64,000 nt of DNA, from positions 1-64,000 of the forward strand of contig NZ_JAERUC010000086.1 of assembly GCF_016745505.1 (NCBI RefSeq), written 5' to 3'. Positions 1 through 64,000 of this stretch are shown piece after piece. The translations under genes were made by a program, and so were the position numbers. Origin of the DNA: Streptomyces silvae (lineage in GTDB: Bacteria > Actinomycetota > Actinomycetes > Streptomycetales > Streptomycetaceae). The stretch's first letter is position 1. Every line of letters starts with the position of its first letter. The notes under the pieces were generated by a model. It searched no databases. It was not told where the DNA came from and saw nothing but the letters and a program-made list of their open reading frames with translations.

Positions 1-589
1 TCCCACCGGCGGCATTACCTGTGGCACCCGTGCCCCCGGCGGCGTCCCCGCCCGTGGCCCCGGCGCCAGGACCGCCGCCGTTCGCGGCCTGGCCGCGGTC
101 CTGGCCCCCGCCGCCCTGTTGCTGCTGCGGGGCGCCCTGCCCGGCTCCGCCGGGCATCCGGCCGCCACCGGCACCGCCCTTGTTGCCGCGCAGGGACATC
201 AGGGTGGAGTTCCCCTTCAGGCGGATCCCCACGTCCTGGAGGAAGACCCCGTCGATGGTGAGGTCCGCCTTGATGGAGTCCTTGGTGCCGTCGCCCTCGA
301 ACTCCTTGATCATCTTGTCGAAGTCGGTCTGCTTGTACTGCAGCTGGATCGCGTGCTCGACCGTGGTGTCGTACAGGCCGACCGTGCCCTTGACGTCCTC
401 GGTGATCGTGTCGGCCTCGACACGGGACGCGGAGGTGACGTACGGGGAGATACGGGCGTCCCCGAAGGCGTACACCAGCACGGCGAGTCCCAGGCACAGC
501 GCCCCGGCCGGTTTCCAGTGGTGCCGCAGCCGCACCGGGAGGCGGTCCTTCAGCCGCCGCCGGCGGACCGGCGTCGTACCGCCGCTCAT
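1..589 (-). CDS. CotH-kinase-like protein (3' end outside window)
   Basis: The gene runs off the left edge; about 196 N-terminal residues are present. A short basic N-terminus is followed by one membrane anchor near residues 28-47, then the start of a CotH-like region. That region is interrupted by a long Gly/Ala/Gln-rich stretch (encoded at about 1-180) that looks disordered. The ATG overlaps the stop of the DUF4956 gene by one base (TGATG), so translation is probably coupled. CotH-family proteins include spore-coat protein kinases; in Streptomyces a gene of this type often follows DUF4956 and VTC genes, as here. The family call rests partly on this gene order, because the catalytic part lies outside the window. 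Confidence 0.7.
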   Translation of the reverse strand, partial: MSGGTTPVRRRRLKDRLPVRLRHHWKPAGALCLGLAVLVYAFGDARISPYVTSASRVEADTITEDVKGTVGLYDTTVEHAIQLQYKQTDFDKMIKEFEGDGTKDSIKADLTIDGVFLQDVGIRLKGNSTLMSLRGNKGGAGGGRMPGGAGQGAPQQQQGGGGQDRGQAANGGGPGAGATGGDAAGGTGATGNAAGG

Positions 590-1266
590 CACAGGTCGGT
601 CGTGTCGTAACCGGTCAGCACCGTCACCCGCTGCCCGGAGGTGCGTTCCTGGAGGGCCGTGACGAGGTCGCCGGGTTCGGTGCCCTTCTTCATCCGCACG
701 GTGTAGAACACCTCGTTGAGGGCTCCCCCGCGGATCGTCTCCGTGCTGACCAGCTCGAACTCGCTGGTGTATTTGATCAGGACGTCACGGATGGCGGGCG
801 TGTAGTCCTCGCCCGCGGGGACCTGGACCTTGACGACCTGGCGCTGGACGTTCAGGGCGAACCAGTTGAACTTGAACATCACGAGGATCACGACGCAGAT
901 CACGACGGCGCCGACGGCGGCCAGCGTGTAGAAGCGGGCGCCGCAGGCCATGCCGATGGCCATCGCCAGGAAGATGAAGCCGACGTCCCTCGTCTCCTTC
1001 ACCGCGTTCCTGAACCGGACGACGGACAACGCGCCGACCAGGGAGAACGCCCGTGCCAGGTTCGAGCCGACCACCAGCATGATCAGGGCGACGATCATGC
1101 CGACGATGACCAGCGTCTGGACGTAGGACTGGCTGTACGAGACGTTGCGGTGCGTGTACCGGTAGGTGTAACCGATCACCGTGCTCAGGATGAACGACAG
1201 CGCCATGGCGGCGACCACGTCGGCGACGCTGAACGTCCCGCTGAGTTCCTGCAGATCGAAGTTCAC
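589..1266 (-). CDS. DUF4956 multi-pass membrane protein
   Basis: The 225-residue protein has about four hydrophobic helices in the N-terminal half (residues 15-110, with a conserved-looking SVVRFRNAVKE loop) and a soluble C-terminal ferredoxin-like half. This matches DUF4956. It starts with GTG, which overlaps the VTC stop by four bases (GTGA), and it ends in a one-base overlap with cotH. The three genes therefore form a tight operon. The family has no established biochemical function. The pairing with a VTC domain suggests a membrane partner in polyphosphate or polymer metabolism, which is inference. Confidence 0.85.
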   Translation of the reverse strand: MNFDLQELSGTFSVADVVAAMALSFILSTVIGYTYRYTHRNVSYSQSYVQTLVIVGMIVALIMLVVGSNLARAFSLVGALSVVRFRNAVKETRDVGFIFLAMAIGMACGARFYTLAAVGAVVICVVILVMFKFNWFALNVQRQVVKVQVPAGEDYTPAIRDVLIKYTSEFELVSTETIRGGALNEVFYTVRMKKGTEPGDLVTALQERTSGQRVTVLTGYDTTDL

Positions 1267-2186
1267 TGTGCTCCTGCTTTCACCGGCGCGTACGGCGCCG
1301 CCGGCTGCCCCAGCGGCAGTCGGGTGTGGGGGGTGGGAGGCGGACAGTCCGCCTCGTCGAGGTGGAAGACCGACCTGGGGGCCAGGCCGAACGCTTCGAT
1401 GGACTGCACGTACTTGCTGACCCGCACCAGATTCAGGTTCCGGCGCGCGGCCAGGTCCGTGATCCAGTGCGGGGTGCGCTCGTTGACCTTGATCTCCATC
1501 ACCGTCATGTGCGGCGGGATGGTGAACCGGTTCTCCGGAGTGGCGGTCCCGAAGTGGAAGTCGCGGTCACGGCCCCGGATCCGCCGGTCGAAGGTGACCC
1601 GCAGCCCCGTGTCGGAGGCACGGCCGACCAGGGCCTCGCGCTGGTATCCGGTGATCGCCGTCGGCCGGAGGTTCAGCCGGATGACGAGGTCGAGCACCTC
1701 CTGGATGAAGGGGCTCTCCTTGGGCGAGTGCTCCACCATCTCCCGTGCGTCGCAGAGCCTTCTGGCGGTGGCGTACGGAAGGGTGATGCGCCGCTTCTGC
1801 GTCACCCGGTTCACCCGCTGCTTGATCTCCACGCACACCGGGGATCCGTCGGTGACACCGTCGAGATCGCCGTAGTGCCGGATCCGCAGCTTGCGCCGGA
1901 ACTTGAGGCCCTCGATCTTCTCCCAGTAGAACCGCAGCTCGGGGCTGTCGTAGTACAGGCTCCAGACCCCGTAACCGCCCACCGGGCTGTTCAGGTCCCG
2001 GTCCATCCGCTCGCCGAGCTCCTCCCGGATCTCGACGGCCTGCTCGACGGGGACGAGGTACTTCAGCTCGAACCGGTTGAACGCGTGCAGTCTGCTCGCC
2101 ACGTGCAGCGGCTGGTCACCCTCGGGGGCCGGGGCGTCGCCGTCCCGGGACCCACGGGGTGCGGCCATGTCGGGTCGCGACACCAT
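1263..2186 (-). CDS. VTC-domain protein (polyphosphate polymerase-like)
   Basis: The protein has the VTC catalytic-tunnel pattern: FELKYLV near the N-terminus, RRKLRIRHY, then EIKQRVNR and a late MEIKVNE, which are the strands of alternating basic and acidic residues lining the triphosphate tunnel. In yeast Vtc4 this fold makes polyphosphate from ATP. An AAGGAG ribosome site at 2191-2196 lies 4 nt before this ATG; a GTG one codon on has better spacing and could be the real start. It is the first gene of the VTC/DUF4956/CotH operon. Enzymatic activity is inferred from fold motifs only. Confidence 0.85.
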   Translation of the reverse strand: MVSRPDMAAPRGSRDGDAPAPEGDQPLHVASRLHAFNRFELKYLVPVEQAVEIREELGERMDRDLNSPVGGYGVWSLYYDSPELRFYWEKIEGLKFRRKLRIRHYGDLDGVTDGSPVCVEIKQRVNRVTQKRRITLPYATARRLCDAREMVEHSPKESPFIQEVLDLVIRLNLRPTAITGYQREALVGRASDTGLRVTFDRRIRGRDRDFHFGTATPENRFTIPPHMTVMEIKVNERTPHWITDLAARRNLNLVRVSKYVQSIEAFGLAPRSVFHLDEADCPPPTPHTRLPLGQPAAPYAPVKAGAQ

Positions 2187-2342
2187 GCGCCTCCTTGCGT
2201 CTACGTGCCGGACCGGGCCGGCACGGACACGCAATCAAGGCCGCATGAGGAAGCCGTGAGAAACGCGGGTTGATTGCAGGAGGATCAGAGGTGACGTACA
2301 GGTGAACACCAGGCGGCACGTGGCAGACCGGGGCTCCACGGA

Positions 2343-2379
2343 CGAAGGGCCCGGAATCCTCTCGGATCCGGGCCCTTCG
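2343..2379 (-). terminator. Rho-independent-type hairpin after DUF1349 gene
   Basis: A perfect 13-bp inverted repeat (CGAAGGGCCCGGA and its complement) has an 11-nt loop. It lies just downstream of the minus-strand DUF1349 gene. There is no U-tract, as is usual in Streptomyces. Confidence 0.8.
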
Positions 2380-2395
2380 CGGGTGTACGGGGTCG

Positions 2396-3010
2396 TCAGC
2401 TGCCGTCGCGCAGATCGCCGGGCCCGGTGGGCCGGAAGGCGATCCGGTCGAACGTGACCGTGCAGCCGTCACCGGTGGGCGACTGGGCGAGGAAGCCGAT
2501 ACGGGCGGCGGCCCGCTCCTCCTCCGTGCCGAGGGTGAACAGCCGGACGAAGGTCCACCGCTCCCCGTCCGGCGAGGCGTGGAAGGCGAAGGAGCTGCCG
2601 ATGCGGCTGAGCCGCAGCCAGCTGCTGTTCCCCTCCACCACGGCGGAGTTCACGTCGTCGGAGTGGCCCCGGGTGACCACGGTGCAGATCGTGGGGCGTT
2701 CGGGCGAAAGCTCCAGGCAGAGCTTCGCCCACTCCCGCTCCCCCACGTGGAGGTAGAGGACCCCCGCGTCGAAGGCGGCGGCGAAACCGACGCTCACCCG
2801 GGCGATCAGCTGGAAGTCGCCCTCCGGGGCGGGGCCCAGCAGCCGCGGCGCGTCGGACGCGGGTTCCAGGGTGTCGCCGCCGGGCGGGACGAAGCGGTCC
2901 TGCTTCGCCGCCGCCGATCCGGTCAGGACGCCTTCCTCGTACGTCCATCCGCCCTCGGGACCCACCGGCTCCAGGACGAAGGGGAGCTCGGGGATCTGTA
3001 CGGCCGTCAT
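2396..3010 (-). CDS. DUF1349 domain protein
   Basis: This 204-residue protein has no signal peptide and resembles the DUF1349/concanavalin-like family of sugar-associated beta-sandwich proteins. Typical segments are WTYEEGVLTG, AGVLYLHVGEREWAKLCLE and the ASPDGERWTFVRLF strand. Its ATG overlaps the aldehyde dehydrogenase stop (ATGA), so the two are translationally coupled. The context suggests a role in binding or handling a sugar or sugar acid in the same pathway, but the exact function is unknown. Confidence 0.8.
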   Translation of the reverse strand: MTAVQIPELPFVLEPVGPEGGWTYEEGVLTGSAAAKQDRFVPPGGDTLEPASDAPRLLGPAPEGDFQLIARVSVGFAAAFDAGVLYLHVGEREWAKLCLELSPERPTICTVVTRGHSDDVNSAVVEGNSSWLRLSRIGSSFAFHASPDGERWTFVRLFTLGTEEERAAARIGFLAQSPTGDGCTVTFDRIAFRPTGPGDLRDGS

Positions 3011-4527
3011 GCGCGCCGCCCGTCGACCCGGCGCGGCAGGTTCTGCGGGTTGTCCTCGCGGAGCTCCGGCGGCAGCAGCGCCTCGGGCGTCGACTGGTAG
3101 CTGACCGGGCGCAGCCAGCGCTCGATCGCGGTGGCGCCGACCGAGGTGGAGGTCGAGGTGGTGGCGGGGTAGGGGCCGCCGTGGTGCTGGGCGGGGGCGA
3201 CGGCGACACCGGTCGGCCAGCCGTTGACCAGGACGCGTCCGGCGACCGGGGTGAGCCGGGCCAGCAGCTCCGCGGCGCTGCCGTCGGCCTCCTCCGTGGC
3301 GATCTGGAGGGTGGCGGTGAGGTTCCCCGGCAGGCGGGAGAGCACAGCGGTGATCTCGTCCGCGGAGTCGTAGCGCGCGACGACGGTGACGGGGCCGAAG
3401 CACTCCTCCAGGAGCGCGTCGTGCGGTCCTTCCTGGGCCAGGCGGTGCGCCGGCACGGTGAGGAAGCCCGCGGAGACGGTGTGTTCGCCGCCGGCGCCCG
3501 GGGTGACCGGGGCCTCGACGTCCGGGAGCGCGGCCCGCTCGGCCACCCCCTGGACGAAGGCGTCGCGCATCCGGTGGTCGAGCATGACCCCGGAGCCCGT
3601 GCCGCTCACCGTCTCGGTCAGCGACTTCAGCAGCTGGTCGCCCGCCTCGCCGGCCGGGGCGAGGACGAAGCCGGGCTTGGTGCAGAACTGTCCCGCGCCC
3701 ATGGTCATCGAGCCGCCGAGTCCGGCGCCGATCTGCTCGGCGCGCTCGGCGGCGGCGGCCTCGGTGACGACGACGGGGTTGAGCGAACCGAGCTCACCGT
3801 GGAAGGGGATCGGCGCGGGCCGGGCGGCCGCCGCGTCGAACAGGGCCCGGCCGCCGCGGATCGAGCCGGTGAAGCCGGCGGCGGAGACGAGCGGGTGCTT
3901 GACCAGCTCGACGCCCGCCTCGAAGCCGTGGACCACGGTCAGGACGTCCTCGGGCAGACCGTGCTGTGCGGCGGCCCTGCGCAGGAGCGAGGCGCAGAGC
4001 TCCGAGGTCGCGGGGTGGTCCGGGTGCGCCTTGACGACGACGGGGCAGCCCGCGGCGAGGGCGCTCGCGGTGTCGCCGCCGGGGACGGAGAAGGCGAGCG
4101 GAAAGTTGCTGGCCGCGTAGACGGCGACGACGCCCAGCGGGATCTTGTAGCGGCGCAGGTCCGGCCAGGGCGGGGTGCGGCTGCCGTCCTCGTGGTCGAT
4201 GTGGATGTCGAGGAAGGCGCCCTCGTCGACGACCTCCGCGAAGGCCCGCAACTGGGCGGCCGTGCGGGCGAGTTCGCCGGTCAGCCGGGCGGGGCCGAGC
4301 GCGGTCTCCGCGTCGGCCGCCTCGATGACGTGTTCCTGTGCCTCGGCGAGGAGGTCGGCCGCGGTGCGGAGGAACGCGGCGCGCACGGTGCGGTCGGCCA
4401 GCGCTCCACGGGCGGCGTGCGCCGCCCGGACCGCGGCGTCGACCTCCTCCGCTGTAGCCTCCACCGCAACCTGCTCACGCGGGTTCCCCGTTCGGGGGTC
4501 GACGCTCCAGACTGGTGCTGCTGCCAC
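3007..4527 (-). CDS. NADP-dependent aldehyde dehydrogenase, probable alpha-ketoglutarate semialdehyde dehydrogenase
   Basis: The 506-residue protein is a full-length ALDH-superfamily member. The catalytic Cys282 lies in GQFCTKPG and the general-base Glu245 in HGELGSLN; ASNFPLAFSVPGGDTASAL forms the cofactor region. The QFCTKPG and ELGSLNPV motifs match the alpha-ketoglutarate-semialdehyde (2,5-dioxovalerate) dehydrogenase branch, which makes 2-oxoglutarate at the end of the oxidative pentose and uronate pathways. Start is GTG with an AAGGA site upstream. It is divergent from an IclR regulator with operator-like palindromes between them. The matching dehydratases lie at 25-31 kb. Substrate is inferred from family and context. 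Confidence 0.82.
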   Translation of the reverse strand: MAAAPVWSVDPRTGNPREQVAVEATAEEVDAAVRAAHAARGALADRTVRAAFLRTAADLLAEAQEHVIEAADAETALGPARLTGELARTAAQLRAFAEVVDEGAFLDIHIDHEDGSRTPPWPDLRRYKIPLGVVAVYAASNFPLAFSVPGGDTASALAAGCPVVVKAHPDHPATSELCASLLRRAAAQHGLPEDVLTVVHGFEAGVELVKHPLVSAAGFTGSIRGGRALFDAAAARPAPIPFHGELGSLNPVVVTEAAAAERAEQIGAGLGGSMTMGAGQFCTKPGFVLAPAGEAGDQLLKSLTETVSGTGSGVMLDHRMRDAFVQGVAERAALPDVEAPVTPGAGGEHTVSAGFLTVPAHRLAQEGPHDALLEECFGPVTVVARYDSADEITAVLSRLPGNLTATLQIATEEADGSAAELLARLTPVAGRVLVNGWPTGVAVAPAQHHGGPYPATTSTSTSVGATAIERWLRPVSYQSTPEALLPPELREDNPQNLPRRVDGRRA

Positions 4528-4564
4528 CGTGTTTCCTTCCGGTCCACTGCCACACAGGAGAAGT

Positions 4565-4582
4565 TGTTCGGTATTCTGAACA
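4565..4582. promoter_or_regulatory. Palindrome, probable IclR operator
   Basis: TGTTCGG-TATT-CTGAACA is an inverted repeat with one mismatch between the aldehyde dehydrogenase and iclR start regions. A near-copy occurs at 25207-25226 upstream of the ABC-transporter operon; the 16 core bases differ at only two positions. This makes it a good candidate for the binding site of the adjacent IclR protein. Confidence 0.65.
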
Positions 4583-4584
4583 GC

Positions 4585-4610
4585 GTTCCTGATCGTGAAT
4601 ACACAGGAAC
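4585..4610. promoter_or_regulatory. Second inverted repeat in the ALDH/iclR divergent region
   Basis: A perfect 7-bp inverted repeat (GTTCCTG and CAGGAAC) has a 12-bp spacer and starts two bases after the first palindrome. It may be a second regulator site or extend the first. Confidence 0.45.
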
Positions 4611-4681
4611 TCTATTTCCGGGCGCTCAGTGTTGGCAAGAAGTCGCAGGGTCGTGCAAGAAGGCTGGAAGGGGCATCAGGC

Positions 4682-5452
4682 ATGTCGGTAGGCGAGTCCG
4701 GTGGGGCACAGGTCAAGTCCGCGGTACGGACGGTGGAACTCCTCGAATACTTCGCGGGGCGCCCCGGCATGCACTCGCTGGCCGCCGTGCAGGAGGCCGT
4801 CGGCTACCCGAAGTCCAGCCTCTACATGCTGCTGCGCACGCTGGTGGAGCTCGGCTGGGTGGAGACCGACGCCACGGGCACGCGGTACGGGATCGGCGTA
4901 CGCGCCCTGCTCGTCGGCACCTCGTACATCGACGGCGACGAGGTCGTCGCGGCCGCCCGCCCGACCCTGGACCGGCTCTCCGACGACACCACGGAGACCA
5001 TCCACCTGGCCCGGCTCGACGGGACGAACGTGGTGTACCTCGCCACCCGCCAGTCCCAGCACTACCTGCGCCCCTTCACCCGGGTCGGCCGCCGGCTGCC
5101 CGCGCACTCCACCTCGCTGGGCAAGGCGCTGCTGGCGACCCACAGCGACGAGCAGGTCCGCAAGATGCTGCCCGAGACGCTGCCGGCGCTGACGGAGCAC
5201 ACCCTCACCGACCGCGAGAAGCTGATCGAGGAGCTGCACCTCATCCGCGAGCAGGGGTACGCGGTGGACCGCGAGGAGAACACCCTGGGGCTGCGCTGCT
5301 TCGGCGTGGCGATCCCGTACCGCACCCCGGCGCGTGACGCGATCAGCTGCTCGGTCCCCGTCGCCCGGCTCACGCCGGCGCACGAACAGATGGTCAAGGA
5401 CGCCCTGTTCGACGCCCGCGACCGCCTCACCCTCGCGACCCGCAGGCTCTGA
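4682..5452 (+). CDS. IclR-family transcriptional regulator
   Basis: The 256-residue protein has an N-terminal winged helix (about residues 8-70; KSAVRTVELLEYFAG, then SLAAVQEAVGYPKSSLYMLLRTL) and a C-terminal IclR ligand-binding domain with the typical LPAHSTSLGKALLA and GYAVDREENTLGLRCFGVAI segments. The ATG at 4682 is preferred over an upstream in-frame ATG at 4595 because it begins right before the helix-turn-helix domain and has a GGAAGG sequence upstream. It is divergent from the aldehyde dehydrogenase and probably controls it in response to a sugar acid. The repeated palindrome suggests it also controls the transporter operon at 18-25 kb. Confidence 0.9.
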   Translation: MSVGESGGAQVKSAVRTVELLEYFAGRPGMHSLAAVQEAVGYPKSSLYMLLRTLVELGWVETDATGTRYGIGVRALLVGTSYIDGDEVVAAARPTLDRLSDDTTETIHLARLDGTNVVYLATRQSQHYLRPFTRVGRRLPAHSTSLGKALLATHSDEQVRKMLPETLPALTEHTLTDREKLIEELHLIREQGYAVDREENTLGLRCFGVAIPYRTPARDAISCSVPVARLTPAHEQMVKDALFDARDRLTLATRRL

Positions 5453-5488
5453 ACACCGGCCGGCGGTAGCCCGGGAGACCGAGGCTCT

Positions 5489-5506
5489 CTCCGCCGTGCG
5501 GCGGAG
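5489..5506 (+). terminator. Hairpin after iclR
   Basis: CTCCGCC and GGCGGAG form a 7-bp stem with a GTGC loop 36 bases after the iclR stop. Confidence 0.5.
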
Positions 5507-5562
5507 GCGGATCGTCGTCGGGCAGGACGTGGCGGCACGGCCCGCGCGGGAGCGTGGGTGCC

Positions 5563-6296
5563 ATGACACGGACACCGCACGCACCCGCCGCCCCCGCGTC
5601 CGCCGCCCCGGGCACCACCCGGGTCCGCTCCGCGCTCCGCACCCTGGCGATCGTCGCCTGCCTGCCCTACATCGCCCTGAAGACCGCCTGGATCGCGGGC
5701 AGTCACATCGGGGTGCCGGAGAACAGCTCGCTGCTCGACCACCGGGCCACGACGATCGCGGCGAACGGCCTGTCCGTCCTCATGGACAGCGCGGTCGTGG
5801 TCATCGCCTTCCTGCTCACCCGGCCGTGGGGCCGCCGGGTGCCTGCCTGACTGCTCGTTTCGGCGTCGTCAACTCCGGCTTCATCGTCCAGGGGCTGGCC
5901 CTGGGCGCCCTCTTCGCGCTGTACGCCGGGGACCGCTGGGGCCACCTCTGGCGGGGCGCGCTGCGCCATCTCCCGTACAGCCCCACCGCGCCCGCCCTGC
6001 GGGTCACCGCGGTCGCCGCCTCACTGACCGCCCTGGTGCCGGGCACCCCGCACCCGCTCCGGGCCACGGGCTCGGCCTCCGGGCTGAACACCACCCGGAT
6101 CGCGGAGCGCACCGGTGACTTCTACGCGCTGGAGGCGGTCTACGCCCTGTTCGTCGCCGTCGCGGTCGCCGGGGCGCTGCTCCTCGCCTTCCGCCGTCGT
6201 TCCGCGATGCCGCTGCGGGTGCCGCTGGCCCTGGCCTGGGGCGGCTCGGCGGCGACGGCCTGCTGGGGCGGCTGGCTGAGCCTCTCCGCGTGCTGA
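5563..6296 (+). pseudogene. Frameshifted, truncated integral membrane protein gene
   Basis: The first part (ATG at 5563 to a stop at 5848-5850) encodes an N-terminus with two membrane helices, ending in RPWGRRVPA. The reading then continues in another frame (LTARFGVVNSGFIVQGLALG and onward) to a stop at 6294-6296, giving further helices. Neither half looks complete. A small deletion with a frameshift near 5835-5855 explains both. The end is also cut short, running straight into the LuxR fragment. A sequencing error could explain the frameshift but not the missing C-terminus. Confidence 0.7.
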
Positions 6297-6631
6297 AGCG
6301 TGCGGCGGCCGAGGTGCTGGTCCAGGCGGTGCGGCTGGTCGCCCGCAGCGACTCACTGCTGTTCCCCGCCGCGGTGCGCGGTCTGGCCGCCGAGTACGGC
6401 AGGCGGGCCGCCCCGGCGCCCGCCTGGGTGGGCCGGCTGACCGGGCGGGAGGCGGACGTGCTGCGGCTGATGGCGGCGGGCCTGACCAACGCGGAGATCG
6501 CCGGACGGCTGGCGGTGGGGCCCGCCACGGCGAAGACGCATGTGGCGGCGGTGCTCGCCAAGACCGGCGCCCGGGACCGTACGCAGGCGGTGATCGCGGC
6601 GTACGAGTCGGGGTTCATCACTCCCGGGTGA
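6290..6631 (+). pseudogene. LuxR/NarL-type response regulator fragment (HTH domain only)
   Basis: The reading frame can start at GTG 6290 and encodes 113 residues. The first 30 (VLKRAAAEVLVQAVRLVA) correspond to the end of a receiver domain, where the family normally reads GFLLK then AAVR. An intact GerE-type helix-turn-helix follows (LTGREADVLRLMAAGLTNAEIA, then TAKTHVAAVLAK). The phosphoacceptor receiver domain is gone and there is no histidine kinase beside it. It is most likely the 3' half of a gene left by the deletion that truncated the preceding membrane-protein gene. It could still make a stand-alone DNA-binding protein. Confidence 0.75.
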
Positions 6632-6709
6632 GCCGGCCCGGCGCGTGGCAACGTGCCGGCCGGGGGGGAACGTGCCGGCACTGCGCGTGAGAAACCGGTG
6701 AGAAGGAAC

Positions 6710-6741
6710 ACGAACGGGAACGACTCCGGCGCTCCCGTTCG
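6710..6741. promoter_or_regulatory. Inverted repeat in the leader of the PBP gene
   Basis: CGAACGGGA and TCCCGTTCG form a perfect 9-bp inverted repeat with a 14-bp spacer, ending 13 bases before the ATG. It could be an operator or an mRNA hairpin limiting ribosome access. No strong ribosome site precedes this start. Confidence 0.4.
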
Positions 6742-6754
6742 TCCCTCCAGCGGG

Positions 6755-8206
6755 ATGAACAAGACGATCAGGCGCGCTTCGGTCTTCTGTCTGCTCATGG
6801 TGCTCGCCCTGCTGGTGCGGGCGACGTGGGTGCAGGCGTACGAGGCCCGGGCGCTCGCAGACGACGAACACAACCGGCGGAACACGATCGCGCAGTACGC
6901 GCAGCCGCTCGGCGACATCATCGTGGCCGGATCCCCGGTCACCGGTTCGAAGGAGACGGACGGCGACGACCTCCGCTACAAACGCACCTACACCCAGGGC
7001 GACCTGTACGCGGCGGTCACCGGCTACAGCTCGCAGGCTTACGGAGCCACCCAGCTGGAGGGCATCTACAGCGATGTCCTCGACGGCACCGACGACCGGC
7101 TCAAGAGCCCCGGCGATCTGATCACCGGCAAGCAGACGGCCCCCGGCGACGTGCTGACGACCATCGACCCGGGCGTGCAGAAGGCGGCCTACGAGGCGCT
7201 GGGTGACGACCGGGGCGCGGCGGTGGCCATGGACCCGGCGACCGGGCGGATCCTGGGGATGGTCTCCTCCCCCTCGTACGATCCCTCGGACATCAGCGGG
7301 ACGGCGGACGGCGACGCCTGGCAGAAGCTGCTCGACGACAAGACCAAGCCGCTGGTCAACCGGGCCCTGCGGCAGCCGCTGCCGCCCGGTTCGACGTTCA
7401 AGCTGGTGGTGGCGTCGGCGGCGCTGGAGAACGGCCTGTACGGCTCGGTCGACGAGCCCACGGACAGCCCCGACCCGTACACCCTGCCGAACACGAGCAC
7501 CGTCCTGTCCAACGAGAACCCCTCGGCGCCCTGCGAGAACGCCACGCTGCGCACCGCCCTCCAGTACTCCTGCAACAACGTCTTCGCGAAGGTCGCGGCC
7601 GATCTCGGCCAGGACAAGCTGAAGGCGATGGCGGACGCCTTCGGCTTCGACACCGAGGAGCTGGACGTGCCTGTGCGGGCGTCGCAGAGCGTCTACCCGA
7701 CCGGCATGGACAAGGCCCAGACGGCGCTGACCGGCATCGGCCAGTTCGAGGTGACGGCAACCCCGATGCAGATGGCGATGGTCTCGGCCGCCCTCTCCAA
7801 CGGCGGTGAGCTGGCCTCGCCGCACATGGTCGCGAAGGTGACGGACGCCGACGGTTCCACGCTCCAGGAGTATCCGGACGGTGACACCGAGCGGGTCGTG
7901 AAGGCCTCGACGGCCGAGCAGCTGCGCAGCGCGATGGTCACCGTCGTGGAGAAGGGCACCGGCAGCAACGCCAAGATCGACGGGGCCGAGGTGGGCGGCA
8001 AGACGGGCACCGCGCAGAACGGCGTGGACAACAGCAACACCCCGTACGCCTGGTTCACCTCGTACGCGAAGGACTCCTCCACCGGCAAGCAGGTCGCGGT
8101 CGCGGTGGTCGTCGAGGACTCCGGGGCGGCCCGCTCCGAGGTCAGCGGCAACGGTCTGGCGGCGCCGATCGCGCAGAGGATGATGAAGGCCGCCCTGAAG
8201 GGATGA
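6755..8206 (+). CDS. Class B penicillin-binding protein (PbpA-like transpeptidase)
   Basis: The 483-residue protein has an N-terminal membrane anchor (about residues 8-25) and a penicillin-binding transpeptidase domain. All three active-site motifs are intact: S213-T-F-K, S272-C-N and K416-T-G. It cross-links peptidoglycan stem peptides on the outer face of the membrane. Size and motif context match the actinobacterial PbpA group, but it is not next to rodA or ftsW, so it is probably an accessory paralogue. Start is ATG 6755, chosen because the membrane anchor begins directly there; longer upstream frames add only low-complexity sequence. Confidence 0.92.
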   Translation: MNKTIRRASVFCLLMVLALLVRATWVQAYEARALADDEHNRRNTIAQYAQPLGDIIVAGSPVTGSKETDGDDLRYKRTYTQGDLYAAVTGYSSQAYGATQLEGIYSDVLDGTDDRLKSPGDLITGKQTAPGDVLTTIDPGVQKAAYEALGDDRGAAVAMDPATGRILGMVSSPSYDPSDISGTADGDAWQKLLDDKTKPLVNRALRQPLPPGSTFKLVVASAALENGLYGSVDEPTDSPDPYTLPNTSTVLSNENPSAPCENATLRTALQYSCNNVFAKVAADLGQDKLKAMADAFGFDTEELDVPVRASQSVYPTGMDKAQTALTGIGQFEVTATPMQMAMVSAALSNGGELASPHMVAKVTDADGSTLQEYPDGDTERVVKASTAEQLRSAMVTVVEKGTGSNAKIDGAEVGGKTGTAQNGVDNSNTPYAWFTSYAKDSSTGKQVAVAVVVEDSGAARSEVSGNGLAAPIAQRMMKAALKG

Positions 8207-8240
8207 GCCGCCCCGAGGGGGTGAGCCGCCCTGAGGGGGT
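8205..8240 (+). repeat. Two tandem 18-bp repeats after the PBP stop
   Basis: Two copies of an 18-bp unit (GAGCCGCCCYGAGGGGGT) differ by one base. The first copy begins inside the stop codon. This is a short slippage-type duplication with no obvious function. Confidence 0.7.
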
Positions 8241-8251
8241 GAGCCCTTCCG

Positions 8252-8288
8252 CTGCCACCGCCGCGCCGGAGGTGCGGGGCGGTGGCAG
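8252..8288. terminator. Bidirectional hairpin between PBP and permease genes
   Basis: A perfect 11-bp inverted repeat (CTGCCACCGCC and its complement) with a 15-nt loop lies between the convergent gene ends and can serve both. Confidence 0.75.
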
Positions 8289-8315
8289 CAGGGCGGTGGC
8301 AGCAGGGCGGGCCGG

Positions 8316-9839
8316 CTACTTCACGCCGAGCAGCTGCTCGATCGGGTCGATGGCGAAGTACACCGCGAACAGCGCCGCGGTGCCCCACAGCAGCCAGTGG
8401 ATCTCCCTGGCCTTGCCGAGGACGACCCTGATCACGACGTAGGCGACGAAGCCGGCGCCGATGCCGTTGGTGATCGAGTACGTGAACGGCATCACGGCGA
8501 TCGTGAGGAAGGCCGGGATGGCGATCTCGTACTTCTCCCAGTCGATGTTCCGCACCTGGGCCATCAGCAGGAAGCCGACGGCGACCAGGGCGGGCGCCGC
8601 CGCCTGCGCGGGGACGATCGTGGCGAGCGGGGTGAGGAACAGCGCCACGGCGAAGAGACCGCCGGTGACGAGTGAGGCGAAGCCCGTACGGGCGCCTTCG
8701 CCGACGCCCGCCGTGGACTCGACGTAGGACGTGGCGGAGGACGCGGAGGCCGCGCCGCCCGCGACGGCCGCCGCACCGTCGATGAGCAGGACGCGGCCCA
8801 GGTGCGGCACCTTGCCGTCCTCGTCGAGGAGTCCGGCCTCGTGGGTGACGCCGACGACGGTGCCCATGGTGTCGAAGAAGTCGCTCAGCAGCAGGGTGAA
8901 GACCAGCAGCACGATGGTGACCACACCGACCTGCTGGAACGCCCCGAAGAGGCTGAAGGAGCCGAGCAGCCCGAAGTCCGGTGCGGCCACCAGGTCGTCG
9001 GGGACGGCGGGGACGGTCAGGCCCCAGGCGGCGGGGGCGATGTCGGCGATCTCGTTGATGACCACCGCGACCACGGTCGTCACGACGATGCTGATGAGGA
9101 TGGCGCCCTTCGCCTTCCGGGCGAGCAGCGCGACGGTGAGCAGCACGCCGAGGCAGAAGACCAGGACCGGCCAGCCGGAGAGGTGCCCGGTGGCACCGAG
9201 CTGGACGGGCACGGAGCCGGTCTCGCCGGGGATGCGGGAGACGAAGCCGGCGTCCACGAAGCCGATGAACGCGATGAAGAGCCCGATGCCCACGCTGATG
9301 GCCTGCTTGAGGGAGGCGGGGATCGCGTGCATGATCGCCTCGCGGAGCCCGGTGACCACCAGGACGCAGATCAGCAGGCCCTCGATGACGATGAGGCCCA
9401 TCGCGTCGGGCCAGCTCATCAGCGGCGCCAGCTGGAAGGCGGCGACGGCGTTGAGGCCGAGACCCGCGGCCAGGGCGAGCGGCAGATTACCGCCGAGCCC
9501 CATCACGATGGTCATCACGGCGGCCACCAGGGCGGTGGCGGTGACGAGTTGGGGCCCGGAGAGGTGGTTGCCGAACTTGTCCTCGGCCGAGCCGAGGATG
9601 ATCGGGTTGAGCACCAGGATGTAGGCCATCGTGAAGAAGGTGGCGAACCCACCGCGTATCTCACGCCCGAAGTCGGAGCCGCGGGCGCTGATGGAGAAGT
9701 AGCGGTCGACCGCGCCGAGCCGGCCGGGCGCCGGGGCCACGGCCTTCGGGGACAGGGCCTCCGGGGACACGGTGGGCGCGGGCACCACGGCGTCCTCGGT
9801 CCTGCCTACGGGCGCGGTGGGATCAGGTCTGTCCGGCAT
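8316..9839 (-). CDS. NCS2-family purine permease (AzgA-like)
   Basis: The 507-residue protein has about 12 membrane segments after a cytoplasmic Pro/Ala-rich N-terminus of about 45 residues. AzgA/GhxP-type features include GLGLNAVAAFQLAP in the first half and the DFFDTMGTVVGVTHEAGLLDEDG motif. Homologues import hypoxanthine, guanine or adenine by proton symport. A strong AAGGAGGAG ribosome site precedes the ATG. It is divergent from the sigma factor. Exact substrate cannot be read from sequence. Confidence 0.9.
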   Translation of the reverse strand: MPDRPDPTAPVGRTEDAVVPAPTVSPEALSPKAVAPAPGRLGAVDRYFSISARGSDFGREIRGGFATFFTMAYILVLNPIILGSAEDKFGNHLSGPQLVTATALVAAVMTIVMGLGGNLPLALAAGLGLNAVAAFQLAPLMSWPDAMGLIVIEGLLICVLVVTGLREAIMHAIPASLKQAISVGIGLFIAFIGFVDAGFVSRIPGETGSVPVQLGATGHLSGWPVLVFCLGVLLTVALLARKAKGAILISIVVTTVVAVVINEIADIAPAAWGLTVPAVPDDLVAAPDFGLLGSFSLFGAFQQVGVVTIVLLVFTLLLSDFFDTMGTVVGVTHEAGLLDEDGKVPHLGRVLLIDGAAAVAGGAASASSATSYVESTAGVGEGARTGFASLVTGGLFAVALFLTPLATIVPAQAAAPALVAVGFLLMAQVRNIDWEKYEIAIPAFLTIAVMPFTYSITNGIGAGFVAYVVIRVVLGKAREIHWLLWGTAALFAVYFAIDPIEQLLGVK

Positions 9840-9907
9840 GGCACTCCTCCTTGTGTACGGATCACGCGTCGGTCAGCCGGATTGTTCACCGGCCACGGCG
9901 ATTTCTG

Positions 9908-10031
9908 GTTTTCCCCGTGTTACGTCTTGCCCGGCAGGGATCCGGGCGGGCCGTCGGGGCGGCCGGGCCCAGGCTCCCCGGATCGTTCGTCCGGCGCAGG
10001 GTCTTCACGTTTTCGCCGTGTTACGCCTTAC
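9908..10031 (+). repeat. Pair of 23-bp direct repeats in the permease/sigma intergenic region
   Basis: Copies at 9908-9930 and 10009-10031 match at 20 of 23 positions and share the core CCGTGTTACG. They are 101 bp apart in the 320-bp gap between divergent genes. They could be binding sites for a shared regulator or relics of a duplication. I see no purine-riboswitch core. A GGGAAC sequence at about 10103 is a possible ECF-type -35 element for the sigma gene. Confidence 0.55.
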
Positions 10032-10159
10032 TGGGAGGCGCACACGCGTCGAAGCGCTTCCGGGGTGCGCGTTGGTACGCTCTCGCCCCGCGAAACGGAT
10101 GTGGGAACGTACACAGCTCGTTCGAGCGGGCAGGAACCCAGTGCAGAGAAGAGGTACCC

Positions 10160-10732
10160 GTGGGCACGGTCGTGGACGATGCTGCTGCCGCCGAGTTCCA
10201 TGCGTTCTTCGAGGCGCATTACGCCGAACTCGCCCGCCTCGCCCATCTGCTGACGGGTGAGGCCGACGCGGCGGACGACCTGGCGGCGGACGCCCTGATG
10301 GCGCTCTGGCACCGCTGGGACCGGGTGCGGGGGGCCGACCACCCGGTGGCGTACGCGCGAGGGGTCGTCGCCAACCTCGCCCGTACGCGCATCCGCAGTG
10401 CCGTGCGTGAGCGCCGGAGGATCGCGCTGTTCTGGGCGCCCCGCGGGGCCGGGGACGGCTACGCGGCGGACGGGCCCGACGTGTCGGCGGTGGTGGACGT
10501 CCAAGGGGCCCTGCGCCGGCTGCCGTTCCGCAAGCGCGCCTGCGTGGTGCTGCGGCACGCCTTCGACCTGTCCGAACGTGACACCGCTCTGGTCCTCGGG
10601 GTCTCGGTGGGTACGGTGAAGAGCCAGACCTCGCGCGGTGTGGCGGAACTCCAGCGGCTGCTCGGGCACGGGACCCCGGCGGCACAGGTACAGGTGGCGG
10701 CCGCCGGGCAGCGCACCGGAGGAAGGCAGTGA
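10160..10732 (+). CDS. SigE-family RNA polymerase sigma factor (ECF type)
   Basis: The 190-residue protein has region 2 (FHAFFEAHYAELARLAHLL, then ADDLAADALMALWHRWDRV) and region 4 (ALRRLPFRKRACVVLRHAFDLSERDTALVLGVSVGTVKSQTSRG). This is the short two-domain plan of the actinobacterial SigE-like ECF group. The GTG start has a GAGG site 7 nt upstream. Its stop overlaps the next gene's ATG (TGATG), pairing it with a membrane protein that may be its anti-sigma factor. Confidence 0.9.
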   Translation: MGTVVDDAAAAEFHAFFEAHYAELARLAHLLTGEADAADDLAADALMALWHRWDRVRGADHPVAYARGVVANLARTRIRSAVRERRRIALFWAPRGAGDGYAADGPDVSAVVDVQGALRRLPFRKRACVVLRHAFDLSERDTALVLGVSVGTVKSQTSRGVAELQRLLGHGTPAAQVQVAAAGQRTGGRQ

Positions 10733-11442
10733 TGGACGAGGACCTGCGGGAGCGGCTGCGCACCGCCGCCGCTTCGCACCGCCCCGACCGGGCAAGGATG
10801 CTGGCCCGGATCGAGCGCGGCATGGCGCAGGAACCGCCGGCCCGTCCCGCGCGTGCCCCTCGCACACCGATGCCCTGGCTGCGGGTGGCCGGCGCGACGG
10901 CAGCGGTCTGCGGGGTGCTGACGGCCGGGGCCTTCGCGGTCACCTCGGCGGGCCGGGAGGGACCGGCGGACGGGGGGCAGGTGGCCGCCGGGCCCGCGTC
11001 GCCCGCCCCCGCGACGTCCCCGGCCCGGGGCGCGGCGCTGCCCGCGGGAAACGGCCCGCTGTGGTCGGACGGTTCGCTCGACCCGAACAGCAACAGCTAC
11101 TGGGCGCAGAGCGAGGTGACGGTCAAGACGACACAGCCGCTGTCCACGCTCACCGTCGAGCTGCGGATCGCCCTGAACGGCGGGGTGAACACCACCGGTT
11201 CCTGGCGCTCACTGCCGGAGGAGGACTTCGTGGTCTCGGCCCGTGAGGAGGACGGCTTCCTGGTCTACCGCTGGACCCTGAAGCCGGGACGGAGCGTGCC
11301 CGTCGGGACGCACAGCTTCGCGGGGCAGTACAACCACGCGGAGGGCACCCGCGACACCGGGCGGGACGACTACACGGCGCGCGGGCGTGCGGCGGCGGAC
11401 GGGGCGGTCTCGGTGGGCGGCGGCTTCACGGACACGCACTGA
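10732..11442 (+). CDS. Single-pass membrane protein, putative sigma-factor partner
   Basis: The 236-residue protein has a cytoplasmic N-terminus of about 45 residues, one membrane helix (about 48-70), an Ala/Pro linker and an extracellular beta-rich domain that includes WAQSEVTVKTTQPLSTLTVE and AGQYNHAEGTRD. It is translationally coupled to the sigma gene, with a GGAGGAAGG ribosome site. Position and topology suggest an anti-sigma or sensor role. No zinc-binding anti-sigma (HxxxCxxC) motif is visible, so this is inference. Confidence 0.75.
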   Translation: MDEDLRERLRTAAASHRPDRARMLARIERGMAQEPPARPARAPRTPMPWLRVAGATAAVCGVLTAGAFAVTSAGREGPADGGQVAAGPASPAPATSPARGAALPAGNGPLWSDGSLDPNSNSYWAQSEVTVKTTQPLSTLTVELRIALNGGVNTTGSWRSLPEEDFVVSAREEDGFLVYRWTLKPGRSVPVGTHSFAGQYNHAEGTRDTGRDDYTARGRAAADGAVSVGGGFTDTH

Positions 11443-11541
11443 GGAAAAACAGATCCGGTACCACGGCAACCCTTTCCCGGGCGGCGGCGACCCATGAGCG
11501 CGACACACTCCCCCACCCCCTAGGAAACGGGACCGACGAAG

Positions 11542-12375
11542 ATGAGTGAACGAGCGCACACCCACCGGCGCAGGCCCGGCAAGCGCCGTATGGCCGCCGC
11601 GCTGACCGCGGCCCTCGGCCTCACCGGCGCCGCGCTGGCCACCAACATGATGCTGCAGCCCGCGGGCGCGGCGACGGCGGCGGTGCCGGCCTGGCCCAGC
11701 GCCACCGGCACCCAGGCCGTCTCGAAGACCATCGAGGTCTCGGGGACGTACGACGGCTCGCTGAAGCGCTTCTACGGGAGCGGTGACCTCGGCGGGGACG
11801 GTCAGGACGAGGGTCAGGACCCGATCTTCAAGCTGGCCGACGGAGCCACGCTCAAGAACGTCATCCTGGGCTCGCCCGCCGCCGACGGCGTCCACTGCTC
11901 CGGCAGCTGCACGATCCAGAACGTCTGGTGGGAGGACGTCGGCGAGGACGCCGCCTCCTTCAAGGGCACCTCGACCAGCTCCGTCTACACGGTGTACGGC
12001 GGTGGCGCCAGGAAGGCCTCCGACAAGGTCTTCCAGTTCAACGGCGCGGGCAAGCTGGTCGTCACGAAGTTCCAGGTCTCCGACTTCGGCAAGCTCGTCC
12101 GCTCGTGCGGCAACTGCTCCAAGCAGTACAAGCGCGAGATCACCGTGAACGACGTCGACGTCACGGCGCCCGGCAAGTCCCTGGTGGGCATCAACACCAA
12201 CTACGGGGACACCGCCGCACTGCGTTCGGTGCGGATCCACGGCGACAGCAGCAAGAAGATCAAGCCGTGCGTCCGTTACACCGGCAACAACACGGGCGCC
12301 GAGCCGAAGGAGACCGGCAGCGGCCCGGACGGCACGTACTGCCGCTACGCCGCGTCGGACCTCAGCTACGACTAG
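11542..12375 (+). CDS. Secreted pectate lyase, polysaccharide lyase family 3
   Basis: The 277-residue protein has a twin-Arg/Lys-rich signal peptide (about residues 1-43, ending in an AGA-type site) and a PL3 domain. Diagnostic segments are ATLKNVILGSPAADGVHC, CTIQNVWWEDVGEDAASFKG and LVVTKFQVSDFGKLVRSCGNC. PL3 enzymes cleave de-esterified polygalacturonan by Ca2+-dependent beta-elimination. It is monocistronic, with its own gap upstream. It fits the pectin-degrading set at 14.7-18.2 kb. Confidence 0.92.
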   Translation: MSERAHTHRRRPGKRRMAAALTAALGLTGAALATNMMLQPAGAATAAVPAWPSATGTQAVSKTIEVSGTYDGSLKRFYGSGDLGGDGQDEGQDPIFKLADGATLKNVILGSPAADGVHCSGSCTIQNVWWEDVGEDAASFKGTSTSSVYTVYGGGARKASDKVFQFNGAGKLVVTKFQVSDFGKLVRSCGNCSKQYKREITVNDVDVTAPGKSLVGINTNYGDTAALRSVRIHGDSSKKIKPCVRYTGNNTGAEPKETGSGPDGTYCRYAASDLSYD

Positions 12376-12396
12376 ACCGCCGCTCTCCTGAGCTGC

Positions 12397-12432
12397 CCGC
12401 CCCCGCCCGTCGCACCGGGCCGGTGGGGGCGG
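12397..12432 (+). terminator. Hairpin after PL3 lyase
   Basis: CCGCCCCC and GGGGGCGG form an 8-bp stem with a 20-nt spacer shortly after the pectate lyase stop. Confidence 0.6.
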
Positions 12433-12543
12433 ACAGCGCTGTCCGCAGCGGCGCGGCACCGGCGATTGCGCCATGGATACGGCCGGTCGACACTGGGACG
12501 TGAGGATCCTGCTCGGGGAACCTACCGAGGATGTGCGCGCGTC

Positions 12544-13533
12544 ATGGCCAGCTCCGACAGCACCGGCCGCGAGGGCCGGGACCCGGACACCGAGATCGAT
12601 GTCCAGGAGGGCGAGGGCGGTCCCGACGAGGGGCCGTCAGATGTCTTCCTGGACGTTCCGGCCCTCCATGTGGACAAGCTGGACCTGGAGGTCGACGACC
12701 TGGAGGCCCACGTCTCGCTGCAGGCCGAGGTGCTGGACCTGCTCAAGCTGAACGTCGGGGCGGACGTACGTCTCGGGCGGGTCCAGCTGGATATCGAGGG
12801 TGTGGATGTCGAGGCACAGCTCAAGGTGCGGCTCCACCACATCGCCGCCATCGTCAACCGGCTGCTGGCCACGGTGGACCGTAACCCCCAGATCCTCGAA
12901 CAGCTGACCCGCGGCGTGGGCGCGGCGGCCGAGGAGGTCGGGGCCGGCGCCGGCCGGGCGGCGGGAGAGCTGGGCCGGGGCGCCGGCGCGGCGGTGAGCG
13001 AGGTCGGGCGGGGAGCGGGGACCGCGGCCGAGTCCGTCGGTGAGGGCGCGGGCCAGGCGGTGAGAGACGTCGGCGACGGAGCGGGCGCCGCCGTCGAGGA
13101 CGTGGGCGGCAGCGCCGCCGGCGCGGTCGACGAGGTCGGCGGGACGGGCCAGACCATCAGGGGAGAGCTCGCCGGCGAGCAGGAAGAGGAGCAGGACGAA
13201 GAAGCGCCCGACGAAGAGGCGCAGGACGAAGCAGCGCAGGAAGAGGAGCAGGAAGAGCCGGAGGACGAGCCCGACGAGAAGCCCCGCCGCCCGGCCGCCC
13301 GCCGCCGGCGCCGTGCTCCGGAGGACGCGGCCCCCGCGAAGAAGGCGAGCCGGAGCCGCAAGCCGGCGGCCGGGACCACGGCCACGCCCACGGAGAAACC
13401 GAGGACCCGGAAGACGGCAGCCCGGAGGACGACGGCCGGGAAGATGACGGCCGAGAAGGCCACCGCGAAGAAGCCGTCCGCGGTGAAGAAGGTCGCGAAG
13501 AAGGCGGCGGACCGCCCCCGGCACCGGACGTGA
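12544..13533 (+). CDS. Protein with acidic middle and histone H1-like Lys/Ala-rich tail
   Basis: The 329-residue protein has an N-terminal region with alternating hydrophobic strands (DVFLDVPALHVDKLDLEVDDL), then about ten near-repeats of the form GAGxAxxxVGxG (residues 125-200). A Glu/Asp/Gln-rich stretch and a C-terminal basic tail with AKKAS, KKPSAVKK and KKAADR motifs follow. Such tails occur in bacterial histone H1-like proteins and suggest nucleic-acid binding. Homologues seem restricted to actinomycetes and lack a defined function. ATG 12544 is chosen as the start of the conserved-looking part. Confidence 0.75.
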   Translation: MASSDSTGREGRDPDTEIDVQEGEGGPDEGPSDVFLDVPALHVDKLDLEVDDLEAHVSLQAEVLDLLKLNVGADVRLGRVQLDIEGVDVEAQLKVRLHHIAAIVNRLLATVDRNPQILEQLTRGVGAAAEEVGAGAGRAAGELGRGAGAAVSEVGRGAGTAAESVGEGAGQAVRDVGDGAGAAVEDVGGSAAGAVDEVGGTGQTIRGELAGEQEEEQDEEAPDEEAQDEAAQEEEQEEPEDEPDEKPRRPAARRRRRAPEDAAPAKKASRSRKPAAGTTATPTEKPRTRKTAARRTTAGKMTAEKATAKKPSAVKKVAKKAADRPRHRT

Positions 13534-13576
13534 CCGGGCAGGCGCACGGTCTCCCGGGCCGGAGCGCACACGCGTC

Positions 13577-13608
13577 GGGGGCGCGGCCACCGTGGTGTCC
13601 GCGCCCCC
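13577..13608. terminator. Bidirectional hairpin between convergent genes
   Basis: GGGGGCGCGG and its complement form a perfect 10-bp stem with a 12-nt loop between the H1-like gene and the carboxypeptidase gene. Confidence 0.75.
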
Positions 13609-13631
13609 GCGTCATGCCTGTGGCGACCGGA

Positions 13632-14561
13632 TCAGTCGCGCTGTGCCCCCTTGGGCAGCGTACGGAGTTCCATGGTCCCGGCGGTGTTCGAACCGAACCC
13701 GTGGTCCAGGATCTTCGCCGCGTCGCCGTACCGGTCCGTGCTGTTCAGGACGGTGCCGATGAGGGTCCTGTCGCCCCGGGTGGCGGAGAACACCAGGCAG
13801 TCGCCCGCCGGGGTGGTCGTACCGGTCTTGATGCCGGTGACCCCCTCGTACGACCCGAGCAGCTGGTTCGTGTTGGTCCAGGTGTACGTGCGGACGCGGC
13901 CGTTGGCGGCGGGCGCGTCGCCCTTGTACTCCTTGGCCTTGACGACCGTACGGAAGGTGTCGTTCTCCATGGCGTGCCGGGCCAGCCTCGCCAGCTCGCC
14001 CGGGGTGCTGACGTCGGACCCCGCGCCGTCGAAGGAGTCGAACTCGGTGTTGACGAGCCCGAGTTCGTCGGCCTCCGCGTTCATCTTCGCGATGAAGGAG
14101 GCGGTCCGCTCGGCGCTGGTGGCGCCGGTGCCGAACGTGTCGGCGAGTGCGAACGCCGCGTCGGCCCCGGAGGGGAGCAGGGACGCGTAGAGCAGCTGAC
14201 GGACGGTGAGCTTGTCACCGGTCTGGAGGTCCGCGGTGCTGGAGCCGTGCTCGGTGACGTAGTCGCGGTACTCCTGCTGGACGGGTACCTGGCGGTCCAG
14301 GTCGACACCGGTGGTGTCGAGGACCACGGAGGCGGCCATGATCTTCGCGGTGCTGGCGATGGGGCGGGCGGTGTCCGCCTCCTTGCCGTAGAGGGTCTCG
14401 CCGCTGTCGCCGTCCACGAGCACGGCGCCCAGGGCGGCGATGCTCGGTTCTGGCTGGGTGGGTACCGCTGCGGCCTGGGCGACCAGTGGGGAGAGTGCGA
14501 GCAGCGTGCCGCCGGCGAGGGCGGCGGCCGCCTTACGCTTGGTCAGGAATGTGGCAGTCAA
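13632..14561 (-). CDS. Secreted D-alanyl-D-alanine carboxypeptidase (peptidase S11)
   Basis: The 309-residue protein has a signal peptide (LTKRKAAAALAGGTLLALSP, then AQA) and an S11 domain with S70-T-A-K, S131-G-A and K245-T-G. It removes the terminal D-Ala from peptidoglycan stems. The SGN motif reads SGA; this variation occurs in some S11 proteins, so activity is likely but not certain. The start taken is TTG 14561, 9 nt after a GGAG; an in-frame TTG at 14636 would add 25 residues that do not look like part of the signal peptide. Confidence 0.88.
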   Translation of the reverse strand: MTATFLTKRKAAAALAGGTLLALSPLVAQAAAVPTQPEPSIAALGAVLVDGDSGETLYGKEADTARPIASTAKIMAASVVLDTTGVDLDRQVPVQQEYRDYVTEHGSSTADLQTGDKLTVRQLLYASLLPSGADAAFALADTFGTGATSAERTASFIAKMNAEADELGLVNTEFDSFDGAGSDVSTPGELARLARHAMENDTFRTVVKAKEYKGDAPAANGRVRTYTWTNTNQLLGSYEGVTGIKTGTTTPAGDCLVFSATRGDRTLIGTVLNSTDRYGDAAKILDHGFGSNTAGTMELRTLPKGAQRD

Positions 14562-14740
14562 GGAGAAACGCTCCGTATCTGCGGTGCTTTGTCGTGCAGT
14601 TGTCGTTCTGTGGGGGCTGCGGGGGCTGCGGGACAAGTAAGCGTGCCCCCTACATAGAACGCCATGGAGCGGCGGCCCGGTTGCAGCGGGGCCGTGTCGG
14701 ACCCGGGGCGGAAAGGACCGGTCAGGTGCGTACCTGCCGG

Positions 14741-15844
14741 TCAGGCGTACGGACGCCAGTCGCCCAGGTATCCGGCCGCGGTGTGCGCGCGGGCCTGGGA
14801 GGCGGTCAGCTGCGGGCGGTTCGCGGGGACGGTGACGCGCGCGCCGGGCCCGGTGTTGCGGTACTCGGCGAAGCGCTGGTCCTGCCAGGGGAAGCCCGAG
14901 GACATCGTGTCGTACGGCGTGACCGCGTCGATGCCCGCGCCGAGATGGCTCTCGCGGACCGTCAGCATGGGGTGCGCGGTGAGGTCGGAGGACGGCACCC
15001 AGGGGCGGGCCAGCTTGTAGTACGCGTCGGGGGCGGTGCTGGTGATCCGGGAGCGCAGGACCAGGTAGCCGCGCGGGTTGGCCCCGGCGGTGCTGGGCGC
15101 GAAGACGAATCCGTACGGCGCCGAGGCCAGGTCGGTGCGGGTCAGGGTGCGGAAGTGGCAGCGGTCGTAGACGGCGGTGGCGCGGCCGAAGACGAAGTCG
15201 ACGTCACCCTCCACGTAGCAGTCGCGGTAGTACTGCCGGGCGAACGCCGTGAGGGCGAGGGAGTCGGCGTACAGGGTGTCCTGGTGGCCGAGGAAGTGGC
15301 AGCCGTAAAAGGCCGAGCGGTCGCCCTGCACCTTGATCGCGACGGCCTGCGTCCCGGTGTACTCGGGGTTGTCGGAGCGCAGCCAGTCGTTGGCGAAGGT
15401 CACGTGGCGCGCGGTGAAGCCGGCGGCCTGGACGGTGACGGTCGCCGATCCGCTCGTGCCGTAGGTGCCGGACCCGTCGGGCCTGGGCGTGCCGGCGGCG
15501 TTGTCGTACACGAGGACGGTGTCACGGGGGTCGCCGCTCGCGCCGACGAGGGTGAGCTCCGCCCGTGCGGCGTCGACGAGGACCGTGGAGCGGTAGGTGC
15601 CGGGGGCGAGCACCAGGGTGTGGCCGGTGCCGGACGCGGCGTCGACGGCGGACTGCACGTCGGCGTGGTCGCCCCGGCCGTGCGGGTCGACGTACAGCGT
15701 CCGCGCGTCGAGCCGCCGGGACGGCGAACCGTACCGCCCGAAGGGGTGCCGGTGCGCGGGCCGGGCCAGGGCGGCGGGTGCGCCGAGGGCGAGGGCGGTG
15801 CCCGCACCCGCGAACAGGGTCAGGGCACTGCGTCTGCTGGGCAT
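14741..15844 (-). CDS. Secreted pectinesterase, carbohydrate esterase family 8
   Basis: The 367-residue protein has a Sec/Tat-like signal peptide (about residues 1-28) and a right-handed beta-helix. It carries the CE8 catalytic pair Asp189 (GHQDTLY) and Asp216 (VEGDVDFVFG), plus the LARPW arginine motif. It de-methylates pectin, creating substrate for the pectate lyases next door. A GAAGGAG ribosome site precedes ATG 15844. It lies in the same direction as PL1 and CE12 genes; gaps of about 60-100 bp leave room for separate promoters. Confidence 0.94.
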   Translation of the reverse strand: MPSRRSALTLFAGAGTALALGAPAALARPAHRHPFGRYGSPSRRLDARTLYVDPHGRGDHADVQSAVDAASGTGHTLVLAPGTYRSTVLVDAARAELTLVGASGDPRDTVLVYDNAAGTPRPDGSGTYGTSGSATVTVQAAGFTARHVTFANDWLRSDNPEYTGTQAVAIKVQGDRSAFYGCHFLGHQDTLYADSLALTAFARQYYRDCYVEGDVDFVFGRATAVYDRCHFRTLTRTDLASAPYGFVFAPSTAGANPRGYLVLRSRITSTAPDAYYKLARPWVPSSDLTAHPMLTVRESHLGAGIDAVTPYDTMSSGFPWQDQRFAEYRNTGPGARVTVPANRPQLTASQARAHTAAGYLGDWRPYA

Positions 15845-15945
15845 GGCGGTACTCCTTCACGGGGGTGGGGGCCGGAGCGGCGCTCTCCGGGGTGCTGGAG
15901 AGCGTGCGGTGCCGCTCCGGCCTGTTCTCGGGGGTGCCGGGCGGG

Positions 15946-17274
15946 TCAGCGGAGCGTGGGCCGTCCCGCGCCGGCGCCCAGGCCGACGAGCAGCGGGACG
16001 ACCAGCGGGTGGTCGGTCCTGGTGCGCAGCGTCGGGGTCCAGCCGGCGCCTTCGGTGAGCTGCTCGGCGGGCACGCCCGCGTTGTGCACGGCGATCAGGT
16101 CGGTCTTCCGGCCGTTGACGTAGTTGTCGCCGGCCGTGAGGGAGGACTCGGACCACTTCTTGAGGATGGTCGCCTTGTCGAAGCCCTTGGGGACGGTGAA
16201 CGCGTTGTGCTCGGCGACGAGGTGTGACTCGGCCCCGATGCCGTACGTGTAGCCGTAGGCGGCGCCCGCGGTGGCGACGAAGTGGTTGTTGTACGAGTCG
16301 ACCTGGCCGAAGCGGACGCGGGGCGCGCGCTCGTTGACGTCCTTGAAGAGGTTGTGGTGCAGGGTCACACGGAGCTTGCCCCGGTCGTCGGCACCGGCGC
16401 CGTCGCTGTTGCCGATGAGCATCGTCTTGTCGTGGTCCTTGAGGACGTTCCAGGAGACGGTGACCAGGTCGGCGCCGCGGACGATGTCGAAGAGCCCGTC
16501 GTGCTGCTGGAACAGCTCGTCGAAGTAGCGGGGCTGGTCGGCGTCGGGGCGGTCACCGTCGCTGAAGGTGTTGTGGTCGACCCAGACATGGCGGGAGCCG
16601 TACACGACGAGGTTGTCGTACTCGGAGTTCCAGTGGCCGGTGTCCCCGTCGGTCGGGTCCCACTGGGGGAAGCAGTCGTAGGTGTCCTCGAAGGTGAGGT
16701 TGCGGATGATGACGTTCGAGACGTTCTTCACCTGGAGGCTGGCGCCGACGACGGTGGCGTCCTTGCCGGCCCCGATGAGCGTGGTGTTGGACGGAACGTT
16801 CACGTTGACCGCCGCGGCCTGACGCTTCGCGGACGCGACGCGGGCGTCCTCCAGCGGGCCGGAGGGGACCTCGTCCCTGCCCCAGACCTCGGGGTCGTAG
16901 GCCGCGAGGTACTTCTCCAGGGTGTAGCCGTCCTGCTGGTAGGCCTCGCAGCCGATCGGGGTGCCGGCCGCGTCGGAGTTGCCGTGGACGGTTCCGGCGA
17001 TCCTGACGATCTTCGGCGCGTCACCGGCGTCCTCGAAGGCGGCGATGAGCTCGGCCCGGTTGGTGACCGTGTAGACGTGGTCGGGGGTGGCCTTCGCGCC
17101 TCCCGTGGTGGAGCCCTCGGCGGCGGCCCAGCCGTCGCCCGGGGCGAGCACGGTGCGCTCGGCCCCCTTGCCGTGCGGGGTGGAGGCCTGGGCGGGGAGG
17201 CTCACGGCGAGGGCGAGCGAGGCGCAGCCCATCACCACGGCGATGGCGCGGACGTGTCTCATGCGTGCGGGCAT
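15946..17274 (-). CDS. Secreted pectate lyase, polysaccharide lyase family 1
   Basis: The 442-residue protein has a signal peptide (about residues 1-30, AQA site) and a PL1 beta-helix. Key segments are NTTLIGAG, VIIRNLTFED, HVWVDHNTFSDG, LFDIVRGADLVTVSWNVLKDHDK and RAPRVRFGQVDSYNNHF; these hold the Ca2+-binding aspartates and the catalytic Arg region. It cleaves polygalacturonate by beta-elimination. It lies between the pectinesterase and the rhamnogalacturonan acetylesterase. Confidence 0.94.
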   Translation of the reverse strand: MPARMRHVRAIAVVMGCASLALAVSLPAQASTPHGKGAERTVLAPGDGWAAAEGSTTGGAKATPDHVYTVTNRAELIAAFEDAGDAPKIVRIAGTVHGNSDAAGTPIGCEAYQQDGYTLEKYLAAYDPEVWGRDEVPSGPLEDARVASAKRQAAAVNVNVPSNTTLIGAGKDATVVGASLQVKNVSNVIIRNLTFEDTYDCFPQWDPTDGDTGHWNSEYDNLVVYGSRHVWVDHNTFSDGDRPDADQPRYFDELFQQHDGLFDIVRGADLVTVSWNVLKDHDKTMLIGNSDGAGADDRGKLRVTLHHNLFKDVNERAPRVRFGQVDSYNNHFVATAGAAYGYTYGIGAESHLVAEHNAFTVPKGFDKATILKKWSESSLTAGDNYVNGRKTDLIAVHNAGVPAEQLTEGAGWTPTLRTRTDHPLVVPLLVGLGAGAGRPTLR

Positions 17275-17333
17275 GGCGAATCCTTAACTGTCGTACGGGG
17301 AAATGGGGTGGAGCGGAGTGTGCGGAGCGGGGA

Positions 17334-18161
17334 TCAGGCCTGCGGCCAGGTGATCCACGCCCCCGGCACGGGCTCGCCGAGGCGGCGCAGGTCTCGCGGT
17401 GCGAGTACGCGCCCGTCCAGCAGGGCGCGGGCGGTCATGCGGGCCACCTCGACGGCGCCGTCGGGCCGGAAGTGGGTGTTGTCCTGGACTCCGTCCGGGT
17501 AGTTGGGCGACTCGCCCGGCTCCAGCCAGTTGAAACACGGCTTGGTGCCGTCGGGGCCGAGTTCCTGCCAGCGGGTGAGGGAGAGCGCCTGGGCGTCGAG
17601 CAGGGTCACGCCCTCCTCGGACGCCAGGGCGCGCATGGCCGCGGGGTACTCCCCGTGGGTGGGCCTGGCGGTGCCGTCCTCGGCGAAGCGCCGGCGCTCG
17701 ACCGGGGTGATCAGCACGGGCTCGGCGCGACGGGCTCGGGCGCCCTTGACGTACTGGCGCAGATACTCCTGGTAGGTGGTGTACGGGTCGGTGCCCCGGG
17801 CCGGGTCCTCGGTCTTCTCGTCGTTGTGCCCGAACTGGATCAGGACGAGGTCGCCGGGGCGGACGCCGTCCAGGAGGGCGGTGAGCCGGCCCTCGTCGAT
17901 GAAGCTCTTGGAACTCCGGCCGTTCACCGCGTGGTTGGCGACGGCGAGCGCACGGCCGAGGAAGAAGGGGAGGGCCATGCCCCAGCCGGTCTCGGGCGCG
18001 GCGTCGGCGTACTTCTGGGCGGCGGTGGAGTCGCCGGCGATGTGGAGGGTCCGGGGCCGGGGCCTGCCTCCGCCGCCGCCGTGCGCGAGCGCGGGGGTGG
18101 CGCTGAGGGCGAGGGGCAGCGCGAGGAGCGCGGCTGCCGTCCGTCTGCGGGTGAGTGACAC
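17334..18161 (-). CDS. Secreted SGNH esterase, rhamnogalacturonan acetylesterase-like (CE12)
   Basis: The 275-residue protein has a signal peptide starting with an RRR cluster and ending near ALA. It shows all SGNH blocks: GDST (Ser45), a Gly/Asn block in NGRSSKSF, GHNDEKTEDP and the late DNTHFRPDGA with the catalytic Asp-x-x-His. CE12 enzymes remove acetyl groups from rhamnogalacturonan I. Start taken is GTG 18161, beside the signal peptide; a GTG at 18188 would add nine residues and has a poorer ribosome site. Confidence 0.9.
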   Translation of the reverse strand: MSLTRRRTAAALLALPLALSATPALAHGGGGGRPRPRTLHIAGDSTAAQKYADAAPETGWGMALPFFLGRALAVANHAVNGRSSKSFIDEGRLTALLDGVRPGDLVLIQFGHNDEKTEDPARGTDPYTTYQEYLRQYVKGARARRAEPVLITPVERRRFAEDGTARPTHGEYPAAMRALASEEGVTLLDAQALSLTRWQELGPDGTKPCFNWLEPGESPNYPDGVQDNTHFRPDGAVEVARMTARALLDGRVLAPRDLRRLGEPVPGAWITWPQA

Positions 18162-18212
18162 AGGATGACTGCCTCTCTCGAAGGACACGCGTGAGGTGGT
18201 GCGTGGAGAAGA

Positions 18213-18253
18213 GGGACCGGCGGCGGGGTGCGACCCGGACCGCCGCCGGTCCC
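18213..18253 (-). terminator. Strong hairpin after the solute-binding protein gene
   Basis: A perfect 14-bp inverted repeat (GGGACCGGCGGCGG and its complement) has a 13-nt loop. A second, shorter CCGGCCGT/ACGGCCGG hairpin lies closer to the gene end. Confidence 0.8.
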
Positions 18254-18290
18254 CCGGTCATCGGGGTGCCGGCCGTGACGGGACGGCCGG

Positions 18291-19625
18291 TCAGCCGTTG
18301 CCCAGCTCCTTCCACTCCTTCTGGGCGGCGTTCAGCTCGTCGGCCATCGTGTCGAGGAAGGCCTTGGCCGTGATCTTGCCGAGGAGCAGCTTCTGGAACT
18401 CGGGCTCGTTGTCGGCCTTGCTGATGTTGTTCCAGTCGGGCAGGTAGTACGGCAGGTCGACGATCTTGGTGGAGCCGTCGGTGAGGGCCTTCGCGGCGAG
18501 CGCGGTCGGCTCGGTCTCGTTGATCCAGGGGTCCTTGGCCGCCTCGGTGTTGGCCGGGATGGCACCCGCGGACTTGTTCCACTTGCTGTTCGACTCGTGC
18601 GAGGCCGCGAACTCGATGAACTTCCAGGCCGCGTTCTTGTTCTTGCTGGACCGGAAGAGGCCGAGGCCGTCGACGGGGTTGGAGACCTGGACGCGTGTGC
18701 CGCCCTCCCCGATGGGGGCGGGTATCCCGGCGAACTTGCCCTCGCCCAGCGCCTTCAGATGGTCCTGGTAGGAGCCGAGGTTGTGGCTGAGCATCCCGAT
18801 GGTGCCGGTGTCCCACTGGGCGACCATCTTGGTGAAGTCGTTGTTGACGTCGGCGGCGGGCGTCGTCTTCTTGAAGAGCGCTGCGTACTTCTCCAGGGCC
18901 GCGACGTTCTTCGGGTCGTTCAGGGTGGTCTTCTCGCCGTCCCAGAAGTCGGTGATCCCGGTCTGGCCGTAGATCGCGTCCAGGGCCTGCGCGATGGAGC
19001 CGGCGCCGCCGCGGATGGTGTAGCCGAACTTGTTGTTCTTGGCGTCGGTGAGCTTGTCGGCGGCCTCGTAGAACTTGGGCCAGGTGGTGGGCGCCTCCAG
19101 CTTCGCCGCCTCGAACAGGTCGGTGCGGTACCAGAGGGCGCCGTTGTTGGCGGAGGTCGGCACGGTGTACATGTCGTCACCCCGGCCCGCCGCGGATCTG
19201 ACGCTCTCGACCATGTTGTCGACGAGCTTGCCCTTGAGGGACGACTTCTCCAGCCGGTCGCTGATCGGCTCCAGGGCCTCCTGGGACACGATGTTGGCCA
19301 GGTACGCGGTGCCGACACCGCCCACGTCGGGGAGGCCGCCGCCCGCGATGGCCGTGTCGTACTTGGACTGGACGTCGGCGATCGGGATCGGGACGTACTT
19401 GACCTTGATGTCCGGGTTCTTCTTCTCGAAGTCCTTGATGATCTCGGTCCAGATGGCGGTGCGCGGACCGCCGTTGTTGTCCCAGAAGGTGATCTCGCCC
19501 TTCCCGCTGCCTTCCGTGCCCGAACTGCTTCCGTCGTCGCCGCAGGCGGTGGCCCCCAGGGCCAGGACCGCGGTGAGGGAGACCGCGGTCGCGGCACGCC
19601 CGCGGAGCGTCTTCGAGATGTTCAT
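18291..19625 (-). CDS. Extracellular sugar-binding lipoprotein of an ABC importer
   Basis: The 444-residue protein has a lipoprotein signal peptide with lipidated Cys28 (ALGATAC) and a Ser/Gly linker. A family-1 solute-binding fold follows (EITFWDNNGG, then KNPDIKVKYVPIPIADVQSKY, and later SNPVDGLGLFRSSKNK). It would capture an oligosaccharide, probably an arabinan or pectin fragment given the neighbours, and pass it to the permeases at 23.3-25.1 kb. Placing the binding protein after the GH43 gene is unusual; it has 78 bp upstream and may have its own promoter. No ATPase gene lies in the window, so a shared MsiK-type ATPase is likely. Confidence 0.92.
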   Translation of the reverse strand: MNISKTLRGRAATAVSLTAVLALGATACGDDGSSSGTEGSGKGEITFWDNNGGPRTAIWTEIIKDFEKKNPDIKVKYVPIPIADVQSKYDTAIAGGGLPDVGGVGTAYLANIVSQEALEPISDRLEKSSLKGKLVDNMVESVRSAAGRGDDMYTVPTSANNGALWYRTDLFEAAKLEAPTTWPKFYEAADKLTDAKNNKFGYTIRGGAGSIAQALDAIYGQTGITDFWDGEKTTLNDPKNVAALEKYAALFKKTTPAADVNNDFTKMVAQWDTGTIGMLSHNLGSYQDHLKALGEGKFAGIPAPIGEGGTRVQVSNPVDGLGLFRSSKNKNAAWKFIEFAASHESNSKWNKSAGAIPANTEAAKDPWINETEPTALAAKALTDGSTKIVDLPYYLPDWNNISKADNEPEFQKLLLGKITAKAFLDTMADELNAAQKEWKELGNG

Positions 19626-19703
19626 GTCAGCTCTTCTCTCTCGGGAATTTCTCGGAATCTGTACGCGTGCGTGGGGGGCGGTCAGTGGTGTGCGCGGTGC
19701 GGG

Positions 19704-21251
19704 TCAGACGGTGCGAGGCCGTCCGGTGGTGCGGAACGCGGTGAAGCCGGCCGTCCCGGACGGCCCCGTCCCGGCCGGTGCGGTGGCGAAGAGGCCGAGG
19801 AGCGCTCCCACCCAGCGCCACGGGGTGGCCGCGAAGACCTGGCCGGACGGCTGGAAGCCGGATCCGTCGCCGGTGTCGGCGTAAAAGCGGCAGCGGGCGC
19901 CCCGGGTGACCTCGATACGGACGCGTACGCCGGCGCCGGGTGCGGGGCGCGGGTGTGCGGCGTCCCGCTCGTGCTCGGCGACGGTCTCGGCGTACCGGTG
20001 CACGAGCCTGGCCGTCCCGTCGGGCCCGGCCTCCAGGCCGATCCACGAGAAGGCGTCCCCGAGCACGGCGAGCCCGGCCTTGGCCCCGGGTTCGGTGGAG
20101 TTCAGGGTGATGCCGGTCTCGACGGTGAACTCCTCGGCGGGCAGCCGCTGCACCAGGACGTTGGGCAGGGCCCGCAGGTCGTGGGCGTACGCGGTCCGTA
20201 CGCAGCTGAGGCGCAGCCCGTCGCCCCCGTGCCCGACCGTCCAGCCGGGGCGCGGGTTGGCGGTCCACTGCCACTGACGGCCGTACCGGCCGCCGGGGAA
20301 GTCGTCGCCGGAGGCGGGTGCCCCCACGGTCCGTTCCGGGGCCGCGGGGCTGCGGTGCACGAGGACGGGTTCGCCCTCGTCGCCGATGACCGGCCAGCCG
20401 TCCTCCCAGCGCATCGGCTGGAGGTGCACCACACGGCCGTACGCCCCGCGCGCCTGGAAGTGCAGGAACCAGTCCTCGCCGGCGGCGGTCCTGACCCAGC
20501 CGCCCTGGTGCGGGCCGTTGATGTCGGTGGTGCCCTGCGCGAGGACGACCCGCTCCTCGTACGGCCCCTCGAACGTCCGGGAGCGGAAGGCGCCCTGCCA
20601 GCCGGTCTCCACTCCCCCGGCCGGCGCGAAGATCCAGAACCAGCCGTCGTGCCGGTAGAGCTTGGGGCCCTCCAGGGTGAACCAGCCGGGGAGGGTGTCG
20701 GCGTCGACGAGGATGGTTCCCTCGTCGAGCAGTTCGCGTCCGTCGGGGCTCATCCGGTGGCCGGTGAGCCGGTTCTTGATGCCGGAGCGGGACTTCGCCC
20801 AGGCGTGCACGAGGTACGCCTCGCCGGTCTCCTCGTCCCACAAGGGGCACGCATCGATCAGGCCCTTGCCCGCCTTGACGAGGTGCGGGGCGCTCCAGGG
20901 GCCGCGGATGTCCTCGGCGTTGATCTGCTGGATGCCGTGGTCGGGGTCGCCCCAGAAGATCCAGAAGCGTCCGGCGTGATGGCGCAGCGAGGGCGCCCAC
21001 ACCCCGCAGTCGTGGCGCGGCACCGCGAAGTCGGCGTCCGGTTCCAGCCGGTCGAGGGCGTGGCCGATGAGCGACCAGTTGACGAGGTCGCGGGAGTGCA
21101 GCAGGGGCAGTCCGGGGACCCGGCCGAAGCTGGACGCGGTGAGGTAGTGGTCCTCGCCGACGGTGATCACGTCCGGGTCGGACCAGTCGGCGTTCAGGAC
21201 GGGGTTGCGGTAGGTGCCGTCCCCGAGGTCGGCCGTCCAGGGCATCGTCAT
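19704..21251 (-). CDS. Glycoside hydrolase family 43 protein (cytoplasmic)
   Basis: The 515-residue protein has no signal peptide. The N-terminal five-bladed propeller contains the GH43 acids: Asp in YRNPVLNADWSDPDVI, the pKa-modulating Asp in LIDACPLWDEETGEAYLVHAW and Glu in FTLEGPKLY. The C-terminal 190 residues form a beta-sandwich typical of GH43 beta-xylosidases and exo-arabinosidases. It likely cleaves imported oligosaccharides. Its ATG overlaps the upstream stop (ATGA). Confidence 0.92.
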   Translation of the reverse strand: MTMPWTADLGDGTYRNPVLNADWSDPDVITVGEDHYLTASSFGRVPGLPLLHSRDLVNWSLIGHALDRLEPDADFAVPRHDCGVWAPSLRHHAGRFWIFWGDPDHGIQQINAEDIRGPWSAPHLVKAGKGLIDACPLWDEETGEAYLVHAWAKSRSGIKNRLTGHRMSPDGRELLDEGTILVDADTLPGWFTLEGPKLYRHDGWFWIFAPAGGVETGWQGAFRSRTFEGPYEERVVLAQGTTDINGPHQGGWVRTAAGEDWFLHFQARGAYGRVVHLQPMRWEDGWPVIGDEGEPVLVHRSPAAPERTVGAPASGDDFPGGRYGRQWQWTANPRPGWTVGHGGDGLRLSCVRTAYAHDLRALPNVLVQRLPAEEFTVETGITLNSTEPGAKAGLAVLGDAFSWIGLEAGPDGTARLVHRYAETVAEHERDAAHPRPAPGAGVRVRIEVTRGARCRFYADTGDGSGFQPSGQVFAATPWRWVGALLGLFATAPAGTGPSGTAGFTAFRTTGRPRTV

Positions 21252-22075
21252 CCGGTGACCGCCTTGCGGACGTGGGCGGCGGCGGCGTCCCGGTCGAGGC
21301 GTCCGTCGGCGACGACGGTGACGACCCGGCGTACGACGGTGTCCCCGGCGGCGACCGGTAGCCGGCGGTCCGCGGCGAGGGAGGAGCCGACCCCGGGGTA
21401 CTCGGTGGTCCGTACGAACCAGGGGTCGCGGCGGGTCTCGTCGGTCGCGCCGGCGAAGACGAGCGTCCAGCCGTCCCCGGCGAGGGCCAGCCAGTCGGCG
21501 GCCTTCCCGTGGACCGCCTCCTCGCCGTCGAGGGTTCCGCTGAACACGGCGGGCGGGGCGGGCTCCTTGGGGGCGCGCCAGAAGAATCCGCCGTATCCGG
21601 CGCCGGGGCGGCCGTTGGTGGCGGGGCTGCCGATGGAGAGGTCCCTGCCGCCCCGGTTGGTGAGGGAGAAGGAGAAGTCCAGCGCCCAGGCGGTGCCGGA
21701 GATCTCGCTGACGGCGACCGTGCGGTGCTCGCGCAGCAGCTCGGTGCCGTCGGCCTCCCAGCTGAGCTCTTCCACGAACCCGTCCGGGTCGCGGAGCTTC
21801 CAGCCGAGGTGGCGCTGGGTGCCGTGGTTGTCGAGCGCGGTGGGGCCCTGACCGCGGACGAAGGTGCGCCCGCCCCAGAAGTTGTGTCCGGCCACATCGG
21901 GCACCGCGACGGAGGCGCCCAGGTGGTGGAGGTGGTCGGCCGGGCGCTCCTCGGTGACGGGGGTGCCGGCGAGGGTGGTGACGGGGTGCAGATAGGGGCG
22001 GCCGTCGGTCCCGGGCCGGTAGCTGTAGCGGCCGACGGGGCGTCCGGCGCAGCTGAGGAGTGCGGTGGTGGTCAT
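21248..22075 (-). CDS. PmoA-like protein (DUF6807)
   Basis: This 275-residue protein is of the family annotated 'methane oxygenase PmoA', a misleading name. Motifs are RPYLHPVTTLAGTPVTEERP, DHLHHLGASVAVPDVAGHNFWGG and GGFFWRAPKE. The HHLG and HNFWGG histidines suggest a metal or sugar site. Such proteins often sit beside Gfo/Idh oxidoreductases and glycosidases in sugar operons, as here, where start and stop both overlap the neighbours by four bases. Reaction unknown. Confidence 0.85.
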   Translation of the reverse strand: MTTTALLSCAGRPVGRYSYRPGTDGRPYLHPVTTLAGTPVTEERPADHLHHLGASVAVPDVAGHNFWGGRTFVRGQGPTALDNHGTQRHLGWKLRDPDGFVEELSWEADGTELLREHRTVAVSEISGTAWALDFSFSLTNRGGRDLSIGSPATNGRPGAGYGGFFWRAPKEPAPPAVFSGTLDGEEAVHGKAADWLALAGDGWTLVFAGATDETRRDPWFVRTTEYPGVGSSLAADRRLPVAAGDTVVRRVVTVVADGRLDRDAAAAHVRKAVTG

Positions 22076-23253
22076 GCGGTGCTCACCTCGCTGGGTCGCG
22101 CCCAGGAGGCGCCGAGTTCGGAGAAGAGGGTGAGGGTGTCGGCCGCGGCGGCGACGGTTCCGTCGATGCCGCGCACGATGCGCCGTTCGCCGTCGCCCTG
22201 GTCGGCGGGCCGGGTGTGCCAGGCGGTGGCGGGCAGCGCGGTGGGCTCGGGGGCGGTGCGCACCGCTTCGAGGACCCGCATGAAGGCGCCGGTGCGCTCC
22301 GGCGGTACGAGGAGCGGGGTGCCGTCCTCCAGGTGGGCGACGAGGTTCTCCAGGAGGTCGGTCCGCCCGTGGACGGTCTCCTCGGGGCCGTGTCCGGCGC
22401 GCTGGACGAGGACCCGGTCCTGCTTGTACCAGAAGGTGATGCGGCCCCGGTCGCCGTGGACGATCACGTACGGTTCGCCGGCCTCCTCCGCGCAGAGGGT
22501 GACGGCGACGGTCACCGGCAGCCCGTCGGTGGTGGTGATCCGGACGCAGCTGGTGTCGTCGGACTCGATGTCGTGGGCCCGGAACAGCTCGGTCTCGATG
22601 GACACGACGTCCTCGGCCGTTCCGCCGCCGGCGAGTTCGAGCGCGGTGGCGACGGCGTGGGCCAGCGGGTTGGTGAGCACCCCGTCGACGACATCGGTGC
22701 CGCCCATCCTGCGGCGCCCGGCCCACGGCGCCCGCCGGAAGTAGGCGTCGTCGCGGACCCAGGCGCCGGCGGCGCCGATACCCCGGACGGTGCCGACGGC
22801 TCCGGAGCGTACGAGGTCCTGGACGGCGGGCACGGCGTGCGAGCCGAGGGACTGGAAGCCGATCTGGCAGGCGACGCCGGCCTTCCGTACCCCGTCGGCC
22901 ATGCGGGCGTAGTCCTCGTAGGTCGCGGCGGGCGGCTTCTCCAGGAGGAGGTGGACGCCGCGGGCCGCTGCGGTCAGGGCGAGGGTGGTGTGGGTCGGGA
23001 TGGGGGTGCAGATGACGGCGGCACGCGCGCCGGTGGAGTCCAGGAGGGCCCCGAAGTCGGCGGACTGCTCGGGCATCTCCCCGGCGAACAGGCCGAGTTC
23101 GGCGTCGGTCAGCGGGTTCAGCTCGCAGACCCCGGCCAGTCTGACCAGGCCCTGGTGCTGGAGACGGCGGATGTTGGCGAGGTGCCAGCGGCCGTGGCCG
23201 CGGGCTCCGGCCAGGACGACGGGCACGGGGGTGGTCGCACTCGTCCGGGTCAT
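22072..23253 (-). CDS. Gfo/Idh/MocA-family oxidoreductase
   Basis: The 393-residue protein has an N-terminal Rossmann fold (VVLAGARGHGRWHLANIRRL), the EKPP signature (LLLEKPPAATYEDY) and the family's C-terminal alpha/beta domain. It would oxidise or epimerise a sugar or glycoside using NAD(P). It is coupled to the PmoA-like gene by an ATGA overlap and sits four bases downstream of the permease gene. The substrate is probably a pectin- or arabinan-derived sugar (inference). Confidence 0.88.
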   Translation of the reverse strand: MTRTSATTPVPVVLAGARGHGRWHLANIRRLQHQGLVRLAGVCELNPLTDAELGLFAGEMPEQSADFGALLDSTGARAAVICTPIPTHTTLALTAAARGVHLLLEKPPAATYEDYARMADGVRKAGVACQIGFQSLGSHAVPAVQDLVRSGAVGTVRGIGAAGAWVRDDAYFRRAPWAGRRRMGGTDVVDGVLTNPLAHAVATALELAGGGTAEDVVSIETELFRAHDIESDDTSCVRITTTDGLPVTVAVTLCAEEAGEPYVIVHGDRGRITFWYKQDRVLVQRAGHGPEETVHGRTDLLENLVAHLEDGTPLLVPPERTGAFMRVLEAVRTAPEPTALPATAWHTRPADQGDGERRIVRGIDGTVAAAADTLTLFSELGASWARPSEVSTA

Positions 23254-23257
23254 GTCG

Positions 23258-24175
23258 TCATCCCTTCACGGCGCCGGCGCTGAAGCCGGTGATGAGCCAC
23301 TTCTGGATGAAGGCGAAGACGATCACCACGGGCACGGCGGCGATGACACCGCCCGCGGCCAGCGCCCCCAGGTCGACGCTGTCGGCGCCGATCAGGGTGT
23401 TGAGGCCGACCGGGATCGTCTGCTTGTCCTGTTCGCTGAGGAACATCAGGGCGAACAGGAAGTGGTTCCAGCTGTGGACGAAGGCGAAGGAGCCGACGGC
23501 GATCAGTCCGGGGCGCAGCAGCGGCAGGACGACGGCGCAGAAGGCCTTGAAGCGCGAGCAGCCGTCCACCCAGGCGGCCTCTTCGAGGGAGACCGGCACG
23601 TTCTTGATGAACCCGCTGATCAGGATGATCGACAGGGGGAGCTGGAAGACGGTCTCCGCGATGACGACGCTCCCCAGGGAGTTGATCATCTGGAGGTTCT
23701 TGAAGATCTCGAAGAGCGGTACGAGCATCAGGGCGCCCGGGATGAACTGCGAGCAGAGCAGCGCCAGCATGAAGGCGCCCTTGATCTTGAAGTCGAACCG
23801 GGCCAGGGCGTAGCCGCCGGCCAGCGCGACCAGGGTGGTGGCGATCAGCGTCGCGACGCCGACGATCATGCTGTTCTGGAAGAAGAGGGCGAAGCTGCGC
23901 TCGTTCCAGACCTTGGAGAAGTGGTCCCCCGTCATCGGCCAGGGCACCAGCGAGGTGGAGCCGGCGGGCCGTACGGCGAAGAGGAGCATCCAGTAGAACG
24001 GGATGAGCGTGAAGAGCAGGTAGATGCCGAGCGGCACGTAGATCTGCCAGCGCGGTACGTCGTCGAAGGCGCGCTCACGCTTGGGGCGGCGGGGTGAGGA
24101 GGGCGGCGGGGAGTCGTTCCCCCGGGACGGTCCCGGGGTGTGGGCCCCGTTCTTCTCCACGAGTGCGGCGGTCAC
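23258..24175 (-). CDS. ABC sugar permease, MalG type
   Basis: The 305-residue protein has six predicted membrane helices and the inner-membrane EAA loop (EEAAWVDGCSRFKAFCAVVLPLLRPG) that contacts the ATPase. A Pro/Ser-rich cytoplasmic N-terminus of about 40 residues precedes the first helix. GTG start overlaps the MalF-type stop (GTGA). Works with the adjacent permease and the lipoprotein at 18.3-19.6 kb. Confidence 0.93.
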   Translation of the reverse strand: MTAALVEKNGAHTPGPSRGNDSPPPSSPRRPKRERAFDDVPRWQIYVPLGIYLLFTLIPFYWMLLFAVRPAGSTSLVPWPMTGDHFSKVWNERSFALFFQNSMIVGVATLIATTLVALAGGYALARFDFKIKGAFMLALLCSQFIPGALMLVPLFEIFKNLQMINSLGSVVIAETVFQLPLSIILISGFIKNVPVSLEEAAWVDGCSRFKAFCAVVLPLLRPGLIAVGSFAFVHSWNHFLFALMFLSEQDKQTIPVGLNTLIGADSVDLGALAAGGVIAAVPVVIVFAFIQKWLITGFSAGAVKG

Positions 24176-25110
24176 TTGTTGTCGCCTCCGAACTTGCTCA
24201 GGCGCAGATAGACGATCGAGCAGAAGAGGAGGATCACGAAGGCGACGGTGGTGAGCGCGGAGGCGTATCCGAAGTCGTGGCCCTCGATGCCTGTGTTGGC
24301 GACGTAGAGCGGGAGTGTGGTGGTCTCGCCCGCCGGTCCGCCGCCGGTGAGGGTGTAGAGCAGGTCGACGTTGTTGAACTCCCAGACCCCGCGCAGCAGG
24401 GTGGCCAGGATGATCGCGTCGCGCAGGTGCGGGAGCGTGATGTGGAAGAACTGCCGCAGCCGGCCGGCCCCGTCCACCGATGCCGCCTCGTAGAGCTCCT
24501 TGGAGACGGACTGCAGGTCGGCGAGGATGAGGATGGCGAAGAAGGGCACTCCACGCCAGAGTTCGGAGACGGTGGCCGCCCAGAACACGGTTCCGGTGTC
24601 GGAGAGGACCGAGGTGCCGTACTCACCGATCCCGGCGTCCGCGAGGTAGCGGCTGAAGCCGGTCGAGGAGTTGTAGAGCAGGATCCAGATGGTGCTGGTC
24701 AGCACCCCGGAGACGGCCCAGGGCGAGAAGACCATGGCGCGGGATATGCCGCGTCCGACGAAGGTCTGGTTGACGATCAGGGCGAGCGCGAGGCCGAGCG
24801 CGAGCTGCAGGGTCACCTGGGTGAAGACCCACTGGGCGCTGAAGCCGAGCGTCGGCCAGAACTGCTCGTCCTCGGTGAAGATCCGGGTGAAGTTGTCGAA
24901 GCCGGCGAAGCCGTTCCGCCACGGCTTGGTGACGTTGTAGTTCTGCAGGCTGTAGTAGAAGACGCTGACCACCGGATAGGCGATGAAGCCCAGCATCAGC
25001 AGGCCGGCCGGCGCGATCAGCAGGTACGGCAGTCGGCGGGGGGTGGCCGAGCGGCGCCTGGACGCCTTCCCCTTGGGGGGCGGTGTGGCCACGGCTGCGG
25101 ATTGGGCCAT
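24172..25110 (-). CDS. ABC sugar permease, MalF type
   Basis: The 312-residue protein has six helices, starting with YLLIAPAGLLMLGFIAYPVV, and the EAA loop YEAASVDGAGRLRQFFHITLPHLRD. It is the first gene of the importer operon. ATG 25110 is chosen because the basic KGKASRRR stretch and first helix follow it. Upstream are a LacI-like palindrome and the IclR-type palindrome. Confidence 0.93.
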   Translation of the reverse strand: MAQSAAVATPPPKGKASRRRSATPRRLPYLLIAPAGLLMLGFIAYPVVSVFYYSLQNYNVTKPWRNGFAGFDNFTRIFTEDEQFWPTLGFSAQWVFTQVTLQLALGLALALIVNQTFVGRGISRAMVFSPWAVSGVLTSTIWILLYNSSTGFSRYLADAGIGEYGTSVLSDTGTVFWAATVSELWRGVPFFAILILADLQSVSKELYEAASVDGAGRLRQFFHITLPHLRDAIILATLLRGVWEFNNVDLLYTLTGGGPAGETTTLPLYVANTGIEGHDFGYASALTTVAFVILLFCSIVYLRLSKFGGDNK

Positions 25111-25190
25111 GACGCGTCTCCGATCTCTGGGAAGTGCTGGATGTGCTGGATGTGCCGTGCTGTCGATGCGGGTCTTTCGGTGCATGGCGC

Positions 25191-25198
25191 AAGCGCTT
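25191..25198. promoter_or_regulatory. AAGCGCTT core, possible LacI-family operator
   Basis: The self-complementary octamer AAGCGCTT with a central CG is typical of LacI-family sites in sugar operons. It lies about 80 bp upstream of the MalF-type start. Only the core is symmetrical, and no LacI-family gene is in the window. Confidence 0.4.
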
Positions 25199-25206
25199 AC
25201 CGCATG

Positions 25207-25226
25207 CCGTTCGGTATTCCGGACGG
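25207..25226. promoter_or_regulatory. Palindrome matching the IclR operator at 4565
   Basis: CCGTTCGG-TATT-CCGGACGG is a near-perfect inverted repeat. Its core GTTCGGTATTCCGGAC differs from the 4566-4581 sequence at two positions. It lies between the dehydratase stop and the transporter operon start and probably controls the transporter operon. Confidence 0.65.
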
Positions 25227-25256
25227 GGCGGTGCGCGGAATTCTGTGCGCCCGGGT

Positions 25257-26996
25257 TCAGCCCGCGTACGGGTCGGGCACTTCTCCCTGCCGGGCCAGGA
25301 ACGCGAAGTCGCATCCGGTGTCGGCCTGGGTGATCTGGTCCTGGTAGAGCGCGCCGTAACCGCGTCCGTAGCGGGCGGGCGGCTCGGTCCACGCGGACCT
25401 GCGCAGCTCCAGCTCCTCCTCGGACACGTCGAGGTGGAGCAGCCGTGCCTCGACGTCCAGCGTGATCAGGTCGCCGGTGCGGACCAGGGCGAGCGGTCCG
25501 CCGACGTAGGACTCGGGTGCGATGTGCAGGACGCAGGCCCCGTAACTGGTGCCGCTCATCCGGGCGTCGGAGAGCCTGACCATGTCGCGTACGCCCTGCT
25601 TCAGCAGGTAGTCCGGGATCGGCAGCATGCCGTACTCGGGCATGCCGGGACCGCCCTTGGGGCCGGCGTTGCGGAGCACCAGCACATGGTCCGGGGTGAG
25701 GGCCAGGGCCGGGTCGTTGATGGTGCGCTGCATCTCCTTGTAGTCGTCGAAGACGACCGCGGGTCCGGTGTGGCGCAGCAGGTGCGGCTCGGCGGCGATG
25801 TGCTTGATGACGGCGCCGTCGGGGCAGAGGTTGCCGCGCAGGACCGCCACCCCGCCCTCCTCGGCCAGCGGGTTGTCGCGCTCCCGGATGACGTCGGCGT
25901 CGTGGACGAGCGCCCCGTCGAGCTGTTCGCGCATCGTGGCGTGGGCGACGGTGGGCCGGTCGAGGTGGAGTACGTCGGTGAGCCTGGCCAGGAATCCCGG
26001 CAGCCCTCCCGCGAAGTGGAAGTCCTCCATCAGGTACTTCCCGCCGGGCCGGAGGTTGGCGAGGACGGGCACGGTGCGGGCGATCCGGTCGAAGTCGTCC
26101 AGGGTGAGCTTCACCCCGGAGCGGCCGGCCATCGCAATGAGGTGGATGACGGCGTTGGTGGACCCGCCGAGCGCGAGGACGGTGGCGACGGCGTCCTCGT
26201 AGGCGTCCGCCGTGAGGATCCGCGACAACGTCAGCTGCTGCCACACCAGTTCGACGATCCGGATCCCGGACTGCGCGGCCATCCGGTCGTGACCGGAGTC
26301 GACGGCGGGGATGGAGGAAGCGCCCGGCACGGTGACGCCCAGCGCCTCGGCGGCGGCCGTCAGCGTCGAGGCGGTGCCCATCGTCATGCAGTGGCCCGGC
26401 GAGCGGGCGAGCCCGTTCTCCAGCTCGGCCATCTCGCAGTCGCCGATGAGGCCGGCCCGCTTGTCGTCCCAGTACTTCCACATGTCCGTGCCAGAGCCCA
26501 GGACCTCGTTGCGCCAGTGGCCCGGCAGCATCGGCCCGGCGGGCACGAAGACGGTCGGCAGGTCGACGGAGGCGGCGCCCATCAGCAGCGCGGGCGTGGA
26601 CTTGTCGCAGCCGCCCAGCAGCACGGCGCCGTCGACGGGGTAGGAGCGCAGCAGCTCCTCCGTCTCCATCGCCAGCATGTTGCGGTAGAGCATCGGGGTC
26701 GGCTTCTGGAAGGTCTCCGAGAGCGTGGAGACCGGGAATTCGAGCGGGAAGCCGCCGGCCTGCCAGACGCCCCGCTTGACCGCCTGGGCGCGGTCGCGGA
26801 GGTGGACGTGGCAGGGGTTGATGTCGGACCAGGTGTTGAGGATCGCGATGACCGGCTTGCCCAGGTGCTCCTCGGGGAGGTAGCCGAGCTGCCGGGTGCG
26901 GGCGCGGTGGCTGAAGGAGCGGAGCCCGTCCGTGCCGTACCACTGGTGGCTGCGCAGCTCCTCGGGGGCGATGCGGTTCCCGCCGGTGCCGGTCAT
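25257..26996 (-). CDS. IlvD/Edd-family sugar-acid dehydratase (L-arabinonate dehydratase-like)
   Basis: The 579-residue protein has the iron-sulfur and Mg2+ site motifs of the family: NTWSDINPCHVHL, LLGGCDKSTPALLMG, GDCEMAELENGLARSPGHCMTMGTAST and RLSDARMSGTSYG. The SDINPCH and GHCMTMGTAST forms fit the sugar-acid dehydratases better than branched-chain IlvD. It probably dehydrates L-arabinonate or a related aldonate to the 2-keto-3-deoxy acid, which the DHDPS-family lyase (overlapping ATGA) would process. Galactarate or another acid cannot be ruled out. Confidence 0.88.
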   Translation of the reverse strand: MTGTGGNRIAPEELRSHQWYGTDGLRSFSHRARTRQLGYLPEEHLGKPVIAILNTWSDINPCHVHLRDRAQAVKRGVWQAGGFPLEFPVSTLSETFQKPTPMLYRNMLAMETEELLRSYPVDGAVLLGGCDKSTPALLMGAASVDLPTVFVPAGPMLPGHWRNEVLGSGTDMWKYWDDKRAGLIGDCEMAELENGLARSPGHCMTMGTASTLTAAAEALGVTVPGASSIPAVDSGHDRMAAQSGIRIVELVWQQLTLSRILTADAYEDAVATVLALGGSTNAVIHLIAMAGRSGVKLTLDDFDRIARTVPVLANLRPGGKYLMEDFHFAGGLPGFLARLTDVLHLDRPTVAHATMREQLDGALVHDADVIRERDNPLAEEGGVAVLRGNLCPDGAVIKHIAAEPHLLRHTGPAVVFDDYKEMQRTINDPALALTPDHVLVLRNAGPKGGPGMPEYGMLPIPDYLLKQGVRDMVRLSDARMSGTSYGACVLHIAPESYVGGPLALVRTGDLITLDVEARLLHLDVSEEELELRRSAWTEPPARYGRGYGALYQDQITQADTGCDFAFLARQGEVPDPYAG

Positions 26997-27895
26997 ATGG
27001 ACCACCCGGCGACCAGTCCGGCGACCTCGGCGCGCTGCTCCTCGGGCAGCGCCCGGCTCGGTGCGCGTACGTCGCGGCGGCAGAGCCCGAGCGAGGCCAG
27101 GGCCTCCTTGACGACCGTCACGTTGTTGGCGGACTGCCGGTCGGCGCGCAGGTCCTCGAAGCGGCGGATCTGCTCCCAGACCTTCATCGCCGCGAGGTAG
27201 TCGCCGGCCCGGAGCGCCTCCAGCATGGCGAGCGAGACACCGGGGGCGACGTTGACCAGCCCGGAGGTGAAGCCGGTGGCGCCGGTCGCGAAGTAGGAGG
27301 GGGCGTACAGCTCGGCGAGGCCGGCGACCCAGACGAATCTCTCCAGGCCCGCGTCCCGGGCGAAGGCGCCGAAGCGGGCGGCGTCCTGGACGGCGTACTT
27401 CACGCCGATGACGTTGGGGCAGCTGTCGGCGAGCTCGGCGAGGCGCTCGCCGGCGAGCAGCGGGTTACGGACGTACGGGACGACCCCGAGCCCCGGGACG
27501 GCCTCGGCGATGGCCCGGTGGTAGTCGACCCAGCCGTCCTGCGAGACGTAGGGGTGGACCGGCTGGTGGACCATCACCATCTCGGCGCCGGCGTCCCTGG
27601 CGTGCTCCGCGGCGGCCACGGCGGTCGGCACGTCGTGGCCGACACCCACCAGGACGGTTGCCCGGCCGCGCGCCTCCTCGATGGTCAGCTCGGTGACGGC
27701 GCGCCGCTCGTCGGGGGTGAGCGCGTAGAACTCACCGGTGTTGCCGTTCGGGGTGACGATGCGGACACCGCCGTCGAGCAGCCGCCGCAGCAGTACGCGG
27801 TGCGCCGGGACGTCGATGCTCCCGTCCTCGGCGAACGGGGTCACCGGGATCGCCACAACGTCTGCGAGGGCCGCCTTCAGCGGGGAGAGGTCCAT
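26993..27895 (-). CDS. DHDPS-family lyase, probable 2-keto-3-deoxy-L-arabinonate dehydratase
   Basis: The 300-residue TIM-barrel protein carries the family motifs VAIPVTPFAEDGSID, the substrate loop NGNTGEFYALTPDERR and the Schiff-base Lys in VIGVKYAVQD. Partners of IlvD/Edd aldonate dehydratases of this kind convert 2-keto-3-deoxypentonate to alpha-ketoglutarate semialdehyde. Start taken is ATG 27895 after an AAAGG; an in-frame GTG at 27949 overlaps the GntR stop (GTGA) and would add 18 residues, so it is a real alternative. Confidence 0.82.
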   Translation of the reverse strand: MDLSPLKAALADVVAIPVTPFAEDGSIDVPAHRVLLRRLLDGGVRIVTPNGNTGEFYALTPDERRAVTELTIEEARGRATVLVGVGHDVPTAVAAAEHARDAGAEMVMVHQPVHPYVSQDGWVDYHRAIAEAVPGLGVVPYVRNPLLAGERLAELADSCPNVIGVKYAVQDAARFGAFARDAGLERFVWVAGLAELYAPSYFATGATGFTSGLVNVAPGVSLAMLEALRAGDYLAAMKVWEQIRRFEDLRADRQSANNVTVVKEALASLGLCRRDVRAPSRALPEEQRAEVAGLVAGWSI

Positions 27896-27945
27896 GCGGA
27901 CCAGCCTTTCGTCGAGGTGCTGGTGTGTCAGATCCAGCCGGTGGT

Positions 27946-28602
27946 TCACGCCGTGTCACCCCCGTCTTCGTCGTCGGGGAAGGCGCGGCGCACGAACGAT
28001 GCGATGTGGTCGTGCAGAGCGGCCGCGGCGGCGGTCGCGTCGTCGGCGAGCGCGAGCCGGAGGATCTCGCGGTGCTCGGCCGCCTCGCGCTCCCAGGACG
28101 GGATCGCCGACCAGGCCACGGTCGACACGAGGGCGGCCTGGTCACGGATCTCGTCGAGCATCCGGGCGAGCAGCGGGTTCCCGCAGGGCACGTAGAGGGC
28201 CCGGTGGAAGTCCCGGTTGGCGAGCGACCTGTCCGCCTTGTCGATCGCCGAGTCGGCCCGCTCCAGGGCCTCCTGGGCCGCCTCCAGCGAGGCCTTGCGG
28301 GTGATGGAGCGGCGCAGCGCCTCGGGCTCCAGGAGCAGGCGTACGTCGTACACCTCGCGGGCCATCGTCGCGTCGACGAGCCGTACGGTGGCGCCCTTGT
28401 ACTGGCTCATCACCACGAGGCCGGTGCCCGCGAGGGTCTTCAGCGCCTCGCGTACGGGGGTCTTCGACACCCCGAACTGCGCGGCGAGTTCGGTCTCCAC
28501 GAGCGCTTGCCCCGGTTGCAGCTGTGCGGTGAGGATCGCGTGCTTGATCGCCTCCAGCACGTACTGGGTCCTGGACGGAATCGGGGCGGGCGCAAAGGTC
28601 AT
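27946..28602 (-). CDS. GntR-family regulator, FadR/FCD subgroup
   Basis: The 218-residue protein has an N-terminal winged helix (LQPGQALVETELAAQFGVSKTPVREALKTLAGTGLV) and a C-terminal FCD domain. The FCD domain's metal-binding Asp and His residues are in RDFHRALY and AAEHREILRLAL. Such proteins sense sugar acids. As first gene of the lyase-dehydratase operon it likely represses its own promoter (sites at 28637-28659), and possibly the kdgD/udh pair. Confidence 0.92.
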   Translation of the reverse strand: MTFAPAPIPSRTQYVLEAIKHAILTAQLQPGQALVETELAAQFGVSKTPVREALKTLAGTGLVVMSQYKGATVRLVDATMAREVYDVRLLLEPEALRRSITRKASLEAAQEALERADSAIDKADRSLANRDFHRALYVPCGNPLLARMLDEIRDQAALVSTVAWSAIPSWEREAAEHREILRLALADDATAAAAALHDHIASFVRRAFPDDEDGGDTA

Positions 28603-28636
28603 GGGTGAAGGGCTCTCACATCTCGCGTATCGCGTC

Positions 28637-28696
28637 TCATATATGACGTACGAAGTACGACGCGATGAAGCTAGAGCCGTGGGAATGTTTCGTCAA
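28637..28696 (-). promoter_or_regulatory. gntR promoter with overlapping operator palindromes
   Basis: Reading the minus strand, TTGACG (28696-28691), a 17-bp spacer and TAGCTT (28673-28668) form a good vegetative promoter. Just downstream are palindromes CGTAC-GAA-GTACG (28647-28659) and TCATATATGA (28637-28646), flanked by a TCGCGTC/GACGCGA inverted repeat (28630-28636 and 28659-28665). They would place a repressor over the transcription start. Confidence 0.65.
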
Positions 28697-28785
28697 CGCT
28701 TCTGGCAAAAGAAGTTCCGTCGACGCGCGGCCGGGACACGGCGGGGGCCCGCCGCGTCCCGGCCGCCACAGGCCGTGCGGACATG

Positions 28786-28820
28786 GCGCAGGTCCCCGGC
28801 ACCGTGCCGGGGACCTGCGC
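28786..28820 (-). terminator. Strong hairpin after the 28.8-30.0 kb gene
   Basis: A perfect 15-bp stem (GCGCAGGTCCCCGGC and its complement) has a 5-nt loop, 24 bases beyond the stop. Confidence 0.85.
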
Positions 28821-28843
28821 CTACGGGGTGGAAGAGGCCCCGA

Positions 28844-30028
28844 TCAGCCGTCGCGGAGGGCGGAGAGGGCGCCCGCGACCGCGCTCAGGTCCGGTCCCGA
28901 GGCCAGGCCCGCGTGGTACAGGCGCAGTTCGGTCGCGCCGAGCGAAACCGCGTGCGCGGCGTCCCGCTCCAGCGTGCCGGGACTGCCGCCCATGCCGCTC
29001 ACCACGTTGAAGTTGGCCGCCAGCACCCCGGAGAGCCCCGCGAACGGCCCGAGGACGGCCTCGCGCGCCGGGTCGCCGCCGGTGCAGGGCAGCACGACAC
29101 CGTCCGCCGTGGACAGGATGTGCGCCGGGTCCGTCCCGGCGTTGGCACCGGTGCGGTAGGAGGCGGGGTCGGCGTGCAGCAGGACCTGGAAGCCCGGGTC
29201 CTGCGCGGCGGCCCGTACCGCCGCGACGGCCGCGTCCTGGAGGCCCCTGGCGACCTGGACGCGCCACCGCAGGGTGGCGTCGGCGAGCCCGGCGCCGAGC
29301 AGCTTCTCCACACCGGCCCAGCCCTGCCCGTCGGAGCCGGACCCGGCCCAGACCGGCTCCAGGGCGCGGCGTACGGCGTCCCGCAGCTCCTCGGGGTCCA
29401 GCCCCACGGAGGCGTAGCCGGCCCGGCAGTCGGCGCAGAAGCAGAGGGACATCAGGTACTGCGCCGCGTCCCCGAGGGCGACGCCAGAGGTCTTGTCGTG
29501 GGCGTGCAGATGGGCGAAGCCGTACCAGCCGCACGACTCCAGCTCGGTGCCCGCGGTCCCGGGGCGTACGGCCGCCTCCGCCGCCAGGTCCACCAGGTAC
29601 GCGTGGACGGCGGGCTGCGCGATGCACGGCGCCCAGGGGTAGCGGTCACCGTAGGCGTTGACCACGGAGGTGTCCGGATGCTCGGCCCCCAGGCGGGAGT
29701 TGTGCGCGAGGACGACCCAGGAGTGCACCTGGAGACCGGCGTCCGCCAGGGCCTCGGCCGCCTCGGCGTACGGGTCCTCCCCGGCCACCCAGGACTGGGT
29801 GTAGGGGCGCAGCTCACGTCCCGCCCAGCGCGTGGCGTCCGGCGGGTAGAGCACCGCCGCGTGCTCGGCCGTCACGATCCGGCGGGCGGGGTGGCGCGGG
29901 GTGAGCGCCCGGGTGGAGTGGTAGGCGGCGGCGAGCGTCACCTGCTGGACGCCGAGGCCGGCGAGGCGGGCGGGGGCGTCCGGGTCCCCGACGACGTCCC
30001 ACGGGTAGAGGAAGGCGGAGGCCTTCAC
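28844..30028 (-). CDS. Unrecognised cytoplasmic protein in the kdgD operon
   Basis: The 394-residue protein has no signal peptide or membrane segment. Its N-terminus (KASAFLYPWDVVGDP, then LAGLGVQQVTLAAAYHSTRAL) and the ordered beta-alpha pattern suggest a TIM barrel distantly like glycoside hydrolases. It contains Cys pairs (CFCADCRAGY) and a late NVVSGMGG segment. Its GTG overlaps the kdgD stop (GTGA), so it is translated with that enzyme. The context suggests a sugar- or uronate-processing enzyme; I would not name one. Confidence 0.75.
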   Translation of the reverse strand: MKASAFLYPWDVVGDPDAPARLAGLGVQQVTLAAAYHSTRALTPRHPARRIVTAEHAAVLYPPDATRWAGRELRPYTQSWVAGEDPYAEAAEALADAGLQVHSWVVLAHNSRLGAEHPDTSVVNAYGDRYPWAPCIAQPAVHAYLVDLAAEAAVRPGTAGTELESCGWYGFAHLHAHDKTSGVALGDAAQYLMSLCFCADCRAGYASVGLDPEELRDAVRRALEPVWAGSGSDGQGWAGVEKLLGAGLADATLRWRVQVARGLQDAAVAAVRAAAQDPGFQVLLHADPASYRTGANAGTDPAHILSTADGVVLPCTGGDPAREAVLGPFAGLSGVLAANFNVVSGMGGSPGTLERDAAHAVSLGATELRLYHAGLASGPDLSAVAGALSALRDG

Positions 30029-30984
30029 TTCGCCTCCCCCGCCCGGTGCTTCTCCAGCAGGGTGCGGCCGTCCGCGATGATCGCGGCCAGCTCCTCGATG
30101 TGCTCGGCCGGCGGCTCGGTGAGCGGGGTGCGCACCGGGCCGACGTCCAGGCCCTCCAGCCGGACGGCCGCCTTCACGAGCGACACCGCGTAGCCGCGGC
30201 CCTTGGCCCGCAGTTCGACGAGCGGCCGGTAGAAGTGGTCGAGCAGCGCGTTGACCAGGTCGTCGTCGCCGGAGTCCAGCGCCCGGTAGAAGGCCAGCGC
30301 GATGTCGGGGGCGAAGGCGAAGACGGCGGAGGAGTAGAGCGTGACGCCGATGCCGCGGTAGGCGAGCCCGGTGAGCTCGGCGGTGGGCAGGCCGTTGAAG
30401 TACAGGAAGTCCTCGCCGGGCCGCCCGGTGCGTACGGCGCTGACGATGCGCTGCATCAGGTCGAGGTCGCCGTAGCCGTCCTTGAGGCCGATGATCCCGG
30501 GGGTCCCGGCCAGGGCGACGACGGTCTCCGGGGTGAAGACCGCGTTGTCCCGCTGGTAGACGATCGTCTCCAGGGAGGTGGCGGCGGCGAGGGCGGCGTA
30601 GTGGGCCAGCAGCCCCTCCTGGCCGGCGACGACGAGGTAGGGCGGCATGGCGAGGAGCCCGTCCGCGCCCGCGTCCTCGGCGAGCTTCGCGTACTGGATC
30701 GCGAGGGCCGTGCCGTAGCCGGCGCCGGCGACCACGGGCACCTGTCCCGCGGTCTCCTCGACGGCGGCCCGGACGACGAGCCGGAACTCCTCCGGGGCCA
30801 GGGCGTGGAACTCGCCGGTGCCGCAGCAGGCGAAGACGGCTGCCGCACCGGCGTCCACGCCCTTGCGCACATGCGCGCGGAAGGCATCGAGGTCCACGGC
30901 GCCGTCCGGCCCGTAGGCGGTGACGGGGAAGAAGAGCGGCCCGGCGACATCGGTGAGTCGGGCGGCAAGGGGGGCTGAGGTCAC
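30025..30984 (-). CDS. kdgD: 5-dehydro-4-deoxyglucarate dehydratase-like (DHDPS family)
   Basis: The 319-residue TIM barrel carries GPLFFPVTAYGPDGAVDLDAF, the CCGTGEFHALAPEEFR substrate loop and the Schiff-base Lys in IIGLKDGYGD. The GTGEF loop and LKDGYGDLD match the KdgD group, which converts 5-keto-4-deoxy-D-glucarate to alpha-ketoglutarate semialdehyde, CO2 and water. The divergent udh gene makes the pathway precursor, which supports the call. Start taken is GTG 30984 with a GGGAG upstream. Confidence 0.85.
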   Translation of the reverse strand: MTSAPLAARLTDVAGPLFFPVTAYGPDGAVDLDAFRAHVRKGVDAGAAAVFACCGTGEFHALAPEEFRLVVRAAVEETAGQVPVVAGAGYGTALAIQYAKLAEDAGADGLLAMPPYLVVAGQEGLLAHYAALAAATSLETIVYQRDNAVFTPETVVALAGTPGIIGLKDGYGDLDLMQRIVSAVRTGRPGEDFLYFNGLPTAELTGLAYRGIGVTLYSSAVFAFAPDIALAFYRALDSGDDDLVNALLDHFYRPLVELRAKGRGYAVSLVKAAVRLEGLDVGPVRTPLTEPPAEHIEELAAIIADGRTLLEKHRAGEAK

Positions 30985-31028
30985 GGGCGCTCCCTGAGCA
31001 GATTCAGGCGTGCACAATTATGATCGGC

Positions 31029-31080
31029 GTCCATATTTCTGAACGCTGCCACGCTAAAGCAGCCTCGCGGGGCCGGTCAA
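31029..31080 (-). promoter_or_regulatory. kdgD promoter with repeated operator element
   Basis: On the minus strand, TTGACC (31080-31075), an 18-bp spacer and TAGCGT (31056-31051) precede a 22-bp element at 31050-31029. That element matches 31159-31180 at 16 of 22 positions (shared ends GTCCA and CTGCC). Confidence 0.65.
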
Positions 31081-31128
31081 GCCACGGGCGTCCGACCCCG
31101 GGACGAACCGACCGGCACCGGGAGCCAC

Positions 31129-31180
31129 TTGACGTGGTCCGCCACGACTTCTTAGCGTGTCCACCCATGTGAATGCTGCC
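31129..31180 (+). promoter_or_regulatory. udh promoter with repeated operator element
   Basis: TTGACG (31129-31134), an 18-bp spacer and TAGCGT (31153-31158) mirror the kdgD promoter. The 22-bp element at 31159-31180 begins right after the -10 box, the same geometry as on the kdgD side. Confidence 0.68.
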
Positions 31181-31353
31181 CATGGAGTTGACGCCTCGGG
31201 TGGTTGTGTGACGTCCGCGTGCCACGCGCACCCCGCTCTCCGCAGGTCCGCCCCACGCACCGCCCCGCACCGCCCCCACGCACCGCAGCACCGCATCACC
31301 CCGTCCGCGCACGCCGCGCCCGCGCCCTGCGCCCGCACCGAGGAGATCCCCGT

Positions 31354-32163
31354 ATGCCAGCTCCGCGCACCGTCCTTCTCACCGGCGCCGCCGGCGGCCT
31401 CGGCACCCTCATGCGGGGACTGCTCCCCGCGTACGGCTACGACCTCCGGCTCCTCGACCTCACCCCCATCGAGGGCGAACCGGACGCCGTCACCGCCGAC
31501 CTCGGCGACAAGGCGGCGCTGCGGGAGGCGGTGCGGGGCGTGGACGCGGTCATCCATCTCGCGGGCATCTCCCTCGAAGCGTCGTTCGACAAGATCCTGC
31601 ACTCCAACATCCAGGGCACCTACAACCTCTACGAGGCGGCGCGCGAGGAGGGTGTCGGGCGCATCGTGTTCGCCTCGTCCAACCACGCCATCGGCTACAC
31701 CCGGCCGCCGAGCGCCGGCGACCCGCTGATCCCGATCGACACCCCGCGCCGGCCCGACACCTTCTACGGCCTGTCGAAGTCCTTCGGCGAGGACCTCGCC
31801 CAGCTCTACTGGGACAAGCACGGCCTGGAGACGGTCTCCGTGCGGATCGGCTCCTGCTTCATGGAGCCGACCTCGGTGCGGATGCTGTCCGTCTGGATGA
31901 GCCCCGGCGACGGAGCGCGCCTCTTCCACGCGGCCCTCACCGCCGAGGACGTACGGCACACGGTGGTCTACGGCTCCTCCGACAACACCCGGCTGTGGTG
32001 GGACCTGACGACGGCCCGCTCCCTCGGCTACGAACCGCAGGACGACTCCGAGCAGTACGCCGAGAAGCTCGTCGCCGAGCAGGGGGAGCTGGACCCGCAC
32101 AACCCCGACCACGCGCACCTCGGCGGCCACTTCGTCACGGACCCGCCGATCTGGCCGTACTGA
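31354..32163 (+). CDS. udh: Uronate dehydrogenase (NAD-dependent)
   Basis: The 269-residue short extended SDR has NAD motif LTGAAGGLGTLM and catalytic Tyr-x3-Lys in YGLSKSFGEDLAQ. The stretch FASSNHAIGYTRPP, RIGSCFMEP and the late WWDL match known uronate dehydrogenases. It oxidises D-galacturonate or D-glucuronate to the aldarolactone. ATG 31354 has GAGGAG 9 nt upstream. It is divergent from kdgD; no lactonase or galactarate dehydratase gene is adjacent, so those steps are encoded elsewhere or done by the IlvD/Edd enzyme. Confidence 0.92.
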   Translation: MPAPRTVLLTGAAGGLGTLMRGLLPAYGYDLRLLDLTPIEGEPDAVTADLGDKAALREAVRGVDAVIHLAGISLEASFDKILHSNIQGTYNLYEAAREEGVGRIVFASSNHAIGYTRPPSAGDPLIPIDTPRRPDTFYGLSKSFGEDLAQLYWDKHGLETVSVRIGSCFMEPTSVRMLSVWMSPGDGARLFHAALTAEDVRHTVVYGSSDNTRLWWDLTTARSLGYEPQDDSEQYAEKLVAEQGELDPHNPDHAHLGGHFVTDPPIWPY

Positions 32164-32239
32164 GGACGGGTCCGGGTCCGCGAGGTCCCGGCCGGAAAAC
32201 CGGGCGACGCGGGGCCCCGGGGCCGGGCACCATACGGCC

Positions 32240-32473
32240 ATGCCGAAGCCTTCCGGATTCACGTACGAGCGACAGGGCGACGCGAGCGTCACCATCACCC
32301 ACCACGGCCGCGCCGCGGGCACCCTGCGCGGCGGCCGGGCGGAGAAGTTCCTCGCCGAGGTGGAGTCCGGCGACGCCCAGCTCGTCATGGCCCGCTGGAC
32401 CGGCGCGTACCGGCACGGCAACGAGCGCACCGCCCGCGAACACCCCCGCAACCGGGGCCGGGCCGGGCGCTGA
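32240..32473 (+). CDS. Small conserved hypothetical protein
   Basis: The 77-residue protein starts with ATG 32240; the core RQGDASVTITHHGRAAGTLRG followed by a short helix looks like a compact beta-beta-alpha unit, and the tail is Arg-rich. Codon use agrees with a real gene. I do not recognise a function; it may bind nucleic acid. Confidence 0.6.
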   Translation: MPKPSGFTYERQGDASVTITHHGRAAGTLRGGRAEKFLAEVESGDAQLVMARWTGAYRHGNERTAREHPRNRGRAGR

Positions 32474-32537
32474 GCCGTACGGATCACGTCCGCGAAGGTA
32501 AGGGAACGGCAAAGCCGGGTCGTTCGTTACCCCGTGC

Positions 32538-33764
32538 ATGACCGCAATGACCCCCGGCTCGAACATCCCTCTCTCCGCCGCCCGCGTGGCGGTGGACGTC
32601 GCCGCCCCGGTGCGGCTCGACGTCTCGGGCCTGCTGCTCACCGCCGACGGCAAGGTGCGCTCCGACGACGACTTCATCTTCTACAACCAGCCCTCGGGCC
32701 CCGGCGTGACCTACCGCTCGGGCGGCGGGTCGGCGCCCGACGCCATCGTGGTGGACACCACGGCGGTCCCCCCGGGCATCGAGAAGATCGTGGTCACGGC
32801 GAGCCCCGACGCCGCGGGCCAGACCTTCCAGGGCGTCGAGCCCACCGCCACCGTGCGCAACGCGGACGACGGCAGCGCGCTCGCCACCTTCACCCCGCCG
32901 CAGCTGGGCGGCGAGACGGCGCTGGTGGTCATCGAGATCTACCTGCGCAACGGCGCCTGGAAGGCCCGCGCGGTCGGCCAGGGCTATGCGAACGGGCTGG
33001 CGGGCATCGCCACGGACTTCGGCGTCTCGGTGGAGGAGCCCGCCGCGGCGGCGCCCGCCCCGGCGGCCGCTCCGGTCGCACCGCCCGTCGCTCCCCCGGC
33101 ACCGGCGGCCGCTCCCGTGGACCCCCGGATCGCGCCTCCGGCCCCCGCGGCGCCGCCCGCACCGCCCGCACCGCCCGCCGGCTCGGGCAAGATCAATCTC
33201 GACAAGGGCCGGATCAGCCTCCAGAAGAACCAGACCGTGTCCCTGGTCAAGGGCGGCAGGCCGCTGCTCTCGCAGGTCAAGATGGGTCTCGGCTGGGAGC
33301 CCGCGTTCCGCGGCAAGGACATCGACCTCGACGCCTCGGTGATCGCCTTCGGCCCCAACCGCAACCACCTGGACAGCTGCTACTTCGGCAAGCTCTCCAT
33401 CCTCAACGGCGCGATCAAGCACTCCGGCGACAACCTCACGGGCGAGGGCGCGGGCGACGACGAGGTGATCGTCGTGGATCTCGGCCGGATCCCCGCCGAC
33501 GCGACCGGTCTGGTCTTCACGGTCAACTCGTTCACCGGGCAGAAGTTCACCGAGGTCGCCAAGGCCTACTGCCGGCTGATCGACGCGGCCACCGGCGAGG
33601 AGCTGGTCCGCTTCGACCTGACGGGCGCGGAGCCGCAGACCGGCGTGATGATGGCCAAGCTGATCAAGCAGTTCTCCGGCGAGTGGGAGATGACCGGCAT
33701 GGGCGAGTTCGTGAAGTCACGGACCGTCCGCGGCATGGTCAAGCCCGCCGCGAAGGCCCTGTAG
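32538..33764 (+). CDS. Two-domain TerD-family protein
   Basis: The 408-residue protein has an N-terminal TerD-like domain (about residues 8-165; DDDFIFYNQPSGPGVTY, GIEKIVVTAS), a Pro/Ala linker (about 168-215) and a second, complete TerD domain. The second domain contains VKMGLGWEP, DIDLDASVI and DDEVIVVDLGRIP, whose acidic residues bind Ca2+ in TerD. Tellurite-resistance-type proteins of this kind are common in Streptomyces and are linked to stress and development. Start may be ATG 32538 or 32547. Confidence 0.9.
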   Translation: MTAMTPGSNIPLSAARVAVDVAAPVRLDVSGLLLTADGKVRSDDDFIFYNQPSGPGVTYRSGGGSAPDAIVVDTTAVPPGIEKIVVTASPDAAGQTFQGVEPTATVRNADDGSALATFTPPQLGGETALVVIEIYLRNGAWKARAVGQGYANGLAGIATDFGVSVEEPAAAAPAPAAAPVAPPVAPPAPAAAPVDPRIAPPAPAAPPAPPAPPAGSGKINLDKGRISLQKNQTVSLVKGGRPLLSQVKMGLGWEPAFRGKDIDLDASVIAFGPNRNHLDSCYFGKLSILNGAIKHSGDNLTGEGAGDDEVIVVDLGRIPADATGLVFTVNSFTGQKFTEVAKAYCRLIDAATGEELVRFDLTGAEPQTGVMMAKLIKQFSGEWEMTGMGEFVKSRTVRGMVKPAAKAL

Positions 33765-33789
33765 CGCCACCGGCCCCGTAGCACTGGGA

Positions 33790-33810
33790 CCCCGGGAACG
33801 GCTTCCGGGG
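33790..33810. terminator. Hairpin after the TerD gene
   Basis: CCCCGG and CCGGGG form a stem after the TerD stop, followed at 33844-33858 by a CCGGAG/CTCCGG hairpin. Both lie between convergent genes. Confidence 0.5.
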
Positions 33811-33887
33811 CACCCGCGGGTTCTCCCCTCAGGTGCCCCGGATCCGGAGAGTCTCCGGTGGGACGCGGTGCGTGCTCGTTCGCTCTC

Positions 33888-34118
33888 TCAGAGCTTGGTC
33901 AGCTTGGAGTACGGGCTCAGGATCCTCCCCTGTCGCCCCGAGAAGTCGATGAGCACTGCGTCGTTGTCGCCCTCGACAGCGAGGACTCGCCCGAGTCCGA
34001 ACTGGTCGTGCGACACCCTGTCGCCCACATCGAAGCATTCGACCGGTGGGGCCGCCTGGGCCGGGCGGTTGAAGGGACTGGAAGGCAGGTGACGCCGGGA
34101 ACCGGCTGACTGTTTCAT
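33888..34118 (-). CDS. Stand-alone PcrA/UvrD C-terminal (Tudor-like) domain protein
   Basis: The 76-residue protein has a core FDVGDRVSHDQFGLGRVLAVEGD, then VLIDF and ILSPYSKLTKL, resembling the C-terminal domain of PcrA/UvrD helicases that contacts RNA polymerase. Here it is not attached to any helicase. The first 27 residues look disordered. A role as an RNA polymerase-binding peptide is possible but unproven. Confidence 0.7.
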   Translation of the reverse strand: MKQSAGSRRHLPSSPFNRPAQAAPPVECFDVGDRVSHDQFGLGRVLAVEGDNDAVLIDFSGRQGRILSPYSKLTKL

Positions 34119-34197
34119 TACGGTCGAGTATGCGCCCTGTAAGCGCCCGACGCCATGCCCGACCGCTCCGGAGCGGGCAGTAGTGCCGGATTCGTAA

Positions 34198-35778
34198 TCA
34201 GCGGTTCCAGGGCCAGTCGGCGCTCCTGCCCGCTTCCAGCAGGGGCACCATGCGGAACGCGGCGTCGGAAAGACCCCCGAAGGTGTGGCGGTTATCGCTT
34301 CCGGCCGGCGCGTGCCCGACCCGGTATCCGGCGAGGTTCCAGGTGTAGACGGGCACGGTCGGCGGGACGCCCTCGGTGGCGTCCCCGTAGTAGGTGAACG
34401 ACGCCTGCTCGTCGGTGACGATCAGCACCCGGTCGTGCCCGCGGTAGTGCCGCTGCACGGCCCGCACGGTGTCGGTGCCGCCCAGATTGCCGAAGCGTTC
34501 CAGGATCCTCAGCACGGACTCGCCCCTGCGGTAGGGCACCGCCGAGCTGCTCGTACCGAACTCCACCAGATCGGCGTCGGCGGCCCGCAGCGCCAGGGCG
34601 GCGCCGAAGACGGCCGCGGCGTCGGCCCGGTTCAGCTGGGAGCGGTCCGAGAGCGGCGACCACATCGAGCCGGAGCGGTCGACGAGGACCAGGGTGCGGC
34701 CGGGCAGCGCGGGAACGTTGCCCAGCGAGTGCCCGAGCGCCTGCTCCAGCGGGTAGGCCCACCGCAGCGACGGGGCGTGCTGATAGGCGGCCAGGTAGCG
34801 GAAGGGGAACTGCCGCGAGGCGGCGACGGCCGCCGGGTCGCTGATCCGCGCCGCCACTCCGGCGGCGGCCTCGTCGCCGACACCCGCCTCGTCGAAGTTG
34901 CGCAGGTTACGGACGAGCGCCATCGCTCCCATGGACGGGATCACGGCCTCCCAGGCCGCGGCGTCCATCGGCCCCTGGAGCCAGCCCGCCAGGGCCTCCC
35001 AGGTCATACCGGCCTCGGCGAGCCGGTCCGCGCCGCCGGGTCCGGTGATCACCGCGCGGCGCTCGGAGACCGGCACCGCCATGAGTTCCCGGTGGGCGGT
35101 CAGGGTGCGGTCCGAGCGGGGCGCCACGGCGTCCTCGGGGTGGTGCCTGCGGTCCAGGGCGTACCGGAACAGATCCCCCTGCCAGGGCTTGGCGGGGTCG
35201 GGCGCGGCGTGCACCAGGTTGAGGACGTCGCCGAAGCGGTAGCCCTTGGACGCGGTGTCGTACTTCAGCAGCGCCCGGCCGTTGTAGAGCCGGCGTACGG
35301 CGTCGGCGATACCGCGCTTGACCGGCTTGGGCACCGCGCGGCCGTACCGCGAGGTCCAGTACCCGAGCAGCTCCCCGGGCTCGTCCGCGCGCAGCAGCAC
35401 GGAGTCCACGACCTGCCGGTTGGACGGGCCGTCCACCGCGCCGGCGTCGAGGCGCGCCTTCACGTACTCGGCGGCGCCGACGACGGCCGCCGTGCGCATC
35501 CGCCCCTCGTCACGCAGCCAGCGCAGCAGGCCCGCCGTCCACTCCGGGTCCTCGACGGCGAGCGTCCGCACGAGCGTCGCGAACCGGGTGTCACGCGCCT
35601 CGGAGTCCTCGTGGTGGGTCTCCTGCGACACGAAGTTGGCGACCGCCAGGAGGAAGAGTTCGGAGCGGCTGTCACGGAGATGCCCCACGGCGCCCTGGTG
35701 GTTGCGCGCGGTGTCCCCGGTCGACCGCACGGGCGAGGTGACCCGGGGACGGGTGGAGCGGGTGTTGAAGCGTGCCAT
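34198..35778 (-). CDS. rsr: TROVE-domain protein, bacterial Ro60 (Rsr) orthologue
   Basis: The 526-residue protein has a HEAT-like TROVE ring (about residues 1-350; opening motif NHQGAVGHLRDSRSELFLLAV) followed by a von Willebrand A domain with MIDAS D367-R-S369-G-S371, the GGTDT loop and VTDEQAS. Ro60 rings bind Y RNAs and the ends of misfolded RNAs, and in bacteria work with PNPase or in rRNA maturation under stress. The two Y-RNA-like structures directly upstream on the same strand strongly support this. A GGGGGAA site precedes the ATG. No rtcB is in the window. Confidence 0.93.
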   Translation of the reverse strand: MARFNTRSTRPRVTSPVRSTGDTARNHQGAVGHLRDSRSELFLLAVANFVSQETHHEDSEARDTRFATLVRTLAVEDPEWTAGLLRWLRDEGRMRTAAVVGAAEYVKARLDAGAVDGPSNRQVVDSVLLRADEPGELLGYWTSRYGRAVPKPVKRGIADAVRRLYNGRALLKYDTASKGYRFGDVLNLVHAAPDPAKPWQGDLFRYALDRRHHPEDAVAPRSDRTLTAHRELMAVPVSERRAVITGPGGADRLAEAGMTWEALAGWLQGPMDAAAWEAVIPSMGAMALVRNLRNFDEAGVGDEAAAGVAARISDPAAVAASRQFPFRYLAAYQHAPSLRWAYPLEQALGHSLGNVPALPGRTLVLVDRSGSMWSPLSDRSQLNRADAAAVFGAALALRAADADLVEFGTSSSAVPYRRGESVLRILERFGNLGGTDTVRAVQRHYRGHDRVLIVTDEQASFTYYGDATEGVPPTVPVYTWNLAGYRVGHAPAGSDNRHTFGGLSDAAFRMVPLLEAGRSADWPWNR

Positions 35779-35819
35779 GTGAATTCCCCCGAATTCATGG
35801 GAGAGAGCACAGCGAAGAA

Positions 35820-35959
35820 GGGGTGCCCGAGATCAGGAATCGGCGACGGTGCTAGTCCGATGCTCTATCCATTTGAGCTACCGACCGGAGCCGGGCGGGA
35901 CTCGAACCCGCAACCGTCAGATCCGTAGAAGTATCCGTCGCCTGCGCACCGGGCACCCC
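35820..35959 (-). ncRNA. YrlA-type Y RNA with a circularly permuted tRNA domain
   Basis: By hand folding on the minus strand: 10-bp stem (35959-35950 with 35829-35820), internal loop (GTGCGCA opposite a 12-nt strand ending CCTGATCT) and 8-bp stem GGCGACGG/CCGTCGCC (35942-35935 with 35849-35842). Inside is a tRNA-like body in permuted order: anticodon-stem 3' strand TCTGA (35921-35917), five-base variable loop, T arm GCGGG-TTCGAGT-CCCGC (35911-35895), a 5-bp acceptor-like stem closed by C(UCCG)G (35894-35881), D arm with GG in its loop (35880-35862) and anticodon-stem 5' strand TCGGA (35860-35856). YrlA RNAs mimic tRNA in this way. Transcript ends are not known. Confidence 0.85.
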
Positions 35960-35969
35960 GGCGCTTGTG

Positions 35970-36038
35970 CCTCCCGAGATCAGGTCGGCTGCGGCGTGTT
36001 TCGGGGAAGGAAGTAGCCGCTGCCTTCGCACCGGGAGG
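35970..36038 (-). ncRNA. Second Y-RNA-like hairpin lacking the tRNA domain
   Basis: CCTCCCG/CGGGAGG (36038-36032 with 35976-35970), internal loop GTGCGAA opposite a strand ending CCTGATCT, then a GGCaGCGGC/GCCGCaGCC stem (36024-36016 with 35995-35987, one A-A mismatch) and a 20-nt pyrimidine-rich loop. The internal-loop sequences are almost the same as in the YrlA RNA. It lies upstream and may share its transcript. Many bacteria with Ro60 have two Y RNAs. Confidence 0.7.
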
Positions 36039-36050
36039 TGCATGGCCCTG

Positions 36051-36056
36051 ACTCTA
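36051..36056 (-). promoter_or_regulatory. Possible -10 box for the Y-RNA unit
   Basis: TAGAGT on the minus strand would start transcription near 36043, just before the first Y-RNA-like hairpin. No matching TTGAC-type -35 is visible. Confidence 0.4.
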
Positions 36057-36065
36057 GGAGGTCGA

Positions 36066-36082
36066 CCTCGCGGCGCGCGAGG
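36066..36082 (-). terminator. Hairpin after the PhoX gene
   Basis: CCTCGCG and CGCGAGG form a perfect 7-bp stem with a 3-nt loop between the PhoX stop and the Y-RNA region. Confidence 0.55.
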
Positions 36083-36117
36083 CGTTTTGCCCCTCCCGCG
36101 CACCGCGCATGCCGGTG

Positions 36118-37599
36118 TCAGCGCTTGTCCGGCTGGCGCTTCCACGGGCCGGTGATGGCGAGCATGATGCCCGGGTTCTGGATGTTGGCGAACAGCGTCC
36201 TGCCGTCCGGGGAGAAGGTGACCCCGGCGATCTCGCTGTAGGAGGGGTCGTCCTCCGTACCGGCGTTGAGGTCGTTGCGCGCGATCGGGTACGTACGGCC
36301 GCTGTCGGTCGCCCCGAAGAGGTGCTGGATCCCGTTGCCGTCCTCGGAGATGACGATGCCACCGTAGGGCGAGACGGTGATGTTGTCCGGTCCGTCGAAA
36401 GCGCCGTCCACGGAGGGGTCCGCGTTGACCCCCAGGAGGACCTTCAGCGTGATGGTGCGGCGCTTGGGGTCGTAGAACCAGACCTGGCCGTCGTGGGCGA
36501 CGGGGCTCTCGTCCCGGGCGAACGAGGAGACGAAGTAGGCGCCGCCGTCGCCCCACCACATACCTTCGAGCTTGCGGGCGCGGGTGACCTCGCCGTCGGC
36601 GAACTGCTTGCGCACGGACACGGTCTTCGCGTCGCGGTCGGGGACGTCGACCCAGTCCACGCCGTAGACGGTACCGATCTCAGTGGCGCGGGACAGGTCG
36701 TCGACGAACCGGCCCTTCTTGTCGAAGCACTTGGTGGCCTGGAGGACGCCGGCGTCGTCGGCGAGGGTGCGCAGCTTTCCGCGGCCGTGCTTGAAGCCGT
36801 GCGGCGGGACCCAGCGGTAGAGGAGGCCGTTGGGGCCGGACGCGTCCTCGGTCAGGTAGGCGTGTCCCTGCTTGGGGTCGATGACGACGGCCTCGTGGGC
36901 GTACCGGCCGAACGCCTTGACGGGACGCGGGTCGCGGTTGGCCCGCTTGTCGTACGGGTCGACCTCGAAGACGTAGCCGTGGTCCTTGAGCAGACCGTTC
37001 TTGCCTGCCTTGTCCTCAGTCTCCTCGCAGGTGAGCCAGGTGCCCCACGCGGTGCTGCCGCCGGCGCAGTTGGTCGACGTGCCCGCGATGCCGACCCACT
37101 CGGCGGTGCGGCCGTCGCGGCGGGTCTCGATGACGGTGCAGCCGCCGGCCGCGACGGGGTCATAGACGAGTCCCTCGGTCAGCGGAACCGGGAACTCCCA
37201 GCCGGCCCGGGTGCCGCTCAGCTCGTGGTTGTTGACCAGGAGGGTGACGCCACGGGGGCCCTCGAAAGCGGCCGTGCCATCGTGGTTGGAGGGTGTGTAC
37301 TCGCCGCTCTCCAGCCTGGTGACACCGCTGTGGGTGACGATCCGGTACGAGAATCCGGCGGGCAGCGCGAGGATGCCCTCCGGGTCGTCGATCAGCGGGC
37401 CGTAGCCAAGCTCCTTGCCGTGGCCCCTATCGTCGTCGTGACCGTGACCGTGACCGTGCCCGTGCCCGTGGCCGTGTCGCGCGTCGTCGGCCGCCAGGGC
37501 GCCCGGGGCCGTGGCCAGTGCGCCGACGGCACCGGTCAGGGCGATTCCGGCGCCGGTGAGGGCGGACTGTCTGCTGAATTCCCTGCGTGTGATCGACAT
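36118..37599 (-). CDS. PhoX-family (DUF839) secreted phosphatase-like protein
   Basis: The 493-residue protein has a twin-arginine signal (TRREFSRQSALTGAGIAL). After cleavage comes a His-Gly repeat (HGHGHGHGHGHGH) and then a DUF839 propeller: GTSTNCAGGSTAWGTWLTCEE, AHEAVVIDPKQGHAYLTEDA, GVTFSPDGRTLFANIQNPG. PhoX enzymes are Ca2+/Fe3+-dependent alkaline phosphatases. The His-rich stretch may add metal binding. AGGAG lies 7 nt before ATG 37599. Two 11-bp Pho-box-like repeats lie upstream, which suggests PhoP control. Confidence 0.88.
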   Translation of the reverse strand: MSITRREFSRQSALTGAGIALTGAVGALATAPGALAADDARHGHGHGHGHGHGHDDDRGHGKELGYGPLIDDPEGILALPAGFSYRIVTHSGVTRLESGEYTPSNHDGTAAFEGPRGVTLLVNNHELSGTRAGWEFPVPLTEGLVYDPVAAGGCTVIETRRDGRTAEWVGIAGTSTNCAGGSTAWGTWLTCEETEDKAGKNGLLKDHGYVFEVDPYDKRANRDPRPVKAFGRYAHEAVVIDPKQGHAYLTEDASGPNGLLYRWVPPHGFKHGRGKLRTLADDAGVLQATKCFDKKGRFVDDLSRATEIGTVYGVDWVDVPDRDAKTVSVRKQFADGEVTRARKLEGMWWGDGGAYFVSSFARDESPVAHDGQVWFYDPKRRTITLKVLLGVNADPSVDGAFDGPDNITVSPYGGIVISEDGNGIQHLFGATDSGRTYPIARNDLNAGTEDDPSYSEIAGVTFSPDGRTLFANIQNPGIMLAITGPWKRQPDKR

Positions 37600-37653
37600 C
37601 GCGGACTCCTGGTGCTGCGTGGCCGGGTGGGTTGACGCGATCACGCTCTCTCC

Positions 37654-37675
37654 CCCGCACCAACTCCGGCTGAAC
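37654..37675 (-). promoter_or_regulatory. Possible Pho box (two 11-bp direct repeats)
   Basis: On the minus strand, GTTCAGCCGGA and GTTGGTGCGGG are adjacent 11-bp units, the spacing of PhoP direct-repeat sites. The first resembles the GTTCACC consensus; the second is weak. Confidence 0.4.
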
Positions 37676-37872
37676 TCCGGTCGGCGTTCCGGGGACCTGT
37701 GTCCCAACCCGCTCCCCGTCCTGAGACAAATCCACCCGACAGCATGTCCGGATCCGGCCGTTCCGTGGCCGGAACACACCGTGGAGGCCGCCCTGGCCGT
37801 GGCTCACGGGTGGTGCCTGCCGCCTCCGCCGCAAGGGCGCCGGAGGCGGCCGCACCGCCGGGTGACGCCCGG

Positions 37873-40197
37873 TCAGCCCCGGCCGAGGACCTTGCGGGTC
37901 GTTCCGAGGTCGAGGAAGACCGTCTCGCCCGTGGAGTCGTCCAGGCCGTCGTTGTCAGTGACGGCGTAGACATGGCCGTCACCGCCCACCGTGAGTCCCT
38001 CCAGCTTCTCCTGCGTCCAGCCCTTCGTGGCCCGCAGGTCGGGCAGCACGTCGTGGGCGAGGGTCTTCGGCAGGACGGTGAGCGCGCCCTTCGGGGCGGC
38101 GCTCGTGGGCAGGTCCACCGTGTAGATCCGCTTGACCCCGGCCGCCGGGCCGTTCAGCTTGTCGCGTTCGATGACGGCGAGCCGGTCACCGACGACGGTG
38201 ATCTCGGACAGGCCGAGCCAGTCGCCGGGCGTGGTGGTGGTGCCGAGCCGGTAGCCGTACCAGCTCCAGGTGCCCGCCCGGACGTCGTACCGGCCGAGCC
38301 GGACCACACCGGCCGGGTCGGTGCCGGCCTCGCGCTGGAGCGCCGCCCAGACGATCTCGCGGCCGTCGCGGCCCGTGGTGGCGGTGACGCCCTCGAAGCC
38401 CTGTGAGCCGAGGCCCGCGGCGATCTCGGAGGGGAGCGCGACGACCTGCTGGGTGACGCCGTCGCGGTCCAGGCGCACCAGCTGGTTGCCCGCCCCGGTC
38501 TTGCCCTCGACGGCCAGCCAGAAGCCGCCCTGGGGTCGGGCGTGGATGCCCTCGGCGTCGTACCCGACGGGCTTGCCCGCGGCGTCCTTGACGGTCAGCT
38601 CGCGCGTGATGACGGCGGGCTTCCGGTCCGTGCGGACGGTGAGGATGCGGGTGGTGGCGTACGCGGCGTCCGTGACGGTGTACAGCTCGTCGGCGCGGCC
38701 CGGCACGGCCGACAGGGCGCCGAGCGCGCCCCACCCGATGGGGGCGCCGGTGCCCGAGGAGTCGGAGGCCGAGACGAGCGAGGGGTACGAGGCCGTGCCC
38801 CTGCCCAGGCGGAACAGGCTCACCGAGGCGCGTACACCGGCGTCGGCGTCGTCCTCCTCGCTGGAGACGGCGAGCAGCCCGCGTGAGGGGATCGGCAGCA
38901 GCCCCTCGGGGCCGTTGGTGGTCGGCAGGACCTGCCGGAAGACCGGACGGGTCGGCTTGCTGATGTCGTAGACGGCGACGAAGTTGGAGCGCTCCGAGCC
39001 GACGAAGGCGTAGCGCACCCCGTCGTACGTGCCGATCGCCAGCCCTTCGGGCTCGGTGCCCTTCTTCTCCGAGCGGCTGTCGTCGAGCAGGCCGTGGCGG
39101 GCAGCCAGGCGCTCGAAGCTGTTGCCGGCGTCCCAGACGGCCTTTCCGGTGCGGCTGTCGAAGACGGTCCAGCCACGGGTGCCGCCCTTCCAGTCCCCCT
39201 CGTTGGCCGTGGCCAGGTAGCGGTCGTCGATCCAGCCGAGTGCGTCCGGTTCGCGCGGTACGCCGGTGAGGGAGCCGGTCTGGTCGATGACGCCGTCGTC
39301 GGCGGTGTCGATGCCCTCGATGTCGGCCGTGCCGGCGGTGAACGCCTTGGTGAGGCGCCCCGACGCGAGGTCGATCATGACGACGCCGTTGTTCTCCTGG
39401 AGGGTGACGGCGAGCTGGCCGCGGCCGTTGACGGAGACGTACTCCGGCTCGGGGTCGGTGGGCTCGGTGATCCCGGCGGCCACCAGTGCGGGCAGCGCGG
39501 AGCCGTCGGGCGCGGTCAGTGGCACGGCGCGGGTGGTCCACCGGGCGGGTGAGGAGCCCTTGATGTCGACGATCTGCACGAACCCGGCGGGTGCCTGCGG
39601 GAGGTCACCCTCCTCGCCGCCCGCCGGGGTGGCCTCCTCGTCACGCTCGTTCTCGATGGCGATGGCGGCGTACCGCTGGTCCTTGCTGATCGCGATCGAG
39701 TCGGGCTGGCCGCCGAGGTCGTGGCTGGCCACCCGCTGCCGGGTGCGCAGCGAGATGACGTCGAGGCGGCCGGACGGCCGGGTGTAGCTCGCGCTGGTGT
39801 TCACGACGACCAGGACGTACTGGCCGACGACCGACACCGAGGTCGGTTCGTCCTCGGCGTCCCCGAGCGCGGCCAGGGAGAGCGTGCCGAGCCCCCGGGG
39901 CCGGCCGGTGTCGCCGATGTCGAGGAAGCCGATGCGCCGGGCGGCGGCGTCCGTGTACACGAGGGTGCGGCCGTCCTCGCTGGTCGCGGAGATCTCGGCG
40001 ACGGTCTGCGCGGAGGCGTCCTCGCCGGCCGGGCGGTTCTGGAAGACCGGGTAGGTGGCGGTGCGTTCGAACGCCACCGCGTTCCGTCCGCGGTCCCCGC
40101 CGTGCGGCTGGCCCGCGGACGCCGCACCTGCGCCGGCAAGGGTGCCCGCGGTCACGGCCAGGACCGCGAGTGCGGCACAGGTTCTCTTCGGGAGCAT
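37873..40197 (-). CDS. Secreted phytase/esterase-like beta-propeller protein
   Basis: The 774-residue protein has a signal peptide (KRTCAALAVLAVTAGTLAG, then ASA) followed by two regions: an N-terminal YncE/choice-of-anchor-like propeller (DGRTLVYTDAAARRIGFLDI, KDQRYAAIAIENERDEEATP) and a C-terminal esterase-like phytase domain (GYDAEGIHARPQGGFWLAVE, WLGLSEITVVGDRLAVIERD, KLEGLTVGGDGHVYAVTDNDG). GGAGG precedes ATG 40197. Beside a PhoX-type gene it may help release phosphate, but catalysis is not shown. Confidence 0.82.
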   Translation of the reverse strand: MLPKRTCAALAVLAVTAGTLAGAGAASAGQPHGGDRGRNAVAFERTATYPVFQNRPAGEDASAQTVAEISATSEDGRTLVYTDAAARRIGFLDIGDTGRPRGLGTLSLAALGDAEDEPTSVSVVGQYVLVVVNTSASYTRPSGRLDVISLRTRQRVASHDLGGQPDSIAISKDQRYAAIAIENERDEEATPAGGEEGDLPQAPAGFVQIVDIKGSSPARWTTRAVPLTAPDGSALPALVAAGITEPTDPEPEYVSVNGRGQLAVTLQENNGVVMIDLASGRLTKAFTAGTADIEGIDTADDGVIDQTGSLTGVPREPDALGWIDDRYLATANEGDWKGGTRGWTVFDSRTGKAVWDAGNSFERLAARHGLLDDSRSEKKGTEPEGLAIGTYDGVRYAFVGSERSNFVAVYDISKPTRPVFRQVLPTTNGPEGLLPIPSRGLLAVSSEEDDADAGVRASVSLFRLGRGTASYPSLVSASDSSGTGAPIGWGALGALSAVPGRADELYTVTDAAYATTRILTVRTDRKPAVITRELTVKDAAGKPVGYDAEGIHARPQGGFWLAVEGKTGAGNQLVRLDRDGVTQQVVALPSEIAAGLGSQGFEGVTATTGRDGREIVWAALQREAGTDPAGVVRLGRYDVRAGTWSWYGYRLGTTTTPGDWLGLSEITVVGDRLAVIERDKLNGPAAGVKRIYTVDLPTSAAPKGALTVLPKTLAHDVLPDLRATKGWTQEKLEGLTVGGDGHVYAVTDNDGLDDSTGETVFLDLGTTRKVLGRG

Positions 40198-40386
40198 CGT
40201 TCCTCCGGTTCGGTCCACTGAGGAACCGGATGCTCGCAGCCGTGAACCATGACCGCTGGGCGGCCCGGTGAACGGACGGCGAAATCCAGGAACATCACCG
40301 GAGCGCGGACCCGGGGAGCGCGCGGTCACGGCAACGTCTCCGCCGCGACCGCGCACTCCCCCGCGCCTCGGCCCTCTCCCCTTCGG

Positions 40387-40413
40387 GTCCCTGGCGTCCC
40401 TGGCGTCCCTGGC
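40387..40413 (+). repeat. Three tandem copies of a 9-bp unit
   Basis: GTCCCTGGC is repeated three times perfectly in the gap between two gene ends. It is a small slippage repeat without an obvious role. Confidence 0.8.
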
Positions 40414-40429
40414 GCCCCTCGAGCCCGAT

Positions 40430-41914
40430 TCAGTCCTTCTGCCGCGACCGTGCCTTGTAGGCGGCCTTACGGGCGGCCTTCGCGGCACCCTTGTCGCTGT
40501 GGAGGCGGCCCATCGCCTCCAGGACCTCGGCGGTGGCGGGGTGGTCCACCCGCCAGGCCTCGTCGAAGAAGCCGCTGTGCTGGCCGGAGAGCCCCTCGAC
40601 CAGCTCCTGGAGCTCCTCCATCTCGCCGTCCGCGTCCAGTTGGGCGGCGATCGTGTCCACGGCGAGCCAGAAGATCATCGACTCCGGCGGCGCGGGCACG
40701 TCCGCCGCGCCGCGCTCCGCGAGCCAGACCCGCGCCAGCCCGCCGAGCTCGGGGTCGCCGAGCACCGCGCGCACGGCGGGCTCGGCCTCCGGGCCGACCA
40801 GCGCGAGGGCCTGCTGACAGTGGAGCCTGCGCAGCGGTGCCCGCCGGTCGCCGCCGCGCGCCGCGCCCAGGAGTTCCGCCGCGGCGGTCTCCGCGCCTTC
40901 CGCCCCGCGCCGGCCGAGCCACAGGCCGACCTCGGTGCGGGCGGCCTCCTCGGGGTAGTACGCGATGCCGTCGAGGAGGACGTCGGCGCCCTTGTCGGCG
41001 AGGTCGCCGACGGCGGGCGCGTCCACGCCGGCCTCCAGCATCCGCTCCCGGATGCCGTAGAGGCCGAGCGGGGTCAGCCTCACCATGCCGTAGCGGGTGA
41101 CGTCCTCGTCGTCGGCGGGCGGAGTCGCCTCCTCACCCTCCTCGGTCAGCAACGTCTCGTCCACCGGCCGGTATTCGACGATCCCGATGGGTTCCAGGAC
41201 CCGGAACTGGTCGTCCAGCCGCATCATGGCCTCGGACACCTGCTCCAGGACGTCGTCGGTGGGCTCCCCCATGTCCTCGGGCACCACCATGGACGCGGCG
41301 AGGGCGGGCAGCGGCACGGGCCCGTCGCCCGGACCGGCGTCCGAGAGGGTCAGCAGGTAGAGGTTGCCGAGCACCCCGTCGAGGAACTCGGCCTCCTGCT
41401 CCGGGTCCCAGTCCAGGGCGTCGAAGTCGACGCTGCCGTCCTCACCGATGAGGTCGGCGAAGTCGTCGAAGGCCGGGGCTGTGGCGTCCGCGTGCACGGC
41501 CTCCAGCCCGTCGAGCCAGATCGCGAGGACGTCCTGCGGGGATCCGGAGGTCAGCAGGGCCAGGTTCTCACCGGCGGTGACGGTGCCCTCCGCCTCACCG
41601 TCCGCGCCCTCCGCCTGCGCCTCCTCCTCGTCCTGCGGGTCCTCGACGTCGACGAGCCCGGTGTCGACGGCGAGGCGCCACGCCTCGCTGGCGTACGCGG
41701 CGCCGTCCTCGTCGTCGGCGAGCCCCAGGTGCGCGGCGGCCGCGGGCAGCTGCGCGTCGACGAGCTCGCCTCCGGCGCCGACCCGGGTCGTGGGGCCCGC
41801 CCAGCGGGCGAGGCGGGCGGCGCGGGCGAGCAGCGGAGCGGCCAGCGCGTCCCGTGCCAGCTCGGCCTCGGTGTGCAGCCGCACCGGCGGCAGGGAGGGG
41901 CGCTCTGCGGACAT
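40430..41914 (-). CDS. Large acidic hypothetical protein with helical repeats
   Basis: The 494-residue soluble protein is mostly alpha-helical. An acidic Glu/Asp-rich insert (about residues 95-115) divides an N-terminal helical region from a C-terminal half with HEAT-like helices (AAAELLGAARGGDRRAPLRR, then AVRAVLGDPELGGLARVWLA). The tail is strongly basic (AAKAARKAAYKARSRQKD). The gene seems conserved in Streptomyces but I do not recognise a function; a scaffold role is plausible. Confidence 0.7.
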   Translation of the reverse strand: MSAERPSLPPVRLHTEAELARDALAAPLLARAARLARWAGPTTRVGAGGELVDAQLPAAAAHLGLADDEDGAAYASEAWRLAVDTGLVDVEDPQDEEEAQAEGADGEAEGTVTAGENLALLTSGSPQDVLAIWLDGLEAVHADATAPAFDDFADLIGEDGSVDFDALDWDPEQEAEFLDGVLGNLYLLTLSDAGPGDGPVPLPALAASMVVPEDMGEPTDDVLEQVSEAMMRLDDQFRVLEPIGIVEYRPVDETLLTEEGEEATPPADDEDVTRYGMVRLTPLGLYGIRERMLEAGVDAPAVGDLADKGADVLLDGIAYYPEEAARTEVGLWLGRRGAEGAETAAAELLGAARGGDRRAPLRRLHCQQALALVGPEAEPAVRAVLGDPELGGLARVWLAERGAADVPAPPESMIFWLAVDTIAAQLDADGEMEELQELVEGLSGQHSGFFDEAWRVDHPATAEVLEAMGRLHSDKGAAKAARKAAYKARSRQKD

Positions 41915-42026
41915 CAGGGGTTCTCCTCGGGGCGTGCGCGGGCTGTGTGCGGGGGCCGGCCCCGGTACGTGCGGGGCCTCGGCCGACGCCCAAGCGTAGA
42001 CGCAATTCGTCCCTTGCCGCCCGGTT

Positions 42027-42737
42027 CTACCGCAGCTCCGCCCCGATGCTGAGCGCGGGTGTCCAGCGGCGTACGGTACTGCCCTTCAGACCGGGGTAGT
42101 GCTGGACCCGGTGCCACTGCGGAGTCAGCGATCCGATCCGGCCGTCGGCCGGGTCGAGTGCGTCGATGTGGGCCTGCGCGGTCTCCCACTCCGCGTAGTT
42201 GACCACCCGCGTCCCGTCCGTACTGGCGTGCAGATGGGCCGAGACACCGCCGGGCGCCGGCGCCGGGTCGCTCTCCAGCGCCTCGAACACCGCGTCCACC
42301 CACGCGCGTTGGCGGGCGGGGTCCGGGCCGTCGAAGCGGATGTCGACGGTCACGACGCAGCCCGGCTCACGGGCGCCGCTCCCCAGGCTTCCGGAGCGGT
42401 AGAGCTCGAAGGTGTCCAGCCCGAGCCGCTCGACGCCGGGAACGGCCGCGTCGATCTCGTCGTTGCGCGCGTCGCGTCCGTTCCGTACGAACTCCTGGTA
42501 GGCCTCCTCCGAGGTCCACTGCGAGTAGTGGAGCAGCGTCCTGCCGTCGTCCCCGGTGTGCACGGTGTAGGAGAGGAGCCCGGGGTGCGGCCAGTCGCGG
42601 CTGCCCCAGGCCTCGCGGACGGCTTCGACCGCGCGGCGCTGCCGTTCCGGCGTACCGGTGTCCCAGGTGCTGATCTTGACGATGCCCACGTCGGAACGGG
42701 TGAGGTCGGGGCGGGAGTTGAACCGTACGGACGTCAT
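42027..42737 (-). CDS. Protein with two ABM-type (antibiotic biosynthesis monooxygenase) domains
   Basis: The 236-residue protein has two ferredoxin-like halves. The first contains GLLSYTVHTGDDGRTLLHYSQW and the second GVSAHLHASTDGTRVVNYAEW, both with the ABM beta-alpha-beta strand followed by a Trp. ABM proteins act on small aromatics or heme, but a tandem copy may form an internal dimer. Substrate unknown. No neighbouring biosynthetic gene cluster is visible. Confidence 0.82.
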   Translation of the reverse strand: MTSVRFNSRPDLTRSDVGIVKISTWDTGTPERQRRAVEAVREAWGSRDWPHPGLLSYTVHTGDDGRTLLHYSQWTSEEAYQEFVRNGRDARNDEIDAAVPGVERLGLDTFELYRSGSLGSGAREPGCVVTVDIRFDGPDPARQRAWVDAVFEALESDPAPAPGGVSAHLHASTDGTRVVNYAEWETAQAHIDALDPADGRIGSLTPQWHRVQHYPGLKGSTVRRWTPALSIGAELR

Positions 42738-42824
42738 GGCGTGGCCATCCTCTCCTGACGCACCCCCGTGGTGCGCCGCCGATCACCACCCTCGTACGTC
42801 AAGCGCGCTTGAGGTCAAGCCCGT

Positions 42825-43481
42825 TCATCCGGCCGGCGCGGTCCGCCAGGCCGTGGTGTTCAGCTCGTCCATCAGGCGGATGTCGTGGCCCTCCAGCGGG
42901 AAGACCCGCGCCCCCGTGTCGGGGGCGGCGGCGATCTCCAGGGCGTCACCCTCGATGAGGTCACCGCCCTCCTGGGTGGAGACCCAGGCCAGCGTCGAGG
43001 TGACGCTCGCACCGGGCTTCAGCTCGACGTCCTCCGGCCCCTCGTCGTTGCCGAACATCGACCCGCCCGCGTTCACGGGTACGGGGATGCGCTCCCCGTC
43101 CTCCCCCAGCGCGCGGACGGAGGGGTAGCCGTGGACGCGGTAGGGCTTCTTCCCGCAGTTGACGAGCGTGAGGGTGACCGCGCGGTGGAACATCGCCGTC
43201 TGGACGGGCCCCATCTCCACGACCACTCCGGAGGCGGGGCAGCCGGAGGCCGATGCCGCGGGGGTGGGCGCGAGCGGGGCCGGCCCGTCCGTCGCGGGGC
43301 CATCCGTCCCCGAGTCGGCGTCCGGGGCGGGCGCGGCGGCGTCCGGCGGCGTCGTGGCGGCGGGGCTCGTCGTGGGCTCCGGCTCCCCCTCGCCGGCGGG
43401 GACGAGGAAACCGGCACAGCCGGACAGGGTCAACGCGGCCGCCGTGAGCACGGCTGCCGAGATCGCTCTCCGTACGCGCAT
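42825..43481 (-). CDS. DUF4232 lipoprotein
   Basis: The 218-residue protein has a lipoprotein signal with lipobox LSGC (Cys22), a Pro/Ala/Thr/Asp linker (about residues 30-80) and a C-terminal beta domain. The domain includes TLTLVNCGKKPYRVHGYPSVRA and two Cys that could bond. This is the DUF4232 plan common in actinomycete exported proteins; function unknown. Confidence 0.85.
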   Translation of the reverse strand: MRVRRAISAAVLTAAALTLSGCAGFLVPAGEGEPEPTTSPAATTPPDAAAPAPDADSGTDGPATDGPAPLAPTPAASASGCPASGVVVEMGPVQTAMFHRAVTLTLVNCGKKPYRVHGYPSVRALGEDGERIPVPVNAGGSMFGNDEGPEDVELKPGASVTSTLAWVSTQEGGDLIEGDALEIAAAPDTGARVFPLEGHDIRLMDELNTTAWRTAPAG

Positions 43482-43624
43482 GCCGTGTACCCCACCCCTG
43501 GAACGGTCCGTCGCCTGTACGTTCGATCATGCCAGAACGGGCCCGCGACAGTTCAGCGTCGCTTGCCCGACACCCCAAGCAGAACTAAGTGGACCCGGGT
43601 GCACCGGACGCCGAGACTGCGGAG

Positions 43625-44512
43625 ATGACATCCCACACGGCCAGGCCCTTCGGCCGCACCCTCTGCGCCATGATCACTCCGTTCACCGCCTCCGGTGACC
43701 TGGACCTGGACGCCGCCCGCCGTCATGCCGCCGGTCTCGTCGCCGACGGCTGCGACGGCCTGGTGCTCAGCGGCACCACCGGTGAGTCGCCGACGACGAC
43801 GGACGAGGAGAAGACCGCGCTGCTGCGGGCCGTGCGGGAGGCGGTCGGATCCACGGTCCCGCTCGTCGCCGGGGTGGGCAGTTCCGACACCCGGCACACG
43901 GTCCGGCTGGCCCAGGAGGCCGAGGCTGCGGGCGCGGACGGGCTGCTGGTGGTCACCCCGTACTACAGCCGTCCCCCGCAGGCCGCGGTGGAGGCGCACT
44001 TCCTCCGGGTGGCGGAGGCGACGGGCATCGGGCTGATGCTGTACGACATCCCGGGCCGCACCGGCACGAGGATCGAACCGGCGACCTTGCTGCGCCTGGC
44101 GGAACATCCACGCGTCGTGGCGGTCAAGGACTGTTCGTACGACCTGCTCGGGGCCACCAAGGTGATGGCGCGGACCTCGCTGGCGTACTACTCGGGGTGC
44201 GAGGAGCTGAACCTCCCGCTGTACGCCCTCGGCGGGGCCGGCTACGTCAGTACGGTCGCCAACGCGGCCCCGCGCCGGATGCGGGCCGTGCTGGACGCGT
44301 TCGACGCGGGCGACACCGCGGAGGCGGCCCGCCTCAACGGGCTGACCATCCCTCTGGTGGAGGCGATGATGGCCTCCGGCCTGCCCGGCACGGTCACGGC
44401 GAAGGCGCTGCTCGACGCGGGCTCGGTCCGCGAACCGCTGCAGCCCGCCGGCCGCGAGGCGGTCGACGGGCTGCGCCGGGTCTACGAGGAACTCCTCGCC
44501 GTCACTGCTTAG
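43625..44512 (+). CDS. dapA: 4-hydroxy-tetrahydrodipicolinate synthase
   Basis: The 295-residue protein is a TIM-barrel DHDPS with the GTTGESPT motif, the Tyr of the catalytic triad in [10 protein letters not shown], the YDIPGRTG motif and the Schiff-base Lys in [10 protein letters not shown]. It condenses pyruvate with aspartate semialdehyde in lysine and diaminopimelate synthesis. Facing dapD supports lysine function over the pathway DHDPS homologues at 27-31 kb. An in-frame GTG at 43589 could add 12 residues. Confidence 0.9.
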
Positions 44513-45507
44513 TTGTGGCTGTGCAGGATGTCGTTGAGCCCGTCCCACACGGCGTTGTTCGGGCGGGCCTCGACGGCGCCGGTCACCGAGTTGCGACGGA
44601 AGAGGATGTTCGAGGCGCCGGAGAGCTCACGGGCCTTGACGACCTGGCCGTCGGGCATCGTGACCCGGGTGCCGGCCGTGACGTACAGCCCGGCCTCGAC
44701 GACGCACTCGTCGCCGAGCGCGATCCCGATGCCGGCCTCGGCACCGATCAGGCAGCGCTGCCCGATGACGATGCGCTCCTTGCCGCCGCCGGAGAGGGTG
44801 CCCATGGTGGACGCGCCGCCGCCGATGTCGGAGCCGTCGCCGACGACGACGCCCGCCGAGATGCGGCCCTCGACCATGGAGGTGCCGAGGGTGCCCGCGT
44901 TGAAGTTGACGAAGCCCTCGTGCATCACGGTGGTGCCGGAGGCCAGATGCGCACCGAGCCGCACCCGGTCGGCGTCGGCGATACGGACCCCCTTGGGCGC
45001 GACGTAGTCCGTCATCCGGGGGAACTTGTCCACCGAGGTGACCTGGAGGTGCAGGCCCTCGGCGCGGGCGTTGAGCCGGACCTTCTCCAGGTCGTCGACG
45101 GCGACCGGGCCCAGCGAGGTCCAGGCGACGTTGGCGAGGAAGCCGAAGATGCCGTCGAGGTTCTGCCCGTGGGGCTGCACGAGACGGTGCGAGAGCAGGT
45201 GCAGGCGCAGGTAGGTGTCGTGCGCGTCGAGCGGCTTGTCGTCCAGTGAGGAGATGACCGTGGACACGGCGACGATCTCCACCCCGCGGCGCGCGTCCAC
45301 ACCGACGGCCTTGGCGGCGCCCTCGCCGAGGCGGTTCACCGCCTCCTCGGGGCTGAGTCGCTGCGTCCCGGCCGGGCCGGGCTCTGCGGAGAGCTCGGGG
45401 GCGGGGAACCAGGTGTCGAGGACGGTGCCGTCACCGGCGATGGTGGCGAGGCCGGCGGCGACGGCGCCGGTGGTGCGGGCGGAACCCTGGGAAGTCGTGT
45501 CGGTCAT
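44509..45507 (-). CDS. dapD: 2,3,4,5-tetrahydropyridine-2,6-dicarboxylate N-succinyltransferase
   Basis: The 332-residue protein has an N-terminal actinobacterial DapD domain and a left-handed parallel beta-helix of hexapeptide repeats ([60 protein letters not shown]). It transfers succinyl from succinyl-CoA in the lysine/DAP pathway. Its stop overlaps that of dapA by four bases with no terminator between. The MFS gene is 9 bp upstream in the same direction. Confidence 0.95.
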
Positions 45508-45516
45508 GAACAGAAC

Positions 45517-46902
45517 CTAACCGGCGGACCCCTTCGCGGGCGAACCGGTCTCACCCCCCGGAGCGTGTCCTCCCCGGGGGGTGGAGGGGGCAGGCTGAGC
45601 GCGTCCGCCCGGAGGGGCCGAAGGGGCAGGCTGAGCGTGTCCCTTCGGAGGGGCCGAGGGGACGGGGCGGGCGTGTCTGTCCGGAGGGACGGGGCGCTCG
45701 CCTTCCGGACCGCCTGTCACCCGCAGCCCCGTGGTGGGTTCACCCAGCCGCCGCGCGGCCAGCACCGCCACGCCCGCGCCGCACGCGAGGGCCGCGGACA
45801 GGGGCCAGAGCAGCGCCGGGGCGGCGGTGTACAGCGCGCCGCCCAGGGGCGGGGCGAGGACCTGGCCGCTGATGGAGGCGCCCGCGTACAGGCTCTGGAA
45901 GCGGCCCTGCGCGTGGGCCGGGGCCTGGTCGGCGACGTAGGCGGTGGCCGTGGTCTTGTAGAGGATCTCGCCCGAGGTCAGCGCCACCATCATGGAGACG
46001 GCGAACAGGGCGCCCGCGCCGGGGATCAGCACCGCGTAGCCGAGGCCCACGAGGAGCAGTCCGGTCCCGACGACGGTCAGGGGAGCCCGGCGGCGCAACG
46101 CGTGCGTGACGGGGAGTTCGAGGCAGAGGATGACGCCTCCGTTGACCGCGATCAGCCAGCCGTAGAACTGGGTGCCGTAGCCGTGGTCGGCGAGGAAGAC
46201 GGGCAGCGTGGAGTACTGCTGTCGGTAGACGAGGTCGACGCAGACGATCGCGGCGAGCAGGACCAGCACCGCGGGTCTGGCCCGGAGTTCGCGCCAGAGG
46301 CCCGGCGCGTCCGGATCGTGCGCGGGCCGGGTGTGCGCGGTGCCGCGCGAGGGCAGCATCGCGGCCGCGTAGCCGGCGAAGAACAGGGTGCCCAGGCCGT
46401 CCGCCAGGAAGAGCCAGTCGTACGAGGTCGCGGCGGCGATCATCGCGCCGAGCGGCGGCCCTACGGTGAAGCCGCCGTTGGAGGCGAACCGGGTGAGGGC
46501 GAAGCTCTGGCGGCGCTCCCCCTCCGGGACGGAGACCGCGACCAGGGCCGCGTTGGCCGACCGGACGACCCCCGAGGCGTACTGGGCGAGCGGCAGCACC
46601 GCGTACAGGGCGGCCAGGGGCAGTACGGGGAGGGTGATCAGCGCGGCACCGCTCACACAGGCGCCGGTCAGGAGCGCCCGGCGGTGGCCGTAGCGGTCGC
46701 CGAACCAGCCGCCGGTGTAGTTCCCCGCGACCAGGCCGATCCCGCCGATACCGCTGATCACGCCGGCCTGGGCGACGGAGAGGCCGCGCGGGCCGGTGAG
46801 GTAGACGAAGAGATAGACGAAGGTGAAGCTGACGACGGCGTTGAGGAAGGCGCCGAACGCCAGGAGGCGCACCGTTCTCGGTACGCCGCGCAACATGCCC
46901 AT
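45517..46902 (-). CDS. MFS transporter (DHA1-type) with a Pro-rich tail
   Basis: The 461-residue protein has about 12 membrane segments and the MFS motif between helices 2 and 3 (GGWFGDRYGHRRALLTG). The last 70 residues are a Pro/Ala/His-rich tail made of near-repeats of the form xPAPSAPPxGxAQ, with matching DNA repeats (about 45570-45690). It is divergent from the HxlR-peroxiredoxin gene, which may regulate it. Likely a drug or metabolite exporter. Confidence 0.88.
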   Translation of the reverse strand: MGMLRGVPRTVRLLAFGAFLNAVVSFTFVYLFVYLTGPRGLSVAQAGVISGIGGIGLVAGNYTGGWFGDRYGHRRALLTGACVSGAALITLPVLPLAALYAVLPLAQYASGVVRSANAALVAVSVPEGERRQSFALTRFASNGGFTVGPPLGAMIAAATSYDWLFLADGLGTLFFAGYAAAMLPSRGTAHTRPAHDPDAPGLWRELRARPAVLVLLAAIVCVDLVYRQQYSTLPVFLADHGYGTQFYGWLIAVNGGVILCLELPVTHALRRRAPLTVVGTGLLLVGLGYAVLIPGAGALFAVSMMVALTSGEILYKTTATAYVADQAPAHAQGRFQSLYAGASISGQVLAPPLGGALYTAAPALLWPLSAALACGAGVAVLAARRLGEPTTGLRVTGGPEGERPVPPDRHARPVPSAPPKGHAQPAPSAPPGGRAQPAPSTPRGGHAPGGETGSPAKGSAG

Positions 46903-46921
46903 CCCGTTCCCCCCAGGGTGA

Positions 46922-46936
46922 GTTCCTTTTGGGAAC
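46922..46936. promoter_or_regulatory. Palindrome between MFS and HxlR genes
   Basis: GTTCC-TTTTG-GGAAC lies between the divergent starts (MFS start 46902, HxlR start 46989). Its size and place suit an HxlR dimer. Confidence 0.55.
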
Positions 46937-46988
46937 GGACTATGGCAGCCTGGTATCCGCAGGTCAACCGAGTAGGGAGGCGGACATC

Positions 46989-47867
46989 GTGCCGCAGCGC
47001 ACCAGCCTGGCCGACGCCGACTGCGCGATCGCCCAGGCCCTCGACGTCGTGGGCGACTGGTGGACGCTGCTGATCGTGCGGGACACCGCGCGTGGGGTGC
47101 ACCGCTTCGACGCGCTCCAGCAGGAGCTGGGGGTGTCGCGCAAGGTGCTCACCGAGCGGCTGCGCCTGCTGACGGAGGCGGGGGTGCTGGCCCGGCACCC
47201 CTATCAGGACCGCCCGGTCCGCCACGAATACCGGCTCACCCCGCGCGGACGCGCCCTGCTGCCGGTGCTGATCGCACTTCAGGACTGGGGCGACGCCTGG
47301 GTGCTGGGAGAGGGGGAGACGATGGCGACGACCACGGAGGACTCCAGGGAGGCGGCGCGGGTGCACGCCCTGGTGGGCACCCGGCTGCCGGAGCTGGAAC
47401 TGCCGGACCACGACGGCCGGTTGCGCGATCCCGTCGCCGGCACGCCGCACACCGTCCTGTACTGCTTCCCCGGCGCGTACGCACGCCAGGACGCCTATCC
47501 GCCGGGATGGGCCGGGATCCCGGGGGCACGGGGCTGCACCCTGGAGTCGTGCACCTACCGCGACCAGCTGGCGGAGTTCACGGAGGCGGGCGCGACCGTG
47601 CACGGGGTGTCCACCCAGCGCCCGGACGAGCAGAAGGCGTTCGCCGGCAAGGAGCGGCTGCGCTTCCCGCTGCTCTCCGACGCGGGGCTGACCCTGACGG
47701 CGGCGCTGCGGCTGCCCACGTTCCGGGCGGCGGGCGTCAGCCGGCTGAAGCGGCTGACGCTGGTGGTGGACCGGGACCGTACGGTCGTCGAGGCGCTGTA
47801 CCCCGTCACGGACATCGAGGCGAGCGTCCAGGCCGCACTGTCGGCCGTCCGCCGGAACACCACCTGA
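46989..47867 (+). CDS. HxlR-type regulator fused to a PrxQ/BCP-like peroxiredoxin
   Basis: The 292-residue protein has an N-terminal HxlR winged helix (about residues 1-105; ALDVVGDWWTLLIVRDTARGVHRFDALQQELGVSRKVL in several steps). The C-terminal half is a thioredoxin-fold peroxiredoxin whose GCTLESCTYRD matches the PrxQ/BCP GCTxxxC pattern (Cys183 peroxidatic-like, Cys188 five residues later), with FPLLSDAGLTL after it. The GTG start has GGGAGG upstream. The design suggests a regulator that senses peroxide by its own cysteines and controls the divergent MFS gene. Confidence 0.88.
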   Translation: MPQRTSLADADCAIAQALDVVGDWWTLLIVRDTARGVHRFDALQQELGVSRKVLTERLRLLTEAGVLARHPYQDRPVRHEYRLTPRGRALLPVLIALQDWGDAWVLGEGETMATTTEDSREAARVHALVGTRLPELELPDHDGRLRDPVAGTPHTVLYCFPGAYARQDAYPPGWAGIPGARGCTLESCTYRDQLAEFTEAGATVHGVSTQRPDEQKAFAGKERLRFPLLSDAGLTLTAALRLPTFRAAGVSRLKRLTLVVDRDRTVVEALYPVTDIEASVQAALSAVRRNTT

Positions 47868-47871
47868 CCGG

Positions 47872-47901
47872 CCACCACCACGACCGCCACCACCACGACC
47901 G
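47872..47901 (+). repeat. Two perfect 15-bp tandem repeats
   Basis: CCACCACCACGACCG occurs twice in tandem between the convergent HxlR-peroxiredoxin and TetR genes. Probably a neutral duplication. Confidence 0.8.
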
Positions 47902-47916
47902 GCCACCCGCCCGGGC

Positions 47917-48465
47917 TCAGCGGCCGGCCCCCTCCACGACCCTGGCCAGCATCTCCCTGGTGTACTCCGGGTCGAAGTCGCCGCCGGTGAGCAGCACCTG
48001 GAGGCTGATCCCGTCCAGCAGGGCCGTGAGCGCCCGCGCGGTGGCCCGGTCGGTGCGGTCGGCGATGAGCACGGCCAGGGCGTCGGCCCACTCGGCGGCG
48101 ACGGGCCGCAGCGCGGGCCGGCGCAGGGCCGCGAGGTACAGCTCGTACTCCAGCGCCAGCGGCCCGGGCCCCGCCGCGAACCACTCCCCCAGCAGCCGCG
48201 TCAGCTCGTCGGCCAACGGCACCTCGGGGTCGGAGAAGTACGGGCTCTCCCGCACCGTCCGCGCGAAGCTCTCGTTGCACCGGCGCAGCGCGGCGACCAG
48301 CAGCTCGTCGAGCGAGGCGAAGTGATACGTCGTCGAGCCGAGCGGCACGTCGGCCTCGGCAGCCACGGTGCGGTGGCTGAGCCCTCCGATTCCCCGGTCG
48401 GCGACGACGCGAATCGCCGCGTCGATGATGCGCTCGCGCCGCTCGGGGTCGTACCGCCGGGCCAT
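47917..48465 (-). CDS. TetR-family regulator of the SMR exporter
   Basis: The 182-residue protein has an N-terminal TetR helix-turn-helix (RRERIIDAAIRVVADRGIGG, then TVAAEADVPLGSTTYHF) and an all-helical ligand domain. Its ATG overlaps the SMR stop by one base (TGATG). The operon is headed by a 20-bp perfect palindrome, so auto-repression lifted by an exported drug is likely. Confidence 0.9.
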   Translation of the reverse strand: MARRYDPERRERIIDAAIRVVADRGIGGLSHRTVAAEADVPLGSTTYHFASLDELLVAALRRCNESFARTVRESPYFSDPEVPLADELTRLLGEWFAAGPGPLALEYELYLAALRRPALRPVAAEWADALAVLIADRTDRATARALTALLDGISLQVLLTGGDFDPEYTREMLARVVEGAGR

Positions 48466-48785
48466 CAGTGGGCTCCTCCGAGGTTGAGGACGACGACCCC
48501 CGCGATGACCAGGACGATGCCGGCCAGCTTGGCGAGGCTCGCGGACTCGCCCATCCAGAGGATGCCGATGGCGGCGACGGCGGCGGTGCCCGTCCCCGCC
48601 CAGATGGCATAGGCGGTGCCGATGGAGAGCGTCTTGAGGGTCTGGGCGAGCAGGGCGAACGCCAGCACGTAGCCGACGACGGTGATGAGCGAGGGCCACA
48701 GCCGGGTGAACCCCTCGCTGTACTTCATGGCCGTGGTCCCGGCCACCTCCGCCGCTATGGCCGCGGCCAGCAATCCGTATCCCAT
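48465..48785 (-). CDS. Small multidrug resistance (SMR) transporter
   Basis: The 106-residue protein has four membrane helices and the essential Glu (residue 13) in the first helix (AAAIAAEVAGTTAMKYS). The AYAIWAGTGTA signature of the SMR family is present. It would export cationic compounds as a dimer. ATG 48785 lies 10 bases from the palindrome with no clear ribosome site, which suggests a short or leaderless mRNA. A longer frame upstream is not supported. Confidence 0.92.
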   Translation of the reverse strand: MGYGLLAAAIAAEVAGTTAMKYSEGFTRLWPSLITVVGYVLAFALLAQTLKTLSIGTAYAIWAGTGTAAVAAIGILWMGESASLAKLAGIVLVIAGVVVLNLGGAH

Positions 48786-48794
48786 ACGTACGAG

Positions 48795-48814
48795 CGTACA
48801 CAACGTTGTGTACG
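48795..48814. promoter_or_regulatory. Perfect 20-bp palindrome, TetR operator
   Basis: CGTACACAACGTTGTGTACG is perfectly self-complementary and sits immediately upstream of the SMR-tetR operon. It is the obvious binding site of the operon's TetR protein. Confidence 0.8.
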
Positions 48815-48939
48815 GGCGTACGCAACTTCGCGCATCCATATCGTGACCAGCCGGGAAGGGATTCGCGGGCACCTCGGGACGCTACGGTGTCCGCACCGGT
48901 AGGACCGGATGACAAGCGGACGATACGAGCGACGGAGCA

Positions 48940-50091
48940 GTGGTGGCGCAGGACGCAGGGTGGGGCGGGGGCGCCTACGGGGGCGCGGCGTACGGCGGGG
49001 GTCCCTACGGGCCCCCGGGATGGGGCGGCTGGGTGCCGCCGCCGAAGCCGGGGGTGATACCGCTCGCCCCGCTGAAGCTCGGGGACGTGCTGGGCGGGGC
49101 GTTCTCGACGATGGGCAGGTACTGGAAGCAGCTGTTCGGCCTGGCCGCGGCGCTGTACGGCGGAGCCGCGCTGCTGATGGCGGGGGCGGTGGCCGTCGCC
49201 TACTCCGCGGTCTCCGGCCATCTGGACCATGTGATCTCCCTCGACTACGACGAGAGCGCCTCGTCCACCGACATCGTTCCGCTCGTGGTCGCGGGCGGCG
49301 TCCTCGCACTGCTGGGCATCGTCACGATGGCGATCGTGTCCGGTCTGATGTACGCGGCGGTCCCGGCCGTCCTCCAGGAGGCGGTCCTGGGCCGGCCCGT
49401 CGCCTTCTCTGCGGTGTGGCGCAAGGCATGGGCGCATGTCGCCCCCGTGATCGGCGCCCTGATCCTCACCGCCCTGGTCGCCACCGTGCCCGTACTCCTG
49501 GTGATGGCGGCCTTCATCGGGGTGATCATCAGCGTCCTCACCATGGACAGCGGCGGTGCCGCCGCCACCGCCGTCACGCTGGGCATCCTCGGAGCCCTGG
49601 TGACCGGCCCGCTGGCGGCCTGGATCTGGATAAAGGTCTGCCTGGCACCGGCGGCCGTGGTCTTCGAGGGCCGGGGTCCCGTCGCCGCGCTGCGCCGCTC
49701 CGCCGAGCTGGTGCGCGGCGACTGGTGGCGGATCTTCGGCATCACCCTGCTGGCCGCCCTGATCGCGGGCGCGGCCGGCTATGTCATCCAGATCCCCTTC
49801 TCGGTCCTCGGGCTGTTCCCCGGCATGATCGGGACGGCGTCGCTGGAGGAGGACCCGAGCCCCACCGCGGTGATCGTCGCGATGAGCGGATACATGGTCG
49901 CGACGCTGCTGGGGCAGCTCGTGAGCCAGATCATCTCGACGACCTTCCCCCAGCTGGTGACCGGCCTGCTCTACGTCGACCGGCGCATACGGACGGAGAA
50001 CCTGGGCCCGGCACTGGCCGAGGCCGCCGGATTCCCCGCACAGGGCGGCCCGATGCCTCCGCCGTACGGAGGTGGCGCCCCGCAGTGGTGA
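48940..50091 (+). CDS. Multi-pass membrane protein with Gly/Tyr/Pro-rich ends
   Basis: The 383-residue protein begins with a low-complexity segment (GGAYGGAAYGGGPYGPPG), then has about six hydrophobic segments and amphipathic elbows such as AALRRSAELVRGDWWRIFGI. This resembles the membrane domain of the glycerophosphoryl diester phosphodiesterase-like family (DUF7544/DUF7847). The C-terminus ends in a short Gly/Pro stretch. The function of these actinobacterial proteins is not known. GTG start. Confidence 0.78.
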   Translation: MVAQDAGWGGGAYGGAAYGGGPYGPPGWGGWVPPPKPGVIPLAPLKLGDVLGGAFSTMGRYWKQLFGLAAALYGGAALLMAGAVAVAYSAVSGHLDHVISLDYDESASSTDIVPLVVAGGVLALLGIVTMAIVSGLMYAAVPAVLQEAVLGRPVAFSAVWRKAWAHVAPVIGALILTALVATVPVLLVMAAFIGVIISVLTMDSGGAAATAVTLGILGALVTGPLAAWIWIKVCLAPAAVVFEGRGPVAALRRSAELVRGDWWRIFGITLLAALIAGAAGYVIQIPFSVLGLFPGMIGTASLEEDPSPTAVIVAMSGYMVATLLGQLVSQIISTTFPQLVTGLLYVDRRIRTENLGPALAEAAGFPAQGGPMPPPYGGGAPQW

Positions 50092-50112
50092 CCCGGCCGG
50101 GCGGTGGCCGGG
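50092..50112. terminator. Hairpin between convergent genes
   Basis: CCCGGCC and GGCCGGG form a 7-bp stem with a 7-nt loop, between the membrane-protein and NAD(P)-binding protein genes. Confidence 0.55.
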
Positions 50113-50122
50113 GGGACGAGGC

Positions 50123-50986
50123 TCAGCCGTTCGACAGCTGATCCCGCAACACCGTGCGCAGGGCGACGGGTTCACGGCCTATCAGCTTGGCCAGCGTCGG
50201 GTCGACGGTGGCGAACTCGTCCGCCCGGGCCGCGGTGAAGATGCCCAGCAGCTGCTCCGCGGTCTCCCGGGGAACACCTCCGCCCACCGCCTGCTCCAGG
50301 AACCGGCCGTCGGGCGCGGTGACCCTCGTAAAAGTGCGGCCCGTGAGCTCGGTGGCGATACCGGCGATGTCGTCGAAGGTCAGCGCCTCCCCGCCGGTGA
50401 GCGGCGGCGTGGGCCCCTCGAAGCAGCCCTCGTCGGCCAGGACGGCGGCGGCCGCGTCCGCGAGGTCGGCGTGTGCGGTCCAGGCGACCGGCCCGTCCGC
50501 GGGGAGCACGATGCGGCCCGACTCCACGGCCTGACCGAGGAAGTGCGCGGCGCTGGCGGCGTAGAAGCCGTTGCGCAGCGAGGTGAACGGCACTCCGCAG
50601 GCACGCAGCGCCTCCTCGGTCGCCGCGTGATCACGGCAGGCCTGGAAGTGCGAGGACGCACCGGCCCCCATCTGACTGGTGTAGAGGATGCGACGGGCAC
50701 CGGCCGCGACGGCCGCCCCGATCGCGGTGCGATGCTGCGCGACGCACTCGTCGCCCATCTTGTCGACGGAGACGATGAGCACCTGGGAAGCACCCTCGAA
50801 GGCATGGGCGAGTCCGGCGGCGTCGGTGAAGCTGCCCTGCCGCACCCGCACACCCCGCTCGGCGAGCGACCGCACCTTCTCCGGGTCGCGGACACTGACG
50901 CCGACCTGGTCCGCCGGCACACGCGCGAGCAGGCTCTCGACGACCTGGCGGCCCAGGTGCCCGGTGGCTCCGGTAACGATGATCAT
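50123..50986 (-). CDS. NmrA/QOR2-like NAD(P)-binding oxidoreductase
   Basis: The 287-residue atypical short-chain dehydrogenase has GATGHLGRQVVESLL at the N-terminus and the VSVRDPEKVRSLAERGVRV strand-turn that recognises NADPH. The NmrA-like body follows (ALRACGVPFTSLRNGFY). Members reduce quinones or sense redox. It is divergent from a TetR regulator with an inverted repeat in between, so the TetR protein likely controls it. Confidence 0.88.
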   Translation of the reverse strand: MIIVTGATGHLGRQVVESLLARVPADQVGVSVRDPEKVRSLAERGVRVRQGSFTDAAGLAHAFEGASQVLIVSVDKMGDECVAQHRTAIGAAVAAGARRILYTSQMGAGASSHFQACRDHAATEEALRACGVPFTSLRNGFYAASAAHFLGQAVESGRIVLPADGPVAWTAHADLADAAAAVLADEGCFEGPTPPLTGGEALTFDDIAGIATELTGRTFTRVTAPDGRFLEQAVGGGVPRETAEQLLGIFTAARADEFATVDPTLAKLIGREPVALRTVLRDQLSNG

Positions 50987-51050
50987 AATGCGCTCCTCAT
51001 GCGTCGCCCCATGACGCGGCGGCGCTTGGTTCCAACGGAATCAACCTTAC

Positions 51051-51068
51051 GTTATCACCGATACTAAC
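51051..51068. promoter_or_regulatory. Pseudo-palindrome, possible TetR operator
   Basis: GTTATCACCGATACTAAC has matching GTTA/TAAC ends and 12 of 18 symmetric positions. A CGATAC/GTATCG inverted repeat and a GGTTCC/GGAACC pair also occur in this 113-bp divergent gap, so the exact site is uncertain. Confidence 0.4.
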
Positions 51069-51099
51069 ACTGGAACCATCGACGCGGTATCGTTGATGC

Positions 51100-51843
51100 A
51101 TGCCAACACCTCCGCGTGGCCGGGACGCCACCGCCACCAAGCCCGACACGGCGCCCCCGGGCCGGGAGCAGACCCGGCAGCGGGTCGTCGACGCCGCCAT
51201 CGGCCTGCTGACGCGCGGGGGACGCGACGCGGTCACCACCCGCGCGGTCGCCGATGCGGCGGGGCTGCAGCCGCCGGCCATCTACCGGCTCTTCGGCGAC
51301 AAGGAGGGGCTGCTCGACGCGGTCGCCGAGCACGGCTTCACCGCGTTCCTCGCCACCAAGCACATCGACCCCGACCCCCAGGACCCCATCGAGGACCTGA
51401 GGAACGGCTGGGATGTCGCGGTCGAGTTCGGGCTGGCCAACCCCGCCCTGTTCACCCTGATGTACGCCGAACCGGCCAGGTCGGACTCACCCGCGTTCAG
51501 GACCGGCATGGAGATCCTGATGGGCCGGGTCGGCCGGCTGGCCGCCGGCGGCTGGCTGCGCCTCGACGAGGAGCTCGCGGCCCAGACCATCCACGCCACG
51601 GCGCGCGGCGCGGTGCTCACCTGGCTCTCCCTGCCCGAGGACCGGCGCGACCCGGCGCTGTTCACCACCCTGCGGGAGTCCATGGTCACCGCTGTCACCC
51701 AGCAGGAGCCGGCCGTGCGGGACGCGGGCCCCGCGGGCGCCGCGCGCGCCCTGCGCGCCGTACTGCCCGAGGAGACGCTGCTCAGCAGCGGGGAGCGGCA
51801 TCTGCTGCGGGAGTGGCTCAACCGCCTCGCCACCGAGGGCTGA
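51100..51843 (+). CDS. TetR-family regulator
   Basis: The 247-residue protein has a Pro/Thr-rich N-terminus (about 25 residues) followed by a TetR helix-turn-helix (TRQRVVDAAIGLLTRGGRDA, then RAVADAAGLQPPAIYRLFGDKEGLLDAV). It probably regulates the divergent NADPH-dependent oxidoreductase. The ATG has no strong ribosome site. Confidence 0.9.
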   Translation: MPTPPRGRDATATKPDTAPPGREQTRQRVVDAAIGLLTRGGRDAVTTRAVADAAGLQPPAIYRLFGDKEGLLDAVAEHGFTAFLATKHIDPDPQDPIEDLRNGWDVAVEFGLANPALFTLMYAEPARSDSPAFRTGMEILMGRVGRLAAGGWLRLDEELAAQTIHATARGAVLTWLSLPEDRRDPALFTTLRESMVTAVTQQEPAVRDAGPAGAARALRAVLPEETLLSSGERHLLREWLNRLATEG

Positions 51844-51920
51844 CCCCGGCGCACACACAGAACCGGCGCACGCTCGGAGCCGGCGCACACCGAGCCGGCC
51901 CGCGCTCATGGAAAAACGAA

Positions 51921-51953
51921 GGACGGCCCCCGGCATTGCGCCGGGGGCCGTCC
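51921..51953. terminator. Terminator of the suf operon
   Basis: A perfect 14-bp stem (GGACGGCCCCCGGC and its complement) has a 5-nt loop. In the minus direction it is followed by TTCGTTTTTCC, a true T-run, making it a strong terminator for the suf operon. It may also stop the tetR transcript. Confidence 0.88.
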
Positions 51954-51955
51954 AG

Positions 51956-52016
51956 GACGTCGTGGCTCGGACGTCGAATCAGACGTCGTCGTGGCTCAGA
52001 CGTCGTGGCTCAGACG
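51956..52016 (+). repeat. Imperfect tandem repeats between the terminator and sufT
   Basis: GACGTCGTGGCTC-type units about 12-17 bp long are repeated four to five times, the last reaching the sufT stop codon. They look like replication slippage around GACGTC. Confidence 0.65.
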
Positions 52017-52348
52017 TTGAAGCCGAGCGCGCGAAGCTGCTCGCGACCGTCGTCGGTGATCTTGTCGGGACCCCACGGCGGCATCCAGACCCAGTTGATC
52101 CGGAGCTCGTTGACGATGCCGTCCGTCGCGGACTTCGCCTGGTCCTCGATGACATCGGTCAGCGGGCACGCCGCGGACGTCAGGGTCATGTCGAGGGTGG
52201 CGATGTTGGCGTCGTCGATGTGGATGCCGTAGATCAGGCCCAGGTTGACGACGTCGATCCCCAGCTCGGGGTCGACCACGTCGTACAGGGCCTCGCGGAC
52301 CTCCTCCTCGGAGGCCGGCTTGGTGGTGAGAGTCTCGTTGTCGCTCAT
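52010..52348 (-). CDS. sufT: SufT, DUF59/MIP18-type Fe-S assembly protein
   Basis: The 112-residue protein has the DUF59 motif VREALYDVVDPELGIDVVNLGLIYG and the Cys-containing TSAACPLTD. Such proteins help mature or deliver Fe-S clusters. It is last in the suf operon, coupled to sufU by an ATGA overlap. Confidence 0.92.
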   Translation of the reverse strand: MSDNETLTTKPASEEEVREALYDVVDPELGIDVVNLGLIYGIHIDDANIATLDMTLTSAACPLTDVIEDQAKSATDGIVNELRINWVWMPPWGPDKITDDGREQLRALGFNV

Positions 52349-52800
52349 GCCGTCTTCCCTTCGGACAGCGCCTGCGCCGTCGCGTCCTTCCACGCCATCC
52401 AGCTCAGCAGCGCGCACTTGACCCGGGCCGGATACTTGGAGACGCCGGCGAACGCGACCGCGTCCTCCAGCACCTCCTCCATCGCCTCGTCCGGCTCCAG
52501 CTGACCCTTGGACTGCATCAGTTCCAGGAACGACTCCTGGATCTTCTGCGCCTCGCCGAGCTGCTTGCCCACCAGTAGCTCGTTGAGCACGGAGGCGCTG
52601 GCCTGGCTGATGGAGCAGCCCTGACCCTCGTAACTGACGTCGGCGATGGTGTCGCCGTCGTACTTCACGCGGAGCGTGATCTCGTCGCCGCACGTCGGGT
52701 TGACGTGATGCACCTCGGCGTCGCCGTCCCGCAGGCCACGCCCGTGGGGGTGCTTGTAGTGGTCCAGGATCACTTCCTGGTACATGGAATCAAGCTTCAC
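52345..52800 (-). CDS. sufU: Fe-S scaffold / sulfur acceptor SufU
   Basis: The 151-residue protein has the three ligand cysteines C37 (NPTCGDE), C62 (GQGCSISQAS) and C129 (VKCALLSW), with the Asp next to the first. SufU accepts sulfur from SufS, in a Zn-dependent manner in Bacillus. Start taken is GTG 52800; an ATG at 52785 is also in frame. 26 bp separate it from sufS. Confidence 0.94.
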   Translation of the reverse strand: MKLDSMYQEVILDHYKHPHGRGLRDGDAEVHHVNPTCGDEITLRVKYDGDTIADVSYEGQGCSISQASASVLNELLVGKQLGEAQKIQESFLELMQSKGQLEPDEAMEEVLEDAVAFAGVSKYPARVKCALLSWMAWKDATAQALSEGKTA

Positions 52801-52826
52801 CAGTCAACCCTCAGCCGCTCTGCCAT

Positions 52827-54095
52827 CTAACCGAAAAAGTTCCGCACGTGCTCCAGGCCGTCCACCAGGGCGTCGACCTCGGCAGGCGTGGAGTACAGAT
52901 AGAACGACGCTCGCGTCGTCGCAGGAATTCCGTACCGCAGGCAGACGGGCCGTGCGCAGTGGTGACCGACCCGGACGGCGATGCCCTGCTCGTCGAGCAC
53001 CTGCCCCACGTCGTGGGGGTGGATGTCTCCGAGCGTGAAGGAGATCGTCGCACCGCGGTCCTCGGCCGTCGCCGGACCGATGATCCTGAGGTCGGGGACC
53101 TCAAGGAGCCGCCGCACCGCGTACTGGGTGATGGCCTGCTCATGGCGGTGGATGTTCTCCATGCCGATCGAGGAGAGGTAGTCCACGGCCGCACCGAGGC
53201 CGACGGCCTGCGCGATCGGGGGCGTACCGGCCTCGAACTTGTGCGGCGCGGGGGCGTACGTCGAGGAGTGCATCGACACGGTCTCGATCATCTCGCCGCC
53301 GCCGAGGAACGGCGGCAGGTCCTCGAGGAGCTCCTGCCGTCCCCACAGCACGCCGATGCCCGTCGGGCCGACCATCTTGTGGCCGGTGAAGGCCACGAAG
53401 TCGGCCTGCAGCGCCTGCACGTCCAGCACCATGTGCGGGGCCGCCTGCGAGGCGTCGATGCAGACCAGCGCGCCGACCTGCTGGGCACGCCGGATGATCT
53501 TCTCGACCGGGTTGATCGTGCCCATGATGTTCGAGACCAGCGTGAAGGAGACGATCTTCGTCTTCTCCGTGATGATCTCGTCGATGTTCGACAGGTCGAG
53601 ACGGCCGTCGTCCGTGATGCCGAACCACTTCAGCTTCGCGCCGGTGCGCTGCGAGAGCAGCTGCCACGGCACGATGTTGGAGTGGTGCTCCATCTCCGTG
53701 GTGACGATCTCGGTGTCGCTGTCGACCCGGTAGGGCTCGTCCGCCCAGCCGAGCATGTTGGCGACGAGGTTCAGCGACTCCGAGGCGTTCTTGGTGAAGA
53801 TCACCTCGTTGCGGCTGGGTGCGTTGATGAAGGCCGCGACCTTGTCACGAGCGCCCTCGTACAGCGCGGTGGCCTCCTCGGCGATCGTGTACACACCGCG
53901 GTGGACGTTGGCGTTGTGCCGCTCGTAGTACTCGTTGAGCGCGTCGAGGACCTGGCGCGGCTTCTGCGAGGTCGCCGCGGAGTCCAGGTAAACGATCTTC
54001 TTGCCGTCGTGGACCGTGCGGTCCAGGATCGGGAAGTCCTTGCGGATCGCCTCGGTGTCGAGGAGGCCGGAGAGCCCCTGTCGGGCGTCAGTCAC
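52827..54095 (-). CDS. sufS: Cysteine desulfurase SufS
   Basis: The 422-residue PLP enzyme has the Schiff-base Lys in AFTGHKMVGPTG and the catalytic Cys380 in GHHCARPVC. It removes sulfur from cysteine as a persulfide for Fe-S clusters. GTG start overlaps the sufC stop (GTGA). Confidence 0.95.
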   Translation of the reverse strand: MTDARQGLSGLLDTEAIRKDFPILDRTVHDGKKIVYLDSAATSQKPRQVLDALNEYYERHNANVHRGVYTIAEEATALYEGARDKVAAFINAPSRNEVIFTKNASESLNLVANMLGWADEPYRVDSDTEIVTTEMEHHSNIVPWQLLSQRTGAKLKWFGITDDGRLDLSNIDEIITEKTKIVSFTLVSNIMGTINPVEKIIRRAQQVGALVCIDASQAAPHMVLDVQALQADFVAFTGHKMVGPTGIGVLWGRQELLEDLPPFLGGGEMIETVSMHSSTYAPAPHKFEAGTPPIAQAVGLGAAVDYLSSIGMENIHRHEQAITQYAVRRLLEVPDLRIIGPATAEDRGATISFTLGDIHPHDVGQVLDEQGIAVRVGHHCARPVCLRYGIPATTRASFYLYSTPAEVDALVDGLEHVRNFFG

Positions 54096-54856
54096 GCGGA
54101 AGCGCCACCCTTCGTGTAGGCCTCGTAGCCCTCGTTCTCCAGCTGGTCGGCCAGCTCGGCACCGCCGGAGGCGGCGATGCGGCCGTTGGCGAAGACATGC
54201 ACGTAGTCGGGCTTGATGTACTTGAGGATGCGCGTGTAGTGCGTGATCAGCAGGGTGCCGACCTCGCCGGTCTCGCGCACGCGGTTGACACCCTCGGAGA
54301 CGGTCTTCAGCGCGTCGACGTCCAGGCCGGAGTCGGTCTCGTCGAGGATCGCGATCTTCGGCTTGAGGAGCTCCAGCTGGAGGATCTCGTGGCGCTTCTT
54401 CTCACCGCCGGAGAAGCCCTCGTTGACGTTGCGCTCGGCGAAGGCCGGGTCCATCTGGAGCTGGGCCATCGTCTCCTTGACCTCCTTCACCCACGTCCGC
54501 AGCTTGGGGGCCTCACCGCGGACGGCGGTGGCGGAGGTGCGCAGGAAGTTGGAGACCGAGACACCGGGGATCTCGACCGGGTACTGCATGGCGAGGAACA
54601 GGCCGGCGCGGGCCCGCTCGTCCACGGACATCTCCAGGACGTCCTCGCCGTCCAGGGTCACCGTGCCACTCGTGATCGTGTACTTGGGGTGACCCGCGAG
54701 CGAGTACGCGAGGGTGGACTTGCCGGACCCGTTCGGGCCCATGATGGCGTGGGTCTCGCCCTGCTTCACGGTCAGGTCGACGCCCTTGAGGATCTCCTTC
54801 GTGGCGTTGTCGGCCTCGACGGAGACGTGCAGGTCGCGGATTTCAAGCGTTGCCAT
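54092..54856 (-). CDS. sufC: Fe-S assembly ATPase SufC
   Basis: The 254-residue ABC ATPase has Walker A GPNGSGKST (Lys46), signature FSGGEKKRHE and Walker B IAILDETDSGLD, the SufC variant. It drives the SufBCD scaffold. Start taken is ATG 54856 (MATLEI); a frame upstream to 54895 is low-complexity. Confidence 0.95.
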   Translation of the reverse strand: MATLEIRDLHVSVEADNATKEILKGVDLTVKQGETHAIMGPNGSGKSTLAYSLAGHPKYTITSGTVTLDGEDVLEMSVDERARAGLFLAMQYPVEIPGVSVSNFLRTSATAVRGEAPKLRTWVKEVKETMAQLQMDPAFAERNVNEGFSGGEKKRHEILQLELLKPKIAILDETDSGLDVDALKTVSEGVNRVRETGEVGTLLITHYTRILKYIKPDYVHVFANGRIAASGGAELADQLENEGYEAYTKGGASA

Positions 54857-54863
54857 GGGTGAC

Positions 54864-55181
54864 TCAGGACTCCTGGGTGACGGAGACGAGCACATCGTCC
54901 CCTTCGATCTTTACGGGGTATACGGGGACGGGGCGCGTCGCGGGAAGACCGGACGGCTTGCCGGTGCGGAGGTCGAAGCTCGATCCGTGCAGCCAGCACT
55001 CGATCGAGCAGTCCTCCACCTCGCCCTCCGAGAGCGAGACGTTCGCGTGCGAGCAGATGTCGTTGATCGCGAACACCTCCCCCTCGGTACGGACGACGGA
55101 TACCGGCGTGCCGTCGAGCTCCACCCGCTTCGGGGTGTCGTCCTCCAGCTCGCTCAGCGCACAGGCTTTGACGAAGGCCAT
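54864..55181 (-). CDS. Rieske-type ferredoxin in the suf operon
   Basis: The 105-residue protein has the Rieske cluster ligands C43-x-H45 and C62-x2-H65 and a standard Rieske beta fold. It is commonly annotated as a non-heme dioxygenase ferredoxin subunit, but its conserved place between sufD and sufC suggests a role in electron supply to cluster assembly. ATG overlaps the sufD stop (TGATG). Confidence 0.9.
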   Translation of the reverse strand: MAFVKACALSELEDDTPKRVELDGTPVSVVRTEGEVFAINDICSHANVSLSEGEVEDCSIECWLHGSSFDLRTGKPSGLPATRPVPVYPVKIEGDDVLVSVTQES

Positions 55182-56362
55182 CAGACCGACGCCTTCAGCT
55201 CGGTCTCGATCTTGTCGAGGAGCCGGGCTTCGACGTCCGGCAGACCGATCTGCTGGACCAGCTCGGCGAAGAAGCCGCGCACGACGAGCCGGCGGGCCTC
55301 CTCGGCCGGGATACCGCGGGACTGCAGGTAGAACAGCTGCTCGTCGTCGAAGCGGCCGGTCGCCGAGGCGTGGCCGGCACCGACGATCTCGCCGGTCTCG
55401 ATCTCCAGGTTCGGTACGGAGTCGACACGGGCACCGTCGGTGAGAACCAGGTTGCGGTTCATCTCGTAGGTGTCGGTGCCCTCGGCCGCGGCCTGGATGA
55501 GCACGTCTCCGATCCAGACGGCGTGGGCGCCGTCGCCCTGGAGCGCACCCTTGTACACCGCGTTGGACTTGCAGTGCGGGGTGTTGTGGTCGACCAGGAG
55601 ACGGTGCTCCTGGTGCTGGCCCTTGTCGGTGAAGTACAGGCCGAAGAGCTCGGCCTCGCCGCCCGGGGCCGCGTACGCGACGCGGGGGTGGAGACGGACG
55701 AGGTCCCCACCGAACGTCACGATGATCGACTTGAAGGAGGCGTCGCGGCCGACCAGCGCGTTGTGCTGGCCGACGTGGACGGCGGTGTCGTCCCAGTCCT
55801 GCACGGAGACGACGGTCAGCTTGGCGCCGTCACCCAGGACGTAGTCGACGTTGGCCGCGAGCACGGCGTCACCGGTGTGGTCGATGACGACGACGGCCTC
55901 GGCGAAGGCACCCAGCTCGATGACCTGGTGGCCGTAGGCCACGCCGCCCTCGCCGTGCACGGTGATCCGGACCGGCTCGCTGAGCACGGCCTCCTTGGCG
56001 ACCGTGACGACCGAGGCGTGCTGGAAGGACGAGTACGCCTGAGCGGCGACACGGTCCACCGGGGTGCCGGCCTTGCCGATGCGGGCGTCGTCGCGGCCGA
56101 CGGTCTCGACCGTGACGCCGGAGGGCGCCTCGACGACGACCTTGACCCCGTCGCCGGTGGCGACCGCGGTGCCGTCGTGCAGACCGCGCAGCCGCTCCAG
56201 CGGGGTGAACCGCCATTCCTCCTCCCGGCCGTGCGGGACCGGGAAGTCCGCGACGTCGAAGGACGGGGGCGCGCTCATGCGCGTGGCGACGGTGGACTCG
56301 GCCGCCACCGCGATGGAACCGGCGGTGGTGGAGCCCACCGGGGAAATCTGAGCCTCAGCCAT
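55181..56362 (-). CDS. sufD: Fe-S scaffold subunit SufD
   Basis: The 393-residue beta-helix protein has FPVPHGREEEWRFTPLERL near the N-terminus and the family's C-terminal GHASATGRFDDEQLFYLQSRGI signature. It pairs with SufB and SufC. Start taken is ATG 56362, which begins the conserved MAEAQ; an in-frame TTG at 56392 is an alternative. Confidence 0.93.
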   Translation of the reverse strand: MAEAQISPVGSTTAGSIAVAAESTVATRMSAPPSFDVADFPVPHGREEEWRFTPLERLRGLHDGTAVATGDGVKVVVEAPSGVTVETVGRDDARIGKAGTPVDRVAAQAYSSFQHASVVTVAKEAVLSEPVRITVHGEGGVAYGHQVIELGAFAEAVVVIDHTGDAVLAANVDYVLGDGAKLTVVSVQDWDDTAVHVGQHNALVGRDASFKSIIVTFGGDLVRLHPRVAYAAPGGEAELFGLYFTDKGQHQEHRLLVDHNTPHCKSNAVYKGALQGDGAHAVWIGDVLIQAAAEGTDTYEMNRNLVLTDGARVDSVPNLEIETGEIVGAGHASATGRFDDEQLFYLQSRGIPAEEARRLVVRGFFAELVQQIGLPDVEARLLDKIETELKASV

Positions 56363-56422
56363 GGCTGTCGTAGTGCTCGCTTTCTCAGTCAAGATCTCTT
56401 CGGGACGCGGTCGGCGGGCGTA

Positions 56423-57844
56423 CTAGCCGACCGAACCCTCCATCTGCAGCTCGATCAGCCGGTTGAGCTCCAGGGCGTACTCCATGGGGAGCTCCTTGGC
56501 GATCGGCTCGACGAAGCCGCGCACGATCATCGCCATGGCCTCGAACTCGGTCATGCCGCGGCTCATCAGGTAGAAGAGCTGGTCCTCGGAGACCTTGGAG
56601 ACGGTCGCCTCGTGACCCATCGACACGTCGTCCTCGCGGACGTCGACGTACGGGTAGGTGTCGGAGCGGGAGATGGTGTCCACGAGCAGCGCGTCGCACA
56701 GCACGTTGGACTTGGCGCCCGGCGCACCCTCACCGATCTCGATGAGACCGCGGTAGGAGGTGCGGCCACCGCCTCGCGCCACCGACTTGGAGACGATGTT
56801 GGAGGAGGTGTTCGGAGCCATGTGGACCATCTTGGCGCCGGCGTCCTGGTGCTGGCCCTCGCCCGCGAAGGCGATGGACAGGGTCTCGCCCTTGGCGTGC
56901 TCGCCCATCAGGTAGACGGCCGGGTACTTCATGGTGACCTTGGAGCCGATGTTGCCGTCGACCCACTCCATGGTCGCGCCCTCGTACGCCACGGCGCGCT
57001 TGGTGACCAGGTTGTAGACGTTGTTCGACCAGTTCTGGATGGTCGTGTAGCGGCAGCGGCCGCCCTTCTTCACGATGATCTCCACGACCGCGGAGTGCAG
57101 CGAGTCCGAGGAGTAGATCGGCGCGGTGCAGCCCTCGACGTAGTGGACGTAGGCGTCCTCGTCGACGATGATCAGCGTCCGCTCGAACTGGCCCATGTTC
57201 TCCGTGTTGATACGGAAGTAGGCCTGGAGCGGGATCTCGACGTGCACGCCCTTCGGCACGTAGATGAAGGAGCCACCGGACCACACGGCGGAGTTCAGCG
57301 AGGCGAACTTGTTGTCACCGACGGGGATGACGGTGCCGAAGTACTCCTTGAAGAGCTCCGGGTGCTCCTTGAGCGCGGTGTCGGTGTCCATGAAGATGAC
57401 ACCCTGCGACTCGAGCTCCTCGTTGATCTGGTGGTAGACCACCTCGGACTCGTACTGCGCGGCGACACCGGCGACCAGGCGCTGCTTCTCCGCCTCCGGG
57501 ATGCCGAGCTTGTCGTACGTGTTCTTGATGTCCTCGGGCAGGTCCTCCCAGGACTCCGCCTGCTTCTCCGTGGACCGCACGAAGTACTTGATGTTGTCGA
57601 AGTCGATGCCCGACAGGTCGGAGCCCCAGTTCGGCATGGGCTTCTTGCCGAACAGCTTCAGGCCCTTGAGCCGGAGCTTCAGCATCCACTCCGGTTCGTT
57701 CTTCTTCTCCGAGATGTCGCGGACGACAGCTTCGGACAGGCCGCGCTTCGCCGCCGCGCCTGCCGCGTCGGAGTCGGCCCAGCCGAATTCGTACGTACCC
57801 AGACCCTCGAGCTCAGGGTGGGCAGTCTCCGTAGGGAGCGTCAT
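56423..57844 (-). CDS. sufB: Fe-S scaffold subunit SufB
   Basis: The 473-residue protein is strongly conserved: [38 protein letters not shown] (scaffold Cys), and the C-terminal [22 protein letters not shown]. It builds the cluster with SufCD. ATG overlaps the sufR stop (ATGA) with a good GGGAGGA site inside sufR. Confidence 0.96.
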
Positions 57845-58599
57845 GCGGGGTTCCTCCCGGCCGTACTTGCAGATGCTGAATGGGTGTTCTGTGCTGTCTG
57901 TGAAGCCTGTGGTGCCGTGGGGCTGCTGCGCGGAACGAACGTCGTGCACACACCGTCGCCGTGGGCGAGGGTGGCGAGACGCTGCACATGGGTCCCGAGC
58001 AGGCTGGAGAAGAATTCCGTCTCCGCCTCGCACAGCTGCGGGAACTGCTCGGCTACGTGCGCGACCGGGCAGTGGTGCTGGCAGAGCTGCTCACCCTGCT
58101 GACGGCCCGGCGCGCTGCGCGCCGTAGCAGCGTACCCGTCGGCCGACAAGGCCTTGGCGAGGGCCTCGGTGCGCGCCTCGGGGTCGGCGGCCTCGATCAC
58201 CGCGCGGTACTTCTCGGACTGGGCCGCCATCCGGGCGCGGGCGAAGGCGACCAGCGCCTCGTCCCCCGCCGTTTCGGCGATCCACCGCAGCGCGTCGGCG
58301 GCGAGCTTGTCGTAGGACTGGTCGAACGCGTCCCGGCCGCAGTCGGTGAGGGCGAACACCTTGGCCGGACGGCCACGGGTACGCGCCCCGTACACCCGCT
58401 GTTCGCGGGCCTCGACCACATCGTCGGAGACGAGTGCGTCCAGGTGACGGCGCACGGCGGCCTGGGTGAGACCGACGCGCTTCGCCAGGTCGGCGACGGT
58501 GGACGGGCCGTGGTCCAGGATGGAGCGCGCGACCCGGTTGCGCGTCGAGCGCTCCCCGGTCGCGAGTTCCTCCTGAGGAGCCTCGCCAACGTATTTCAC
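57841..58599 (-). CDS. sufR: SufR, Fe-S cluster-sensing repressor
   Basis: The 252-residue protein has a winged helix ([33 protein letters not shown] in steps) and cysteines C173, C177 and C190 ([11 protein letters not shown], then QLCEAE), which are the [4Fe-4S] ligands of SufR. It heads the suf operon and should repress it when holo. The start is GTG 58599, which overlaps the operator and suggests a leaderless transcript; the longer TTG frame at 58635 is unlikely. Confidence 0.92.
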
Positions 58600-58612
58600 A
58601 ACGCCATTGTTG
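58599..58612. promoter_or_regulatory. SufR operator CAAC-N6-GTTG
   Basis: CAACGCCATTGTTG matches the CAAC-N6-GTTG SufR pattern exactly and overlaps the sufR GTG. A minus-strand TTGTCA (58635-58630) and AACAAT with an 18-bp spacer would put transcription at or next to the start codon. Confidence 0.75.
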
Positions 58613-58669
58613 CGTAATTCCTTCGGGCGTGACAACCCGCCTCAGGGCCGCGCACGGTGCCCTTCATCA

Positions 58670-58685
58670 CTTAGGCAGACCTAAG
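58670..58685. promoter_or_regulatory. Iron-box-like palindrome
   Basis: CTTAGG-CAGA-CCTAAG is perfectly symmetrical in its 6-bp arms and resembles half of the DtxR/IdeR (DmdR) iron box TTAGG...CCTAA, 13 of 19 positions in the best alignment. It lies between sufR and the ABC exporter. Confidence 0.5.
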
Positions 58686-58833
58686 TTGACCTGCGGAAAC
58701 GACGATCACAGCAGGCCGGCGCGGGTGGGCGCCCTCCGGGCGGGCCGGCGGCCGGGCGGCGGAAAAGGGTTCGCGGGAGAGCGGGGAACCCGGCGCGCCG
58801 GACCCCTCACACACCAGCCTAGACTTGCCCGCC

Positions 58834-59760
58834 ATGAGCAGCGAGCCCGTCGTACAGGTCAGAGGCCTTGTCAAGCGGTACGGCACCAGGACCGCGGTCG
58901 ACGGCCTCGACCTGGAGGTCGCGGCGGGCGCCGTGACCGCGGTCCTGGGCCCCAACGGCGCCGGCAAGACCACCACGATCGAGACCTGTGAGGGCTACCG
59001 CAGGCCGGACGGCGGGACCGTACGGGTCCTCGGCCTCGACCCGGTCGCGGACGCCGCGGCGCTCCGCCCCCGGATCGGCGTGATGCTCCAGTCCGGCGGC
59101 GTCTACTCCGGCGCGCGGGCCGAGGAGATGCTGCTCCACATGGCGAAGCTCCACGCCGACCCCCTGGACGTCGGCGCGCTCGTCGAACGGCTCGGGCTCG
59201 GCAGCTGCGGCCGGACCACCTACCGCCGGCTCTCCGGCGGCCAGCAGCAGCGCCTCGCGCTGGCGATGGCCGTCGTGGGCCGCCCCGAGCTGGTCTTCCT
59301 GGACGAGCCGACGGCCGGCCTCGACCCGCAGGCCCGCCGCTCGACCTGGGACCTGATCAGGGAGCTGCGCGCCGACGGGGTGTCGGTCGTGCTCACCACC
59401 CACTTCATGGACGAGGCCGAGGAGCTCGCCGACGACGTCGCCGTCATCGACGCGGGGCGGGTCATGGCGCAGGGCAGCCCGGAGCAGCTCTGCCGCGGCG
59501 GCGCCGAGAACACCCTGCGCTTCACCGGCCGCCCCGGCCTGGACCTCGGCTCGCTGCTGAAGGCGCTGCCCGACGGCAGCGAGGCGGCCGAGCTCACCAC
59601 CGGCGCCTACCGCATCACCGGGCAGATCGACCCGGAGCTGCTGGCGACCGTCACCTCCTGGTGCGCCCAGCACGGCGTGATGCCCGACGGCATCGCGGTG
59701 GAGCGGCACACCCTGGAGGACGTCTTCCTCGAACTGACCGGCAAGGAGCTGCGCGCATGA
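58834..59760 (+). CDS. ABC exporter ATPase (DrrA/CcmA type)
   Basis: The 308-residue protein has Walker A LGPNGAGKTTT, signature RLSGGQQQRLALAM, Walker B LVFLDEPTAGLDPQ and switch LTTHFMDEAEE. The C-terminal domain after about residue 235 is typical of DrrA-like exporters. Partner permease overlaps by ATGA. Substrate unknown. Confidence 0.92.
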   Translation: MSSEPVVQVRGLVKRYGTRTAVDGLDLEVAAGAVTAVLGPNGAGKTTTIETCEGYRRPDGGTVRVLGLDPVADAAALRPRIGVMLQSGGVYSGARAEEMLLHMAKLHADPLDVGALVERLGLGSCGRTTYRRLSGGQQQRLALAMAVVGRPELVFLDEPTAGLDPQARRSTWDLIRELRADGVSVVLTTHFMDEAEELADDVAVIDAGRVMAQGSPEQLCRGGAENTLRFTGRPGLDLGSLLKALPDGSEAAELTTGAYRITGQIDPELLATVTSWCAQHGVMPDGIAVERHTLEDVFLELTGKELRA

Positions 59761-60524
59761 GCGCCGGTACGTACACCCCGCGCCCCGGCGCCGCCCCGCT
59801 GCCCCGCATGATCGCCGCGCAGGCCGCCCTGGAGACGCGGATGCTCCTGCGCAACGGCGAGCAGCTGCTGCTCACGGTGGTCATCCCCACGCTGCTGCTC
59901 GTGCTGTTCAGCGCGGTCGACATCGTCGACACCGGCGCGGGTGAGCCGGTCGACTTCCTGGCGCCCGGCATCCTCGCCCTCGCGGTGATGTCGACGGCCT
60001 TCACGGGCCAGGCCATCGCGACCGGCTTCGAGCGCCGCTACGGGGTGCTCAAGCGGCTGGGGGCCTCTCCCCTGCCCCGCTGGGGCCTGATGACGGCGAA
60101 GACCCTCTCGGTGCTGGTCACGGAGGTCCTGCAGATCGTCCTGCTGACGGTGATCGCCTTCGCCCTGGGCTGGTCGCCCGAGGGGAACCCGTTCGCCGTG
60201 CTGCTGCTCCTGGTGCTGGGCACCGTGGCCTTCTCCGGGCTGGGGCTGCTGATGGCGGGGACGCTGAAGGCCGAGGCGACGCTGGCCGCGGCCAACCTGG
60301 TCTTCCTGCTTCTGCTGGTCGGCGGCGGCGTCATCGTGCCGCTGGACAAGTTCCCGGACGCGGCGCAGTCCGTGCTGGGCCTGCTGCCGATCTCGGCGCT
60401 CTCAGACGGACTCAGGGACGTCCTCCAGCACGGCGCGGCGATGCCGTGGGGCGACGCGGCGGTCCTGGCCGTCTGGGCGGTCCTGGGGCTGGGCGCGGCG
60501 GCCCGCTTCTTCCGCTGGGAGTGA
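59757..60524 (+). CDS. ABC-2 type exporter permease
   Basis: The 255-residue protein has six hydrophobic segments and the ABC-2 features FLAPGILALAVMSTAFTG and ERRYGVLKRLGASPLPRW. AAGGAG precedes its start inside the ATPase gene. Forms the exporter with the preceding protein. Confidence 0.92.
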   Translation: MSAGTYTPRPGAAPLPRMIAAQAALETRMLLRNGEQLLLTVVIPTLLLVLFSAVDIVDTGAGEPVDFLAPGILALAVMSTAFTGQAIATGFERRYGVLKRLGASPLPRWGLMTAKTLSVLVTEVLQIVLLTVIAFALGWSPEGNPFAVLLLLVLGTVAFSGLGLLMAGTLKAEATLAAANLVFLLLLVGGGVIVPLDKFPDAAQSVLGLLPISALSDGLRDVLQHGAAMPWGDAAVLAVWAVLGLGAAARFFRWE

Positions 60525-60601
60525 GTGGGCGGGGCCACACGGATGTCCGGCCCATCCCGAATGCCACCCCTCGTGAAAACATGCACAAGCCGTTCCTTAC
60601 G

Positions 60602-61585
60602 ATGGTGCGCGTGGAAACCCCCATCTCCTACATCGCCAAGCGCTGGACTCCGTCGGTGAGGACGGCCAAGCGCGCCGCACTCACCGCGGTGGTGATGAGC
60701 GTGTTCATCATCATCACCGGCGGCGCGGTCCGGCTGACCGGTTCCGGCCTGGGATGCGACACCTGGCCCAAGTGCACCGACGACAGCCTCTTCGCGACGC
60801 CCGAGCAGGGACTGCACGGCGCGATCGAGTTCGGCAACCGGATGCTCACCTACGTCCTGTCGGCCGCGGTCGGCTGGGCGATCATCGCGGCGCGCTCCCT
60901 GAAGCCCCGCAGGCGTGGTCTCACCCGTCTGGCGTGGTCGCAGTTCTGGCTGGTGATGGGGAACGCCGTCATCGGCGGGATCACGGTCTGGGCCGGCCTC
61001 AACCCGTGGTCGGTGGCCGGGCACTTCCTGCTCGCCAACTGCCTGCTCACGGTGGCCGTGCTCACCTGGGTGCGGATCGGCGAGGGCGACGGCGCACCGC
61101 GTCCGCGCGCCCCGCGCCCGGTGCGGCAGCTGTCCTGGGCGATCGTCGCCACCACGGTCGTGCTGATCGTGCTCGGCACCACGGTGACCGGCTCCGGCAA
61201 GCACGCGGGCGACAGCAGCGACGTACCGCGCATGCCGTGGGACTGGAGCGCCGCCGCCCATGTCCACGCCGTCGCCGCCTGGGTCGTCTGCGCCCTGGCC
61301 GTCGCGATGTGGTTCGCCCTGCGTGTCGTGGACGCCCCCGTGGACACCCGGGCCCGCGCCCGTGACCTGCTGATCGTGCTGGTGGCGCAGGGCGGCATCG
61401 GGTACGTGCAGTACTTCAACGACGTGCCGGAGATCCTGGTCGGCCTCCACATGCTCGGCTCGGCCCTGCTGTGGATCGCCGTACTGCGTCTGCTGCTGTC
61501 GCTGCGCGAGCGCCCGGTGGCCGGCACCGGCATTCCCGCGCCCACGGCTGCCGGAGACCTGCCGGAGCACGCCGCCGCGCACTGA
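60602..61585 (+). CDS. ctaA: Heme A synthase (COX15/CtaA)
   Basis: The 327-residue protein has eight membrane helices. Heme-binding histidines lie in LHGAIEFGNR, GHFLLAN, HVHAVAAW and GLHMLGSA, and the Cys pair GLGCDTWPKC matches Bacillus CtaA. It oxidises heme O to heme A for cytochrome oxidase. An ATG at 60581 in frame would add seven residues. Confidence 0.93.
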   Translation: MVRVETPISYIAKRWTPSVRTAKRAALTAVVMSVFIIITGGAVRLTGSGLGCDTWPKCTDDSLFATPEQGLHGAIEFGNRMLTYVLSAAVGWAIIAARSLKPRRRGLTRLAWSQFWLVMGNAVIGGITVWAGLNPWSVAGHFLLANCLLTVAVLTWVRIGEGDGAPRPRAPRPVRQLSWAIVATTVVLIVLGTTVTGSGKHAGDSSDVPRMPWDWSAAAHVHAVAAWVVCALAVAMWFALRVVDAPVDTRARARDLLIVLVAQGGIGYVQYFNDVPEILVGLHMLGSALLWIAVLRLLLSLRERPVAGTGIPAPTAAGDLPEHAAAH

Positions 61586-61718
61586 GCAAGAGCGCCTCCC
61601 CGGCACGTTCCGCCCGGCGTTTCGGACAGGGTGCGTCCGTCCTCTGGACGGGTGCCGCCCCGCCCTCCACCATGGTCCCGGTCGACGACCGCGCGTCCGT
61701 CCGGGGGAAGGTGGGGCG

Positions 61719-62216
61719 ATGGGCTCGTGCTCCGGGGAACACCGCATGGCCTGTTTCTACGAGAAGAGCTACGACGTAGGGGCCTTCAAGGACCGCGCCC
61801 AGCCGCTGCGCCGCGACGAGCTGCCCGCGGTACCCACCCGCGCACCCCTGCTGATACCGGTGGCCGGGGTACTGCTGCTGGTGGCCGGCTTCTCCTGGAA
61901 GCTGGTCCTGCTCGAACTCCTGCTCGTTCCCGTCCTGGTGCTCCTGGCCCGGCGGCGGGTACGGGCACGGCTCAGGGCCCGCGAGAGGGCCGCGGCGTTC
62001 GCGGAGCGCGCGTACGCGCCCGCGGGCAGCGGCCGTTCGGGCTCGGCGATCCGGCACTGTTCCGGGTGCACGGGCGTCCTCGTACGCGCGAAGGACACCG
62101 ACTCCCCGGACGACTACTCCACCCCGACCGACGCGGACGGCTGGGAGGCCTGGGCCCGCGGCCAGGGGGCGGAGTTCGGGCCGGCCCCGCGGCCGGCCGA
62201 ACCCGGGGAGTCCTAG
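61719..62216 (+). CDS. Membrane hypothetical protein
   Basis: The 165-residue protein has two adjacent hydrophobic stretches (about residues 43-77), a basic segment RRRVRARLRARERAAA and a Cys-x-x-Cys (HCSGCTGVLV) in the soluble tail. ATG 61719 follows GGAAGG; ATG 61746 is an alternative. Function unknown. Confidence 0.68.
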   Translation: MGSCSGEHRMACFYEKSYDVGAFKDRAQPLRRDELPAVPTRAPLLIPVAGVLLLVAGFSWKLVLLELLLVPVLVLLARRRVRARLRARERAAAFAERAYAPAGSGRSGSAIRHCSGCTGVLVRAKDTDSPDDYSTPTDADGWEAWARGQGAEFGPAPRPAEPGES

Positions 62217-62254
62217 GCCTCGCCGTGGACCGGGCCGCCGGCCCGGCTCAGCGC

Positions 62255-62623
62255 TCAGGCCTTGTCGTTGGACGGGCCGCCGACCTGGATGCCCGCCATC
62301 CGGGACCACTCGTACGGGCCCGTACGGACCTTGGCCGCGAACTCGCCGTCGAAGTCCTCGTGGACCGTGATCCCGGCCTTCTGCGTGGCGCTCTCGGCCA
62401 CGGCGTAGGAGGGCGCCACCAGGTCCCCCCAGTCGCCGTCCTCGCCGACCAGCACGATGCGGGTGCCCATCTCGCCGAGGTGGGCGAGCTGCCCCTCGGC
62501 GCCGCCGTGCGCCTTGGCGAAGGATCCGATCTGCTTGGCGAGCTTCGCAGCCCTGCGCTCCGCGCGCGCCGCGTGCTTGCTGTCGTCCGTCTGCTGCGTC
62601 TGGGGCTCTGCCGTCTCTGCCAT
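62255..62623 (-). CDS. Conserved hypothetical protein
   Basis: The 122-residue soluble protein has a charged helical N-terminus (Glu/Gln/Thr then ARAERRAAKLAKQIGSF) and a compact C-terminal domain (IVLVGEDGDWGDLVAPSYAVA, then YEWSRMAGIQVGG). Conserved beside ctaB in Streptomyces as far as I know. Function unknown. Confidence 0.75.
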   Translation of the reverse strand: MAETAEPQTQQTDDSKHAARAERRAAKLAKQIGSFAKAHGGAEGQLAHLGEMGTRIVLVGEDGDWGDLVAPSYAVAESATQKAGITVHEDFDGEFAAKVRTGPYEWSRMAGIQVGGPSNDKA

Positions 62624-62656
62624 GGACAGGATGCTACCGACGGGTAGGTGGACTGG

Positions 62657-62700
62657 CGACGGGCGGGGGGCGTGGCCTGGGCCACGTCCCCCGCCCGTCG
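62657..62700 (-). terminator. Long hairpin after ctaB
   Basis: A long stem of about 21 bp (starting CGACGGGC with GCCCGTCG, one G-T pair and a 2-nt loop) lies after the ctaB stop in the minus direction. Confidence 0.8.
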
Positions 62701-62723
62701 GCGGAGCTCCGGTGCGTGCGGGA

Positions 62724-63671
62724 CTACCTCAGGAAGGGGTCCACGGCGACGGCGACGAAGAGGAGCGAGACATAGGTGATGGACCAGTGGAACAGCCGCA
62801 TCTCCTTGAGCTTGGCGCCCGTCACGCCGGACTTCGCCCGGTTCTGCAGGCCGTGGGCCTCCCAGAGCCAGAAGCCTCCGGTCAGCAGGGCGACCGCCGT
62901 GTAGAACCAGCCCGTGTAGCCCAGAGGAGTGAGGAGCAGCGAGACGCCGACCATCACCCAGCTGTAGACGACGATCTGGCGGGCCACCACCCGGTTGGAG
63001 GCGACGACCGGGAGCATCGGGACGCCGACCCGGGCGTAGTCCTCCTTGACCTTCATCGACAGCGGCCAGTAGTGCGGCGGCGTCCAGAAGAAGATCACGG
63101 CGAAAAGGATGACCGCGGCCCAGCTCATCGAATTGGTCACGGCGGACCAGCCGATGAGGACCGGCATGCAGCCCGCGATTCCGCCCCAGACGATGTTCTG
63201 CGAGGTCCGGCGCTTCAGCAGCATCGTGTAGACGACGACGTAGAACAGAAGTGCGCCGAGTGAGAGGGCTGCGGAGAGCCAGTTGACGAGCAGCCCGAAC
63301 CAGACCGTGGAAATCACCGCGAGGGCGATTCCGAAGGCGAGGCACTCGCGGGGGCTCACCATCCCCGTGACCAACGGGCGCTGGGACGTACGGTCCATCA
63401 GCGCGTCGATGTCGCGGTCGATATACATGTTGAGCGCATTGGCACCGCCCGCGGAGAGATATCCGCCGATGGTGGTGGTAACTACGAGCCAAAGATCGGG
63501 CACGCCCTGAGCGGCGAGGAACATCACCGGAACGGTGGTGATCAGCAGCAGCTCGATGATGCGCGGCTTGGTAAGAGCCACGAATGCCTTGATGCGGGCC
63601 CCGGACGGGCGATGGCCCCCTGGGCTCGGAGTCAAGGCGACCCCTGCGGGTCGGGACTCGACGGCCGTCAC
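62724..63671 (-). CDS. ctaB: Protoheme IX farnesyltransferase
   Basis: The 315-residue UbiA-type prenyltransferase has [21 protein letters not shown] (Mg-diphosphate Asp motif) and the second [13 protein letters not shown] segment, with about eight helices. It makes heme O, which CtaA uses. Start taken is GTG 63671 after AGGGG; the frame continues further upstream without support. Confidence 0.94.
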
Positions 63672-63962
63672 GCACACCCCTGACAGAGAAATCCCAGCAA
63701 GCTCCGGGCGTGAAGGCCCAGTAAAGACTTGCGCGAACCAGACCACTGTAGACGTTGGGCATACGCCGCTCTTCGCGGGGGTGGGGTCGTGTTGGGGTGG
63801 CGCAGAAGTGAACGGCGGCGCTCATACGGGAGGCGAACTCCGCAGGTCGCCCGCACTGTGGAAAGGGCAGAAGTACGGCCTTGGGACGGGGGTAGGCTCG
63901 ACATTGCCCGGTGCGGTAACCAGTCACCGGTTTACAACAGTGGAGAGGAGCCCTGACTCAGG
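63672..63962. other. Divergent ctaB/tkt promoter region
   Basis: 291 bp between divergent starts. I see no gene, no repeat of note and no clear operator. GAGAGGAG lies upstream of the tkt GTG. Confidence 0.6.
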
Positions 63963-64000
63963 GTGAGCACCAAGCCGACCACCACAGACCTCCAGTGGAC
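63963..64000 (+). CDS. tkt: Transketolase (first residues only)
   Basis: The GTG at 63963 begins MSTKPTTTDLQW, the Streptomyces transketolase N-terminus, and the gene runs off the right edge. Divergence from ctaB fits the common actinomycete order ctaB / tkt. Confidence 0.85.
   Translation, partial: MSTKPTTTDLQW

Follow-up and report, generated by a model that had tools for sequence, protein, structure and literature searches.

In the closest described systems, as presented in the excerpts of the literature available to us, a Y RNA tethers the bacterial Ro60 protein (Rsr) to PNPase, directing Rsr to structured RNA, and Y RNAs block the entry of misfolded RNA into Ro60 (PMC7790460, PMC8394870, PMC6340977). 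The structure of Salmonella YrlA is PDB 6CU1, and dihydrouridine and pseudouridine occur in YrlA D and T loops (PMC8394870). The Salmonella rsr-yrlBA-rtcBA operon holds a second Y RNA, YrlB, beside YrlA (PMC7790460, PMC9879122); in the literature searched, and as far as the excerpts go, it was in Salmonella papers that YrlB appeared as a named second Y RNA. YrlA is also given as a predicted RNA in mycobacteria, and the TROVE domain and Streptomyces appear together in one mycobacterial review, both according to excerpts of the sources. No paper in the literature searched combined Streptomyces, Y RNA and Ro60, and the same literature, with the main YrlA papers outside it, yielded no mention of class II heads or of clades that have headless RNAs only.

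The locus described here lies on the minus strand of a 64-kb stretch of DNA (the window). Sequence reading places a YrlA-type Y RNA at 35959-35820, its 3' end 41 bases before the start of the TROVE/Ro60 gene (Table 1). It resembles the YrlA family (RF02553; Salmonella YrlA) in its linkage to Ro60, its basal stem, its permuted T arm, its acceptor-like hairpin and its D arm. It differs in that the match stays below the Rfam gathering cut-off, as in all 150 genomes of the genus that were searched with RF02553 (0/150 exceed that score), in that a headless twin adjoins it and in that the heads of relatives can be of a long-variable-arm class. By description, in the excerpts available, the twin is like Salmonella YrlB in being a second Y RNA beside YrlA; the Salmonella Y RNAs come after rsr, whereas those of the window come before Ro60. 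Because the tRNA-mimic nature of YrlA has already been published, as the original prediction itself recognized, the locus does not represent a new kind, and this YrlA is a new but ordinary member of a published kind of RNA. What is new beyond it is the short headless RNA, an Ro60 clade that has only the headless RNA, long-variable-arm heads and Y RNA-like loci between metK and priA.

Table 1. Features of the Y RNA and Ro60 locus, in window positions
Feature	Position	Strand	Evidence
YrlA-type Y RNA, probable RNA length ~140 nt	35820..35959	-	RF02553 56.4 bits; model R2 151.2 bits (R2 built partly from the same sequence); covariation
Outer stem GGGGUGCCCG/CGGGCACCCC	35959-35950 with 35829-35820	-	Sequence
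Inner stem GGCGACGG/CCGUCGCC	35942-35935 with 35849-35842	-	Sequence
5' strand of the probable Ro60-binding foot: outer stem, internal loop GGUGCGCA, inner stem GGCGACGG	35935..35959	-	Sequence
3' strand of the probable Ro60-binding foot (CCGUCGCC ... CUGAUCUCGGGCACCCC)	35820..35849	-	Sequence; conservation in A2
Anticodon-like stem, 3' half UCUGA	35917..35921	-	Two-sided changes in 5/5 pairs
Anticodon-like stem, 5' half UCGGA	35856..35860	-	Pairs with 35921-35917
T arm, loop UUCGAGU	35895..35911	-	TTC and A58 in 36/36
Acceptor-like hairpin, 5-bp, closed by C(UCCG)G	35881..35894	-	Sequence; two-sided changes in 5/7 aligned pairs
D arm after U8-A9 linker	35862..35878	-	U8 36/36; D-loop GG 35/36
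Short Y RNA without tRNA-like head, 71 nt	35970..36040	-	R1 86.0 bits (built partly from it); R2 42.9 bits; stem pairing maintained in relatives
TAGAGT, candidate -10 box of the array promoter	36051..36056	-	Motif count across relatives
Ro60 (TROVE) gene, 526 aa	34198..35778	-	PF05731; PDB chain 9l5y_A E 6.9e-27

YrlA carries a circularly permuted tRNA

The original prediction read this element as a YrlA RNA, and that identity stands: sequence, strand, coordinates and arm order, T then D, are as it gave them, and both enclosing stems (10 and 8 bp) and the C(UCCG)G closure of the tRNA body are present, together with a 5-nt variable loop and a single base 26. It overlooked the headless Y RNA that lies 10 bases upstream. 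The element is like a tRNA gene in its T and D arms, U8, D-loop GG, 5-nt variable loop and T-loop A58, but its halves are reversed, its acceptor is closed by a tetraloop and a Y stem replaces the anticodon loop. An ordinary tRNA gene was rejected as its identity on account of the T-then-D order, the tetraloop-closed acceptor and zero ARAGORN calls.

The covariance-model search that had been proposed gave a divided answer. RF02553 matched 35941-35840 over all 114 model positions (E 3.5e-12, at a loose threshold in a 501-base search), but the score (Table 1) falls under the Rfam gathering score of 69 bits. At the gathering cut-off Rfam had zero matches in the whole window, and ARAGORN found zero tRNA there; the element was missed by automated tools, as had been thought possible. 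The cut-off is a blind spot, as no YrlA match in the 150 genus genomes reaches it. With E values up to 10, no Y RNA family other than YrlA matched the stretch, and the short RNA had no Rfam match of its own. RF02553 also scores tandem tRNA-Asn genes at ~44 bits, and weak YrlA matches therefore need a tRNA check: in the genus search, matches below ~45 bits were a mix of Y RNAs and tandem tRNAs. Of 30 RF02553 loci that were fetched, three (L025, L026 and L028) were tandem tRNA-Asn genes and 27 had an adjoining Ro60 match, in L018 as fragments only. Searches across more than 40 genomes used stricter filters, with weak matches lost.

We aligned 36 YrlA sequences (A2), taken from 89 TROVE loci by a typed pattern with T and D arms fitting class I; the conservation of these arms in A2 is thus partly a matter of choice, which leaves stem covariation and the swapping of halves unaffected. 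Without a supplied structure, RNAalifold recovered the basal, inner and anticodon-like stems, the T arm, the acceptor hairpin and the D arm. Compensatory change in relatives, which the original prediction had named as a check, was found in 17/38 pairs as two-sided changes. Paired cells made up 98.9% of the alignment, against 92.1% in column shuffles and 31-50% with the structure slid, and two-sided cells numbered 82, against a shuffle mean of 16.9; on none of five measures did any of 500 column shuffles attain the observed value. The basal stem (helix 1), which joins the 5' and 3' ends, had 100% of cells paired and two-sided changes in 3/11 pairs, whereas the D arm never varies in A2 and is uninformative either way on covariation. 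The claim of a YrlA fold rests on this comparative evidence and not on single-sequence folding, in which YrlA did only modestly better than shuffles (z -1.71; equalled by 8/200) and took a minimum-energy form other than the full tRNA fold; the other single-sequence fold tested was likewise weak evidence (z -1.84; 12/200 shuffles as good).

The tertiary signs of tRNA are present in A2, with T-loop UUC and A58 as well as the 5-nt variable loop in 36/36 rows (U8 and D-loop GG in Table 1). Once the two halves were re-joined in tRNA order, ARAGORN called a tRNA in 36/36 cases with either inserted loop, compared with 2/36 full-length sequences in native order and 0/36 for the halves in native order with the same loop. 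Controls gave 0/720 calls for shuffles and 778/1260 for halves swapped between loci. The amino-acid label of the re-joined constructs depends on the inserted loop and is meaningless. The YrlA head is a circularly permuted tRNA, as had been claimed, and the claim holds quantitatively.

The window has a simpler array than many relatives. By model R2, 45/89 TROVE loci hold two YrlA matches (for example, L067, L072 and L092), usually in the order YrlA, short RNA, YrlA, Ro60; the first YrlA copy is absent from the window.

A short headless Y RNA shares the foot

The short RNA has the same foot as its neighbour (CCTCCCGGTGCG...CTGATCTCGGGAGG) and lacks both T and D arms. We built covariance model R1 from an alignment of short RNAs (A1) and model R2 from A2. 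A1 has 67 rows: a typed pattern matched short RNAs in 71/89 loci, 69 of them distinct, and the paralog rows L062 and L065 were dropped. Each model matches the other RNA in the window (R1 on YrlA, 39.7 bits; R2 on the short RNA, 42.9 bits), so the foot is common to both, and CCGGTGCG in its 5' strand, invariant across the 36 A2 rows, is the same motif in the short RNA. Conservation and linkage to Ro60 make the foot, consisting of the terminal stem, the internal loop GGUGCG.../...UGAUCU and the second stem, probably the Ro60-binding site.

Within A1 the short RNA covaries weakly. Paired cells reached 98.5% over 15 pairs, against 97.1% in shuffles and 43-53% with the structure slid, and two-sided changes fell in 3 pairs and 15 cells, values reached by 16/500 and 0/500 shuffles, respectively; the number of further pair types was reached by 247/500. 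The terminal stem (stem I) hardly varies in A1 and has no two-sided pair. In a wider set of 24 relatives, examined without a shuffle control, it has 15 different sequences, each pairing over at least 6 bp. The A1 loop contains the invariant bases TNCTTC.

By R1, the short RNA is present in 86/89 genus Ro60 loci, three of them (L085, L091 and L130) with stubs of 33-34 nt, and was not found in L109, L112 and L135; by R2, a YrlA of at least 125 nt is present in 73/89. These counts are table readings by match length in which the sequences used for building match by construction, and a 31-bit second match in L126 was left uncounted. Among the best 80 named Ro60 loci, some from genomes that overlap the genus set, 69 have a complete short RNA by R1 and 4 a stub, with no match in the other 7.

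Y RNAs are linked to Ro60

The Ro60 gene that had been predicted next door is the downstream gene. Its product scores 45.2 bits against PF05731 (cut-off 23), with the best stretch at profile positions 289-351 of 442, and phmmer aligned residues 24-210 and 250-518 with the "TROVE domain-containing protein" of PDB chain 9l5y_A; its AlphaFold model (mean pLDDT 53.9) was too poor for a fold search to bear on the HEAT ring with vWA closure that is typical of Ro60. The best 80 protein matches from named genomes, with identity up to 90%, are all from Streptomyces except one, from [Kitasatospora] papulosa. A TerD-domain gene (32538-33764, plus strand) is convergent to Ro60 and was matched in 48/80 named loci, or 43/70 of those with long flanks.

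TROVE genes occur in 81/150 genus genomes, with 89 matches including that of the window. TROVE and R1 matches occur together in 77 genomes, TROVE alone in 4 (G044, G059, G081 and G140), R1 alone in 2 (G066 and G125) and neither in 67 (Fisher p 5e-35, relatedness ignored); in the two R1-only genomes the adjoining Ro60 gene is a remnant of which only fragments matched. Among 296 genomes of the class, 37 have TROVE and 22 have R1 matches, all 22 within the 37, leaving 15 TROVE genomes without an R1 match. In a family sample, R1 matched in 82/150 genomes and 9/17 genera.

The first Y RNA is preceded by a -10-like box in 58/86 loci, compared with 3/344 control windows and 84/1720 shuffles, which makes the box in the window a candidate promoter element of the array. 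A promoter and terminator consensus scan of 35750-36200 returned nothing, with no terminator-like site. Separately, GAATTCGGGGGAATTC at 35781-35796 stands directly before the Ro60 start codon and covers the probable ribosome-binding site; its core AATTCGGGGG occurs no more than 30 bases from the Ro60 start in 60/89 loci.

Heads vary and can be absent

In 12 loci (L085, L091, L099, L102, L104, L110, L118, L125, L130, L131, L137 and L140) the T arm lies farther from the foot, and an extra hairpin separates the anticodon strand from the T stem, its letters differing and its pairing the same (for example, L085, L102 and L125). All 12 gave tRNA calls in at least some re-joined constructs, a series run without a shuffle control. 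Judged by sequence, the YrlA heads of these loci mimic tRNAs of the long-variable-arm (class II) type; we take their D arm to have the look of tRNA-Leu. The same D arm occurs in four more loci with a short hairpin and two with none. On an Ro60 tree of 68 loci, this D-arm type (18 loci) requires 13 changes (mean over shuffles 16.1; 14/500 shuffles as low), of which supported branches force at least 7; the 12 long-arm loci require 9 changes, at least 5 of them forced, against a shuffled mean of 11.4. Loci without a second YrlA were scored as class I in the long-arm count and left out of the D-arm count. Heads and Ro60 travel together only loosely, a looseness to which recombination, gene-tree error or both may contribute.

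Elsewhere the head is missing altogether. In 15/89 loci the short RNA is present with no R2 match of YrlA length, and setting aside L086, L113 and L146, which hold a 111-113-nt element with a T-arm-like hairpin, leaves 12. Eleven of these form one branch of the Ro60 tree (SH-aLRT 88; for the ten of them with a paralog Ro60 that is 66-72% identical to that of the window, 93), both values being under the tool's mark of 95. By a quick tree method the headless-only branch is nested among loci with both RNAs, with two changes and 0/500 shuffles as low; the tree omits the broken Ro60 of L109, and its 'both' group also includes L086, L113 and L146 as well as L112 and L135, the latter two having YrlA without a short RNA. 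The twelfth locus (G123) stands apart in the tree and has a YrlA-like match on another contig.

Four genomes have only the paralog Ro60 among their TROVE matches. Whole-genome searches with R2 found no tRNA-headed Y RNA in G038, G147 and G143. The match in G038 is a tandem tRNA-Asn, confirmed by sequence reading, and G147 and G143 have one 37.2-bit match each, at model positions 21-116, interpreted as tandem tRNA since other genomes show this match too and it was read so in G058 (37.6 bits); in G143, R2 also matches the short RNA itself. G041 has the same tandem-tRNA-type match and a weak candidate (30.2 bits, E 0.064). That candidate, at L300 ~1727-1837 (G041:C185:14226-14336), shows T-then-D order and matching anticodon-like halves, with almost no acceptor and no visible Ro60 foot. 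Chen 2014 is said to have reported that at least one Y RNA per species bears a tRNA-like domain.

Y RNA-like loci away from Ro60 and in phages

R1 also found 11 matches of 93-103 nt away from TROVE genes in the genus set. Ten lie between metK and priA (L171-L180, around position 3000; both genes were identified by NCBIfam in L174, and priA also in L178) and one at another site. Within 3 kb of the metK-priA loci there is no Ro60 match, although each of the 11 genomes carries TROVE in another place. An R2 match of YrlA length stands beside 5 of the 11 (L170-L173 and L176), four of these at metK-priA. Neither R1 nor R2 finds such an extra copy in the source genome of the window, where the only further R2 match (37.2 bits) is of the tandem-tRNA type.

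Searching with the Ro60 protein by tblastn matched 81 phage records. In all four phage loci examined, R2 matches lie upstream of the Ro-like gene (best scores 48.1, 50.6, 78.7 and 53.0 bits), and R1 matches are weak, at 29.9 bits at best. In phage Kela an RNA ligase gene stands between the YrlA-like RNA and the Ro-like gene, and in phage BRock a gene annotated as a stress protein lies downstream of the Ro-like gene. An annotated tRNA-Arg of Gordonia phage VanLee (L277 2204-2275) falls inside the 78.7-bit R2 match at 2201-2342, as if mislabelled in the way that the original prediction had thought possible, and an annotated tRNA-Ser of Streptomyces phage Alone3 (2274-2347) falls inside a weak 28.5-bit match (L276 2268-2415). 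Both annotations lie inside YrlA-model matches and have the look of Y RNAs filed in error; one phage YrlA copy, at least, seems to be recorded as a tRNA gene.

A proposed pairing of two Y RNAs with one Ro60

The comparison establishes the conserved structure of both RNAs, the permutation, the common foot and the linkage to Ro60. From this we infer that both RNAs are transcribed and bound by Ro60, and we think it likely that one Ro60 ring serves two Y RNAs through the common foot, with YrlA tethering an effector and gating the ring and the short RNA only gating it. In YrlA, the foot would run into the opened anticodon stem of the circularly permuted tRNA, and the head would take up an L-shaped tRNA body that, with its acceptor end sealed by a tetraloop, would be neither charged nor decoding. 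By analogy with Deinococcus and Salmonella, this head may be an effector platform that tethers Ro60 to PNPase; the likeness to the Deinococcus Y RNA/Rsr/PNPase complex (RYPER), drawn by description from excerpts, lies in an Ro60 whose Y RNA has been proposed to serve as tether and gate. The head may also be modified by the enzymes that act on tRNA D and T loops. The short RNA, being foot and plain loop, is proposed to occupy Ro60 and gate RNA entry with no tethering, and the ratio of YrlA to short RNA would then set the share of Ro60 coupled to the nuclease.

With the array just upstream of the Ro60 start, the Y RNAs could act in cis as an mRNA leader: Ro60 would bind the feet and limit its own synthesis, and free Y RNAs would be by-products of processing. 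The 41-base spacing, the candidate promoter ahead of the array and the lack of a terminator-like site in 35750-36200 suit such a leader, but a tRNA-shaped head is needless for one, and related RNAs stand without an Ro60 match within 3 kb at metK-priA in 10 genomes and at another site in one more, so that we regard this arrangement as unlikely to be the main one. We give about the same small weight to a head that, stabilized by Ro60, would be a decoy for tRNA-cutting nucleases or tRNA-modifying enzymes rather than a binder of PNPase. Salmonella YrlA has been suggested to act as such a decoy (PMC7790460), different nucleases could be served by heads of two tRNA classes, and a Ro-like gene accompanied by such RNAs occurs in two phages rich in tRNA genes; however, Salmonella YrlA fragments went undetected under a tRNA-cutting condition, which the authors read as YrlA not being a substrate (PMC7790460, in the excerpt available), and PNPase association is the role demonstrated elsewhere, again according to excerpts.

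It is improbable that the short RNA is a functionless, decayed YrlA that lost its head, as the common foot and the stubs in three loci might suggest, given that it is commoner than YrlA (86 versus 73 of 89 loci), has invariant bases in its loop, keeps its terminal stem paired over 15 foot sequences in 24 relatives and is the one RNA retained in one Ro60 clade. Finally, although the permuted models do match true tandem tRNA-Asn genes (RF02553 at ~44 bits in the three loci above; in G038, R2 at 47.1 bits), the remnant of a degenerate tRNA or of a tandem pair, in which one tRNA's T arm precedes the D arm of its neighbour, has next to no chance of being correct and is refuted by the covariation of the outer and anticodon stems: ARAGORN finds no tRNA in the window, a closed acceptor hairpin joins the arms, two outer stems enclose the element, and the anticodon halves, whose pairing had been predicted, pair across the whole of it with two-sided changes in all five pairs, and do so at 5/5 pairs in 28/36 cases with their own halves against 211/1260 with swapped ones.

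Returning to one Ro60 ring with two Y RNAs, a broader view is more tentative, and we hold it at somewhat less than even: actinobacterial Y RNAs may be modular, with a constant Ro60-binding foot and exchangeable heads, be it a class I mimic, a class II-type mimic with a long variable arm, other loops in the ~100-nt metK-priA RNAs or none. A separate Ro60 clade would then work with a headless RNA alone, tRNA mimicry being dispensable there, and head exchange, not Ro60 divergence, would set the partner of Ro60. A division of labour between foot and head is hard to test where a single Y RNA exists. A headed and a headless RNA beside one Ro60, with a sister clade that is headless-only, would offer natural controls for what the tRNA mimic contributes, namely tethering beyond gating.
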